The notes under the pieces are model-generated. The model was not told where the DNA came from. It saw only the letters and a list, made by a program, of their open reading frames with translations, and ran no database searches. Positions 1-56,932 of a DNA stretch of 56,932 nucleotides are shown one piece after another (position 1 is the stretch's first letter; each line of letters starts with the position of its first letter). Source of the stretch: Cylindrodendrum hubeiense (Eukaryota > Ascomycota > Sordariomycetes > Hypocreales > Nectriaceae); the NCBI GenBank assembly GCA_014621425.1, contig JAANBB010000259.1, forward strand, positions 1 to 56,932, written 5' to 3'. Position numbers and translations under genes: made by a program.

Positions 1-540
1 AGGCTAAGGATAAGTCCGACCAGACGCCGCTACACTTAGCCGCGAGTGAAGGAAAAGAGGCGATAGTACGGCTACGTACTTGACCGGGGTGCTGATAAGG
101 AGGCTAAGGATAAGTCCGGCCAGACGCCACTACATTTAGCCACGAGTGAAAGAAAGAATAAAAGAAAAGAGACAGTAGTGCGGCTGCTACTCGACCGGGG
201 CGCTGATAAGGAGGCTAAGGATAAGTCCGGCCAGACGCCGCTACACTTAGCTGCGAGTGAAGGAGAAGAGGCGGTAGTGCGGCTGCTACTCGGCCGGGAT
301 GCAAAGCAGGATACTACGGATGAAGACGGCCGGATGCCGCTGCACTTGGCTACTTCTGCAAGGCACGAGGCTATAGTACGGCTGCTACTTGACCGGGATG
401 CAAAGAAGGACACTAAGGATGACGACGGCCAGACACCGCGGCTGATTAGACGCTAAGTAAAATGCATTGGGGAGATTGGAAGTAAATGGTGCAAATGCTG
501 ATCGTATGTGGACTGTGAAGGACCTCGCACCAAATTATCA
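1..540 (+). pseudogene. Degenerate ankyrin-repeat gene fragment, cut by the window edge
   Basis: The translation shows successive ankyrin repeats with the TPLHLA and VVRLLL signatures. The DNA units are nearly identical: the block gctaaggataagtccg recurs at 3, 103 and 214. The spacing is 100 and then 111 bases instead of the 99 expected for a 33-residue ankyrin unit. The first deviation is a single-base insertion near 72-76 that puts a TGA in frame. The second is a 12-base in-frame insertion at about 153-164. An open frame from 178 to 456 carries two further repeats and ends soon after GQTPRL. A shifted frame after 456 still reads NGANADRMWTVKDLAP, which suggests another indel. Such near-identical units are typical of fungal NACHT/NLR-type ankyrin genes that recombine between units. 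The gene continues to the left of the window, so whether it works is unknown, but the visible part is broken. Confidence 0.75.
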
Positions 541-1489
541 CCGACGGAAGACCAGACGCAGATAAGCTTGCAGGCGTGGTAGTTGCAGGAGGTTTCGATC
601 GACATAGCCGACGGTAGGGAGAAAACAAGAGGCAAGGTAAAGTTGGCTGCCCAGAGAGATAAAGAAATGGCAAGGCGAAGGCTTCGAAATGATGATCAAC
701 TTGCTCTTGGCTTCGGATGAGCAGATAGATGTAGCCCTCCAGTGCGCGATTCACAAGACGGAGCACGGATTTAAGCATCATGCGATCGATATAGTTTTCT
801 ATATCTCAGGCCCCATACCGATACAATAAGACTAACTTCTCCTCAAGAAGACATCTTAGGGAAGAATATCAACGCAAGAGTCGCCAGCACATTAGAGATA
901 ACACTGGCGGAAGGTACAGAGCAGAAGACAGATAGGGTTATGTCATTAGTTTTAGAGGCAGTTCATGTCCTAACACCGAAGGCTAAGCGCTTGCCATACA
1001 TCAAGCGATAGTGGACGATCAACCTTACGCAGCTCGGTCGAATAAACACGTAATAGAGTAATCGGGCTCAAGCCTCACGGTGTCACATCTAGCAGCTCTT
1101 CCTAGCAGCAGTCTTTTCCTTCCTTCTTACAGTCTCCGGTGCTAGCCGTAGCTATCCCTCAGTTATTTATCTGCTTATCAAGCTATCATCATTGAAGGTC
1201 ATAGTCATTAGGGACCTTTTGGGCTGTATTTGCTTTTTCCTCTTACAGCCGGCTTATTCAACCTCTAAAGACATTCACATCATTATGATCTAATTGATCT
1301 GTAAACAGGTTCTAGCAGGGTCTTTCTAGTCCCTCTAGATCCCTCTATAACTACAGTCCTTACGGCCTCTAGCTAGTCATGAATCCAAGCACATCTCGCA
1401 CTTCATCAATGCCCCTACCTTCTTGATCATCAGATGCAACACACGGTGGGGATGTGAAGCAGGAGGGAACTAGAAGGCATGGCAAAAGG
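541..1489. other. Intergenic stretch with no supportable gene
   Basis: I see only short unrelated frames on both strands, a pyrimidine-rich segment around 1090-1170 and no recognisable protein motif. It lies between an ankyrin relic and a LINE relic, so it may be decayed repeat DNA, but I cannot name a family. Confidence 0.5.
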
Positions 1490-1506
1490 GGCCACGAAGC
1501 AGTACC

Positions 1507-1740
1507 ATGATATCATTAGATAACAAAAAAAAGCACCGGAATGAGTTCCTCATGGACAATGACAGCATGTGGAAAGCAGCCAAATACCTAATGTCTGGCG
1601 ATGATACAGCGTTCGGCGTTATGCTGCAGCTCATTAGGGCAGATGGAATAATCACGACCGACCACCGGAGGCAAGCCCAGGAACTTTTATGAACATTATT
1701 CCCTCTCTTATTGAATGACACTTAAGATTAAGGGTCTAGG
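1507..1740 (+). mobile_element. LINE (non-LTR retrotransposon) reverse-transcriptase linker fragment
   Basis: The 61-residue frame contains WKAAKYL, then SGDDTAFG, then a leucine-rich segment and RADGIITTDHRRQAQELL. This pattern is what I remember from the linker between the endonuclease and reverse-transcriptase domains of fungal Tad/I-type LINE polyproteins. A TGA follows ELL at 1690-1692, but translation past it continues as TLFPLLL, matching the expected continuation of that linker. The TGA is therefore probably a point mutation, in keeping with C-to-T decay. No endonuclease domain, catalytic reverse-transcriptase motif or poly-A tail is visible, so this is a dead scrap of an element that is normally several kilobases long. 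Confidence 0.6.
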
Positions 1741-1880
1741 TCGCAAAATTCAGTGAAATTAATAGGAGGAGCCAACGTGCCGGCAGAGAACCATTGAAAC
1801 GAAACTTGATGATCTCCTTGTCCTTTGATCCGGCTCGCCGGATGTCCCTCTGGGATGTTTTTCTGTCTGTAACCCGAGCC

Positions 1881-2771
1881 TCATTCTATATACTCCCCAG
1901 TTGTCCGAACAAGGATTTCAAACTCGCTCTCCTCGTGAGCTTCCGCAATATCTTCCAATCCAGCAGCCCGTGCAAATATCGCACACCATCCATGCGCAAC
2001 GCCAACGTCTTCGATCAGTTCCTCCGTGGATAGTAGTGCAAGACACTCCTCTGCCAGTTTAAGGGCTTCCACATCTGTCTTGGGTAATTCGGCAAAGATA
2101 GGCTTCTCATCTCGTCGGCTGTCTTGGTAGAGTTCCAAAATCGCCTTGATCTGTGCAATCCTACCCCTCCTCATATCATGTTCTGCAGCCTCGGGCCCTT
2201 TACAAACGGTACACTCGCAAGAGAAGCCCCAATTTGCTAGTTCCTTGTCTCTGCTTTTCCGAGATCGCGCAACGTCTGTGTACGAGTCGGTAATTTCTTC
2301 GCCCTCTCTGATGTCTCTTACTGCAAAGACTTCCATAACCCCCGTAGTATCATCCGCCATCCAGCTCGTGTTTGGCGTGCAAGAGTGGTTCATGCGGCAG
2401 AAGGTGGGAAATAAGCCAATTTGCAGTTCACCTGAGGATATAGTTGCGGCATTTGTGTAAAACTTAGCCAGAACAAGTGCAGAATCGTGATTTGTGCCGG
2501 GACACAGCTGGCCTTTGAGAAAAGCGAACTCTTGCAGCTTCTTCGGGTTGTGGTACAGTTTCATAAGTTGACACTGGGCCTCAACTGGTAATTGGCCCAC
2601 CTTCTTCGTGACCCAGGTATGTTCGGGTCTCGATCGAGTTTCTTCGCGTGATAATGTCAGAATAGGTCCTTCTTGGATGATCCGGGTGCCTGCTTTGATT
2701 TGTTGCCGAGCGAATAACCCGTGACCACTCGATGTCTTCTCAATTGTGTACAGACACTGTTGTTCTTCCAT
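1881..2771 (-). CDS. SET-domain protein, SMYD-like putative lysine methyltransferase
   Basis: This is a single-exon gene for 296 residues, with a true ATG at 2771. The SET fold is clear. GHGLFARQQIKAGTRI at residues 17-31 is the N-terminal SET strand. The cofactor-binding NHSC is at 128-131 inside CRMNHSCTPN. GEEITDSYTD at 157-166 supplies the second half of the active site, with its conserved tyrosine. The CECTVC cysteines at 185, 187 and 190 form the post-SET zinc site together with an upstream Cys. No MYND finger is visible. Such proteins use S-adenosylmethionine to methylate lysines on histones or other proteins, and many fungal paralogues have no known substrate. The length fits the stand-alone fungal SET family. 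The nearest same-strand gene is over 1 kb away, so it is probably transcribed alone. Confidence 0.9.
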   Translation of the reverse strand: MEEQQCLYTIEKTSSGHGLFARQQIKAGTRIIQEGPILTLSREETRSRPEHTWVTKKVGQLPVEAQCQLMKLYHNPKKLQEFAFLKGQLCPGTNHDSALVLAKFYTNAATISSGELQIGLFPTFCRMNHSCTPNTSWMADDTTGVMEVFAVRDIREGEEITDSYTDVARSRKSRDKELANWGFSCECTVCKGPEAAEHDMRRGRIAQIKAILELYQDSRRDEKPIFAELPKTDVEALKLAEECLALLSTEELIEDVGVAHGWCAIFARAAGLEDIAEAHEESEFEILVRTTGEYIE

Positions 2772-3850
2772 ACCGAAATTTCCTCTAGAAACTCCTTTGG
2801 GAGACTTCCCATAATTTCTTTAGGTATACTTTTATGGACGGTAGTTCTCAATGAAGCGGGATCGATCTCAAAATTATCAATTGAGAAAATTTCTGCATTG
2901 ACCCACCTTAAAATCGTCGACCTAAAATAATCCTCCTAAATATGATTTTTAACATCAAAACTTAAAATTTGACTAAAATTGTATATTTAGTAAAAACTAT
3001 ATATTTAATTTGCTCGACTATCCCTTTATTACTAAACAGTTATCTAGTAACTACCTCTACTAGCATCATATAGTATGAAAGGAAATCTTATCATTTAACT
3101 AAAAGACATATTAAAACAACTTTATTCAATTAATCAAGTCTTAAATATAATACGTAAACCTTAAAGAATGCTTGCATTATAATTTCTTCAATAGATCTCT
3201 TATTCCATCGTTGCTCTTATTACTGAGACTTAGCAGTAAAGGTCATACAGCACTTATTCAAACTATCACCATCAGGGAAACTAAAAGCAACCTTAAATAA
3301 ATTTAAATGGAGCTAATTATGTAGCTAGCTTACTCAAGTATTCAAATTAATAAGCAAATAATATCTTTGAAAGAAAGGAATAGTGTTTCAAGAGTTCAAG
3401 TGGCAAACTCCGACACTGCAGACAATTATCATATTATCTGTAAAACACCAACGACTCTCTCAGTATTGATCTTAGCTACATTGAGGAGGTGTGCATTTTA
3501 TCGATTTTAGACTATCAGAAACTGGCTGCGGATGAGCTGGTATGCTCTTGCGTTGTTTATCTAGTTGCGGTATCATGTATGGAGGGTGGAGGATACGGGA
3601 CAGATGTGATGGGTTGACGGCACATATAGGGTAGCGCATGGATAAAGGAAGAATTATATGATCATCAGATGCGTATACTCGTCTAGCCTTTTCTTTCAGA
3701 CAATCCACTTCGTGAACGCTAATTTAATCTCATAGAACTATTAGTAACTCCTAATGCAGGAAGCACATATGACAAAGGGGAGATGAAAGACCAAATCCCG
3801 GAGGAAAACATAGTTCAATGCTCGGACCACAAGTTCGTTCTATACTCCTC
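2772..3850. other. AT-rich intergenic region with RIP-like decay
   Basis: This stretch is markedly AT-rich from about 2860 to 3450, rich in TA steps and stop codons in all frames, and holds no supportable gene. Its left part contains a decayed copy of a repeat also present at 22.1 kb. The part from 3450 to 3850 is of ordinary composition and would hold the 3' untranslated region of the giant gene that ends at 3851. Confidence 0.7.
2904..2980 (+). repeat. Dispersed repeat, copy A (C-to-T and G-to-A decayed)
   Basis: The segment starting caccttaaaatcgtcgacct matches the segment at 22149 through the following roughly 70 bases. Most differences have C or G in the 22 kb copy and T or A here: catggtt becomes tatgatt, and ctggacatttg becomes cttaaaatttg. 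This directional difference is the mark of RIP or of cytosine deamination. The element type is unknown. Confidence 0.7.
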
Positions 3851-6800
3851 TTAAGCCTTGCCCAACAACGGAGCAGATAAGAACAAAACGTTGTTGTTGT
3901 CGATGAGGCTGGTTGGCTTCTCCCCAACAAGGCCCGTGGTCTTGAATATGTCCTGCCAAATATTGACGGCCGACTGGGGAGCAGGCGCAGCCTTCCAGGC
4001 CACTTCAAGGGACTCCCAGGGATTCGGGCCGGGCGGCAGCGGCGCAAAGGCGGCGCTCTCGTCCTCATTGTCGAGGAACTGCGGCTCGTCGCCTTCCTTG
4101 TAGATATTCTTCTTCATGGCCTCGTCGACGCGGAATGCGGGCATCTTGTCCAGCGAGACTTGCGGGTCCGGCGCCTCGATGATAACGCCCATCAACAGGC
4201 GGGCCATGCCGCCTCCACCGTTGAGCAGATTGGAAAAGTCGCTTCCAGGGCGGGCAGCGTTGGGGTCTTCAGATTCGTCGTCTGTTGGGTCTGTTAGCTG
4301 GGAGTGCCTGCGAAAGAGGAGAAAAGAAGGGGGGATTCAGTCAACCTACATCTTCCCCAGAGGGCTTGGGGAACATCCTTCCACGCAGGCTTCGCCTTCC
4401 ACCCGACGCTTTTGGTGTTGCCCGGGCCGTTGATTTTCACGGAGAGGGTCGAATCTATAGCCTCTTTGAGACGCATCGGCTTAGCGTAGATGTCGTCGAT
4501 GGTGACCGTCTCGGGCGCGGGGGCGGTCTCCCCGTTGACGGTGACTTGCCTTATGGCGTACTGACACTCAACGGCGAACTGAAACACGCCACTGCGGACA
4601 AGCCATGGGTCGGTTGCCTTGATGTCCTGCTTGTTCTCCGTTACAAGGCCCTGCGTGCACGAGAAGAGGTGGGCGTCCTTCTTGCCGGCCTTATCATCAA
4701 CGGCCCGGCCCTCGGCCTGTGTGACCAAGTCCCAGAAGGCCTGGGACGAGAGGCGCGGGGGTCTGATGGCACCGGCGGGATCGCCAAAGGCGATGTCGAA
4801 GCCAAAGACCCAAAAGTCGACGTGGACGACGCCGCGCAGGGGCGGGCCCATGAGGGACAAGCTGGCGGCGACTTCGACGGCGATGTGTACGGTGACGAAC
4901 CACACGTCCATAGAGAAACGCACGCCGACTGACACCCTGACGTCGGCGACGAAGTGGAAGGGCGAGTAGGTCATGAGGAAGTCAGCAGACGCGTCGAACC
5001 AGGCCGACAGGGCGCCGAGCGACAGGGCGGCATGGATGCGCAGGCCGCCCATGCACACCTTGGGCGTGATGGCGAAGTAGGCTTCGCCCGAGACGCTGAG
5101 TGAGCTGTCGATGGTCCAGCTGATGCGCAGCCGGTCCGGTCGCGGGTAGTACTCCGGGACCACAAAGGCGCTGTGGTAGCCGCCGATGGTCATGACCCAG
5201 TCGGCGCGCCCTCCGCCGAACCAGTAGTACAGGGCGAAGCCGCCGGTGAGGTGACAGCTCTTGTGGATGATCCACGAGTTGGGCGAGAGTTGTGCCTCGA
5301 CCCGCAGGATGCCCGCGTCCAGATCGACGGTGGCGATGATGCCGAGCTCGATGTGGGCGAACTTGACCTGCGACTTGATGGACGGCACGTCACACCTGGC
5401 GAGCCCCAGCACGGCGAGCTGGACACGCGGACTCCACTGGACGGCGACGACGGCCGTCATCTCGAGCATCTGGAACGCCGTCACAGTGAGACCGGCCGCG
5501 ATGAACATGGCCCCGTTCGCGGGGTTGAAGAAGGGCCCCCGCTGGCCGCCTCCCGGAATCAAGGTCCGCACCAGGTCCTTGGGCGCCAGGGGCTCGTCGG
5601 GGGGAGCCAGCAATGGAAACGTCACCATGTTGTCCATGGTCGGCAGCGTCAAGTCGACGTTGTACCCGAAAGCACCGGTGAGGCCCGAGATCTCAGCGAA
5701 GCCCGCAATGTTCATGATGGGCCCGCGCAGCACGGCGTAGGCGAAGAGGCACTTGAAGCGGTGCGGGTCGTCCGCCGCCCCGATGATGCCGTAGAAACCC
5801 GCGGCCTGGAACAGCCACGGCGTGAAGCCCACCGTCAACCCTCCGGCGTACATGTCGCTGTCCGCCGTGCGATCGTGCAGGAAGGCCCCCGCGATGAGCA
5901 AGGGCGGCCGCTGGAACTGGACGCCCACGCCGCTGATAGACACCTCAACGTCGTGCCAGCTCAGGCTTTTGAGGTTCTTGGTCGACCCGTCAGCCGCCTG
6001 GAAGTGCAGCCCGATGGTGAAGCCCATCAGGTCGAGCGCCACGGGGCCGAACGCGATGGTCGCGTCCATCAGGATCGCCAGCGTGCCGCCCTCGTAGCGG
6101 AAGCCGATCTGGCTGATGTTGAGCGCGCCGACCGTTTTCTTGTAAGTGCTCTTGCTCGACTGGTCTGGCTTGTCGCCCCCTTGGCCGGGCTTGTCGTCCT
6201 CTTTGGGCGGCCGAGGTGGCTTCACAGCGCCGTCTGGCGCCTTTGTCGGCCCATCTTCCTCTGCGTCCCGAGTCTCTCTCTGATCCGACCGCGCGTTTCC
6301 AATGGGATAGTCCATAACCACTTTGTTCTTGGCTATGATGACAAAATGGAAGCCTGCCGTCATGCCCGGGGCTGGCTGCTTCCCTTTCCCAGCAGCTGGC
6401 ACCGGTTCCGACACGTCCGTCGGCGGCGGGCTCGGCATGTCCAGGGTTTCGTCCAAGGCCGCGAGTTGATCCTCGGTGACGTCCTGGTTTACCCAAAAGA
6501 ACCCGAGCTCGTCAAAAGGCTGTTCCAGGTGGTCGAGAATAGGAATGCTCTCGGGCATGGGGATCTCGGTTAGTACGGCCTTGAACAGTCTCAAGACCTG
6601 GACGGGCTTCTTCCCCGGGGTTGGTTCCTCTCCGTCGCCGTCGTTCTCCTTCTCGGCCACATCTTTAATCTGCACAAACTCCACCTCGATTCCCATGATG
6701 CTCGCAGTCAACGTCAGCTTGGGGCCGGCCGTCTTGTCATCCTCAACAACCAGCTCAAGCTTGGGGTTGGAGTCGGAGCCGCCGAGAATCACAGTGTCGG

Positions 6801-9800
6801 CCAGAAAGTCTGGCAGGCTGGAGCAGAGGCTCGTGTCTGAAGAGTCCAAGAGGCTGTCCATGATCTGGCCCAGGGTAACTGGCTTGACTATGTCGTCCTT
6901 GGGCCCGAGGCTTGCATGGAACCTCCACGTGCCGTCGGGGTGGCATTCGTAGCCAAGCACCAGCGAAACAACATCCCCCAGCATCAACTTCGCTTCGCAC
7001 TGGAGCGTGGTGCCGTCACCGTCGCCTTTTGACTGATAGAAGATGCCCAGGTCGACTATTTGGATCCCCTTGAGAAGCTGGAAGAGAGTGTCCTGGGCGC
7101 CCTTCGGAAAGAATCCGTACAGCATGCCCAAATTCAAATCTCGAACTTCGGCAGAGATGGTCCACAGCCCGCCAGATTGGTACGAGACACTCCCGTTGAG
7201 AGCGCTCGCCGCACAGCCCTCAGGAGCGTCATACCAGGAAGGCAACGTCAAGCTGAGCCAGAAGTAGAGATCGACTTGAACCAGCTTCCGCTTCCAGTTC
7301 CACCGCGCCTCGAGGCTGAGCTCCTCGAAGCTGATGGCGGGGACTTTGCTTCCACCGACCACGTGATTACAGTTGCTGATAGTGCCGCAGACGAAGATAG
7401 ACTCCTTGTCGACGCGGAAGCCGGCTGCGGTGATGACGTTGGGGATGCCATTTGGCAGTTTCGGAATCCGGGTGTCGTCTGTGGCACCCGTCATGGACGC
7501 GAAAAGGGTCGTCAGCTCCAAGGTCTTCAGCGCATTCGGAGTGACCGGCTCTAGGCTTCGATATTCCTCGTAGTCGCTGTAGAGGGCCAGCGGGATATCC
7601 GAGTCGGACGGCAGCCACAGATCCCCGGATATGGACCACTCGCTCTCTCCCTGAGGATTGTTTACGTACTGCGCCTCGAAGCGGATTGGCAGGTTCTGGC
7701 CTCCCTTTTCCCCCTGGCCCAGCCTGGCATTCACCTCGAGAACGGCCGAGGCTCGGGCGATGGACTTGTCGGGGTTGAGCGCGACGGTGAACCTGCGGAA
7801 CCAGATGTTCTGGCTAATCTTCTGTTCGCTCAACGTGCTGAACGTTGTGTCAGCCTGGGGGAACAACTTCGACAGCCAGCCGCCTGCGACGTCGGTGAAG
7901 CTGTTGTCGGCCCGGGTTGTCTTGACGGTGAGCTCGAGGGCGCCGGTGCTGGCGAGCTCGACGCTGATGGTTGGCGAGACCTCAGCCCGGGGCTTCGTGG
8001 GATCGTCGAGCTTGGGGCCCAGCAGCTTTACCGTGGCCGACAGCGTCAGCGACTGCGCGGTGACCAGCTTCGTGCCTTCTCGCTCCCTCGCCTTGACGGT
8101 GCATGTCTTGCGGAGGATGAGCTGGACATCGGACACGTCCAGCACGGGCTCGTCATCGGCTGCTCCCAAGGAGAAGAATAGGCCCAGGAAGCTGCAGAGG
8201 GCGTCCTTGCTTTCCTTCTCCGGGACGAAGACGAGGCGTAGAACGGTGAGATAGCTCGCGGCGGGGGTCACCCAGATGGCGTTGCGCTTCCCGGCTGACT
8301 CTTTAAGATTCAGTGTCCATCTCAGCCCGAGCAAATTGTCGTTGACAATGGCCATAGTTCTCGGCAAGGGGTTCAACTTGGCACTGGGGTCGGCTGGGAA
8401 TAGGGACAAGATCTCCGCGATGGACCAGCTGCTGGCGCTCTCCCAGCTTTCGAGGGGATCGAGACCAAAGACCATGGTGCCCCGTCCATTCCACGGGGAA
8501 AGCCCGTCGCTCGATATCATGGCATCCGTCCCCAGGGCCTTGGGCGCCGCTTCGGTGCTGAATACGAGCTTGTGGGGCGCCATGATGCGGAACGCAGGCC
8601 CCTGGCTGTTGGCGGCCATCTGGGAGCCGCCCAGGCCTCCCTTGATCCATTTACCCAGGTAGTCCTCGTCGTGTAAAAACGCCCATCCGTCCTCGAGACT
8701 AGACGCCAGCCTCATGGTGCTCGGCCGCATCGACAACAGGAAGTCGTCGAGCCAGTCTTCCACCTCCAGGACGGTACAGTGGACTGAGTCAGTCCTGGAG
8801 CTCACCGACGCGGCGTAGGAACTGCTCAAGATGCTGTATTTATACCGTCCAGGCAAAAGCGGGCCGCTCGCCCGGGCCGATGCTGAAGCGCCGGAGAGAG
8901 GCACCTGGAGTTTCTGCGGCGCCATGGAGAATAGTTCTGTAAAAGGCGAGTTCAAGTTCTGACCATGCGTCTTCAGCTTCTTGGCCGGCTGGGGTTCGCT
9001 GTCATCGACAAGCTTTTTCGTCGACTTATCCAGGACAGCCCTCCCCGAACCCGTCATGACTGACATTACCCACACTTGGACGCCCTTAGTGGCATGATTG
9101 ATCTTCTTAAAGGCGTGGATTGGGGGCGGAATTATGAAGTCGTGGTCGCGGTCGTCTACCCCCTTCATGAAGTAGACCGTGTCGATCTGCGCGTTCCTGT
9201 TGGCCGGCAGGCTCTTTGTCTTGCTTTCAATTTCCTCCTCGGTGATGCTGTTGGTCATCCTCAGCCGGACGTAGACAACCTCATTTGTGGTTTTCCCCGC
9301 GTTTGTGTCCCAACTCCAGTGGTTGTAGAAGAGATCGTTGGCAAGCGCGGCGAAGCCGATGGCGATCTGCTCGAATATCTCATCGTCGGCTGTGGCTCCG
9401 TCGCTGACACAGCCCTCGCGGATAAACTCGTCCAAGTCGTCGTCTGGGAAGTCCGCGAAGATGTCATTGAACACTGCCTTGTGGTGGTTTGCGTGCTTCT
9501 GGCGCGTCTTCGAGAGCTGATTGTGCAGGTGCGGCGGAAGAAAGGGGTCTACGTTGATCTTGTTCGACTTTAGCCCGTCATGTCCGTGGATGCCTGACAG
9601 CCAGCACGGGTAGCATGTGAGAATACAAGGGCCGTTGGTGTTCGGTTTAATCCTGTTTTGCCTCCGATACAAAGCATACAGCATCAGCAAGACCTCCCAA
9701 GCTTTGGGAGTCCACAAGTGTCAGCATCGGGGGGACGCGCGAGAGGAGCAGGCAACTCACCAGGATGTCCGTAGTGGTCTGCAACGGAGAAAATGACGTA

Positions 9801-10772
9801 CTTGGGCTTGGTTACGTTGAATAGCACTGGCGGGTTCGAGTTTCGGGCCCCGTGGTGGCTCGACTTGAGGAAAGTGATGTTGTTGTCCTTATCATCGTTC
9901 TGGAAGTTATCCTTGAGCCACCTTGCGAGGAAGGCCTCACCCCGAAAGTCAAGGTCGCCGGCAAAGTAGTGAGAGACATGCTTGTTACTCCAGAGAATGA
10001 TGGCGGCGATGGACTCCTGGTTCGTCTTGGTGGGCATCTGGTTGAACAGGGTGTCGGTGACTGCTCCCTTCCACCTCGGCCGATTCCCGTACCCGATGAC
10101 TTTGAGGTTGCTGGCCACACAGTACATTCCCACCTCAGGATGTGGGTTGTTGCCCCCCATCAGTTCCTCGAACGATTCGATGTCATCAAACTTTACCTTT
10201 CCCGACGGCTTGGTGTTGGTGAAGAAGTCGTATCCGATGAAACTGGAATCGATCATCGCCTTTGCTAGGGGTTTCCCGTTGAACGAGAAGACAAAGGTGC
10301 CATTGGCTGTTCCCCTGTCGATGGTTATGCCTTCCAATTCCTTCTCTGTCTTCGTCCCGTCTTTTCTCTTCGTCCCTGTCCAGGTGGTCGGCGCGTACAC
10401 GGTCGTGCCAGCATTGTCTCCGTAGTAGAAGCGGGAGTATTTGCCGTTTTTAAATTGAGCGACTTCCTCCCTCACGAGCAACTCGTTGATGCCCTTCCAA
10501 TGATCCGCGTCCCAGTGTGTCACGACGACGGAGCGAAACTGCAGCACCCGCTTCTGCCTACGGAGGTTGATGTAGCGATCCTCGATTTCTTTAATCGTCT
10601 TGGATATGTTCTGCGCCGCTGCGTCGCGTGCCAATCCGCCATCTACCAACACGGCTTGCCTGGCCTCGAGGTCATTGGTTACGGGGTTCCAGGTAGCCAG
10701 CACATGGATGGCGCTGTCGCCGAGTCCGACATTGATGTGGAAGGATTCGACAATCGTCTTTGTTTGGGCCAT
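3851..10772 (-). CDS. Giant ComEC-type metallo-beta-lactamase / DUF6603-like fusion protein
   Basis: Three exons (10772-9761, 9701-4350, 4290-3851) give 2267 residues. Both introns are 59 nt. Residues 1-340 form a metallo-beta-lactamase fold of the ComEC/Rec2 type: FHINVGLGDS at 12-20, THWDADH at 85-91 (HxDxDH metal ligands), AGDLD at 271-275, SSHHG at 304-308 and YGHP at 334-337. The first splice joins YGHP to AWEVL, restoring the usual end of this domain. Residues 340-1500 are a long beta-rich region without recognised domains, then a Pro/Lys/Asp-rich linker. From about 1530 to 2070 the beta-rich region starting NISQIGFRYEGG and running past WFGGGRADWVMTIGGYH looks like the DUF6603 core of large bacterial and fungal proteins. 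No signal peptide is visible. The 4290/4350 junction is the best in-frame choice but less certain than the first. Its activity is probably metal-dependent hydrolysis of an unknown substrate. It is divergent from the 1195-aa gene. Confidence 0.85.
9702..9760 (-). other. Intron 1 of the metallo-beta-lactamase/DUF6603 gene
   Basis: On the minus strand the donor is GTGAGT after CATCCTG, a branch-like GCTGAC lies near the 3' end, and the acceptor is CAAAG. Removing the 59 bases joins the hydrolase head to the body in frame and recreates a YGHP-AWEVL junction typical of ComEC-type hydrolases. The two parts therefore belong to one protein rather than two genes. Confidence 0.85.
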
Positions 10773-11266
10773 TGATGCGCATTGCTTGTCGACGCTCTCA
10801 GTGTTGCTATAATAACTAGAGGAGATGGACGATTGGGAAGGCTGTTGGGATTGTGCTACTACGCGAGTACACGGCGGTACAGTATTACACGGTCTTTCGC
10901 GCCCATCAGACTCAGGCCTCCTGCAACGGCCACATGGGCCGCAGACACGCAGATGCGGGAGTCCGTTTAGGGGATAGTCTAGGGGCTAGTGGTTAGCTGA
11001 GCCAGGTCCCCAGTGAATAAAACGATAGACTGTGATGAACCCGCATCGACCCAGACCGGTCTAGACATGTGGAGACGGACGTTGGACTATTTGAAGTATG
11101 GCGGACGCTTTGGGAGTCGTTGTCCACGCCTGGGCGTGCGTCTTGGAGATGTCCGCCGGATTGACAACGAAGACAAACCTGTCAGACATGGGCCGTCTTG
11201 TTGACTTCGTCTGGATAGAGGCAATTGGTAATACTCAGAAAGACAAAGCAAGCGGCTCCCTGAAAA
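10773..11266. promoter_or_regulatory. Bidirectional promoter spacer between two giant genes
   Basis: These 494 bases separate the divergent start codons of the 2267-aa and 1195-aa genes. I see no long frame with coding character and no clear TATA box. The two genes probably share regulation from here. The right-hand ATG has the context gaaaaATGG. Confidence 0.55.
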
Positions 11267-14200
11267 ATGGCCTCGCTACAGACTGAAGACACGCTCCCGG
11301 GTGGGCTTCGCTTCCTCACGCTTCAGCACGCCTATGAAGTCGCCAAAGCGAGGGTAGCGGCCTCTAAGGCCGCTGCATCATTCAAGATGGCCAGCCTGGC
11401 CAGCGAAGCCGTATTCGCCACCACTGCTGCCGAGGAAGAGACGATGCCAGCCGCAGAGTCAAAGAACGATGAAAAAGATGAAGACCCAAAGTCCGGCCTC
11501 GAGCCGCTCGAAGACGGCCACCAGAAGCTCTACTCGTACTTCCCACCGCGGCTCGACGGCGGGCTACAGACCATCACGGTGACGCAGACCATCGTGGCCA
11601 GCGGCGCCGACAAGGAGCAGGGCCAGCTGGATCCCAAGGTGACGACGAAGCCGTTCCTCGTGCGAGCGCCGCAGTTCGCCCTGCCCGATGGCTGCGTGCT
11701 CTCCGTCAACCCGGCACCCGGCGGCCTCGCCGCCGCCGAGACGCTGCCGCACGTCGTCTTCAAGGACCCCCATCTGCCGTGGGAGCGCCGCGTTGACTCC
11801 GGGGAGGACGCCGGCGCCGCCCGAAGAGAGCGTATGCCCTGGCTCGCCCTCCTCGTCTTCAGCCAGGCGGAGCTACAGCTCGAGCCGGAGCTCCTCCAGG
11901 GCGACAGATCCCCGTTTGCGGTCACGAGCTTGGCCAAGGACGCCGAGGGGAAGCCCGTGGCGATCAAACAGAGCTCCGACTTTGCCCTGACGCTCTCGCC
12001 GGCCGATGTCGACGTCTTGAACAGGCAGGGCTCCATCATCTCGCCCATTCCCCAGCCCGATGACCGGAGCAGCAAGACTACGGCTATTTTCCTCAAGCCA
12101 AAGCTGTTCCAGCAGCTCGTCACCACCTACGAGCAAAAGGAGAAGACGGCCGAAGACGGCAAGAAGCTGGTGCTGTCGTCTCCCAAAGAAGGACAAGCGG
12201 CCGCCGACATCTCGCGGTTCAAGTACTTTGCCCACGTCCGCCACGTCAAAACCGCGGGTATGACGGCGTCGGCGCAGTACAAAGAAGGCCTATTCAGCGT
12301 CGTCATGTCGCACCGCGCAGGGCCGCTCTCGACGGGTCAACAGACGCCCGCCGTGGCGCATCTCGTGTCACTCGAACGGTGGAAGGACATGGTCTTTCCG
12401 CTCCCTTCGACGGCGCAGCGCGTGGCCGTCTCGTCGCTGTATAGCTGGACGTACACGGCGCTCCCGACCGGCGGCATCAGCCTCGAGGCCGAGTTTAAGA
12501 ATCTCGACAAGGGCATTGGCCTCCTCAGGGCACCGCCCGCGCTAATCGCCAAGATGGAGGCGGTTGGTGACCCGAAGCTCGCCGCGAAGCTGGGCAAGCG
12601 GCTCAGGGAGGGATATACGATGCAGCGTCACCGAACGAGGACCGGCGAGGTGACGAGCAGTTTCTTCAGGGCTGCCCTGGTGCCCGTCGTCCCGGCCGAG
12701 CCGACTTGGACGGCCATGTCGCGATGCGGAAGCGACCTGCAGATCCTCGACCGAGACACGGGCATGATAGACATTACGTACTCGGCGGCCTGGCAGCTGG
12801 GTAAGTCGCTCGCGATCGCCGACGCTGTATTCACCACGGCCCTCACGCGACTGTGGAACGGCCTCTACGGCATCTGTCTGGATGGCGCGAAGCAGGATGT
12901 TCTCAGCAAGCGGAATGCCTACAAGAGCAGGAAGGAAGTTCTGCAGTCTTTCAAGATATCCATTATAACTCTGAACGAAATGCAAAGGCCCTCGACCCGG
13001 GAGCGCCAGAGTGAAGGGAAATGGGCTCGGGAAACGCCGTCTGCCCGGCGCCCGTTGACGGAAGAAGCTGTGTCACTGGCCGTCGACGATGCTACCATCC
13101 GCGAAAAGAGCGAGGAACAAGCAGAAAAGTACATCCGAAAGCTCGCCGGGGCCAAAGATGAGAACGGCAGCGAGTATACAGATGGCGAACGCTTCTACAA
13201 CGAACTCAACGCGTGCGTCTCTGCCGAGTGGAAGATCATCCTTAAATGGATCATGGACCGCTTACACCTCTTTGGGGTGCCACCGGCCTATCTCATCGCA
13301 GACCCAAGCTTCCTGCCACAGGAGAGCATCCGGTTCTTCCACATCGACGCCAACTGGCTCGATGCTCTCATCGATGGCGCCCTCAGCCTCGGCAGCCATA
13401 TGAACGACAAGGACGACTACATCCGCCGGCGGATCAAGGGGGCCATCAACACATACCTCGACACGACGGACCCAGCCACAGGGTACAGGCCGCAGACGCC
13501 GTCCTACGGGATGCTCCTGCGGTCGGACCTAGTCTCCCGCTTCCCGGACCTCAAAGTCGAGGCACCGATCCCGCCAGACGCGCCCGAGGCCGGCCGGGCG
13601 CCGATCCTCCGGCAGGAGATAATCGGCGACGGGCTGCTCCTGTGCCTGTTCGACCGGGTGCCCGGCCGCGACGCCGAGATGCCGGTACTGGCGTTCACAC
13701 AGCCGCCGCACCAGCAGACGTTTGCGCTGGGCAACAGACTCACGCCCGACGCGCTCGCCATCCGGTACAAGCGGGCTTACACGGTCGAGAGGAGCCGGTA
13801 CGACTTCGCGGGCGCCATGCCCGAGCGGACGACGGAGCGCAACCGCGAGGCGTCCGGCTCCGCGCCGGAATCTGGGCCGCCGCTCTTCTTCTGGGGAGAC
13901 GCAGACAAAGACGAAAGGGCCCGATTCCTCTTGACAGACGCGTGGGCGCGAGATGTCGTGGCCCTCCTCCGAGAGGAGATGCCCCTCGACTTCACCGACA
14001 CCGCCATGACGTCTGCCGTGGCAGCCTTCCAGCTAGGCATGCCCATCTATCGCTTCTGTATCGGCAACACGTCGAGTCTCCAGGCCCTCCAGCCAGACCC
14101 TGCACGCCCGCCAAGGCCACGGGGATTTCAGCTGCTGGACCCTATGCAGGAAGACTCGCAGGAGGCGGCCGAAGCTACGACATTAGCCCTGCGAAGCGTG

Positions 14201-14854
14201 GCCCGTTCTGCATCCCCCCTCATCGTGCTGAAGAGCCTCGAGACCGGGCCCCCTCCTCACTTCCGCCGCACGCCCACTCTTACACAGACGCCCTCGGCAG
14301 CGGCGATGGTGACGCAAGTCGAGTCGATGGCCAACGACGGGGCAGCGACAGGACCCATGTTCGCCTACGCCGTACACGCCATCGGGGCGCCGTACAGCCC
14401 GCTGCGGACAGGCAGGGGCCCGCTAGACCTCGTCTTCACGATCCGGCGGTCCGACGACGACTTCCTAGACAAGGACTACTGGCTCAAGAGCATCAAGTTC
14501 GAAGTGCCGCGCGGCAGCAAGGGCGACAAGCGCAGACCGCTCCTGGAGAACTACCGCGGGCCCGGGCCGACGATGCTGAGCAACCTGCGCTTCAACGTGC
14601 TCGCCAAGACGGCGCCGGGCCGGCTGATCCTCACAGTGCAGCCGCGCAGTCGCAAGGGCCACGCCAAGGGCGTTCGCATCAACCGCATCCGCGAGTGCGG
14701 CTTCGTGCTGCCGCTGGTCGAGGTCCACGACATCAAGCGCGTGGTCGACATAGGGTGTATAGAGGAATGGCTCAAACCGCCCCAGACGAAGCCCTCCCGT
14801 GCCATCGAAGTCGAACTGCAGCCGGCGGGGCCCCAGTTTCCTCACAAGTCGTAG
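11267..14854 (+). CDS. Intronless 1195-aa protein, bacterial-type conserved giant protein
   Basis: This is one uninterrupted frame of 1195 codons from an ATG in good context. I know no named domain, but several blocks look like conserved cores of large uncharacterised bacterial proteins: PHVVFKDPHLPWERR at 161-175, PWLALLVFS at 191-199, SYGMLLRSDLVSRFPDL near 745-761, and GDGLLLCLFDRVPGRD near 785-800. The last resembles a bacterial motif I recall as LLCLFDGVP followed by a short acidic stretch. Residues 40-80 are low in complexity and acidic. No signal peptide or membrane helix is visible, so it is probably cytoplasmic. The absence of introns over 3.6 kb is unusual for this genome, where comparable genes have two to seven exons. 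It lies head-to-head with the metallo-beta-lactamase/DUF6603 gene and upstream of the lectin-like and 1418-aa genes on the same strand. Function unknown. Confidence 0.85.
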   Translation: MASLQTEDTLPGGLRFLTLQHAYEVAKARVAASKAAASFKMASLASEAVFATTAAEEETMPAAESKNDEKDEDPKSGLEPLEDGHQKLYSYFPPRLDGGLQTITVTQTIVASGADKEQGQLDPKVTTKPFLVRAPQFALPDGCVLSVNPAPGGLAAAETLPHVVFKDPHLPWERRVDSGEDAGAARRERMPWLALLVFSQAELQLEPELLQGDRSPFAVTSLAKDAEGKPVAIKQSSDFALTLSPADVDVLNRQGSIISPIPQPDDRSSKTTAIFLKPKLFQQLVTTYEQKEKTAEDGKKLVLSSPKEGQAAADISRFKYFAHVRHVKTAGMTASAQYKEGLFSVVMSHRAGPLSTGQQTPAVAHLVSLERWKDMVFPLPSTAQRVAVSSLYSWTYTALPTGGISLEAEFKNLDKGIGLLRAPPALIAKMEAVGDPKLAAKLGKRLREGYTMQRHRTRTGEVTSSFFRAALVPVVPAEPTWTAMSRCGSDLQILDRDTGMIDITYSAAWQLGKSLAIADAVFTTALTRLWNGLYGICLDGAKQDVLSKRNAYKSRKEVLQSFKISIITLNEMQRPSTRERQSEGKWARETPSARRPLTEEAVSLAVDDATIREKSEEQAEKYIRKLAGAKDENGSEYTDGERFYNELNACVSAEWKIILKWIMDRLHLFGVPPAYLIADPSFLPQESIRFFHIDANWLDALIDGALSLGSHMNDKDDYIRRRIKGAINTYLDTTDPATGYRPQTPSYGMLLRSDLVSRFPDLKVEAPIPPDAPEAGRAPILRQEIIGDGLLLCLFDRVPGRDAEMPVLAFTQPPHQQTFALGNRLTPDALAIRYKRAYTVERSRYDFAGAMPERTTERNREASGSAPESGPPLFFWGDADKDERARFLLTDAWARDVVALLREEMPLDFTDTAMTSAVAAFQLGMPIYRFCIGNTSSLQALQPDPARPPRPRGFQLLDPMQEDSQEAAEATTLALRSVARSASPLIVLKSLETGPPPHFRRTPTLTQTPSAAAMVTQVESMANDGAATGPMFAYAVHAIGAPYSPLRTGRGPLDLVFTIRRSDDDFLDKDYWLKSIKFEVPRGSKGDKRRPLLENYRGPGPTMLSNLRFNVLAKTAPGRLILTVQPRSRKGHAKGVRINRIRECGFVLPLVEVHDIKRVVDIGCIEEWLKPPQTKPSRAIEVELQPAGPQFPHKS

Positions 14855-15770
14855 GCTGGCCCGTAACTCGTCCATACTCTGCAGTGTATCCGTACGAAGT
14901 AGGTCGTTGCGTATCTCGATGGGGAATGGTGTCGTCACGGACAACACACACCTTAGCGCCGGGATCCCTACCTGTTGCCGCATTCGTCTTTCGTCGCAAA
15001 TAGTTCGTGTACTAGTTTAGTTCCCGAGGACAAAACAGGTTAAACCGAAGACTACCATGCCCAGACTAACTTAGCTCCCGGCCATAGTCAATAGTGGCTG
15101 GCAGGTAGGGAGTGCTCGGCTGTAGATAGTCTAGTTACGTCTGTAAATAGTCTAGCTAGGTCCGCTCGTGGGCCATTTCTCCGAAATGTCTCACCCCGTG
15201 AGTTATCGCGTCACTACTTTATGCCTCATTGGGAGCTAATTATACGTCACCTCGTCGTGAGCCATCACACTTCAGGACAATTGACCTCCAATGCATCCCC
15301 ACCAAGAACTCTACCAAACGCACTATCGAATCCCGCGCACAAGATCCACGCAAGAGCTGACCGCAGAGCTGACCGCAGAGCTTCATTCGGATCGCAGACG
15401 CCCAAAACGTGACGGTCTAGAACGGCCGCGCATGGTGCAGACTGTTAATACGAGGGCCGTGCCTGTAGAAATGTTGCAGTGATTGTGGAATCTGTGCAAA
15501 CGACGAGTCCCCGTTTGGAAACAGAGCCATGGCGGCAACTATTTGCTGCATGTTACAATCGCTCACTCCCCACTTGTAAGCAGGCGGGTCAATCTCTATC
15601 GTGGCCAAGAGGTTTCGTTACGTACTGTGATCGTGGTAATGGCAGCACATAGCTGTCGAAACCGCATATAAGACCCGCAGAGAACAGCCAGACAAGCCGT
15701 CATCACCCACCTTTCCATAAATTTCTTCTACTCTCCAACCCAACAGCCTTCACCTGCACACTCTAACGCA
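14855..15770. promoter_or_regulatory. Intergenic region with 12-bp direct repeat and promoter of the lectin-like gene
   Basis: No gene is supportable. The segment gagctgaccgca is repeated in tandem near 15354-15379. A TATA-like tataag at 15667-15672, about 100 bases before the ATG at 15771, followed by a pyrimidine-rich leader, marks the likely core promoter of the downstream gene. Confidence 0.5.
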
Positions 15771-16858
15771 ATGACCCCCAACGCTCTCATCTGGAATCCT
15801 CTGCGTCAGACTAACGACCGCTTGCTAGTCTACTACAACAGCACCAAGAGCAACCTTGGCCTACGCCAGTGGTTGGCCGACGATGGAGGCTGGGCTACCG
15901 TGTGGGCAGAGAGGGAGGAGAGCGCCAAGGGCAACATCAAGGTCGGCAGCGGACTCACGGCGTTGAGATGGCGCGACTGGGTGAGTGCCTCGCAACTTGA
16001 ATGCCGACTCTTCCGGCTCGAGTGAGCGCGCTAACAGACGGGCAAACAGATCCGAGTCTACGGCATTGTGTCCGTCAAGAGGACTGACGGCGACGACATC
16101 AACTACGTCTCTCTCCTCAGCCCCGTCATCCAGTCTCTGGGCCTCAAGACCGACTACAACCGCCTGACGGGCACCGGCAACAGCAAGGACAAAGCCTGGC
16201 TGTACTTCCTCACGTAAGTTCCCACTGCACTCTAAGCTGTTACACAGCACACATGGCTCAACAACCCAGCGGTGCCGAAAGCCCCGTCATCAACGAGCGT
16301 GATACCGACAACTCGACTACCAAAGCCATCAACAAGACCCAGACGCTCTTGAACGATAGCGACCCGCCCGCCCTGACCGACCTGGCCTCAGCCTACACGC
16401 ACAAGAACCACAAGCGCTATGTATTCTTCCAGACAAATGATAGTTCCATCCACATCGTAGATGTGGCGGGCAACACAGGTGAGCAAAACGCAGTGCCCAG
16501 GTGGAGGAAGAGACCTCAGACTGACACTCAACCCGCAGATGTTATAGTGTCGACCGACGCGAGACCCGGCACGCCACTAGCGGCCACGTCGTTCATCCAC
16601 GGCGAAAAGGAGTACTTGGTGCTGTACTACGTCCGCAAAGCCGACGACCTGCTAGCCCGCTCCCACATCGTCAGCGGCATCCCCGGTGCTAAATGGGCAA
16701 ACAAGACGCTGGATGGGACGGGCAACCCTGCACAGGAGACACTGAGCGTCGCGCCCAATCCCACTCAGTCTCAAAACACAGTGGTGTTTCTTGACAGTGA
16801 AAACGAGACCCAGATCTATGCGGACGATTGGGATGTGATCATCAACCCCTCGGCGTAA
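15771..16858 (+). CDS. Fucose-specific-lectin-like beta-propeller protein
   Basis: Four exons (15771-15980, 16050-16213, 16270-16478, 16539-16858) encode 300 residues. The introns are 69, 56 and 60 nt, all GT-AG and in phase. The chain repeats a strand pattern of the type RLLVYY...GLRQW...W, then IRVYGI, KRYVFFQTNDSSIHIVD and YLVLYYV. These blade-like repeats, and a length near 310 residues, match the six-bladed fungal fucose lectins (AAL/FleA type). Those lectins bind fucosylated glycans between blades through conserved Arg, Glu and Trp residues. Here I see only some of the Arg/Trp positions, so sugar binding is uncertain. There is no signal peptide, as is usual for that family. It sits between two giant intronless genes on the same strand, suggesting a recognition role in the same system, though that is inference. 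It could instead be an unrelated propeller. Confidence 0.65.
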
Positions 16859-17161
16859 GAACCGACTTGTGGCAGGAGGGAGTGGTGATGTGAATTCAGA
16901 GAGACGCTGGAGCCTGTAACTAGTTTTGAACAGCCCACCCGAACCTGCGTATAGTTATAATTGTGTGCCATTCACCTCCTAGAAATGAGTAAGCGGGAGC
17001 GAATCAGAACACAAACAGTATAGTGAGACTAGTTTGAGTGACATATTGGCGTCTCGGTCATAGCAAATGGGTATATAAACCCTCTCCCCCACGACCAGTC
17101 CCGTCCTCGCACCTCTCTCCATCTTTTCTTCTGGGCGCTATTCCCGGCTGCATCCGCCACC
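16859..17161 (+). promoter_or_regulatory. Promoter of the 1418-aa gene with TATA box
   Basis: A canonical tatataaa at 17072-17079 lies 83 bases before the start codon. It is followed by a long C/T-rich leader and a strong initiation context, gccaccATGa. The strong TATA and leader imply a gene that can be highly induced. Confidence 0.65.
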
Positions 17162-20100
17162 ATGAGTTCCCTGCTGCTCCCCATCAAGGTGGAATGCTTC
17201 GTCTTCAACGCGGCCGTGTGCAGCGGCGCCGACGACGAGGCCAAGGTCGCGCCACTGGCCCAGCCCGACTACGCGCTGCTGCAGTACGAGGGTGGCTTCC
17301 TGTCCCACGACGTGCTGCGCCACGTCGACCTGCACGCCGCGTCGCCATCATCAACCAATATGCGCTTTACCGACCTCGGCACCAACCGCCCCCGCCTCAA
17401 CCGCCAGGGCGTCTACATCCACTGGACCCTCCCGCGCCCGTACCGCACCGCCGTCGCGAAGACGGAGGACACGGCCCCACCCGGTCTGCCGCCCGGCACC
17501 GGCGTCCCCGACGATGACGGAGGATACGGGGAGTCCGAGATGGGCGGCAGCCACGACCCCACTATGCCGAGCTATCACGATGTGCCTCCGCGCTGGCTTG
17601 TCGTTCGCCGCATCGACAGGGACTCCATCCTACCCGAGAGTGCCAAAGCCTTGGTGACCGGAAGCACCGAAGACTACCTCGTGCCCGAGTTCCGCGCCTG
17701 GATAGTCGAGAGCGACGTCCGCAGGTCCATCGACGACTTGGACGAGACGGTTGATGTGCAGACAGACGTGTCGCCCTACATCGCGCCGCAGTCTACCACC
17801 GACGGCAGCGTCGACGTCGACATGAAGACGCAGGCCGAGGTCTTTATCGGTCAGCGGTTTCCGGCCGAGACGTGGTCCGAGACTGAGAGGGATCGAGTGC
17901 GTCTCAACTTGTTCAACAGCTCAAACCAGCTCTTTGCCGACTACCAGCCGCACAACGGAAACGTATTTAGCATGCTCGACCGGTTCGAGTACCGGGATGC
18001 CGAGGGCAAAGAACAGTGTCTGACGGCAGTCAACGCCTCCTACTATGTCGTCGGGTGGCAACCAGACGTCGCACGAGACCTGTTTGTCCCCCCAGCAAAC
18101 CAGAAGCCCGACGATCCATCGGCCCGCCCGTCGCAGCTCCGCTCGCTCAACATGGTGCTCGAGGCTGACGGCGAAACCTCCACAGACACTTGGACCAAGG
18201 ACAAGACGGCCGCAAGGACCGTCTGCCACGGCGCCATGTACGACGTCGAGTGGCACGCCGAGCGAAAACCCTCCACCGTGCCCGCAGACGAGGCGTGCGC
18301 GCACCTGATGGGTTCCTCGCCCATCGCGGTGGGCACGACGCCCATGGACGCCATCATGGCCTACGTCTCGGGCCACAGTGCGTCGTCGGTCGGCGACGTC
18401 CACAGGCTCGAACTAGACCTGCTCAAGATGCAGACCTTATTGCTAGACCGCGATGAGGGCGTCGAGCCGCAGCGCCGCGCCGCCAGCGTCCTGAGCAACC
18501 TCAACTTCCAGCGCCAGGAGGGCGGAAAGCGATACTTCCTCTCGGACCCCCGTGACGATGCCCAGCAGGTCGGCCCCGGGGAAACGTACGAGCCTACCAA
18601 GGCCGAGCTTGACAACTTGTCTCTCCTGAACGAGAAGCAGCGGCAGATCGACGCTCTGTCGCGGTCGCTAAAGAATCGCCAGTGGGATCTATTTGCTCAC
18701 TGGTGGGAGCTTCTCACCGACGTCAACGCCGACGCCACCAGCAGCCGATACAAGAGGTTGAGGCTAGAGATGACGACGCACATCGGGGAGCTCGACCGCA
18801 AGATCAAGGCCATCGAGGAAGAGCTCGCCAACGTGGAGCTGGATCGTGGCAAGCTGCAGACCGGCACTTCGCAACCATTTCATCAAGCTGGCGATCCGAC
18901 AGTCCTCGTCGCCGGAGTCCAGTCTGGCTGGGCTGTCGACTTCCTCGATGCCCTCAAGGTCAGACTGCGCCATCAGATCATCGGGGCCATCAAGGACGAC
19001 AAGCTTGTCACGCCAGCTCTGCCCAAGTATCTTAGCGATGTCGTAGAGAGGCTCGGCGACTGGAACACCGACGTTGGGCTGCTTTTGGCCGAGTTTCTAG
19101 CTCTCAATTCCGACACAAACCAGGAGCAGGAGCCCGACAAACCCGCGATACGCCCTCTCTATCATGACCCTGACCTCAGAGCTGTCATTCCCAGGGATGA
19201 TCAACAAAAGGACGACCAGCCAAAGGACGACCAGCCAAAAGATGATGAACCAAAGGACCAGCCAAAAGAAACCGAAAAGACCCGCTGGCGAGATAGGTGG
19301 CACGGCACGCAACCGTGGGCTCCCCTCTACCTCGAATGGGAGGCGGACTTTGTGCACATTCCATTCGACTTTTGGAAGCTGGATAATGGCAAGCTGACAA
19401 CCACCGAAGCGGAGAGTGCCAAAGTCCGATACCGCATCGATACGGAGTCCCTCACCGAAGGCAACGTCAAAGACTCGAGGAAGCTGTCGGGCAGAGTGCT
19501 GATGCTGCCGCAGCCGACCACGTCCCTCAGGCACAAAGTCGAGCAGCTCTTCGCCGACACGCCGGCCAACACGCTCGATGACTTGCCGTCCGATCGCAAC
19601 TTTGTGCTGTCACAAATCGACAAACTGAACCTGCTCTCGGCCCCGCTGGCCGGCTTCACCAACCACCTCATCACCAGGCAGGGCGGGACGCACGTGAAGC
19701 CGACGTACCGCGAGCCAAACCGCGGCGGTGGCGGCGGCCACTTCCCCCGGGCCATCCCTGGAGCCACGGAGGCGGCCAAGTTAGGAAACTTCAGCGACGC
19801 CGACCTGGTGCTCATGGGTCTGGAGACGGACGTGACGCCGTACGGCACGGGCGTCTCGTTCACGGCCACTGGGGAGAACCCCTTCAAGCCCGTCACCCAC
19901 GGCCAGTTCTGCATATCCAAGCTCAACATTGTCGACAAGTTCGGCCAGGCCATCCATGCCGTGTCACCCGGTACTAACACTAGCAAGAAGATCCCCAAGC
20001 TCTACACCAGCGAGTACCTGCGTGCGCAGCAGCTACTGCGACTGCCCGCCTCAGATCCGGCCCCCGAGGCTGGTCGCGGCGACGCTTCGCTCGTGAGGAG

Positions 20101-21418
20101 CGAGTTCGCCCAGATCCCTCCCCAGATCAACCAGCTCGCACGCCTTAACGCCGAGTTCGTCACGCTGAAGCCAGGCCCTCCAGATTCTGCCCCCTACTGG
20201 CAGCCGGCCCAGCAGGCCAGTCAGCCCGTATGGGGCTGGGTCATGGTCAACTACGCCAACCAGGGGCTGCAGTTCTTCGCCAGCGACGGTAAGTTCCACC
20301 AGGAGGTCAGGTTCGGCGGCCCGACGGGCAGCATGGCGTCTCCCAACTGGATGCCCGATCGGACGGACCTTCCGAAAACCGACGCCGGGCTGCAGCAGCT
20401 GGAGAAGCTGCTCAAGACGCTCGAGGACAAGGACTATCTGCAGGCCTTCATCCGTATGATCACCGAGGCCATGAAGCACTCGCTCCCTGCCCCGGGTGCC
20501 TTCTCCGAGTTCATGAGCGCCGTCGTCGGTCAGCCCCTCGCCCTGGTCAACATGGGCTGGTCCATCGAGCTCGCCGTCGACGCGTACACGAGCCACGCCT
20601 CACTCGGAAGTACTGACATGCGCAAGAGGCTCCTGCCGGACCGGACCCGTGAGGAAAAGGATACGCCCAAGAAACAGCTGTACGAGTTCCAGGTGAAGCT
20701 GGGCGACGAGAAGAAGGCCTACGACGGGCTCGTCGGGTACTGGGAAGCGAAGCAGAAGCCGAAAGCCGGCGATGCCCTGGAACTGGGAAACCTGTTCACC
20801 TACTACACGACCCCCATCAAGGAGCCGGGCCCCAAGAAGGATCCCAGAGAGGAGATCAACCATACAAACTATCCCAGGTTCAACCCCTACTACTTCGACC
20901 CCACCAAAGCCCGGCCAGCGGCGCTCGAGATCCTGCACTACCGGAAACTAAAAGTCTTTGGCGCCATCATCGACCCCTTCACGGCTATCCACGGGTACAG
21001 CAGCATCCTGCCGGTGCGGGAGCTCAAGCTGTCCCCGGGGATGTGGCAAAAGGCGTTCCGCAACATGACGGCCTTCTTCCACATGGGGCCGCTGATCGTC
21101 ACGAAGGACCTGGTGATGCCGACCAAGCCCGTGGTTCCGCCTGGCGAAGCCAACGCCCCAGCCGGCGATGTCGAGGATCCGGCTACGGAGAAGCCGGGCC
21201 CTTCCAAAGTCAGCCTCCCGACCAACAGCCTCGCGCAGTGGGAGTGGCTCCAGCCGCACGTCGTCGGCAACCAGGACTTACCCGAGTCGGTGCAGGTCGA
21301 GCGCTTCGAGGTTGCCCCTGTGGATCAGAAGCCGCGGCTCGAGCCTAATCCGTACACTGCCATCGAGGGATACCTTCATCTCAAGGGCCCCAAGACGGCA
21401 AAAGATGCCTCTAACTGA
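17162..21418 (+). CDS. Intronless 1418-aa protein, bacterial-type conserved giant protein
   Basis: This is one frame of 1418 codons. I do not know a named domain, but blocks along the whole length recall one family of large uncharacterised bacterial proteins. They are GVYIHWTLP near 83-91, PPRWLVVRR near 142-150, FRAWIVESD near 178, YYVVGWQPD near 293, VCHGAMYDVEW near 353, VGTTPMDAIMAYV near 389, APLYLEWEADF near 720, LSAPLAGFTNHLI near 822, YEFQVKLG near 1174, and IIDPFTAIHGYSSILPV near 1268. Residues 490-565 form a heptad-rich coiled coil. Residues 679-700 are a hydrophilic run of QPKDD repeats, probably a flexible hinge. No signal peptide or membrane helix is seen. It is probably a structural or scaffold protein, but this is inference from size and composition. 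It shares strand and neighbourhood with the 1195-aa gene. Function unknown. Confidence 0.85.
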   Translation: MSSLLLPIKVECFVFNAAVCSGADDEAKVAPLAQPDYALLQYEGGFLSHDVLRHVDLHAASPSSTNMRFTDLGTNRPRLNRQGVYIHWTLPRPYRTAVAKTEDTAPPGLPPGTGVPDDDGGYGESEMGGSHDPTMPSYHDVPPRWLVVRRIDRDSILPESAKALVTGSTEDYLVPEFRAWIVESDVRRSIDDLDETVDVQTDVSPYIAPQSTTDGSVDVDMKTQAEVFIGQRFPAETWSETERDRVRLNLFNSSNQLFADYQPHNGNVFSMLDRFEYRDAEGKEQCLTAVNASYYVVGWQPDVARDLFVPPANQKPDDPSARPSQLRSLNMVLEADGETSTDTWTKDKTAARTVCHGAMYDVEWHAERKPSTVPADEACAHLMGSSPIAVGTTPMDAIMAYVSGHSASSVGDVHRLELDLLKMQTLLLDRDEGVEPQRRAASVLSNLNFQRQEGGKRYFLSDPRDDAQQVGPGETYEPTKAELDNLSLLNEKQRQIDALSRSLKNRQWDLFAHWWELLTDVNADATSSRYKRLRLEMTTHIGELDRKIKAIEEELANVELDRGKLQTGTSQPFHQAGDPTVLVAGVQSGWAVDFLDALKVRLRHQIIGAIKDDKLVTPALPKYLSDVVERLGDWNTDVGLLLAEFLALNSDTNQEQEPDKPAIRPLYHDPDLRAVIPRDDQQKDDQPKDDQPKDDEPKDQPKETEKTRWRDRWHGTQPWAPLYLEWEADFVHIPFDFWKLDNGKLTTTEAESAKVRYRIDTESLTEGNVKDSRKLSGRVLMLPQPTTSLRHKVEQLFADTPANTLDDLPSDRNFVLSQIDKLNLLSAPLAGFTNHLITRQGGTHVKPTYREPNRGGGGGHFPRAIPGATEAAKLGNFSDADLVLMGLETDVTPYGTGVSFTATGENPFKPVTHGQFCISKLNIVDKFGQAIHAVSPGTNTSKKIPKLYTSEYLRAQQLLRLPASDPAPEAGRGDASLVRSEFAQIPPQINQLARLNAEFVTLKPGPPDSAPYWQPAQQASQPVWGWVMVNYANQGLQFFASDGKFHQEVRFGGPTGSMASPNWMPDRTDLPKTDAGLQQLEKLLKTLEDKDYLQAFIRMITEAMKHSLPAPGAFSEFMSAVVGQPLALVNMGWSIELAVDAYTSHASLGSTDMRKRLLPDRTREEKDTPKKQLYEFQVKLGDEKKAYDGLVGYWEAKQKPKAGDALELGNLFTYYTTPIKEPGPKKDPREEINHTNYPRFNPYYFDPTKARPAALEILHYRKLKVFGAIIDPFTAIHGYSSILPVRELKLSPGMWQKAFRNMTAFFHMGPLIVTKDLVMPTKPVVPPGEANAPAGDVEDPATEKPGPSKVSLPTNSLAQWEWLQPHVVGNQDLPESVQVERFEVAPVDQKPRLEPNPYTAIEGYLHLKGPKTAKDASN

Positions 21419-22148
21419 GGCAGAGGGTGGATATTGGCCGGATACTAGGGAACGATGGCGCCGAAGTGACCCAAATAGGGGGGTTAGTTATACACCAAGA
21501 AAGCGACCTCTGAATGACAGCCCTATCGCTCCAATCGTGTGATTCTCAACTCTTTGCAGAAGCTCTCGTGCGTTGGCTCAAATGCGCGACAAAACCTGAC
21601 CAGCATCGGACATGTTCGTGCATCCCACAGCTGCACACTTGTACAATTGTTCCCTGCTAAATATTTAACGTACTCTTCTCGTAGGGCCAAGATGCTGGTG
21701 TTAGCAGAGAGTCACGAACTTTGGCTCTTAATTTTAATTTATGTGCAAGCAGAAGTCAATTTTGGTTCCTCAATCATCAAGAAACATCATTTGATGAAAT
21801 GTGTGCTCTTAAATATGACCTCTCAATATTTGAGCCTATTACTAAGTCTAGGTGGAATACTTAAAGTGAATATTATAGTTACTTAAGTAAGGATTCAGTT
21901 ACATCAGCGTTTTCGCTTACTCTACTGCTAGGATGCTAGGATCTTAGCCGTGTTGTAATGGTTGTGCCTTTGGCTTGCATTATATGGGTATAGGGTAGGC
22001 CAAAGGGTGTTTTATCTGCAGTAGGCCGTAGGGTCGATCCAGAACCGGGAGGTCCCTAGTTTGACGCTCCTTGACTTGATTGGTGGAAGCTATGGATACT
22101 GTATTACTGCCAGTCCCGACCGTCTTGCCCATGACGTGGGCAGTGGCG
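21419..22148. other. Intergenic, AT-rich towards the right, no gene
   Basis: This holds the 3' region of the 1418-aa gene and then ordinary to AT-rich sequence. The frame at 21539-21886 shows no coding character. GC drops sharply after about 21600, marking the right edge of the GC-rich island. Confidence 0.55.
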
Positions 22149-22738
22149 CACCTTAAAACTGTCGACCTACAATAATCATCCTAAACATGGTTCTCAGTGT
22201 CAAAAACTGGACATTTGACTGAACTTGGATGGTTGAATATACCTGGAGGCTTAGTAAAGTTGATTTGGAAATGATCATCAAAAATTGGACATTTGACCAA
22301 AACTGGATGTCAAAAACTGGATGTTTGACCAAAACTGGAGCATTGGCTTAAAACGGTTGACTAAAACTGAACGTTTAAATCGAACGTTTAAAACTGGAGG
22401 TTGACTGAAACTGAATGTCAAAAACAAGACGTTTGACTAAAATTGGAGCTTTCACTAAAACTGAACGTCAAAAACTGGATGTTTGACTAAAATTGGAGCA
22501 TTGGCTAAAAGCGGTTGACTAAAGCTGAACGTTTAAAACTGAATATTGACTAAAACTGAGCGTCCACAACTAGACGTTTGAATAAAATTGGAGCTTTGAC
22601 TAAAACTGAACGTCAAACACTGGATGTTTGACTCAATGGAGCATTGGCTGAAAACGTTTGACTGATGCTGACGTTTAAAACTGAATATTGACTAAAACTG
22701 AACGTCAACAACTAGACGTTTGACTAAACTGGATGCAG
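22149..22738 (+). repeat. Higher-order tandem repeat array built from a roughly 30-bp GTTTGACTAAAACTG motif
   Basis: The array opens with caccttaaaactgtcgacct, shared with the decayed copy at 2904. It continues as dozens of variants of two motifs, aactgaacgtcaaaaactgg and gtttgactaaaattggagc. The marker tggagcattgg recurs at 22336, 22494 and 22637, so a higher-order unit of about 143-158 bp is overlaid on the short motif. No coding frame runs through it. It may be the internal repeat of an unidentified mobile element or a satellite. Confidence 0.8.
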
Positions 22739-23497
22739 GGTCAAGCGAACAAATCTTGTCAATGCCTAATTTGCAGATCGGATCATATAGGCGAAAACTG
22801 TGTTGTCTAGTTAACCCAAAGTATCTAGCAACTCTTTCATCGATTACATTATATACTACTGGGGTATTTCTTGCTTACGAGATCCATTGACTTTCCTATT
22901 TACCCCACCCGATAGAGACACTGGAAAGCCGTGCAGCACCTCTATTCGTCGGTAGTGGGATGCTTCGGGCTTTTGGGGCCGTGTGTCTAGAAGGAACATG
23001 GCCACTATCGCTAAAGGCAGATTTGACAGACTTTCGTTCCGTAGAAGAACTGTAAATAGAAATATGGGTCTTGGAGGACTGCTGTGAGACAGATGGGAAA
23101 GACGTAAGTGGGGTTCCAGGGTGGGATCCTTTGCCCGTCGTGTCCTTGTCTTTCGTATCCCTCCGCACCGCCACTCCCTCACCGTACCTAAGCTCTCCTT
23201 TGGCTGCGTCATAATTGCCTGCGGTACATCACTACTTTGTTCCCATCCCTGGAGATACGAATTCATACATCCTGCAACTTGGAAATGAAATCATGGAGGA
23301 TAAGTTCTTGATTTTAGCCAGCATTTACATATCTAAGGCTCCACATATCCCACTAGATCTCAATACCCCTTGACAACCAAACGAGCAAAAGTGTGTCATT
23401 GGCCTTTCGATTACTGGCTCTAAGATTACATTTTCTCACTATAGACATGGTTGATATTTCCTAGCGGTAACTGCATTGGAAGCCAACCTCAGCCTGT
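22739..23497. other. Intergenic, no supportable gene
   Basis: A 136-codon frame on the minus strand (22856-23266) starts with ATG but has no recognisable motif and a composition unlike the neighbouring genes. The rest contains the presumed 3' region of the SnoaL-like gene ending at 23498. Confidence 0.5.
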
Positions 23498-24019
23498 TCA
23501 CTCCTCCACGTCATTGAAACTACCCCCAATGACGCCCCAATCACCCTCCGCCCAGGTAGACTTTGCCCCAAGGTGCGTAAATTTCCACAAGCCATCCGTG
23601 TCCTTGGCCAGTTCTCCACGGTACAGGCTACCCGACATTAGACTCTTCTGACTGGGCTCCATACCCTTGCCATATGCGTAGTGCTGAGAAAGCACGGTGG
23701 CCGTCAGGCTGGCTTCATTCGGCTCCTCCACAGCCCCAGCCGCCGATTTTCTCGGTTTCATGTTGACACGCATGTTGGTGACCATGTGCGTCGTGTCGAC
23801 CTTGAAGATGATGGTGAGCCCAGTGGCGTGGATCTCAGGCAGCCCCTTCATGGCGCGTCCGTTGACGTCAAACACGCCGTCCTCCATGAAGGTCGAGTCG
23901 AACAAGTCCGCGTCACACGTGTCGAAGGCCATGGCACAGCGGTACATGGTATCGGCCACGGCCTCGCGGCCATTCAAAGGTGGGTTGAGGGTGGCGGGGA
24001 GAGAGAACGGAGACGACAT
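23498..24019 (-). CDS. SnoaL-like / NTF2-fold protein
   Basis: The gene is a single exon of 173 residues from the ATG at 24019, which has the context caccATGtc. The longer frame to 24094 has no ATG and is not used. The sequence has the layout of the NTF2-like fold: N-terminal helices with DTMYRCAMAFDTCDADLFDSTF, then a strand with EDGVFDVNGRAMKG, an MVTNMRVNMK strand, and a final strand pair with SGSLYRGELAKDTDGLWKFTH. Fungal SnoaL_4-type proteins of this size occur as cyclases, dehydratases or ligand-binding proteins in specialised metabolism. No catalytic residue can be assigned here. It is divergent from a Zn2Cys6 regulator 495 bases away, which may control it. Confidence 0.75.
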   Translation of the reverse strand: MSSPFSLPATLNPPLNGREAVADTMYRCAMAFDTCDADLFDSTFMEDGVFDVNGRAMKGLPEIHATGLTIIFKVDTTHMVTNMRVNMKPRKSAAGAVEEPNEASLTATVLSQHYAYGKGMEPSQKSLMSGSLYRGELAKDTDGLWKFTHLGAKSTWAEGDWGVIGGSFNDVEE

Positions 24020-24514
24020 GGTGCAGGGAGGGTTTTGAAGAATGGAGGTCTTGTGTGATATGTTGGGGAGACTAGAGGTAGACGATGGTAACAAGACTAT
24101 GGCTTTGCTGTCCTGCCTTGGGTAGGGTGTGATTGTGTTGTTGGTAATGAGATTCAGAAAAAGGTTGGGGATGTTTCGCTCTGAGGACTGAGAATCGAGG
24201 GGTTTCGCTCTGCTTAAATACTCGCTCGCTATCTCTGCGGACTGTAAGAGTCGACACTTACGGCTTCTGCGATCCGTCCGATGCGCTTCTGTTGCTAATG
24301 ATGAATGGGGTACATTCCAGATTTGTAACTACCAGCCAATCAGAGACATCTGCATCCGATTCATGGCTAGTGTCAGATTTCATATCCGAACGGGAGTTAG
24401 CGCAAAGGAGCCTCGCACAGGGGTGGCCATCTCCACCTCCAACGCTACCGGGCCTCAGCCCATCTCCACAATGAAATATCCCTCAGTCAAGCTGCATCGT
24501 ACAACAGACCAAGC
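24020..24514. promoter_or_regulatory. Divergent promoter between SnoaL-like gene and Zn2Cys6 regulator
   Basis: The 495-bp spacer separates the two ATGs. On the minus strand, cttaaatactc near 24206-24216 is a weak TATA-like element for the SnoaL-like gene. The arrangement suggests that the regulator controls its divergent neighbour. Confidence 0.4.
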
Positions 24515-25845
24515 ATGGCCACGACTTGCCCAACAGAGGTTCGTGGACGCAGGTCCGCGAGGAGGTCTAGATTTGGCTGTCGTAATTGCAAGCTCAGGAA
24601 GCTCAAGGTGGGTGGTCTCTGCTCCCCATATAACGGCGCAATCTGACCGAATGGCTTGGCCTTCCCAGTGCGATGAAAGTAAACCCCAATGCAAGAGATG
24701 TGGGTCATTCGGGGTGCTATGCAACTTCATTCCCAATGTTCCCGACCTGCAATCCGTTGCCGATGACTCGGCAAGGACATTGGTGGTTCGAGAAAGAGGA
24801 CAGCTTCAGCCTCCTGTCGCCAGTGCTGTCTGGACATCCGATGCATCAACATACTATCAATTGGACGCAAAATGCCAAGACTTCGTAACCCGGTATCTAA
24901 GACGGAGTCTCATGATTCCAGATGACCCCTATATGCTACAAGTGAATCGCAAAATCTTGGTGCTGGCCTTTACTGTAAGTCTTGTCAGTGAATTTATCCA
25001 GCCTTTACAGAATTTTAGCTGCGTTACGCGTTACGAAACCAAGCTTAATAGATTGTGTACAGCACCCTTTCTTGATGCACGCATCTCTGGCGGTGGCGCT
25101 CGCGTATGACCGCCATCTGAACGGCTCGTTAGGCTGTCGTCGCACTGTAGAGGAGTGCTACCACTCGTCTCAAAGCGCAGCTCTCTTCAATAAACGCTTA
25201 AGAGAACCGATTGAACCGAAACACAAGGATCCAATATGGGGCACTGCGGCTGCTCTGGCTCTCTTGAGCTTCTCAGCCCCTGATGCATGCACACCGGAAG
25301 AATCGTGGCCTCTAAAACCCTCTGATCCCTCTGACTTGGAATGGCTGCGTATGAGCGAGGGTAAAATGTCATTATGGCGCCTTGCTAACCCGCTACGACC
25401 GGACAGTCTTTTCAGCGTCATGTCTTCAACCTTTGCCCAGATGCACTCACCCCTGCCAGAGAAAGGCATAGATGGTGTACCAAAGGCCTTGGCTATCTTG
25501 TGCAATCTTCAAGACTCATCTACGGCCGAAGATAATCCCTATTTCGATGCCGCCCACGCGGTAGCCCAGATCCAGGCCCTCTCGGATGACGACGTCACAA
25601 CAGGCCAAACTCAAATCTTCATGCGCAGCATCCGGGGCCCTTTCAAATCCTTGCTGCGGGAAAAAGACCCCATCGCACTCTTGCTGCTGTATTTATGGTA
25701 TCAAAAAGCAGGTCGTAGTTTATGGTGGATTGAACTTAGGGCAAGAGTGGAATGTCCTTCCATTCTGTTATACCTGCGGTTACATCACGAAGGATACAGA
25801 GCTATACACACATTTCTCCTAGAAGGGCCTTTTGTAGATGGATGA
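24515..25845 (+). CDS. Zn2Cys6 transcription factor, UPC2-like layout
   Basis: Three exons (24515-24607, 24669-24974, 25063-25845) give 393 residues. Intron 1 (61 nt) splits the zinc cluster, a common fungal arrangement. The joined sequence has Cys at 22, 25, 32, 39, 42 and 49 in a CX2CX6CX6CX2CX6C cluster, with basic residues between Cys 25 and 32. The join after the second intron (88 nt) gives LAFT-HPFLMHASLAVALAYDRH, the typical start of the fungal-specific middle homology region in sterol-regulator (UPC2)-like factors. The rest is helical and ends IHTFLLEGPFVDG. Such proteins bind CGG-type sites as dimers and act in the nucleus. It probably regulates the divergent SnoaL-like gene. The acceptor at 25062 is the only one that keeps the frame. 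Confidence 0.85.
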
Positions 25846-26632
25846 ATAATTACATGAGAATTAATTCTTGTTAGATTGCATTAGTACATTTAGTCACCAT
25901 CTTGGAATTATACAAAACATAGTTTAGTATAACTAAGTATACTAATAACCAACAGGCCGGTGGTTGTACCACTTGGTTATATTTTTGTCCTTGCTTTAGG
26001 CTATGTTGTACCTAACTTCTACCTACTACTACCATCTCCAGAAGATCTCTTATTAAATACTGGCTTCTGGGCTGTATTAATCAAGATTACTGGAGATCTT
26101 TCTGACTTAGAGTTCTAATATGAGAAGAACATTTCTCAAGCATTGTCAGTCAACAACTCTCAAATCCCAAAGACCATGGCCTTGCAAGATACAGACTAGG
26201 CGGCCCTAACATTGGCAATACGAGATAAAAAAAACATAGCAGAAGCGGATTTGCAGGGCTGCCTGCTCCCAAAGTCGCAGTGTGATTACGTACATGGATG
26301 TGCGTACTCTGGCTGACTAAAAGTGCAAAGGGTCTGTCCTGATATGGATGTCGTTAGTTTCCTTCCGTTTTAGGCGTAGGCCGGGACGTTTCTTGACCCG
26401 GGTCTGAAACCTGAATCCCACGAACACAAGACAAACAGGTCGGCCCAGTTATGTACCCACCCAAGTACGTAAGCAGCTCATGCCGTACCTGTAAGCACCG
26501 CGAGCACATCACTCCAAGCGAATGATTCAGGACCGTACATGATGCATGAGATAATTGCAAGACTGAACAGATGATATTAAGAACCCTTTGAAGTATTGTG
26601 ATTTAGAATTAATTTGAAGTTCGGCGCCAATT
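25846..26632. other. AT-rich intergenic region, no gene
   Basis: The sequence is A+T-rich with runs of TAATA and ACTA-type words from 25850 to 26130, then becomes average. There is no frame with coding features. It may be repeat-derived. Confidence 0.5.
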
Positions 26633-26716
26633 GACTCTCTAACCGCCGTAGCCTTTCCAGCCGCCCACGCTAAAATCTGGGCGGCTGGAAAGGTGGGCCA
26701 CGGCGGTTAGAGAGTC
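26633..26716. repeat. Long near-perfect hairpin (inverted repeat)
   Basis: The left arm starts gactctctaaccgccgt and ends with tttccagccgccca. The right arm carries the same two blocks in reverse complement around a loop of about 11 bases. The only break is a small bulge where 4 bases face 8. The arms are about 35 bases long and GC-rich inside an AT-rich background. It could be a minute inverted-repeat element, a cruciform or the fold-back of a small structured RNA. No target-site duplication is obvious. Confidence 0.85.
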
Positions 26717-26737
26717 TATTCTGGCCATGAACCACAG

Positions 26738-26880
26738 AGCCAAAGGTGGATGTAAGGACGGGTGTTTATTTTAAATATTAAAGACTTAAATTAATCACAG
26801 CCAAAGATGGATGAACGAAGGGTATTTATTTTAAATATTAAAAACTTGAATTAAACACAGCCAAAGATGGATTATCTTTA
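26738..26880 (+). repeat. Tandem repeat of about 61 bp, 2.3 copies
   Basis: The word agccaaag starts units at 26738, 26799 and 26859. Each unit continues with tggatg, a G-rich part, and then tttattttaaatattaaa. Differences between units are again mostly G/A and C/T. It lies 20 bases after the hairpin and may belong to the same unit of repetitive DNA. Confidence 0.85.
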
Positions 26881-27080
26881 ATAACCGCAGCTTATTTAGG
26901 ACGTTATGAGCGCTACAGCTGTCAATATATAACTTGAGTAGCTAATAGCCTAAGGGTAATTGGAAAGAGCCTATCGTGATCTATCAAGACTTTACTTGAG
27001 TAGAGGTTATTCGGAAACTAAATTTGGCATTCAGAAAAGACGTCTAGTTATCATCTTTGAACTCAGTCACCAGTTTCATA

Positions 27081-27467
27081 ATGGAATTCAACTATAACCA
27101 ACAAACCAATGATTTCGACATGCAGCAAGGCTTTAAATCAGAGTCCGAATGCACTAGTCAAGTGCCATTGCCCCAGACAACCAATTCCAATTCAACCGAC
27201 ATTCATCCAACCGCCAAAGGAGTAGTTGTGAGAAATATTGTTGCGGGCAAAAACGCGATTCAACTTATTTTTTTTACCAACAAAGAATCTTTGTCGATTA
27301 AAGAAGTGACTGCTAGTGACCAGGCCATACAGATTGTCTGTTCTGGTTCATACGATTCACTCATGGCCTTAATAAAAGTCATAAAGCCAAAACTTCACCG
27401 GAGGGGTCGATCACGACAAAGAAGATATCCATATCGATCTGGGACATATAAACGATTCTGGCATTGA
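27081..27467 (+). CDS. Hypothetical 128-aa protein
   Basis: This open frame starts at the ATG in cataATGgaattc. It encodes an Asn/Gln/Ser-rich N-terminal third, a middle with alternating strands and helices (VVVRNIVAGKNAIQLIFFTN), and a strongly basic tail with RRGRSRQRRYPYRSG. I recognise no family. The codon pattern looks plausible but the flanks are repeat-rich and there is no neighbour in the same orientation within 2 kb. It could be a lineage-specific gene, a fragment or chance. Confidence 0.35.
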   Translation: MEFNYNQQTNDFDMQQGFKSESECTSQVPLPQTTNSNSTDIHPTAKGVVVRNIVAGKNAIQLIFFTNKESLSIKEVTASDQAIQIVCSGSYDSLMALIKVIKPKLHRRGRSRQRRYPYRSGTYKRFWH

Positions 27468-29524
27468 TTTAAACCCGGTATGCCCTCCGAGTGCCTACTG
27501 AATGGAACTTGAAATAAACTAGACCTCTAGTTCATGCTAACCATCCTCAGCCTTGTCAAACCTAGCAATGATACACAACTTGAGAAGAAATGAGGGTTAG
27601 TCGACAAAGAGCCAATAAAAATGCGAAACACACATGCTTAAATTGTGGTATGGGTGGTAACGAGTGTGGTGGACAGGGATATGAAGGAGCAGAACCGATG
27701 TAGGGTAGGCTGGCTCCACATGGCAATTGGTGCATTTTCTTTCGCCACACGGCTATGGGTTAAGTTAGATCGGAGAGGATAAAACCCAAGTTGTTCGCTC
27801 GCATTATGTTGCATGGATAACTCCAAATTGACCTTGAGATTTCCGTCGGAGGTTTTCTACCCTCTCATCTGGGGACACTCCTTGTACAGCTTCAAAAAGT
27901 TACCTTTTTATTCTTATCATTTGCAAAGATATTTTCAAGCTTTTAGATAGTTTTGCCCGTTATTGAACATATTTACTTTTGGGTTCAACACCTGGATACT
28001 CGTACCATAATAGTGGGTGTTACTCGGACACCGCGATCAACTGCTTGTTGTGGCACGTGATGTTCCTTTGGAACAGTGCGAGCCGCGTATTTTGAGCTTC
28101 TGCTGTGACATGTAGCGATACACGCTGCATCATCTTCGAACACTCGATTTGTCGACGTAGAAACCATGGATCGTTTCCGGTCGATATAACAATCTCACCA
28201 TCTGGAGGATAGAACCAGTGTATTCCCATTGCCCTAGAATTTATCCTGCAGCCTTAAATTCTTCTTCTTGATGAAGCCACTAGTTTCCTTGACTCACAGA
28301 GTACGAAATCCGGGCAGGTCAGGTAGCTAATGGCAAGGCCAGGACTTTTGTTCAGCACCGGTTGCCGGTTGATTGAAGTGCAAAATGCCGACGTATTCTT
28401 GTATTCGAAAAGGTAGGCACGCATTGGACAGAGAAGCATGCGAAGTTGCTTGAGAAGAGGGGAATGTCTTATCAGATGGCACACCAAATTCGGGCTGATG
28501 CATGTGGTGAGACTTTCGGCTGACACGAATCTACTCCAGAAATCAGGCTCTGAACCGGTCAAATAGTTGAATGTGTGACACAATTTTCATGCCACATGCT
28601 TTTCTTCGCGCCCTCGTATCAGGCTGTTATGGATAAATTGGTATGTGAACCTGCCATTCGTGGATTTAGAAGCTCTCGGTTGCTTGGTTGTGTAGAGGTG
28701 GTCGCGCTGTGTGAAATGCAATAAGCCTTTGTTCCAACATGCAGAGTTTGCTGTGGAATCATGCGGATGATATATATATGTTCCACTATCTCCTCTGATA
28801 GCCCCAGAATGACGTGCTAATGATAAGTGGGAGTTCTACCTCAATACGGAGTACAAGTTCTGGTAATAAAAGTCGCACCTTCGATTGGCTATAATGCGGA
28901 CCACAAGATATGTAGTGAGACCAGGGTGGCAGACCCGGGATCAAGCGGCGTCCCGTTCACGCCTAAAACATTAAGCACCCAGTGACATCGTAGCCCGCAT
29001 CAAGACACGATGTCCGCCGCCCTTAGCTAGCTGGATAGGTACGAACACGCACGACTACCCACGAGCAGTACCTGCACGTATGTGGATCTTGACACGAACG
29101 ATCCCCCCATCTTAACTTGCAATCATTCATAAGCTGGAAACTTCGTACGCCTTTCAATGAAAACCGGCTCGCCAGCTGGAGGATAATCTTTCGAGCGCCG
29201 CGTTTTTTTCTCTCCAATTCTGCCTCGACTCGCAACCTGATCCTTTATTTACCACGCTTGATGCCCAATGCAACCACCCCTCAGAAGTACGCGATTTCTG
29301 CCTAACGAGGCTGGACGAAAACAGTTCGCAAGAAGCCGGAGACAACAAAGCCGCGCAGCTGTGTGTCAGACAGTGGCATATGTAGAGTCACTTCTGACCT
29401 CCTCAATTGCACATTTGGCAGTCTTATCTTTCAACCTGCGGCCTTCATAGTCCACGCCATATCTCACGATGTTCTTCATCACCCCTTCGCTCGATACGCA
29501 ACCCATACGTTACATACTCCCGCG
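27468..29524. other. About 2 kb intergenic, no gene that I can support
   Basis: Two minus-strand frames, 28254-28583 and 28020-28229, look mildly coding and can be joined by a GTGAGT donor near 28297, but neither starts with ATG and no family is evident. The remainder up to 29524 contains the 5' region of the ankyrin gene that follows. Confidence 0.45.
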
Positions 29525-32100
29525 ATGGATGTCCTCGGTGGTGCCGCAACACTGGTTACGTTGACTGGTGTAGTCTTGGCATCAGTCAAGGCTGCTCATC
29601 ATGTGCTGTCTGCGGCCAAAGACGGTCCCCGAGTGGTCCAGTCGCTCTGCGACGAACTTGAGCACATAAGGCTGCTTTTGGAGTATCTTTCCAAGTTGTC
29701 GCTAGAGGATGAGTCCGAAATGAGAGAATTAGCTAACCAAATAAGCCGACTTTCTGACGACATTGCCAAGTTTGAATCGGAATTAGGGCGACCGACGCGT
29801 TCCAGCACTAGCAGCCGGAGAAGCAGGCTATGGAGGAGGATCAAGATGTCACTTAAAGAGAAGGACCTTAGGCAAATGCAAGATGTCATTAACCAACATT
29901 TGTTGATACTCGACGTTCGACTCAATGCCCTACAACTGGCAAAACTGACAGGAAATACGACACAGCCGTCTGGGATTATCACCCCGCTCCAGCAGGTTGA
30001 GGATGACGATACTGCAAGCGATCCCTCGAGAACCTCGAGGCTCCATCAAACAAGCACAGATACAATAGTGGTTGATGGCGATACATTACAACCAGCCAGC
30101 TCTGATACACCGGAACTCGCGGGCGTTCTCGGCGAATTAATCCAGCTCGTTGCTCATAGAGAACGCACCATCGACTCTGAGCATGCAATACAAATGATCC
30201 GATCGCTGGAAGTTCTTATTAAATGCGCTCAACGGAGCGAAAACAGACCAAGTTCAAGGGGGGCAACGACGGATGTTATTAGCGAGCCAGAAAGTGTCAC
30301 GGCCGAGTTGAGGCTTGCCTTCAGCGTGCTCTCGTCTGCTCCATCAGTTTATGTCAATTTACATGGTAAGGGCATATGTTACTGCCCCAGAATCATGTTA
30401 CAGACACTCACTTATCTCCCCATCAGGATTTATCGATACCACTCCACAAGCGCCTATCGCCAAGCAATATCGAAAGCGCAAGACCATCGATCTCGGTGAT
30501 GTCACCTTAACCGTGTTTGGTGCGAAGCGCCAGATGAGGCACTCGCAGCAGCTTCTCCAACATAATAAGACACCAAATGACATGACGAACGGCGCGATTA
30601 AGAGCGACAAGCAAATAATGGCGAGTGAGCGTTTTGTCATGCTCATCTTCAAGCTGGAAAGCTCACGTCGCATGATCGAGGTTTCTGTATATCAAGGCAC
30701 GTCGCTTTCCGATAGCTTCATATCCATGCCGCCGAGGATTTCCATTATCAATATCCGGTCGAGAGATTCTCTAGTCTTTAGACTTGCTTCACGTGGTAAT
30801 GTGGTGGAGCTGGAAGCCCTGATCTCTCAAGGCGGGGCAAGCCTCCGCGATCACGACACACGAGGGTGGTCCCTGTTGCACGTGAGTTCTTTTTTGCTGC
30901 CGTTGACAAGTTTGAAGTGCACACTGGCTCACAAGATTTGGCGTGTGCCTATAGTATGCATTACCTCACCCTGACTTATGCGAGCTCTTAATCAAGAATG
31001 GTGTTGATATTAATGAGTTGGTACCATTTCAAGAAGCATCTCCGGTTGATAGCTCAGTGTAGGTAGCACCTTTGCGTTTGTACTGGAAGTTTATAACTTG
31101 AAGTGGCAACAGGACGCCGTTACACATGGCCTTTTTTCGTGGCCTTTACGAAACCGTCAGGGTTCTCTTGCAGGCAGGTGCAGATCCAACTGTTGAACTG
31201 CCGTCCTGTCATAGCGTGTTGCACCTAGCAAGTCGTCAAGCCTCTCCAGTAAGTTCAAGTAATGGCACTCTGCATGCACTCCGTGCCACTAACCAGCTAC
31301 TTTAGAAACAGGGCGACGGGATTTTGCGTCAAATCTTTAATATCGGTCAACACTATGGAGTTTCAACTATGCGAGCCTCTGGGAGAACGAGCTGCGGGGT
31401 GACCGGATGGACCGCACTCCTTACTGCATGCTATCTCACCTGCAATTCTGACGCGAACCATTCAGAATCGCAAACACATGTTGAGACACTTTCATTCCTA
31501 CTCGATAGAGGTTGTAATATTCATGAAACTGCCAATGATGGATCTACATGTTTACACGTTTTCTTTTCGTCAAGGCCATCCGCAGTACTAAACCATAACG
31601 GGAAACAGATGCTTATATACCTCATCAACCATGGGGCTGACCTGCATGCGGAGGATCACCGGGGATGGTCGGTATCAAGCATGGCATACGGTGAGGCATT
31701 TGACAGGCAGTGCGCAAATGATTTAGGGTCGTTCTTTGGAGATCTGTGGGATGCCGCTCTCGACTTCTGTGATCACGATATCCTGCAGTTTCGAAAACAT
31801 CATCCAAGGCAGGCGAATTACTGTGGAGGATATAATCGAGCCGACTTCGAAGAGCTCTGGGAAGGACGGGCACAGAGGTGCCCATATTGGAACGACCTGC
31901 CATGGCCCCAGGCTGACAGTGAAGGAAGGCCGCAAGACAATGGTCGACAGAAGCGATGCCGTTGCCCGTGGGTTGAGAAGCATGGAATGAGCCAGATTTA
32001 TGGTTTGGGAGGCTCAGAAAGTGACAGTGATAGCGACGAAGACGAAGACAACGGCCATGATAACCACGACCACGAACAGTCCGTTGATCCGGGACCCTAA
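29525..32100 (+). CDS. NLR-like ankyrin protein with fungal STAND-type N-terminal helical domain
   Basis: Five exons (29525-30365, 30427-30881, 30955-31058, 31113-31248, 31306-32100) encode 776 residues. The introns are 61, 73, 54 and 57 nt. The N-terminus, MDVLGGAATLVTLTGVVLAS followed by an amphipathic helical bundle to about residue 150, is the type found at the front of fungal STAND/NLR-like proteins (PigL_N-like or HeLo-like). A Ser/Thr-rich linker follows. Ankyrin repeats run from about 390 to 625: GNVVELEALISQGG, CELLIKNGVDIN, TPLHMAFFRGLYETVRVLLQ and QMLIYLINHGADLH. The tail has a Cys/Trp-rich segment and an acidic Asp/Glu/His-rich end. No NACHT or NB-ARC ATPase lies between, so it would sense or signal without nucleotide switching. 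Related proteins act in fungal non-self recognition and cell death, and that role here is inference. Confidence 0.85.
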
Positions 32101-35100
32101 GAGGGGCCCGGGAAAACGACTTGACAGTTCAATGAGTAGTCTTACTCATTGGCGTCACTGTCGATCAAGATCTCTACTCGCATATTCTCAAGGTCTGCGT
32201 GTCATCATACGTGTGCATGTCATAGTGGACTGGACTTCATTGCCAACTGGTCACGGGTTGTGGGCGGAATGAATGGCGGAAAGACGAGTGTGAAGACTAA
32301 GTGGAGAGCATTTTATTATTGTCTTAGCATGGCTGCATCGTTTGAGCAAACGAGTGCCTGTCTAACCCGGTAAGGTCTCCTTGCTCTCTTTATCTCTCCT
32401 TTTTCCCCCTCCTTTTTTTCCCTCCACCTTTCTCTCCCTTGATCCTCCTCATCTGTGTCTCTCCTCTCTTTTCTCTTAATTCTCTCGTCTATGATAGCAT
32501 GATGCGATGCCTATTTTCCTTGGGCTCTGTTTTGGGACCTCCAACGGCATCAAATCAAATTGAAGAAATATCCCTTCCCCTTCCACCATTTATAGAGAGT
32601 CTCGTGCCTTTCTTTGTCGATCTGTTATATGGTAGCTTGGCTTGAGGCCCCGCGCACCCTCGTCAACCTGCCACTAGTGTATTATACAGGACTCACAACG
32701 GGGGCACTGACAATTGTGACACTGATCATGGCATCCGTTCAAGACCCCACAATCACACTGCATGGTATGTAAGCACGTCTATTGCAAAGGGCATGCTCTG
32801 ATGGGAGAACCGACGCAGTTCCAACGTCTGACCGTCCTACCAAGCGCCAGTTCCTGAATAGGCGAATAGAGCGACGTCCCAGGACTTGGAGGCGAAGTCA
32901 GGCCTTCTCTTGCGTCAGCGTCATACACGTGCCGGATTCAAAATGTCGACGAGGCGAGAATCAACAGCGTACCTGTGGCCCCGGCATCCTCGAGGCAACC
33001 GCAGAAGCCTTCACCATCGAGGGTGAGTGAATTGGTAAAGAGATATTGGCACTTGGACGACGGACCTGCGATCTTAGTAGCTTTGAGTAACCCTTGGAAC
33101 TCATCATCGTGGGACACGAGAAGATTGGTGCAGACTCCCTGGGGCTCCGATAGCTTCGACATGGTTGAGGACGACGACGACGCGGTATTGAGCTAAGACT
33201 CTGGGTTAGTCTTGCGGGATCCTCCAACTGGCGCTCGGCGACAGGACAACCTACTCTGGTAGGGAGATCTCTGATTTCAGGTGTGCGGTGGAAGAGCGTT
33301 ATACGTCGTTCGTGTGCGGGAGGTGGTGTCGGTGAGCGAGCGTGGGACGGTTCAGGGTCGGAGTCTTTTCGCAGATGAGGAATATGGCGAGGGCACCGGT
33401 ATCTAATGATTGCTAGTCGCTTTCATTAGATGATACCTGTCATAGTGGGGATATGGCAATGGTAGAGGGGAGGACCGCCGGGACGAAGAAGGATGGCGTC
33501 GGCAGAAGAACAAGACCGACACTCACATCCTCGTGACGACAATCATCCACTATCAAGGCCGACATGCTTGGGTAGGTGAGAGAGGGGATTCATACCACGA
33601 TTCAGTGATGGGAGATGGTCAGCATCAAGCAAAGGCGGTCGTCGGGATGGTCTGTATTTGCACTGGAGAGTGCGGAGCGAGGCAAGGGAATGGTGTGTGC
33701 CAGCGCTGCTTGCGGGTATGGGCTCGCCGGGGATTGTTCTTCGCTGAGGCAATATCGGAGTGGGGAGCACTGGCGAGAGAAATCGCAGGTTCATGAGCGG
33801 AAAGCGTCGAGTGGCCTTTTATGTGCGAGGGAGGTGACTGAACGCCGAGCATCCAAAATGGACGTCGTGGATTGCGGCGATGGTGAATGGCCAACGCGGT
33901 ATCGCGGCGCGTCGGCCTGCGTTTCCAAGGTGCTGCAGATTTCCCCGGGCATTTGCCGATGGTACAAAGTGCTTGGTAATACCTTCGGTCTTCCCAGTGA
34001 CGGCTTAGGGACTCGGCCTGCTCGTGCTGGTGGCAGATCCCCGTCCTGAAGGGGCTCCGGTAGAGCTATGTCGCCACGTAGCAACACCACTGGTCCAATG
34101 CTATGTTTACTCGTGACCTCGTCCTCATCCTACGCGAGATGATTTCTTGGCTCTACACTTTGTACAGCCTCTGGAAGTTTATAGCTTTAGCCCATATCAT
34201 GGGGTTTCTCCCTCGTCGCTCTTGCCCGCCCTCCACATAGTTTAGAGCTCGGATAGCGTGTGAGTATTCGTTGATGAAGATGTTTGTCTCGGGTCCCACG
34301 GTGCCTTATGCTTGGCGGGCCATAGTTTCAGGGGTGTGTTCCTGAGAGGTGTGTTACAGATGTCGTCTCCTCCACCGCGCCAACTCTAAAGAAGAAGAAA
34401 GGAAAAGGATGGAAACTCATCAAAACCCAGGCTGCATACCATGCTAGCTCCACTGTCAACGCGAGCGCTTTCGACAGCGACTCGGTCTCCTTAGCCCCAT
34501 GCAATGATGTGGCGTGCGTGTCACCCAGCCCTGCCCGCTCCCGACGCCAGGTGCTTCCTGCAGGGGCTGCACTATTGATCACGCAGGCAGGCGGCGACAC
34601 AGACAAGGTAGCTAGTCCCCAAGGTGTCATGGCTTGTAGTAGAAGACGTCCAAGGCACTAAATGTATATCGAGCTAGCTTTACGTATTCAAGTCAAACTC
34701 AACTTCAAGGAACGCGGCAGGCTTTGAAGCTCGAGACCGTCTAAGACTGTTTCCGATGTCTGTTTTCTAACAAGGAAGTCGGGAAGCCGCCTTAGGTGAA
34801 ACACCGACAATAGGAGTCTTGGGAATTGTGAGTCCAGTATCCGGGCGTGCGCCGTATGGATGAGTAGTGGCGTGTGGGCATGTTCCCTACATGGGTTTGT
34901 GGAGGACGGGATTGGGCTCTAGACTATCTTGGCTCCTACCTGCGCTTCCAATACCCACTCACACACGCATCAAGGCTGCATCTAGGCCATGTCCAGGCGA
35001 GGAATGTCTCTGCTTATCCAGTACGGTATCGTCAATAGCATACCCCTGTACGGATGGGTTCAAGGTCCGAGCCATCCATCAGCAGAAATTGTCGGCCGTA

Positions 35101-38100
35101 TCTTGGGCTTGTCCAGCGACGCGGGAGCACCATGAGGCGACACCCCAGACCCAGTGATAGGTCATGGACAGCATCGACCCGCGTCGAACACGTCGGACTC
35201 CGCGAACCCTTCAATTGATATCCAATCGAGGCCATGCAAGAAGCAGTCCCGCCATTGCGCTCCAGACCGAATGCTCCTTGGCCCATGCTCCTTGGTATTG
35301 ATGCATTGATGCTTCGTGGAGAAGCCCGCGGCTCCGTCTTTGGTTTGCCCGCAATCCAAGGCCCCCTACGATGTCCCAAGCCCTCTCCAATCGTCCATGG
35401 CCCGTCCATGACCGGTAGGCATCCCCCCACCTCCCATCTGGTAGCTCTCCCGTGCCACATCCAACCTGCGAGAGACCTAATGCTCTAGCAGCGTTCAGGC
35501 CATCCGAACGGCGTCTTACAAAGAGGTAGCGGCCAGGTTGTCGATATGTCCGCAAATTGACAAGAATGAATGCCTAAAAAACCAGTATGAAGAGTCCTTG
35601 ACGTCTGGGCGGAACGTCCCGCTAGCGCGGAGTGCATGGGCCATGCGGCCGTTAGAGCATCACGCACGAGTACGAAAGGCAAAGGGACAAGGCTCGGGGC
35701 CAGGGAAGCGAACATCCCTTCTCTAGTATCCACCAATACACTTCGCGGGAGTTGCAAATTATGTGTCTTCCAGCTCCCTCTCATCCTGAGTGTCTGCGGA
35801 CGACCAGCAGAGCATCGAAGGTTCCGGACGAGGTGAATGGCATAGACAGAGATCAAGGACCATCTGTGTGAGAATGAGCCGAGCTGGTCTAGCCCGTACA
35901 CTGAGGCTCTAGCGCGGCGAGCGACCACATGGCTTGGCAGCTTGTCTTGTTATTTCAGGAGGCAGGTTGACGTTGACACGCGGGCACGATCAATTGGCAG
36001 GGTCAACAAGGGTGTCACCAACACCACACGCCGCGAGGTTGGGTGTGGGTCCGGCCGCAACCATGAATGTATCTCGGGCAAGTATTGGATGAGAGGCAAA
36101 ATGCCTTGAAACTTCCTGCCTCGCCAAAAATGAGATGGTTGCGTTGAGCATCGAGGTCCTCGGTTGCCCCGACCAACGGATTCCCGCATGCACGCCTCAA
36201 ACCAAACCGGCCGCCAGCAAAAGATTCGTAAACAAATAGGCGGAGAGAATTGGCTAAAGCATGATCGGCACACTTGTGCCAGCCTGCTTACAGTGACCCA
36301 GGTAACGCTGTATCTGGAAGCGTCCCGTATCGCTTGGAGTAGGTAGTGCTGCATCTCGACTGCTGCACACTTGACTACGGACCATGTTGCTCGCGAACGT
36401 GCTGGTGCGCAGCAGTTCATAGTTAAGATCGACCGCGATGTAGAATGGGTGTGGGAAGTTCAGAGCAAAACGATGGCGGCGGAGATCATTTGCAGGAGGC
36501 GGAGGCGTGCTACGGCGCTGATGTCGGCCAACTTTTCCCATTACCGCTCAACTCCAGACCCTCGCAGCCCAGCACCCCGGTACGGTCAGCACTGCGAGTG
36601 AGATGACCCAGCCTATGAGTCACTCGTTCTTGGTGGTAAACCGCTGCTGTAGGTATCAGGTCGGCCGTTTGAGCTGCTGGAAACACGGACAAGCGGCCAG
36701 TCTCTCCCTTCAAGGGCCACCTCTCAATCCGCATGACATCTTGTCCCGTCCACCGTAGACGATGCAAAGATATGACACACGGGCACGGGCAACCATGTCA
36801 AGACTCCGGACGGCTGACGGAAGGTTTCGCGCTTATGATTTGGCGACAGGAGGGATGGCCGCGGCCAGGAGGTGGGTGACCGTGGCCAGGGGGTCGACTA
36901 GGGTTGGTCCACAGACAGGATGGAGCATCACCAGGTACCCAGGATGTCGCAAGTGAGAAAAGGCGGCGGCGCGAGTGAGAAAGGCGTTGAAAGCCTGCCC
37001 GAGTGCCAGAGGACGCGCTACCGTGCAATTCATGGTGGCTGTCTGTCCGCTTTTCCCTTCGCCTTAGGAGCCGAGACAGCACTACAGACATACAGAGGGC
37101 ATAACAGCAGCACCAAGCACCTTTCATCGTCGAAGCAGGGCCTACAAACAGCCCCGACCGCGGCTTGCATACTTGATGAGCAAGCAAATCCTTCTACTAC
37201 CCCTTCGTATACCGACAGGGGCCCGCAATAAGTCACTCTTCCGGTCCGCAAGGTCATGGTTCGGCCAGCGTGGGACATGGGCGATTCACTAGAAGCTGCC
37301 CATAAATTAAGGCGTTTAGGTGATGTCATAGAGAGCAGCCATCTGTCGGGGTACACTAACGAGTAAAACCCCGCGCTTCCGCGTCCCCCGCTTACTTGCT
37401 TCTCATAGGGGGTTGCCTGGGCTGTCACAGCCACATGAACCGGCTGCTCGGTCATCCAGTTCTGTGCTACCTTCTGCTGGCAGAGGAAGCTCCCATCTCA
37501 AGAGCCGCCCAACGAGGCCACCGTTGGTTGTGGCGACGGGGCTTAATACATGCGAGCTGCCACTGCTGCTATGCGTGCGGCTGCCGATTTAACCGCGACA
37601 CAACTGCTGCGTCCAAGTTCCAGCGCCTCCAGCGCATCACGTGCCCTGGGGGGGCCCATCGGCTGCTCGCTGACACTCTGTTTCTGTACTGTCGCCGCTG
37701 TTACATCTACTGGTAAAGCTGCTGGACCTGGAGGTGAAGAGACATCTACTATTGTTTACACTGGGAGCCTTTTTATCCGCCTGAAATGATACGAAACTGA
37801 TGGATTGAAATCATCCCGCAAGGGCCATGACCTTGGCGGTTGGAAAAGTGACCTGTCTCGAACCCCTACCTCGACATGATATGCTACCATTTTCCCCAAC
37901 AACCGAGTATCTTCAATTATGGCCGGAGATTGGATAACTGAAGCGCCGCAGCTGAAGCTCTGGTTGGCCTGGACGCGCCCACTTTAGCCATAGGTAACGC
38001 ATGGAAGAAAGCGCCGCTGCGTCTGTCACGTGCACTATCGAGTTGGGTGGTAAACGCGGGCTAAGTGGCAGCTAGGCCCCGGCGGGGCGCCGGAGGGATA

Positions 38101-38961
38101 TAAATGGGCTAGGCGGCCACCGGAGTTAGAAGGCTCAGAGATTAATCTTACACAATCACTACTCCTACCTTCTTGGATGCAGCTATTCACCTGCGTCTCT
38201 CACTCTCTTCATTTAGCTCATTACAGCGTCTCAGTATGGGCTAAACGGCTCATCTTCAGGGACCGTGACATCGCTGCTCCCTCTGCAATGAGCATCCAAG
38301 GTTCTCACGCCATGCATGCAGTAAACAACCATGCTGCTGATCTGCATCCGGGATTGACTTCCTGCGGGGCAATGTTCGCCAACGACTGCAAACAAACGCA
38401 TCATATTCCTACCTACTACGGGTCTGTATCAAATCTCACTTCTTCAGCCGTCAACTTTAGCACAGGAAAGCATTGTCACCTTTGTCGCCACCCCCAATGC
38501 CGTTTATCAAGGCAATGGCATACACCGGACGGTCGGAAACGACAGAGTCTCCAATACCAAGGATAAGGTCACAATACCGGGAAATAAAATGACAGGGTTG
38601 TTGGCACACTGGGGGACCCCTGATCCCAAACGCAGCTAGTTCATTTTCTTGCTTCATCTTGTAGTCACACGATGCTTTTGTACAAGCCACACGATGCTGG
38701 GAAGATGCATTCGAGGACTTGTCACTATTCTTTCCTGTCAGAGATTCCTTCTAGTACAAAGAAATGAACAAAGTGGTGGTAGGTCGGACATTCTCAGCTA
38801 GCCACCACACCAGCCTCCATTAAAATACCAGAATGACTATTGGTCCCATCACAATACCTAATGTTTTATGGTATAGGGTAGGAAGAAGTCAAGTTTCTCA
38901 AGAGAAAAGTAGTAAACCACATGGTTTATTACCTCAAGAGTCGTAAATTAAAGACCCGCAT
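32101..38961. other. 6.9 kb stretch without a supportable gene
   Basis: Composition is ordinary (not AT-rich), yet every open frame is short, mostly overlaps antisense frames and carries no recognisable motif. A long pyrimidine tract runs from about 32370 to 32490. A TATA-like ggatataaatgg near 38096-38107 is followed by a 129-codon frame at 38177-38566, which I could not confirm as a gene. The region may hold non-coding RNA, lineage-specific small genes or old decayed sequence. Confidence 0.5.
32370..32490 (+). repeat. Low-complexity pyrimidine tract
   Basis: About 120 bases are almost only C and T, with runs such as ccttttttcccc and ctctcctctcttttctc. Such tracts occur in fungal promoters and 5' leaders. 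None of the neighbouring genes starts right after it. Confidence 0.7.
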
Positions 38962-39619
38962 TTATCTTTCGGGCCTGCTATTGCCTCGACTCTCCTGCTG
39001 TCTCTTTTGAAGGGAGTAAAGCGACTGTGTATCGTCTCCATCACCAAGAGCCGAAAAGTCTCTAGGTTTTCCGTGTGCGCGGGTGTCACGAATTTCCAAA
39101 AATGTGAGAATCGTCACAAAAAGACATAAACCACTGTTTCATATCTCATGTTAGGTATTGAAGGATGCCATTGTGAACGCAACAGATCATACCTTAGGAA
39201 AATAGACAACGAGACTACCACCCAGCTCAAGGTGCAGGATAAACCATCGCATCTGGCTAGATTCGACTGAATAGTCATGTATGTCACAGCACCCCAGAAC
39301 ACGACCTCCAGAAAGTTGAGTATGAGGTTCGCCTTTAAGCTAGCGAACCGTCGAAGTCGTTGAACGTGTTCGGTCAGAACTTGGTAGAGAAGAATGAGGA
39401 GAGATTTGGCGCCCTTGGTGGTCATCATTAGCGGCCCCGTTCCAAGTGCATAGAGTGAGAATGTCTCACCATGCCCAATGACATCGTGTCTGACCTAGCC
39501 ATCGGCCCCTTATTCAAAAAGAGGCGCACGCATGACAGGCCGATGATTGATATAATGACGATGGTCTGGATGATGTGGATCACTGATTTGAAGTGGTGAT
39601 TAAATAGTAAGGACGACAT
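38962..39619 (-). CDS. Small four-helix (MARVEL-like) membrane protein
   Basis: Three exons (39619-39470, 39413-39193, 39133-38962) give 180 residues. The introns are 56 nt and 59 nt. Four hydrophobic segments lie at about 12-34, 51-63, 78-103 and 112-137. The conserved-looking layout MSSLLFNHHFKSVIHIIQT, then SLGMGAKSLLILLYQ after the first splice, then FASLKANLILNFLEVVFW, recalls a family of small fungal membrane proteins. The second splice, with acceptor GAAACAG, gives GLCLFVTILTFLEIRD and then a hydrophilic tail ending SRPER, a better end than the unspliced frame. The protein probably sits in the plasma membrane or a vesicle membrane. No substrate is known. Confidence 0.8.
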
Positions 39620-40600
39620 TTTCTGTGCTGGTGCGTCAGGTAGTTGAAGCTTTTCGCACTTTCAATCGTAGGTCTGATTTGATGGTTGAATTGGACTTGT
39701 TGCGAGCTAGGTCAAATTGTCTTACGACATATCAAATAGCAGACATAGTCCTTTTATAGCTTGTGCTCTACTCTGTGCCAAGGATAAATCCTGGTAGACG
39801 CACACGTATTGTGCTCGAAGGTCCGCGTATATGATGCTTTATTACCCCACTCATTGCCAAGATGGGTATCAGAAAAGAACACATCAGATTCCAATGTATT
39901 CTCTATCGATATGGCTATCGTGTGAAAGGAGTAATCAAGCCTATTTTTAACCTTTCATCCCCCAAAGGGGCCTTGGCAGGGGATTGAGTGGAAGGAGGGC
40001 TGAGCCTCACCTGTAAGTATAATCTCGGTCTCGCATCTCCACTCCTCCCGCCTCAAATTTTAAGCTTACATCACTCCGGGGTCAATTGACATTGGTGGCC
40101 TGTAAGGATGACGGAAGGCCGGAGATTGTCATACCCTGTGGATCTCGTCGACCCCTGGCGCTTCGCATAATCCTGGTCACCCCTGGATTGACTATACGCG
40201 TACAGCATTGTCTGTAGGTCTACATGCCTCTAGCCCCTATAAAGTCCTGGCTCGTCTGACGGATACTTACCTACCAAGGCAGACACCTGCTTTCTATCCA
40301 TACAAACACTGCCACACCAATCAGCCTTGCCAAGCACTACTAAGTAATGAGTGAACGGTCTGGAGTGTTCCAGATTGATGTGGGACGTCTCGCCCCTCGT
40401 AAAGTAGTTGAGCATATCATATGGCTAGACAACGGACAACACGTCGATTGAACGCGTCGGGATTGGTTGCTGAAATGTCCAAGTCGAACAAAGGGCAAGG
40501 CTTAAGGCAGCGGCACCACTTCTAGCAGCAGCGAGGCTAGCTCTTGGACCAATATTCACTAAAATCAATGTGCCAATTAACACCCTCACCATATACCTAA
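39620..40600. other. Intergenic, no gene seen
   Basis: This has the promoter of the membrane-protein gene at its left end and the 3' region of the alcohol dehydrogenase at its right end. A short frame at 40230-40415 has no coding features. Confidence 0.5.
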
Positions 40601-41807
40601 CTATATTGTAACAACGAGCTTCCCTTTGAAAGCACGGGCTGCAGCCATCTCTGGAATCTTCTCCCCTTGCTCTAGAGGCAGAAGAGTGAGATGACTGACG
40701 ATATTATTCTCAGCAACTGCTTCAAGCATCTTGGTGACCTCATCAATACCAGAATGCAATGATCCCCTCACAATTATTTCCCTAAAGACAAGGTTGAATG
40801 CGTCAAATGTGAAACCTTGCTCCGGGAGGCCAAGGACTACACATGTTCCTCTTGGTTGGAGTCGATGCAGTGTCCAGTCGCTAGCTGGCACGTCATCCGT
40901 GCAGACGACGGCAGCAGCGAGGCCAATCTCGTCTGTGAAATCGGAGAGTTTCTGTGCTGCCTCAGGATCGTCAATGCTGACTATGATGTCAGGCCTCAGA
41001 GGTATTGGCACCTCCATGGCCAATTTCAGACCGATATCGGACTTATCGATGGCAGCAACCCGGTAGCCCAGTGCTTTTGCAAACTGGATGCCTAATACCC
41101 CGAGACCACCAATTCCCACAATTGCTATTGTCTTTCCCTTCTCTAGATTAATCTGCCTGATTGCGTTCCATACCGTTGCCTATCATGATATAGGTCAGTA
41201 CTATGTTTAGCCACGCATGGAGGGCCGGTATGTGATATGGGCATGACTTACGCCAGCACACATTAATGGGGCCGCCTGCTCAAAAGAAAGGTTATCCGGC
41301 AAGTGAACAAGTGCATAATGTGAGGCAATCATGTACTCAGCAAAGCCGCCATCTGACTTGAGAATACCATTCATAGTTTTATTGGCGCAGTAACGAGCAT
41401 CCAGGGACCCGATAGTGACAGATCGCCACTTGCATCCGCTGCAACTGCCACATGGCTTCCTGAAATTGAGAACACCGACGCGGTCTCCAATCTTCCAATC
41501 TCCCGGGATGTCTGGGCCCAGAGCTGCAATTGTCCCTGCTGGCTCGTGTGAGCCTGTGAAGGGTAGTTCGGTCCCGTAAGCGCCCTCATGTACTTGGTAG
41601 TCCGTGTGACAGAATCCGGCTGCTGCTACATGGACAAGCAACTCCCCTGGGCCTGGAGTAGGAACTGGAATATCACTCTGCAACTGATAATTTTCGTTGA
41701 ACTGCTGGTGATTAGATTAAGAGCGAGGCGGCGTCAGGAAATCGCAAACTTACCTTCACCAATCTCAGCGCCTTCATCGTACTTGGAAGAGGATGTTTTT
41801 TCTCCAT
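40601..41807 (-). CDS. Zinc-dependent alcohol dehydrogenase (MDR family)
   Basis: Three exons (41807-41754, 41704-41252, 41179-40601) give 361 residues with introns of 49 and 72 nt. Catalytic zinc ligands are Cys50, His71 with Glu72, and Cys167. His51 follows Cys50 in GFCHTD, as in yeast ADH. The structural zinc lobe has Cys103, 106, 109 and 124, with a longer last loop than the usual seven residues, as in some fungal ADH subfamilies. The Rossmann motif GIGGLG is near 191-196. An Asp at the end of the second strand (AAIDKS) favours NAD over NADP. Such enzymes interconvert alcohols and aldehydes or ketones in the cytosol. The adjacent NTF2-fold gene and regulator suggest oxidation of a specific metabolite. 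The substrate cannot be deduced. Confidence 0.9.
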
Positions 41808-42537
41808 TTTAAATTGCAAATGGCTCCTCAGCTCCTTCGGTTCAACCCTGCCTGGACACTATCTTTGCTTGGATGTTGCGCTTGTAAGCAATGACACGGA
41901 GTTCAATCCGAGCTGCCTCAGTGGTATATTAAAAGGAGAGAATGTGAATCACAACTGGGATAGAAAGGAACCTGGGAGGGGCATTAAGTACCATATGTCT
42001 CTTTCCAGCAATGGACAATGACTTAGACCGGGCATGACACAATTATACATACGTAACTGGGACACTCGAATCGTGTAATCATGCGCAGTGGATCTGTCCT
42101 AAAGCCCCCATACCGTGCCTGGAACGATAGAAGTGCATATTAGTGAGCAACGCGGGGTATCGTAAGTTTCCGGAGAACAGACAATCATCATAATCAGGAT
42201 AGTGGAAGTGGGTCGATTCCCGGGGTGGTCGTTGGAGAAAAAAATACCGCTGGTTGATAAGCTGCTGTGGGTTGTGGAGACAATTAAACAAGTGTCGGAC
42301 TGAAAGGCCGCCAGAGACCCCACACCAAAAGCGCCCCGCTCCTACACTCAACCATGATCACCAGAGCGGACGATCACTATTATCAATCATAGAAATAGCT
42401 ATCTAGATTTGTGTACACTGAGGGGTTATTTAAACCTTGTTAAATTGGTTCGACTCCCATTCTCATCTCTCCAAACAAACACCACTTTGCACCTCATCAT
42501 ATCTTTAAACGTTCAAGCAACCCACCAAGCTCTCACA
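41808..42537. promoter_or_regulatory. Divergent promoter between alcohol dehydrogenase and NTF2-fold gene
   Basis: This is a 730-bp spacer with no gene. A TATA-like atattaaaag at about 41923-41932 suits the dehydrogenase on the minus strand only loosely. A pyrimidine-rich leader and cacaATG context precede the right-hand gene. Shared control is likely. Confidence 0.45.
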
Positions 42538-42930
42538 ATGTCGAAGAACATCAAAACCATCCCTACCTCAGAGTACGAAGAGGTCATTCGCATCGTCCAG
42601 GAGTACTATGTCGATGGTCTTCGTGTCGGTAGCACCGCAACAGTCGCCAAATCTTTCCACAAGGACGCCACCATGTACGGCCTCACTCTAGATGGCGACC
42701 TGCTTGGCGGCCCTGTCAAGAATCTCTATAACTACATGGATCAACACGGCGACGCGCCTAAAATCAAGACTCGCCTGGATATTGTCGGCATCACCCCCAC
42801 AACAGCGGTGGTGAAGGTGGACATGGAAAATGATGCAGCTGGAAGCGATTACACCGACTTCCACACCATGATCAAGTTGGATGGAAAGTGGCAAATTGTT
42901 GCCAAGGTGTTCCATACATATCAGTCTTAA
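42538..42930 (+). CDS. Putative lumazine-binding / NTF2-like protein
   Basis: The gene is a single exon of 130 residues from the ATG in tcacaATGtcg. An upstream in-frame extension has no ATG and is not used. The chain begins with a helix (EYEEVIRIVQEYYVDGLRVG), then FHKDATMYGLTLDGDLLGG, then strand pairs ending TDFHTMIKLDGKWQIVAKVFHTY. This is the layout of the small fungal and bacterial proteins in the putative lumazine-binding (PF12893) branch of the NTF2 superfamily. The residues of the pocket are not assignable, and binding of lumazine is only a family label. It is divergent from the alcohol dehydrogenase and upstream of a Zn2Cys6 regulator. Confidence 0.75.
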   Translation: MSKNIKTIPTSEYEEVIRIVQEYYVDGLRVGSTATVAKSFHKDATMYGLTLDGDLLGGPVKNLYNYMDQHGDAPKIKTRLDIVGITPTTAVVKVDMENDAAGSDYTDFHTMIKLDGKWQIVAKVFHTYQS

Positions 42931-43565
42931 GAGAGTTCGACCTATCAGGGTAGAGCTATGTTGGGTTAAACATGAATTCAAGAGCTAAGGGAGGATATTG
43001 GAAGGTTACTGTCACTTTCAATTGACAAGCCGCTTACTGAACATGAATGCCTATTTCTCCCTAATTTTGTCAATTCAGCTTAAAGTTGCTGTCTCCTCGC
43101 GTGATGGTGCACTGATCCACCTGAACGACTCCATCGATGAGAAATGAAGTTGAACATTGGGCTTGAATCCATGGATGCAATATGATCTTGTGTGTAGATG
43201 ACGTGTAGGGGATGATTCCCATCAATCCAGGGCAATCGACACGACTCACCATTGCAAGTGCGTTCGCCACTCGGCGACTCAGCTATCACTCACCAACAGC
43301 CAAATAGAAACGCTAGTTAGGCCAGTTGACTAGGTGCACACAAGCCACGGCCTTGTAGTTAGCCTTATCTTTTCTGGGACTGTTCGGACCCAAGCGCCGA
43401 ACCTTCTCCACACGTAAACCGCAGGGGGTCCCGCATTTCTACCATCATCTCCACCGCGCGGGGGAGAAGCCAACCTTCTACTTTACAGTCTGACTTGCGA
43501 ATTCATTAATCACCGTCCGCTCACTATTCAGCCAACATCACACTGAAGTACTGTCTCGGTTATTA
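42931..43565. promoter_or_regulatory. Promoter region of the second Zn2Cys6 regulator
   Basis: The 635 bases hold no gene. The sequence is of mixed composition, and there is no clear TATA box before the ATG at 43566. Confidence 0.4.
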
Positions 43566-45600
43566 ATGTCACCACACGATAACGCAGTTCCTTCCATCGC
43601 TTGCACACGGTGCCGGCACAGGAAGAAGAAATGCGACCAGATTATGCCGAGCTGTGGGGAGTGTACAAGGTCGGGCGCTGCCTGTGTCAGATTCGCAGAG
43701 AGGAAGGCCAGGGCAGCAGCGTCGGTGCCGTGGGAGTATGTCCATCGCCTAGAAACTCGGATCGAACAGATGGAGCGGACTCTGGCAGAATGCGTCGCAG
43801 AGCTCAGAGGACAACGGAGATTGGCGCACACGCCGTGCCCGCCTCATCATTCCATTGATTCAAACCTTTCATTAAGTATATCGCCTAGAGCGAATGATGA
43901 AAGGATACAGCAAGATTCGGACCACTCTACGGGGCGTCAAGGAGACGAATGGGGCTCGATGTCCCAAACTGCAATGTCTGATTGCCAACCACACCCTACC
44001 AATGGACCAACCAATAGCAAATCCACGTCACCAAGCTCCCAAGCTGAGATCAGCCATATTTCAATAATCCGAACTACAGATGTTCACACAGCTCTTGATT
44101 CTACTGAAGATGAATCAGGAGTTGATCTCGTTGTCCCGTCCAACCTCGACGGCTACATTAAATATGTGCACCCGATCTGGGAATTCCTAGACGACGATTT
44201 GTTCAATCACGAATTGCACGAAGTGGTTGAGATGGAGACTTCACAACGCCGTTATCAACTCTACTTCGTGGAGCTGGCTTGTGCCATAGGCTGCTTTTAC
44301 TCCAACGATTCCGCCCCAAGTCCCGCCACGATCGCTGGGTCTCGAAAGCTATACAACCACGCAGTGAAGCTTTTTTTACAAGATGCAATTGAGCGGTCAA
44401 CTACTAGTCAACTGCAAGCATATCTTTTGATCATTATATATGCGATTCATAGTCCGGCCCCGCATCTGTTTGAAGATACAACCTATGAAGCTCTTTCAAA
44501 GCTAGGCGAGATTCTCTCAGCTTACGGGCGTCCAAGAGAAGACGCTGGACTCCATTCTCTTGAACACGAAGAGAACGAGAGGTTCATGAACTTAAGCAAC
44601 CATAAAGAGGAGCAGCTCAAGACAGTCCTGATCTATGCCTACTCAGCATACGAATTAATGGCACTAGCTTGGGACCGTCCATATGAAGAATTTATGGAAC
44701 CGTTGAATGAAAAGGTATCAGTGACCCAGCGATTATGGTTAGCTTCCGGGTTCAAATCTAAAAACTAACCATCTATCAGGCGTGGGACCAGACTTCTTGG
44801 AACAGGTTCGATGGAGTTCCACGCGACGTTGTTTTGGGTCACCAGTTCTCCATTCGCCGGATCCAAACCAGAATCAGGAGATTCTGGAACGATATGCCCA
44901 GTTTCGATGTGGATAAACAGAGTCGACAGAGATCCGATATAAAGGCAGACCTGGATCGTTGGCGGGCGTTGATCCCCTTTACGTCGAGCAATATTGAGAG
45001 ATCAACCAACTACCACCCTTTGGCTATGCTGAAGCTTTACGATTACAGTGTCTGTAACCTCTACCAACAACGGGATCATTTCCCTACAGGTGAAGATTGC
45101 TTGCTCTTGTTGTCCGCGGTTAGCGAAAACTGCCGGTGTTTTCGTCGCATTCAGACACACCGACCTATGATATATTATACCTGGACCGGAGTGAGTAACC
45201 ACGTTCATAATAGCTAAGTCTGATCTGACCTCCATTAATTTAGCTCATGGAACAGTTTCGAGTTGGTGTGACTCTATTAGTATGTTTCTGGGAGACGCCT
45301 TACCTCTCCCGTACCATCATATTTGACTTTCCTGATACCCTTCAGGCACTCGAAGACTGTGAATTCACGCTGTTGCGCTTCTCTCAGCGCTGGGAAGCAG
45401 CTAAGCTCTACCACAGGATGTTCCAGTTGTTATTGTCTCAAACGCCTTTGTCATTTCCTGACAACTCGGCATTCACGTTTCCTGAAGACATGGCCCACGA
45501 GGTTCAAGGTATATTGAGGGTGCTTCAGAATCAGGGACTTTCACAAAATGTGGTTGCATTGATTTCTCGAATTGCATTCAGGCCGACTATATTGGAATGA
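43566..45600 (+). CDS. Zn2Cys6 transcription factor, cluster regulator
   Basis: Three exons (43566-44714, 44780-45190, 45244-45600) give 638 residues. The introns are 65 nt and 53 nt. The zinc cluster has Cys at 13, 16, 23, 30, 33 and 40 (CX2CX6CX6CX2CX6C), with RHRKKK between the second and third. A short coiled coil for dimerisation follows (YVHRLETRIEQMERTLAECV, about 58-83), then a Ser-rich linker and a helical middle region. The C-terminal part contains QFRVGVTLLVCFWETP and DCEFTLLRFSQRW, usual for this class. A 66-base segment (45280-45345) has intron-like GTATGT and TTCAG ends but is in frame and encodes the conserved-looking CFWETP stretch, so I keep it as exon. It lies among enzyme and transporter genes and probably controls them. 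Confidence 0.85.
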
Positions 45601-45795
45601 AACCCGAAATGACGTTGAGTGCTGGTGTGTCCCAGAACAACATATAGCGCAACCGGGGCAAGCTCCTAGGACACTTAGCCTCGGCCACCAACAACGACTC
45701 AAATCCAAATACTCCAGCGAGATTACTCAAGTACTTGGATGTCGATTATTGCATTGTGTTGAGTGTAACTCAATCTTAATCCAAGCATTTGGCAT

Positions 45796-46490
45796 CTAGA
45801 CCTGAGGAGATGTTAGCCATAAAAGCAACCATTGAGTTGACAGGGGAACTGGGGCTTACAAATACGACATGATAATCATAAATCTTGGGTTGACCCTCGA
45901 CATCCTTGATCCTGATTCTGCATGCCCAAACTCCAGTCTTCGACGTCCCGTCTTCCCAATTATACACCGTAGTGCCGTCGACCATTAATTCAGTTGACGC
46001 AGCATCGAAGGAGTACACTTTGGCTGGCCGGTGGCTTCGACAAGCAACATTGATCCAAGAATTGTCGATCATCTGCTTTATTTCTTTGCATGTACTTCAG
46101 CACCGACTGCTATGAGCAAAAAGGCGAGAGGGAAAGTAATTTACCGGCTGCACCGTTTGAGGACTTTCCATTTCGCCAAATATTGGCATCATCAGTGAAG
46201 CATTGCAACCATTCATTCTTTGCTTCCCTGATATCGGCGTTCCCGAAAAGACTGTTGAGAAGCTCTCTCACTGGGTTTGATACGAGTGACGGATCGTATT
46301 TATAATTGAGAACCGCCATGATAACAGCGAGTTGAATAACAGGATTCCAATGGTCGAATCTGACTTTATTTAGTGAAATAAATGATGACGTATTGTTGTA
46401 CTCCTCATATTCATTTATTCGCGGAGGGTGCGTGAATATATGTACTTGAGTCGGGGTTTTGGTCCACCTGGCGGACTCAAAGTCCGACAT
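45796..46490 (-). CDS. NTF2-fold protein with a tiny last exon
   Basis: Three exons (46490-46145, 46083-45860, 45801-45796) give 191 residues. The introns are 61 and 58 nt. The ATG at 46490 is real. Residues from RFDHWNPVIQLAVIMAVLNY to ANIWRNG form the helical part. Strands follow: MIDNSWINVACRSHRPAKVYS, WEDGTSKTGVWACRIRIKD and PKIYDYHVVF. I recognise the overall layout of a SnoaL/NTF2-like ligand-binding fold but no active-site residues. The last exon would carry only GTC plus the stop. Reading through the donor instead adds about 20 residues. The gene converges with the Zn2Cys6 regulator (196 bases between stops). It may be a second ligand-binding or cyclase-like member of the cluster. Confidence 0.7.
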
Positions 46491-47094
46491 TCAACTGCCG
46501 AGCACCCAGTCAGTCTTGGAGAGGTACACATTAGGTGATATCGGTGGCGATTGCCTAACTAAGTGGACCCAAAGACGCTGGTATGAATGATATCATCCTC
46601 CCTTGCCATTTGGTAGACTCACATGCTCAATGCATCCATAAAGCCAATTCTAAGATTCCCAGAATGGATCCAGGACTACTGTACATCACTTGATCGTGTT
46701 CACTTTCGTTGTACTACATTTAAATTTATCGAATTTCTTCTTTCCAGTGAACAGGCGGAACTGTAAATCCAAATCTGATCTCTCAATCATCCGTACCGTC
46801 GTCAAACTACCCTACCCTCGAGTTCATTGCATCACAGCTTTTTAACTAGAATTATTAGCGTGCACGATGAAGGGCTTAGCCAAGCCTATGTCTATGACAA
46901 CTCGAACTCTTAGCTCGCTCATTTGATGTCTTTGGTAGCCAAGAGCGTACAAGTATCAATACTTCGGTGGAATGTTCCTCGTGGACTGAAGGTCATTTGA
47001 GCATTCCTTAAATAAAATCACTCAATTCAACAGTCTTTCCACCGCAATTCAAAATATCTAAACAGGTAGGAGTTCTATACTGTAGCTTAGATAT
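46491..47094. promoter_or_regulatory. Promoter of the NTF2-fold gene and 3' region of the amidotransferase gene
   Basis: The 604-bp spacer has no supportable gene. Its part from 46640 to 46900 is fairly AT-rich. Confidence 0.4.
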
Positions 47095-47950
47095 TCACTC
47101 ATCTAGCCACTTAATAACAGTCTGGAGAATGGGTACCCCGTTATGCGGCAACTCAAATCTAGCATACATCTCCTTTACTTGAGCTTCTGTCGCATTCCCC
47201 GTATATGCTCCATCATCAGCATCAAAAATACCCTTAGCTACAAGGTTCGTCATCTCAGGGTGGCCTTGAAAACTGATCATCCGATTATTCGAGGACAGAA
47301 GAATTTCATGGTCTTCGGCCAATGCAATGAAATCGGTAGGGGGCGTCGCAATAGATCGCTTGTGAAACTTGTGCAGCGCCTATAACACACTGTTATTAAT
47401 CATTGACAGTGGTTTGGAGAGTAGCGGCCTACCAAGGTATCTGATGTCACTCCCCCTTTGTCAAGACCAAAGAATTTAACTCCTGCTTCTGTACAGCGGA
47501 ATTGTTGGACACCGACCTAGCCGAGTCTCGTCAGAGATTAAACAGACTAAAATCAATGAAATCTATACATACGACATCGCCTTGGTGATTCCAACCGATC
47601 TTGCCACCCATAGCTCGGCAGATTGCTTGATGACCCCAGCAGATTCCGGCTATCTTGGGACCAGGTTGAAGTCTTGCTGTGGTTCGGACGAAATCGAGAG
47701 TTTTCTCCACCCAGGGGTCCAACTCGGGCAAAGTGAGGTTGAAAACTCCACCAGTGAGAATGATGAGGTCAAACTCTTCCGCGTTGGGGAATACCCCGTT
47801 GGTAATAGGATGGAAGACCTCAATCTCGGAACCTGGTCGGATGGCTTGGATACTAGTTTTCCAAGACTCTACCATGTCCTTGCCCCATTGGGCTGGTGTG
47901 TCATAGTTGCGGAGGATCGCGACCCTAAGGGATGGCTGTTTTGAAATCAT
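47095..47950 (-). CDS. Class-I glutamine-amidotransferase-like protein
   Basis: Three exons (47950-47573, 47516-47433, 47379-47095) give 248 residues. The introns are 56 and 53 nt. The nucleophile Cys104 sits in AGICWGHQAI, the type-I amidotransferase elbow. The partners are His194 and Glu196 in SFQGHPEMT. DLIILTGGVF near 61-70 supplies the oxyanion region, and the whole is close to the size of stand-alone fungal GATase1 proteins. The enzyme family hydrolyses glutamine (or related gamma-glutamyl compounds) and is used in many pathways. Without a synthetase domain, the acceptor is unknown. It is divergent from the Dal5-type permease across 745 bases. I would not assign a nucleotide-synthesis role. 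Confidence 0.88.
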
Positions 47951-48695
47951 AATGCCTGTAAGGTCTGATGGAAGGAAGTCTTTGATGTTCGAGGGCTACA
48001 GGGTCTACAGAGGAAATAAATCAACAGAATGTCTATCCCTTTCTACTAATTCGGGACTTGGTCCCGTCGCCGCTGCTCCGCATTTAGAAGCCTAGCATTA
48101 GCCTCTCTCGGCTGGCCGGTTGCGCGGTGTGAAAGTCCGACAGAGCCCCGCTGGTTATCGCGGAGATAAACCATGCCCTGTACGCGGGGAAATTTTAGTC
48201 TGATCAATGATACGAGGGTCAAGGGTCAGAGCAAGTCGAGATGTTCCAGGACCATAGCCTGCTCAAATTAAGCGACAATAATGACAGGCAACTCCTTTGT
48301 CCGGCCATGATCCTTTCGAACCATTCCATGGATGAACCATGTGACGTAGACGAACTAGGGCAGATAAAGAGGCGGACTTTGAGGCCCATCCAATGGGAAC
48401 CTGATGTTTTCTTCCCCACGTAAAGTGGATCTCGGTGGCTAGAATGAAGCCCCTATCTTATCACTACGACTCCACTCACCCCGGACTTTCAAGATATCCG
48501 GGACAAGGAGCATCTAGACCTTTTCATATCTTATCAGTCTCGATTGCTGGGGAACCCAGGAAGCCTACGATAGGGTACGTATCCTTGGTCTCAGATATTG
48601 AATTGCTCAGATATAAATGGTGGCTCACGGTAGCTACGACGAGTCCATCGACACTCATTCCTATCAACCCCAGCCTTTCCATCACCTCCATCAAT
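47951..48695. promoter_or_regulatory. Divergent promoter between amidotransferase and permease genes
   Basis: The 745-bp spacer holds no gene. The shared spacer suggests joint regulation of transport and the amidotransferase. Confidence 0.45.
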
Positions 48696-50541
48696 ATGAG
48701 CGACAAGAAAGATTTGGCCATGATGCCCGAGATCGAACCCTCAGCCACGACAGGCGTCGGGGATGTGAAGAATACCGACGAAAATGGTTGCCCCACCGTC
48801 ATCGAAGACGCTGAAGAGTTTCTCCGTATGCATCAACATGAATGGGGTGACTACACGGAGCAGGACGCGAAGCGAGTTCTTAAGCGAATTGATTGGAGAC
48901 TCATGCCCCTGCTAATGGTCACACTGACCTTTGCTGGTGTTGATGTGAGTATTCTGCGTGGCTCAGTGTGAGGAAGTCACTTTGATCTAACATGAACTAG
49001 AAAATCATTGTATCGAATGCTGCTGTCTACGGCATGACTGACGACCTCAATTTAAGGGGCCAGCAGTACAGCTGGGGTATGGAAAAAGGCTATCTAATCT
49101 GTGTATTCATCAAGCTAACCCGCTGGCATAGCTGTTTCTATCTTCTATTTCGGATACATGCTCGCGGCGTACCCTGCCAATGCACTTCTACAGAAATTTC
49201 CCGTTGGACGATGCCTTACGATAGCTTGTATTTCGTGGGGAGGCTCTGTTGCGCTCATTGCCACATCGCCAAACTTTGCCGTTCTCATGTTCCTCCGATT
49301 CGTCATGGGATCTACAGAGAGCTTTGTCTTTCCATGCATGACCATTTTGGTTAGCATGTGGTATACGAGAAAGGAGCAACCACTGCGCAGTGCAATCACT
49401 TTCACATCATTCTCGACAGTAAGTGAGGAGTATCCCTGAAATAGATCCGGTGGCTAATTTGACTAGCTCTTCTCCGGCACGATATCCTACGGCATCGGCA
49501 ACGCCGAGATTAACATTGCTCCCTGGAGGCTCCTGTTCATAACTCTTGGAGCAATGACTATGCTCTGGGGAGTAGTTTTGTTTTTCACTATTCCTGATTC
49601 CCCGCTTCAGGAAAATTTCATGAAAGGCAAGGATAAGTATATTGCTCTTGATCGAGTCAAGTCGAACATGACCGGAATCGAAAACCGAGTAAGTCGCGTA
49701 AAGTCATTGCCAGTGTTGGTTGCTAACACATGGCAGGAGTTCAAGTTGTACCAAGTCAAGGAAGCTTTTACTGATTACAAGACCTATGTCCTGTTCCTCT
49801 TTTATCTGTGCATGAATGTGCCGACCGGAGGACTTTCTGCCTTTGCAGCACAAATCATCTCGGGTATTGGAAACTCGAAACTCGAGACGATGCTCCTCAC
49901 CATGCCGGCGTCGCTATTTCAGACTCTGGCAGGCTTGACTGTTGCCATACCACAGCGATGGCTCACAAACAAACGATGTTTGTCTAGTGCCATTTGCTGC
50001 TTGATTCCCTTGACTTGCTCCATTCTGATCAAAGGTGAGTCAGCTGAAGAAAGCAGTTTCTTCTCGTGCTAATGAAATTGCATAGAACTTCCAGCCGAAA
50101 ACAAGACCGGTAGACTTCTCTGTTACTACTTCTTCTATTTCTTTTGGGGACCTTATGCTACCGGTAATTGATCATAATCTTAGTTGGCGGGTGTTTAACT
50201 AACCTCAGTGTGCAGTTTTGTCGTTGCCCATGGCAAACGTTTCTGGTCATACCAAGAAGCTGACGGTCACTGCGAGCATTTTCGTCGCATACTGTTGCGC
50301 TATGATCATTGGTCCTCAGGTTTTCCTTACCAAGGAGGCGCCCAATTATCCAACCGGGTATAGGTGTCTCATGGGATTTGAGATTGCCGCTATCTTCCTT
50401 TTAGGTGTTTATGCCGTAGGATGTAAGATGGAGAACAAGCGCCGGGACAAGATTGAAGGAGCAAATGTTGAGCTCTCGCTGGGTGAGATGGTTGAAGATA
50501 AGACAGACTACGAGAAGAAGGGATTTAGGTATACGTATTAG
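48696..50541 (+). CDS. MFS permease of the Dal5 allantoate/anion family
   Basis: Seven exons (48696-48944, 49001-49076, 49132-49418, 49467-49688, 49737-50034, 50086-50163, 50216-50541) give 511 residues. All introns are 48-56 nt and keep the frame. The N-terminus ends with VLKRIDWRLMPLLMVTLTF, the standard start of TM1 in anion:cation symporter-type permeases. LNLRGQQYSW lies before TM2, FGYMLAAYPANALLQKFPVGR marks the family, and RFVMGSTESFVFPCMTILVS is in the middle. The second half has FTDYKTYVLFLFYL and YATVLSLPMANVSG. The usual 12 transmembrane helices are expected. Members import allantoate, nicotinate, tartrate, vitamins or siderophore-like acids. The substrate here is unknown but a small carboxylate fits. 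It probably serves the adjacent enzyme set. Confidence 0.9.
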
Positions 50542-51129
50542 TCCACATTGGAATCAGGCCAGGCGATAGTGATAAATATTGCCTACCATTCAGCCACTTT
50601 ATTAGAAAGAATGCTACTCAAATCTTAAATGCATTGTTAAGGCTTTAACTAAATCCATGAATCCCCAAAGTAAGCGACTCATGACAGAACAATACCAAGC
50701 TACGATGGCTTTGGTATCCAAACCACAATTAACCTTACCAGGTTAAGTGCACCCAGATAATGCAAGAGGCCGTTTGTCTTACTTTAGATTCCAGTAGTAT
50801 TTATCCAGCATCACGTCCCTAACCATATCTAGTTATGCTCATTTGGTTCTTTATTAAATTCCCAAAGTCTGAAAGTGTCAAATCTTAACTTTAGTAGTTT
50901 TTATTCCTCCCATAGTTTCCGTCAACAAGGATATTATCCTTTCAAGTTTAGGCCTTTATACTAGCCCGTAATGAACTGTGATATTTAAGTAACACAGGTC
51001 TAATCGCCCCCTCATATTCCTCAACTCTGATTTCAATGCGCATGTGTGCGAATAGGAATGGTTTTAACAATAAATAAACAGCCTGTTCAACATGATCTCA
51101 TCTTTAAAGCAGTATTAAATCTGCGCAAT
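50542..51129. other. AT-rich convergent spacer
   Basis: The 588-bp region lies between the convergent permease and phosphate-type transporter genes. It is AT-rich with no frame of note and must contain both 3' ends. Confidence 0.5.
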
Positions 51130-53405
51130 TTATCTAGTGAAACCCTGTCCCCAATTAGTATTGCCCTGCTCTGGCCGCATTAGTTCGATGTCTGGATGAG
51201 AGGTTTCGTCCTTGTTCTTTAATTCGACGGTGGTACTCCCAATATCAACTTCCAGCCATCCATCCGGATTGGGTGCAATCTCTTCCAGCGATTTATTGCG
51301 TAGTCCCTCGAGAATCCAAGATTTCCAGTGCCTCTCCTTCCTGCTCAATGAGCCTTTGTCGGCCGAGAATCGAGGATGTTGAATTTCCAGAATCGCACCA
51401 GGGACAAGTGCAATGCCAGCCATCAACAACATGACTGCAGAAAACCCGAAAAGAACGCCCATTAGGGAATTCTTGTCTTTCCCTATAGAGTGCATTACCG
51501 GTCGGATCAACAATGCACCAAGTTTGCCACCCGCTGCAGCAACGCCAACGAAGGAACCTCTGAACACCGTCGGGAATGATTCCGCAGCGATGATGAAAGT
51601 TAACGTGTTGGGGCCGAGATTGAACATGAATTGTGTCAGAGCAAAGAATACCATGCTCACTTCATTCGATTTCCTTTCGGTCGCTTTCCATACCGAGAAT
51701 CCGGTGACCAGAAAGAGGAGCGAAAGGATTCCAGAAGTAACGGCCAGCAGGTTTCGTCGAGAAAATCGGTTGATGACAACAATGGCAGCGATGGAACCAA
51801 AGATGGAGGCAATGGAGCTAAGAAGAAGAGTGCGGATTGCGGTGGTTTTGAGGGAGTCGCCAATTGTTGCGCATTTGTCTCCATCATCCTGGTTCCAGGG
51901 AGCATTTGTGGTCACCGCACTTGTCACCGTTTCAAGCAGCGTTGCAGTTGGCGCCGATGTAATTGTAGGCGGGACAATTACTTGCGTCAATGTCGTGACA
52001 AAGTTGTTTGCCAAAGTTAGAGTTGCGGTGGCATATTGCGTGGTAGACGTTTCGGCGATGTAGGTGCTCGTGCAGTTGACGACCTTTGCGGGCGTTTCAT
52101 CGAGCCATAGGCGGTGCAACGTAGAGGGACTATCAAGGCCGAGACCATAGAAGGCTATATCAAGTAGGAACCATAGCAAGGTGATTCCTAGAAGATGCTT
52201 CCATCCCTTGTCCTTTCCGAAGAGATAGTCCCGCGCACTGGTGAGCCAGGGTGTTGAGACTTTGTGTTTTTGCTTCTTAGTGGGCTGGACAGCCGAATGA
52301 ATGGAATCCACATCGTCTGACTGATTGGTTTGGGCATCAACTGCGTTGCGATGGGTTTGGACAGTTGCACGGGGGGATTCCACGTCTGCAGGACGACGGA
52401 CTTTGTCGATAGATCTCTCAGCCTTCTTGAGGTCTTTCTCGATTCCAGCATAGTATCTAGGAGTCTCAGGGATGGTGAGCCGGAGACCGATGGCGAGCAA
52501 GGCTGGAATGGCGCTGATTCCAACGACTAGGCGCCATAGACCGTCGATTGCAACTCGGTGGTCGTTTGCGTCGTCCGGTAGTCGACTCAGTGCGCCGAGG
52601 GCAACAACGTATGCGAGGACTCTGCCCAAAGACTGCATCGCGAAGAGAGATGCCATGAGCGTACCGCGTGTATCTGTCGAGGAGAATTCGGCTGCAATTA
52701 CTGCCGATAACGGATACTAAACCATCATGTTAGCACTGATAGATATTGCACGATACTCGGGCAGTTAACTAGCGCTGGTCGGGACAACGTACTTCTGATC
52801 CGATTCCGAACCCTTGAATTCCGCGCCACGCCGTAATGGCGGCATACACATTGAGTGAGTGGTTTCCGGTCTGGCCTCCACCTCCAGAAGAGTATCCATC
52901 GGAGGATTGGATCATCCCCAGCGTGCCGAGGATGATGACGAGTAGCTCAAGCCCATACAGGCGTTTCCGGCCAAGGCGATCGGCCAAGTGGCCAAAAACG
53001 ATCATGCCCAAGGTTGTCGTTCCAATTGTAACCATATCAATAGTAAAACCAGGGTCGTAAAACCCATGGCTCTTTGCGTCGTACACATACTCCAGCGCAG
53101 GCCCGATGATGTTGCTCGAAAAGATCGTGTACGAAGATGCGAGGAAGCCGGCGGACACGGCGATGAAGACCGTCCAATTAAAACCAATATCGTCCAAAAT
53201 GCCAATAATATCCTCCTCCCTCTGCTTCAGATCCTATAAGAATTTAATGAGTACATCTCCTTGTGGTCGCGACGGCGAAACCATCGCAGCTAATCGCCAG
53301 GTAAGCAAGGGGCCTCACTATAATATGGTCCGTGTCGGGTTTAACGTTAGACCGATCCCAGATTCCACCACGCTCATCGCGCTCCGTGTGGGGATGATCC
53401 GCCAT
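51130..53405 (-). CDS. Pho84-type phosphate / glycerophosphodiester MFS transporter, long form
   Basis: Three exons (53405-53319, 53233-52793, 52716-51130) give 704 residues. The introns are 85 and 76 nt. The first exon supplies a 29-residue hydrophilic N-terminus starting at ATG 53405. The first half has DIGFNWTVFIAVSAGFLASS, GHLADRLGRKRLYGLEL (the MFS A motif) and YPLSAVIAAEFSSTDTRG, the usual Pho84/Git1 pattern. TM7 carries WFLLDIAFYGLG, a family hallmark. The protein is longer than yeast Pho84 (587). The extra length is a Ser/Asp-rich central cytosolic loop and a Thr/Ser/Val-rich extracellular loop of about 80 residues after TM7. The C-terminus is long and acidic. It should sit in the plasma membrane as a proton symporter. 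It converges with the Dal5-type permease. Confidence 0.88.
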
Positions 53406-54054
53406 CCTTGCAAGTCTTGCAGTCGAGGTTCGTCGCTCGCGGGTTGGATTAAATTAAAGGTGGCATCGCTATGAGAAAAGGGGAGAAATTGGGGACGGCA
53501 AGATGAATGTATAGCAAAACCAGGCAACAAGCGGGAAATCCAATTCAACTTCAGCTCATGACACTCCGTCCCACTAAACATCTGCACCTGCGCCCGGTTG
53601 CCTCGCGTTGGAAATGGTGGTGGCATTGCGGCGGGTTAGAAGGGGTTGTGGGTTCCCTCCATCCATGCACGTGGTACTACATCGCGGTTCCATTCGCTCG
53701 GTGACATCCTCATTCTGCCCCTTGCAGGCGCTACGTCCAATATTACCGCCAGCCTTGCCCAGCCGTCCAGCGGATAATTCGAGTTCGCACAGAGAGCCTA
53801 ACATAGCCTTAATCACCTGCCGCATGTCACACGACTCGAGCTAAAGTGGTTCGTCCAGAGGCCCACGTATCCTTGTCTCGCGCCTGGAAGCTTGGCGCGG
53901 TTGTACGAGCCCCAAGTCAGCCTTACAGTCATATTGCCCCTCGCCCTGCAACCAACTCCATCTCCAAATTCCATGGCCTGTGGGATCTTGTTCCCCGTTG
54001 ATCTTGGTTCCTAGCCGGCGTACTCGGTGTGCTCGGGCGTACTCGACGCGCACA
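53406..54054. promoter_or_regulatory. Divergent promoter between transporter and NLR-type N-domain gene
   Basis: The 649-bp spacer has no supportable gene and a balanced base composition. I see no clear TATA box near either start. Confidence 0.4.
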
Positions 54055-55652
54055 ATGTCGGGCTTTGAGGTTTTTGGCGCGGTAGCCGCCGCCATCGGCT
54101 TGATCCAAGGGGTGACGAGCAATCTTGGTAAGGCTCGGAAGGTCGGAAAGGAGGTCAAATACCTCCGGAGCATTCTCAGTCAGCTTATGACCTTTGAGGA
54201 CGACATTGACACGGAAGCCGATAGAGAGGAGCTCTACGACATCCGCGACCTAGTGCAGCAGGCTACGACTCTGATTGAGAACAATCGTAGGCCCAATAGG
54301 CTAGCAATGAGATTTTTCTGGACCAACACTCTAGACGACGATGTTAAGGATATCACGAGGGGTCTGGAGGATGTGGACCGTCGGTTGAGAAACAAAAGAG
54401 AAAGGTATGATTCGCCTTCGAAGATAAGTTCAATACTGATTGATAGCAGGAGAAGAGACATGTGGGAAAGGGCCCAAGCGGCTGGCACGGATACCCTGGA
54501 TTTCAGGACCGACATGTTCAGCCGCCGTTCAACCCTTATTGTTCCAATACCGGATACACCCGTACACCACATCGAGCATCGACGATCCCGGCCAGATCGA
54601 CGGGCATCCATGAGCGCAATATCACTACCAACCAAGTTGTGAGTATCACAAATTTATTTATGCCACTGAAGTGCTAATACTCTTAGGATCCTGAAAGACG
54701 CAAACAAAGACTTGATCCATATCGACGACGACCCAGTCCACAAACCATTAGAGCTTGAGCGGCTCAGCCTCTTGGAGTGCGACCATACTTCGCAGAAAAG
54801 GACTCTCATGTATGAATCTTTCGACCACAGCGTCATTGTGACACACGAGAGTGCGTATCGTGCCTTGAAGCCACTCAGAATCGATCACTGACGTACATCA
54901 GTTCAATTCGGCACCATCCCATCAACAAATAACAAGTTGGATGGGAATGAAGTCTCATTCTTGGAGAAGCAGCTCCTAACTGTCGAATCCGACACCCAAT
55001 ACACCATCTACTTGGTGGATCCCCAGTACACATTCAGGGATACCGCCTCCTGTAACTTGTTTATGAATCGAGTCCGTGAGAGGACACTCTTGGGTAGTTT
55101 TCTGGCCAAAGAGATTATCGAAAGCAACCCATCAGCATCCACCGGCGGTTTACTCTGCTTTTCCCCTTCGGTGTCGCGGGGTTTGTCGTTGGCCCGGCGG
55201 AAAATCGTCAGGCTATGGGAGAGGGAAAACGAGAACACAAACCCCATCATCACATTGACGTTCCATGACAGATACAAGTTGAGGTTCACTGAGTGGCCCT
55301 TGAAGAATTTTACGGGTGTGGCAGTGTCAATGAAGCATGGGTTGGGAGTCGAACTTTCACGACTTACTGGTGAAGAGATTCTGTTTCTGTTTTATGGTAA
55401 GATGCACTCAACCCTAATTTTACGGGATGCTGATACGGCATAGATGAAATCGAAGCGTCAAGATTCCGGAATGCATTCGACTCACAAAAACGGAGAGCTT
55501 CGACCGTAGCACAAGTATCGCCAAGACTAGTACCAATACCAGTTTCACCAGGAGCACCAATATCACCAGCACCATTATTAACACCGCCAAGACTAGCGCC
55601 AACGTCGTCAAGACCTGCACATCAAATTCCAAGAAAGCCAGTCGGAGGCTAA
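54055..55652 (+). CDS. Protein with fungal NLR-type N-terminal helical domain
   Basis: Four exons (54055-54638, 54687-54850, 54902-55396, 55444-55652) give 483 residues. The introns are 48, 51 and 47 nt, near the lower limit but all GT-AG and in frame. The N-terminus MSGFEVFGAVAAAIGLIQGV, followed by helices to about residue 110, is the same class of domain found at the front of fungal STAND/NLR-type proteins, as in the ankyrin gene at 29.5 kb. A basic Ser/Arg-rich linker follows. From about 260 to 415 a region with LVDPQYTFRDTASCNLFMNR and GVAVSMKHGLGVELSRLTGEE looks folded but is unknown to me. The tail (about 440-470) is a Pro-rich run of PRLVPIPVSPGAPISPAPL type. No NACHT and no repeats follow. 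It may act as an isolated effector or adaptor domain. Confidence 0.8.
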
Positions 55653-56393
55653 GTATGGACACGAGCGTATAACTTTGGTTCATGGAATTTACATTCTTTC
55701 CAGGGGAGTTTAATAGAAGAAAAGTACGGTAGAGGAGTATGGCGAGTAGTCTAACTACACATCGGGGAATGCGAATTGCGGAACGAGATAGCGTAGGCGA
55801 GAGAATCAGCACAAGATGACATGTACAATATCTAAGGGAATTTATGAACCAACGTCTAAGAAATAAATGCCGAAGTATTCGGAACTGAGGGTGGATGGAA
55901 CCAGCCCAGATCTCAAAGTCGTATAGTCTCCCTCACGAATGATCCTCCAGTCTTTCACAATTCAACCAAGTCCCTCCCAAAATGTATCGGCCAGATAGGG
56001 GGGTCTCATCATACCAATCTCATCCAGGCCCACCCAAAGAGAAGATGGCCTTCAATCATACCTACTCCCCATAAGCATAGCCACGTCAATCACCATTGCT
56101 TTCAACTTGGAATAAAGAACGATCTGGCCAGTAAAGAACGGCAAAACCATCAAGGCTTAGAGGTCTCTCGAAACGGAGGCCAGAATGGGGATACATTGTC
56201 CAAAGAATAGTTGAGGGCCATCTGCTAAATGATGCCAATCAGACTGGCAGGACCAGCTCCCATCTTACCATCCAAGTCTCATATCTTAAAGGGGAAATCA
56301 TCGTGTCTGCCCTCAGTAGACGGAGATCTCGTGGGTGACCCAGCCCAGCTGCGTTCACGAGCACATGCTGCAAAAGTTGGAAAATTAGGGATC
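55653..56393. other. Intergenic, no gene seen
   Basis: The sequence up to the minisatellite has only short frames. It contains the 3' region of the preceding gene. Confidence 0.5.
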
Positions 56394-56520
56394 AAGCGCT
56401 AATAATTAGGGGCTATGTGTTCTAAGGTTTAGGGGTTGAGGGCTTGCATTTAGGGACACATGTACTAAAGGTTAGGTATTGAGCGCTAATACTTAGGGGC
56501 TACATGTACTAAAGTATCGG
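56394..56520 (+). repeat. Minisatellite of about 43 bp, three units, with TTAGGG-like words
   Basis: Units start at aagcgct (56394), gagggct (56438) and gagcgct (56481). Each contains ttaggg-type words and acatgtactaaag or a variant. This is a degenerate tandem array whose G-rich words resemble the TTAGGG telomere repeat, but the spacing and variation do not fit a real telomere. Confidence 0.75.
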
Positions 56521-56894
56521 TTGACAGCATCTCCAGGACCTCCTTCGGGATTATGACTTCATGGGGATTGTATGCCAGTTTGGAATTTGAACTTCGTTTA
56601 TTTATTATTTCGCATGCTATTCTTATTTCTACCTCCAGTCAGTCATGTCGACTTAGGCATACGAGCGAGTACTTACTGGTGTTGATCGGGTCGGGGGAGG
56701 TGGTGTATCCTCAATTCTACCAGTCAAAGTCAGTGACCATGATCATAGTGAGTTGGGCGCCAAATAGACCGCAGTAGCGAGAGGGGTCAGGCAAACAGAG
56801 CAGACCATGAAGAGGGGGGCCAGTCACACCCCACATGTAGGGCCATGCTTGGATCCTTGAAGTCTTACCTCGTCGGTGTCGGTGCGGTCGGGGT

Positions 56895-56932
56895 CGGCGG
56901 CGGCGGCGGCGGCGGCAGCGGCAGCAGTGGGG
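56895..56932 (+). repeat. GGC triplet tract at the window edge
   Basis: A run of about eight consecutive ggc triplets is followed by agcggcagcagtgggg. It continues beyond the window. If coding, it would specify Gly, Ala or Arg/Pro runs depending on frame and strand. It may be the start of a neighbouring gene. Confidence 0.7.

Follow-up and report, generated by a model that had tools for sequence, protein, structure and literature searches.

What kind of genetic system sets a metallo-beta-lactamase (MBL) fusion gene beside two giant intronless genes and a small spliced gene in a filamentous fungus, and does this grouping exist elsewhere? We analyzed a contig of Cylindrodendrum hubeiense (JAANBB010000259.1, 56,932 nucleotides; hereafter the window), in which a sequence-only reading had described a cluster of giant proteins. 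The gene models were reproduced from the sequence and this observation was confirmed. The features are as follows.

Positions 3851-10772, minus strand: MBL-DUF6603 fusion gene, 2267 aa; exons 10772-9761, 9701-4350 and 4290-3851, with putative splice sites placed by GT..AG and reading frame.
Positions 4001-21000, no strand: GC-rich block, coincident with the cluster, from per-kb GC.
Positions 4570-6141, minus strand: DUF6603 domain (PF20248), from a Pfam scan.
Positions 9761-10772, minus strand: ComEC-type MBL domain (exon 1), from the Lactamase_B score, PADLOC model matches and motifs.
Positions 10500-10517, minus strand: metal-binding motif II, HWDADH (HxDxDH form), from a motif scan.
Positions 10773-11266, no strand: divergent intergenic stretch between the fusion gene and GP1, from ORF coordinates.
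Positions 11267-14854, plus strand: GP1, intronless, 1195 aa, a single open frame.
Positions 15771-16858, plus strand: middle gene, 300 aa; spliced model with exons 15771-15980, 16050-16213, 16270-16478 and 16539-16858.
Positions 17162-21418, plus strand: GP2, intronless, 1418 aa, a single open frame.
Positions 22203-22778, no strand: AT-rich degenerate direct repeats at the cluster border, from repeat comparison; a similar copy (62-71%) lies at 2957-2998.

The minus-strand open reading frames at 10772-9684 (MBL) and 9684-4294 (DUF6603) are joined by a predicted 59-nt intron. A second 59-nt intron yields exactly the 2267 aa claimed for the fusion and an end at 3851, while an alternative acceptor gives 2264 aa. 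GP1 and GP2 likewise proved to be the uninterrupted frames described, and the head-to-head arrangement was recovered, with the fusion gene and GP1 diverging from start codons 494 bp apart. The GC-rich block is also real: GC per kb is 0.53-0.66 across 4-21 kb and lower on either side, at 0.38 on the left (3-4 kb) and 0.415 on the right (22-23 kb). A second GC-richer stretch (0.54-0.57) lies at 33-38 kb of the window. The repeats reported on both sides are present but weak, being AT-rich 42-nt matches of 62-71% identity, with one copy on the left and five on the right, where they adjoin a degenerate array of ~110 nt.

Chance neighbors or an assembly artefact in one fungus could be argued only from the contrast in GC at the window copy. 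Among 86 bacterial loci (80 genome, 6 plasmid) collected via GP2, we found DUF6603, GP1 and GP2 in this order on one strand in 84 (79/80 genome and 5/6 plasmid loci), and the C. hubeiense genome itself holds two further loci with all three core genes, in addition to decayed pieces. These observations refute the artefact reading, whose probability we put close to nil. In the reverse direction, GP2 was present in all seven plasmid records with DUF6603. Profile comparison gave E 9.5e-95 for GP2 and E 1.1e-72 for GP1. The three giant proteins thus form one conserved module that also exists in bacteria, as had been proposed, the opposite of three proteins that never occur together elsewhere. Hosts of the ordered module include Paenibacillus, Streptomyces, SAR324, Chlorobiaceae and filamentous fungi; its distribution is accessory and patchy, and it is also plasmid-borne. 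DUF6603, GP1 and GP2 make up a core of three closely linked genes, found as an operon-like row in bacteria and as a cluster in fungi.

Three non-seed genomes with DUF6603 (G056, G113 and G198) speak against strict linkage. None of them had a GP2 match at E 0.001 (3/3), and a genome search with GP1 gave a weak match in two and none in G056. Close reading, with a small ORF set and filters off, placed a weak GP1 relative after DUF6603 in each (profile E 5.9e-4, 9.5e-12 and 1.3e-10, respectively), and after it came a very large ORF (1563 aa, 1620 aa and at least 1936 aa in turn) that did not match GP2.

What might such proteins do? The DUF6603 domain matched PF20248 over its full length at 479.1 bits (Pfam gathering cut-off 27), which makes it a member of that family. 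Pfam assigns the family no function and our literature search turned up no mention of it. GP1 and GP2 had no above-threshold match in profile scans of Pfam and NCBIfam. In a structure model, DUF6603 is predicted to form a large up-and-down sheet of long amphipathic strands, and the nearest structures are outer-membrane porins and the beta-belt of ApoB100. Points of difference are a high rmsd to porins, the lack of a signal peptide as judged by hydropathy, and an occurrence mainly in Gram-positive bacteria and fungi. Across the proteins checked, hydropathy showed neither a prominent signal peptide nor a helical membrane segment. Because of this and the near-invariant gene order, we infer that the three products may assemble into one large cytosolic complex. 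One reading is a particle for lipids or hydrophobic metabolites, in which DUF6603 would be an ApoB-like belt enclosed by a coat of GP1 and GP2, while the MBL would serve metabolism as an esterase or phosphodiesterase. A patchy distribution, decayed pieces and a nuclease-type MBL would be unusual for such housekeeping, and we hold this reading to be improbable.

The MBL itself carries the hydrolase motifs noted earlier (HWDADH, AGDLD, SSHHG and GHP) and scores 24.0 bits against Lactamase_B (PF00753; cut-off 22.7), which places it in the superfamily. It shares the Asp in motif II with the C-terminal MBL domain of ComEC, as described in PMC8579336, but the fusion protein shows no membrane channel by hydropathy and scores 16.5 bits against the NCBIfam ComEC model (cut-off 190.05), so that it falls outside ComEC/Rec2. 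An MBL gene of the same type lies upstream of DUF6603 in 14/86 bacterial loci. Homology and this recurring position agree with the suggestion that the metal hydrolase is the effector, its activity being a prediction. In the slot upstream of DUF6603 at two bacterial loci, L056 and L089, an EEP nuclease was considered from a motif match only, with no Pfam match; against the PDB, the best match for L056 was DNase gamma at E 0.25 and L089 had none. It is kept as a candidate.

The MBL domain resembles the PADLOC models LmuA (7.7e-12), Avs1a (2.3e-8) and RTasMBL (1.1e-7), and this similarity favors a cytosolic immune system that acts on mobile elements or viruses. Here GP1 and GP2 would detect the invader and the MBL, tethered to DUF6603 in the fungus, would destroy DNA, as in Lamassu, Avs1 and Hachiman. 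Defense systems draw on an interchangeable nuclease pool according to PMC12799240, in which the nucleases of AVAST, Lamassu, Hachiman and DRT systems include ComEC-type MBL modules that are exchangeable and usually located upstream of the core gene. The MBL here is likewise of ComEC type, but it is fused to DUF6603 or lies upstream of it, and the module was seen to contain no trypsin-like protease and no NTPase, SMC or RT core. As to the protease, the window proteins had no match, and a motif scan of the 14 bacterial loci with an MBL gene gave one antisense ORF. The accessory, patchy and partly plasmid-borne nature of the module, and a CATRA/CHAT annotation near bacterial locus L022, also suit immunity. 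Against it, Avs1a scored 38.3 bits in NCBIfam (cut-off 420) with no NTPase domain, and hence no STAND partner of AVAST type 1, in the window ORFs scanned. PADLOC at E 0.01 returned LmuA-type similarity in the MBL only, with no SMC-like LmuB partner and no match for DUF6603, GP1 or GP2. On the idea that the loci may lie in defense islands, a PADLOC scan of 110 of the 147 listed bacterial neighbor genes matched 25 families, each in just 1 or 2 of the 110 (raw counts for these loci only). Sugar- and lipid-binding modules are, moreover, unusual for intracellular immunity. We regard this reading as unlikely, yet deserving of weight.

In bacteria, the neighbors of the core include discoidin, PLAT, hemopexin, propeller and ricin-lectin proteins. 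In the fungus, the middle gene had been labeled a fucose lectin; this label was not upheld, since the match to Fungal_lectin (PF07938) is a weak local resemblance (13.0 bits, cut-off 25.3, E 0.071). In the same genome, contig C8 has a weak relative of the middle gene (E 1e-4) in the gap from GP1 to GP2, and none was found on contig C57. The discoidin, PLAT, hemopexin and ricin-lectin neighbors would fit a stored complex directed at predators or competitors, cytosolic until the cell is damaged; its lectin-like module would then attach to the surface of the target, DUF6603 would contact the membrane and the hydrolase would work inside. The apparent lack of signal peptides and the modeled porin/ApoB-like sheet point the same way, as does the fact that many hosts are soil bacteria and filamentous fungi. 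Cytoplasmic fungal lectins that act against nematodes are known (PMC3355094). The lectin label falls below its cut-off, however, the hydrolase was missing from what was found at many loci, and Pfam scans of the core proteins matched no known toxin-complex family. We give this possibility a small share of belief.

Immunity and defense against predators or competitors are two arms of one broader reading, so their likelihoods should not be added to it. This reading, which we favor tentatively and at somewhat below an even chance, is of a horizontally spreading conflict module: a cytosolic giant-protein complex with exchangeable sensor and nuclease parts. DUF6603 would provide a broad amphipathic beta-sheet able to contact lipid, with GP1 and GP2 as scaffolds. 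A glycan or lipid cue would be read by an exchangeable sensor, which would be the middle gene in fungi and a discoidin, PLAT, hemopexin or propeller protein near the core in bacteria. The effector would be an exchangeable phosphodiesterase, the ComEC-type MBL, which would cleave nucleic acid after the complex has been activated. It may be aimed at intracellular mobile elements or viruses, or at organisms that attack or feed.

In the GP2 tree a single branch separates the fungi, as one group of 36 rows, from the 24 bacterial rows. The proposed movement between bacteria and fungi fits this tree and looks old, and the tree gives no direction; old common descent with losses may also account for the sharing. 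Within the fungi, the GP2 tree conflicts with taxonomy and near-copies occur across classes. A phage origin was considered and no phage record matched. The fullest version of the conflict reading is an undescribed machine common to bacteria and fungi, whose giant beta-rich cytosolic core takes plug-in glycan or lipid sensors, places its ApoB/porin-like sheet against a membrane and sets free a nuclease of ComEC type. Filamentous ascomycetes would have acquired it a single time, with horizontal spread among them afterwards. Taken with all these parts, it is doubtful.

In conclusion, an ordered module of three giant proteins extends from bacteria to filamentous fungi. The sources searched record no function for it, and two of its three core proteins, GP1 and GP2, lie outside curated Pfam and NCBIfam families. 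The MBL link lends itself to a direct assay, and from so tight a core one would expect a complex that can be purified. If this is a conflict system, it would be a further case of immune or antagonistic modules common to bacteria and eukaryotes.

The genome of C. hubeiense (G000; 47.5 Mb in 798 contigs), in which introns and closest relatives point to a fungal source, carries the window on contig C178, and its cluster consists of four genes.

Genes of the window cluster
10772-9684 and 9684-4294, ending at 3851, minus strand: fusion gene of a ComEC-type metallo-beta-lactamase (MBL) domain and DUF6603; a 59-nt intron and a short third exon, 2267 aa
11267-14854, divergent from the fusion gene: intronless giant gene GP1, 1195 aa
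15771-16858, divergent from the fusion gene: middle gene, four exons, 300 aa
17162-21418, divergent from the fusion gene: intronless giant gene GP2, 1418 aa

The N-terminal part of the fusion protein matched PF00753 with 24.0 bits (cut-off 22.7), and DUF6603 (PF20248) was found within its last third with 479 bits. For GP1 and GP2, no Pfam or NCBIfam family reached its cut-off, PADLOC models gave nothing at E 0.01, and the sole PHROGs match of the pair was to GP1 at E 0.038. Our literature search found no paper mentioning DUF6603 or PF20248. The window sequence confirmed the GC-rich block described in the sequence-only reading; the repeats reported on both sides were present, but are weak and AT-rich. 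To the left of the cluster we observed an ORF with a SET domain (1884-2771) and tandem direct repeats of ~100 nt each (1-452), perhaps the end of a putative ankyrin-repeat gene. The segment 29363-32097 holds one ORF with a PigL_N domain and another with ankyrin repeats, a combination common in fungal NLR-like genes.

A tblastn search of 72,556 plasmid records with the fungal GP2 gave eight matches, in Streptomyces, Embleya and Paenibacillus. We read six of these regions, the other two being additional S. clavuligerus records; GP1 adjoined GP2 in all six and DUF6603 was present in five. Within this small ORF set, the fungal profiles matched at E 2.6e-52 to 1.3e-74 (GP1) and 5e-42 to 4.6e-66 (GP2). 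Profile-profile comparison of fungal and bacterial proteins gave E 9.5e-95 over 1110 columns for GP2 and E 1.1e-72 over 630 columns for GP1, in which the C-terminal part of fungal GP1 had no alignment to the bacterial protein. An alignment of the six plasmid GP2 sequences then retrieved 156 relatives from an 84,980-species collection. The best 80 of these, mostly from Actinomycetota, with two Paenibacillus, one SAR324 and one Chlorobiaceae genome, were taken for a locus survey. Since the profiles derive from the plasmid loci (that of DUF6603 also includes the window), the 80 genome loci constitute an independent test. The order DUF6603, GP1, GP2 on one strand was found in 79 of these 80 and in 5/6 plasmid loci, in support of the earlier proposal that the three giant-protein families co-occur. 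The exceptions were L023, on a contig of 4.5 kb, and L017, in which DUF6603 was not found and GP2 is in two pieces. Across 84 loci, the median distances between a stop codon and the profile match of the gene that follows were 27 nt (-12 to 701) and 24 nt (-4 to 900). By eye, the DUF6603 C-termini of loci L021 and L094 have repeats resembling a beta-propeller.

Because these loci were retrieved through GP2, we also tested the linkage starting from DUF6603. A Paenibacillus DUF6603 query matched seven plasmid records, three of them one and the same S. clavuligerus plasmid, and all seven were within the eight GP2-bearing ones. DUF6603 matched in 4/198 Actinomycetota genomes of a drawn sample (seed genome counted) and in none of 14 control genomes. 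GP2 was absent at E 0.001 from the three non-seed genomes, whose loci (L103, L104, L105) hold DUF6603, then a weak GP1 relative (marginal in G056), then a giant ORF whose length runs from 1563 aa to at least 1936 aa; this arrangement may represent a second, diverged subtype. In the seed's family, GP2 was found in 1/201 genomes, namely the seed, and in the genus of the Paenibacillus seed in 2/40, seed counted. The module is rare and accessory.

DUF6603 is preceded on its own strand by an MBL gene at 14 of the 86 bacterial loci; this is the directly neighbouring gene call in 13, and one 343-aa ORF stands in between in L019. Thus, the fungal fusion unites what some bacteria encode as adjacent genes. 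The window MBL scored 41 bits against a profile of 12 of these 14 genes; the MBL genes of L074 and L102, also among the 14, match this profile only at about 1e-9. The nearest PADLOC models of the window MBL were LmuA (7.7e-12), Avs1a (2.3e-8) and a reverse transcriptase (RT)-associated MBL (1.1e-7); the MBL of the bacterial locus L060 came closest to LmuA (6.9e-13), followed by the RT-associated MBL (8.6e-11). PMC12799240 describes related MBLs of Hachiman and AVAST as gated DNases activated by partner proteases, and the MBL-protease pair in Lamassu and DRT too. The ComEC MBL domain is presented as a Mn-dependent nuclease with an Asp in motif II (PMC8579336), and this Asp has a counterpart in the window, HWDADH. 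Elsewhere, a PLD-like gene lies two genes downstream of GP2 (L018), and the upstream slot of L056 and L089 holds genes with EEP-like motifs, for which Pfam gave no confirmation.

Downstream of GP2, 60/86 loci carry a fourth gene family (72 members; alignment A8), for example:

L022:19794-22284, downstream of GP2: fourth-family member

Among 65 members scanned with Pfam, most had no match; four matched F5/8C, four Bactofilin (weakly) and one PLAT. A set of 51 neighbours, hand-chosen partly for recurrence, included nine matches to hemopexin, seven to Lactamase_B, up to six to one propeller family and three to ricin lectins. Annotated CATRA conflict-system and CHAT genes are located ~5 kb upstream of the operon in L022 (974-6030), and the Chlorobiaceae locus has a DUF4135 gene, of lanthionine-synthetase type, upstream of its core (L091:458-2452).

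At E 0.001, we found 403 GP2 and 213 GP1 homologues among ~8000 scored candidates each; the named ones among the best 120 of each were mostly from filamentous ascomycetes. In at least five species among those with serial locus tags (Neonectria punicea, Fusarium piperis, Trichoderma cornu-damae, Rhizina undulata and Coccidioides posadasii), the GP1 and GP2 tags are two apart, leaving space for one gene between them. DUF6603, GP1 and GP2 occur together at two additional loci of G000 itself, on contigs C8 and C57, whose GP2 copies are 26-40% identical to that of the window per aligned piece. On C8, GP1 and GP2 again flank a weak middle-gene relative (E 1e-4), but the locus gave no match to the MBL. 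On C57, MBL and DUF6603 are separate open frames, adjacent and collinear, the GP1 match covers residues 87-825 only, and no middle-gene match was found. GC at both loci is near 0.5, so high GC is a property of the window copy, not of the system. Besides these three places, stop-free for DUF6603 and intact for GP2, we observed pieces with stops of both genes and a partial GP1 relative.

Remnants and partial relatives in G000
C112:194198-194766: DUF6603 remnant, broken/partial
C1:386587-387684: GP2 remnant, broken/partial
C690:72233-72532: GP2 remnant, broken/partial
C101:238304-238606: GP2 remnant, broken/partial
C135:206274-207698: GP1 relative, partial

Clusters therefore seem to be gained and lost.

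In an unrooted quick-search GP2 tree of 60 chosen rows, one branch with full SH-aLRT support separates all 36 fungal from all 24 bacterial rows; the C57 copy has a long branch. This split fits one old bacterial-fungal exchange, in either direction; old common descent with losses could account for it instead. The fungal part of the tree conflicts with taxonomy. Hyaloscypha and Colletotrichum simmondsii belong to different classes, and their GP2 proteins are 86% identical over 1421 columns, which suggests transfer or contamination.

Taken together, DUF6603, GP1 and GP2 form a conserved, accessory three-gene core, sometimes with an MBL adjoining or fused. Against a role in conflict, no known defence partner was found with the module, the bacterial loci lacked a clear defence neighbourhood (110 neighbour genes, PADLOC), and the hydrolase was not found at many loci (MBL in 14/86). 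We nevertheless infer that the core products would form a cytosolic complex that, equipped with sensor modules and nuclease modules, may serve in conflict.
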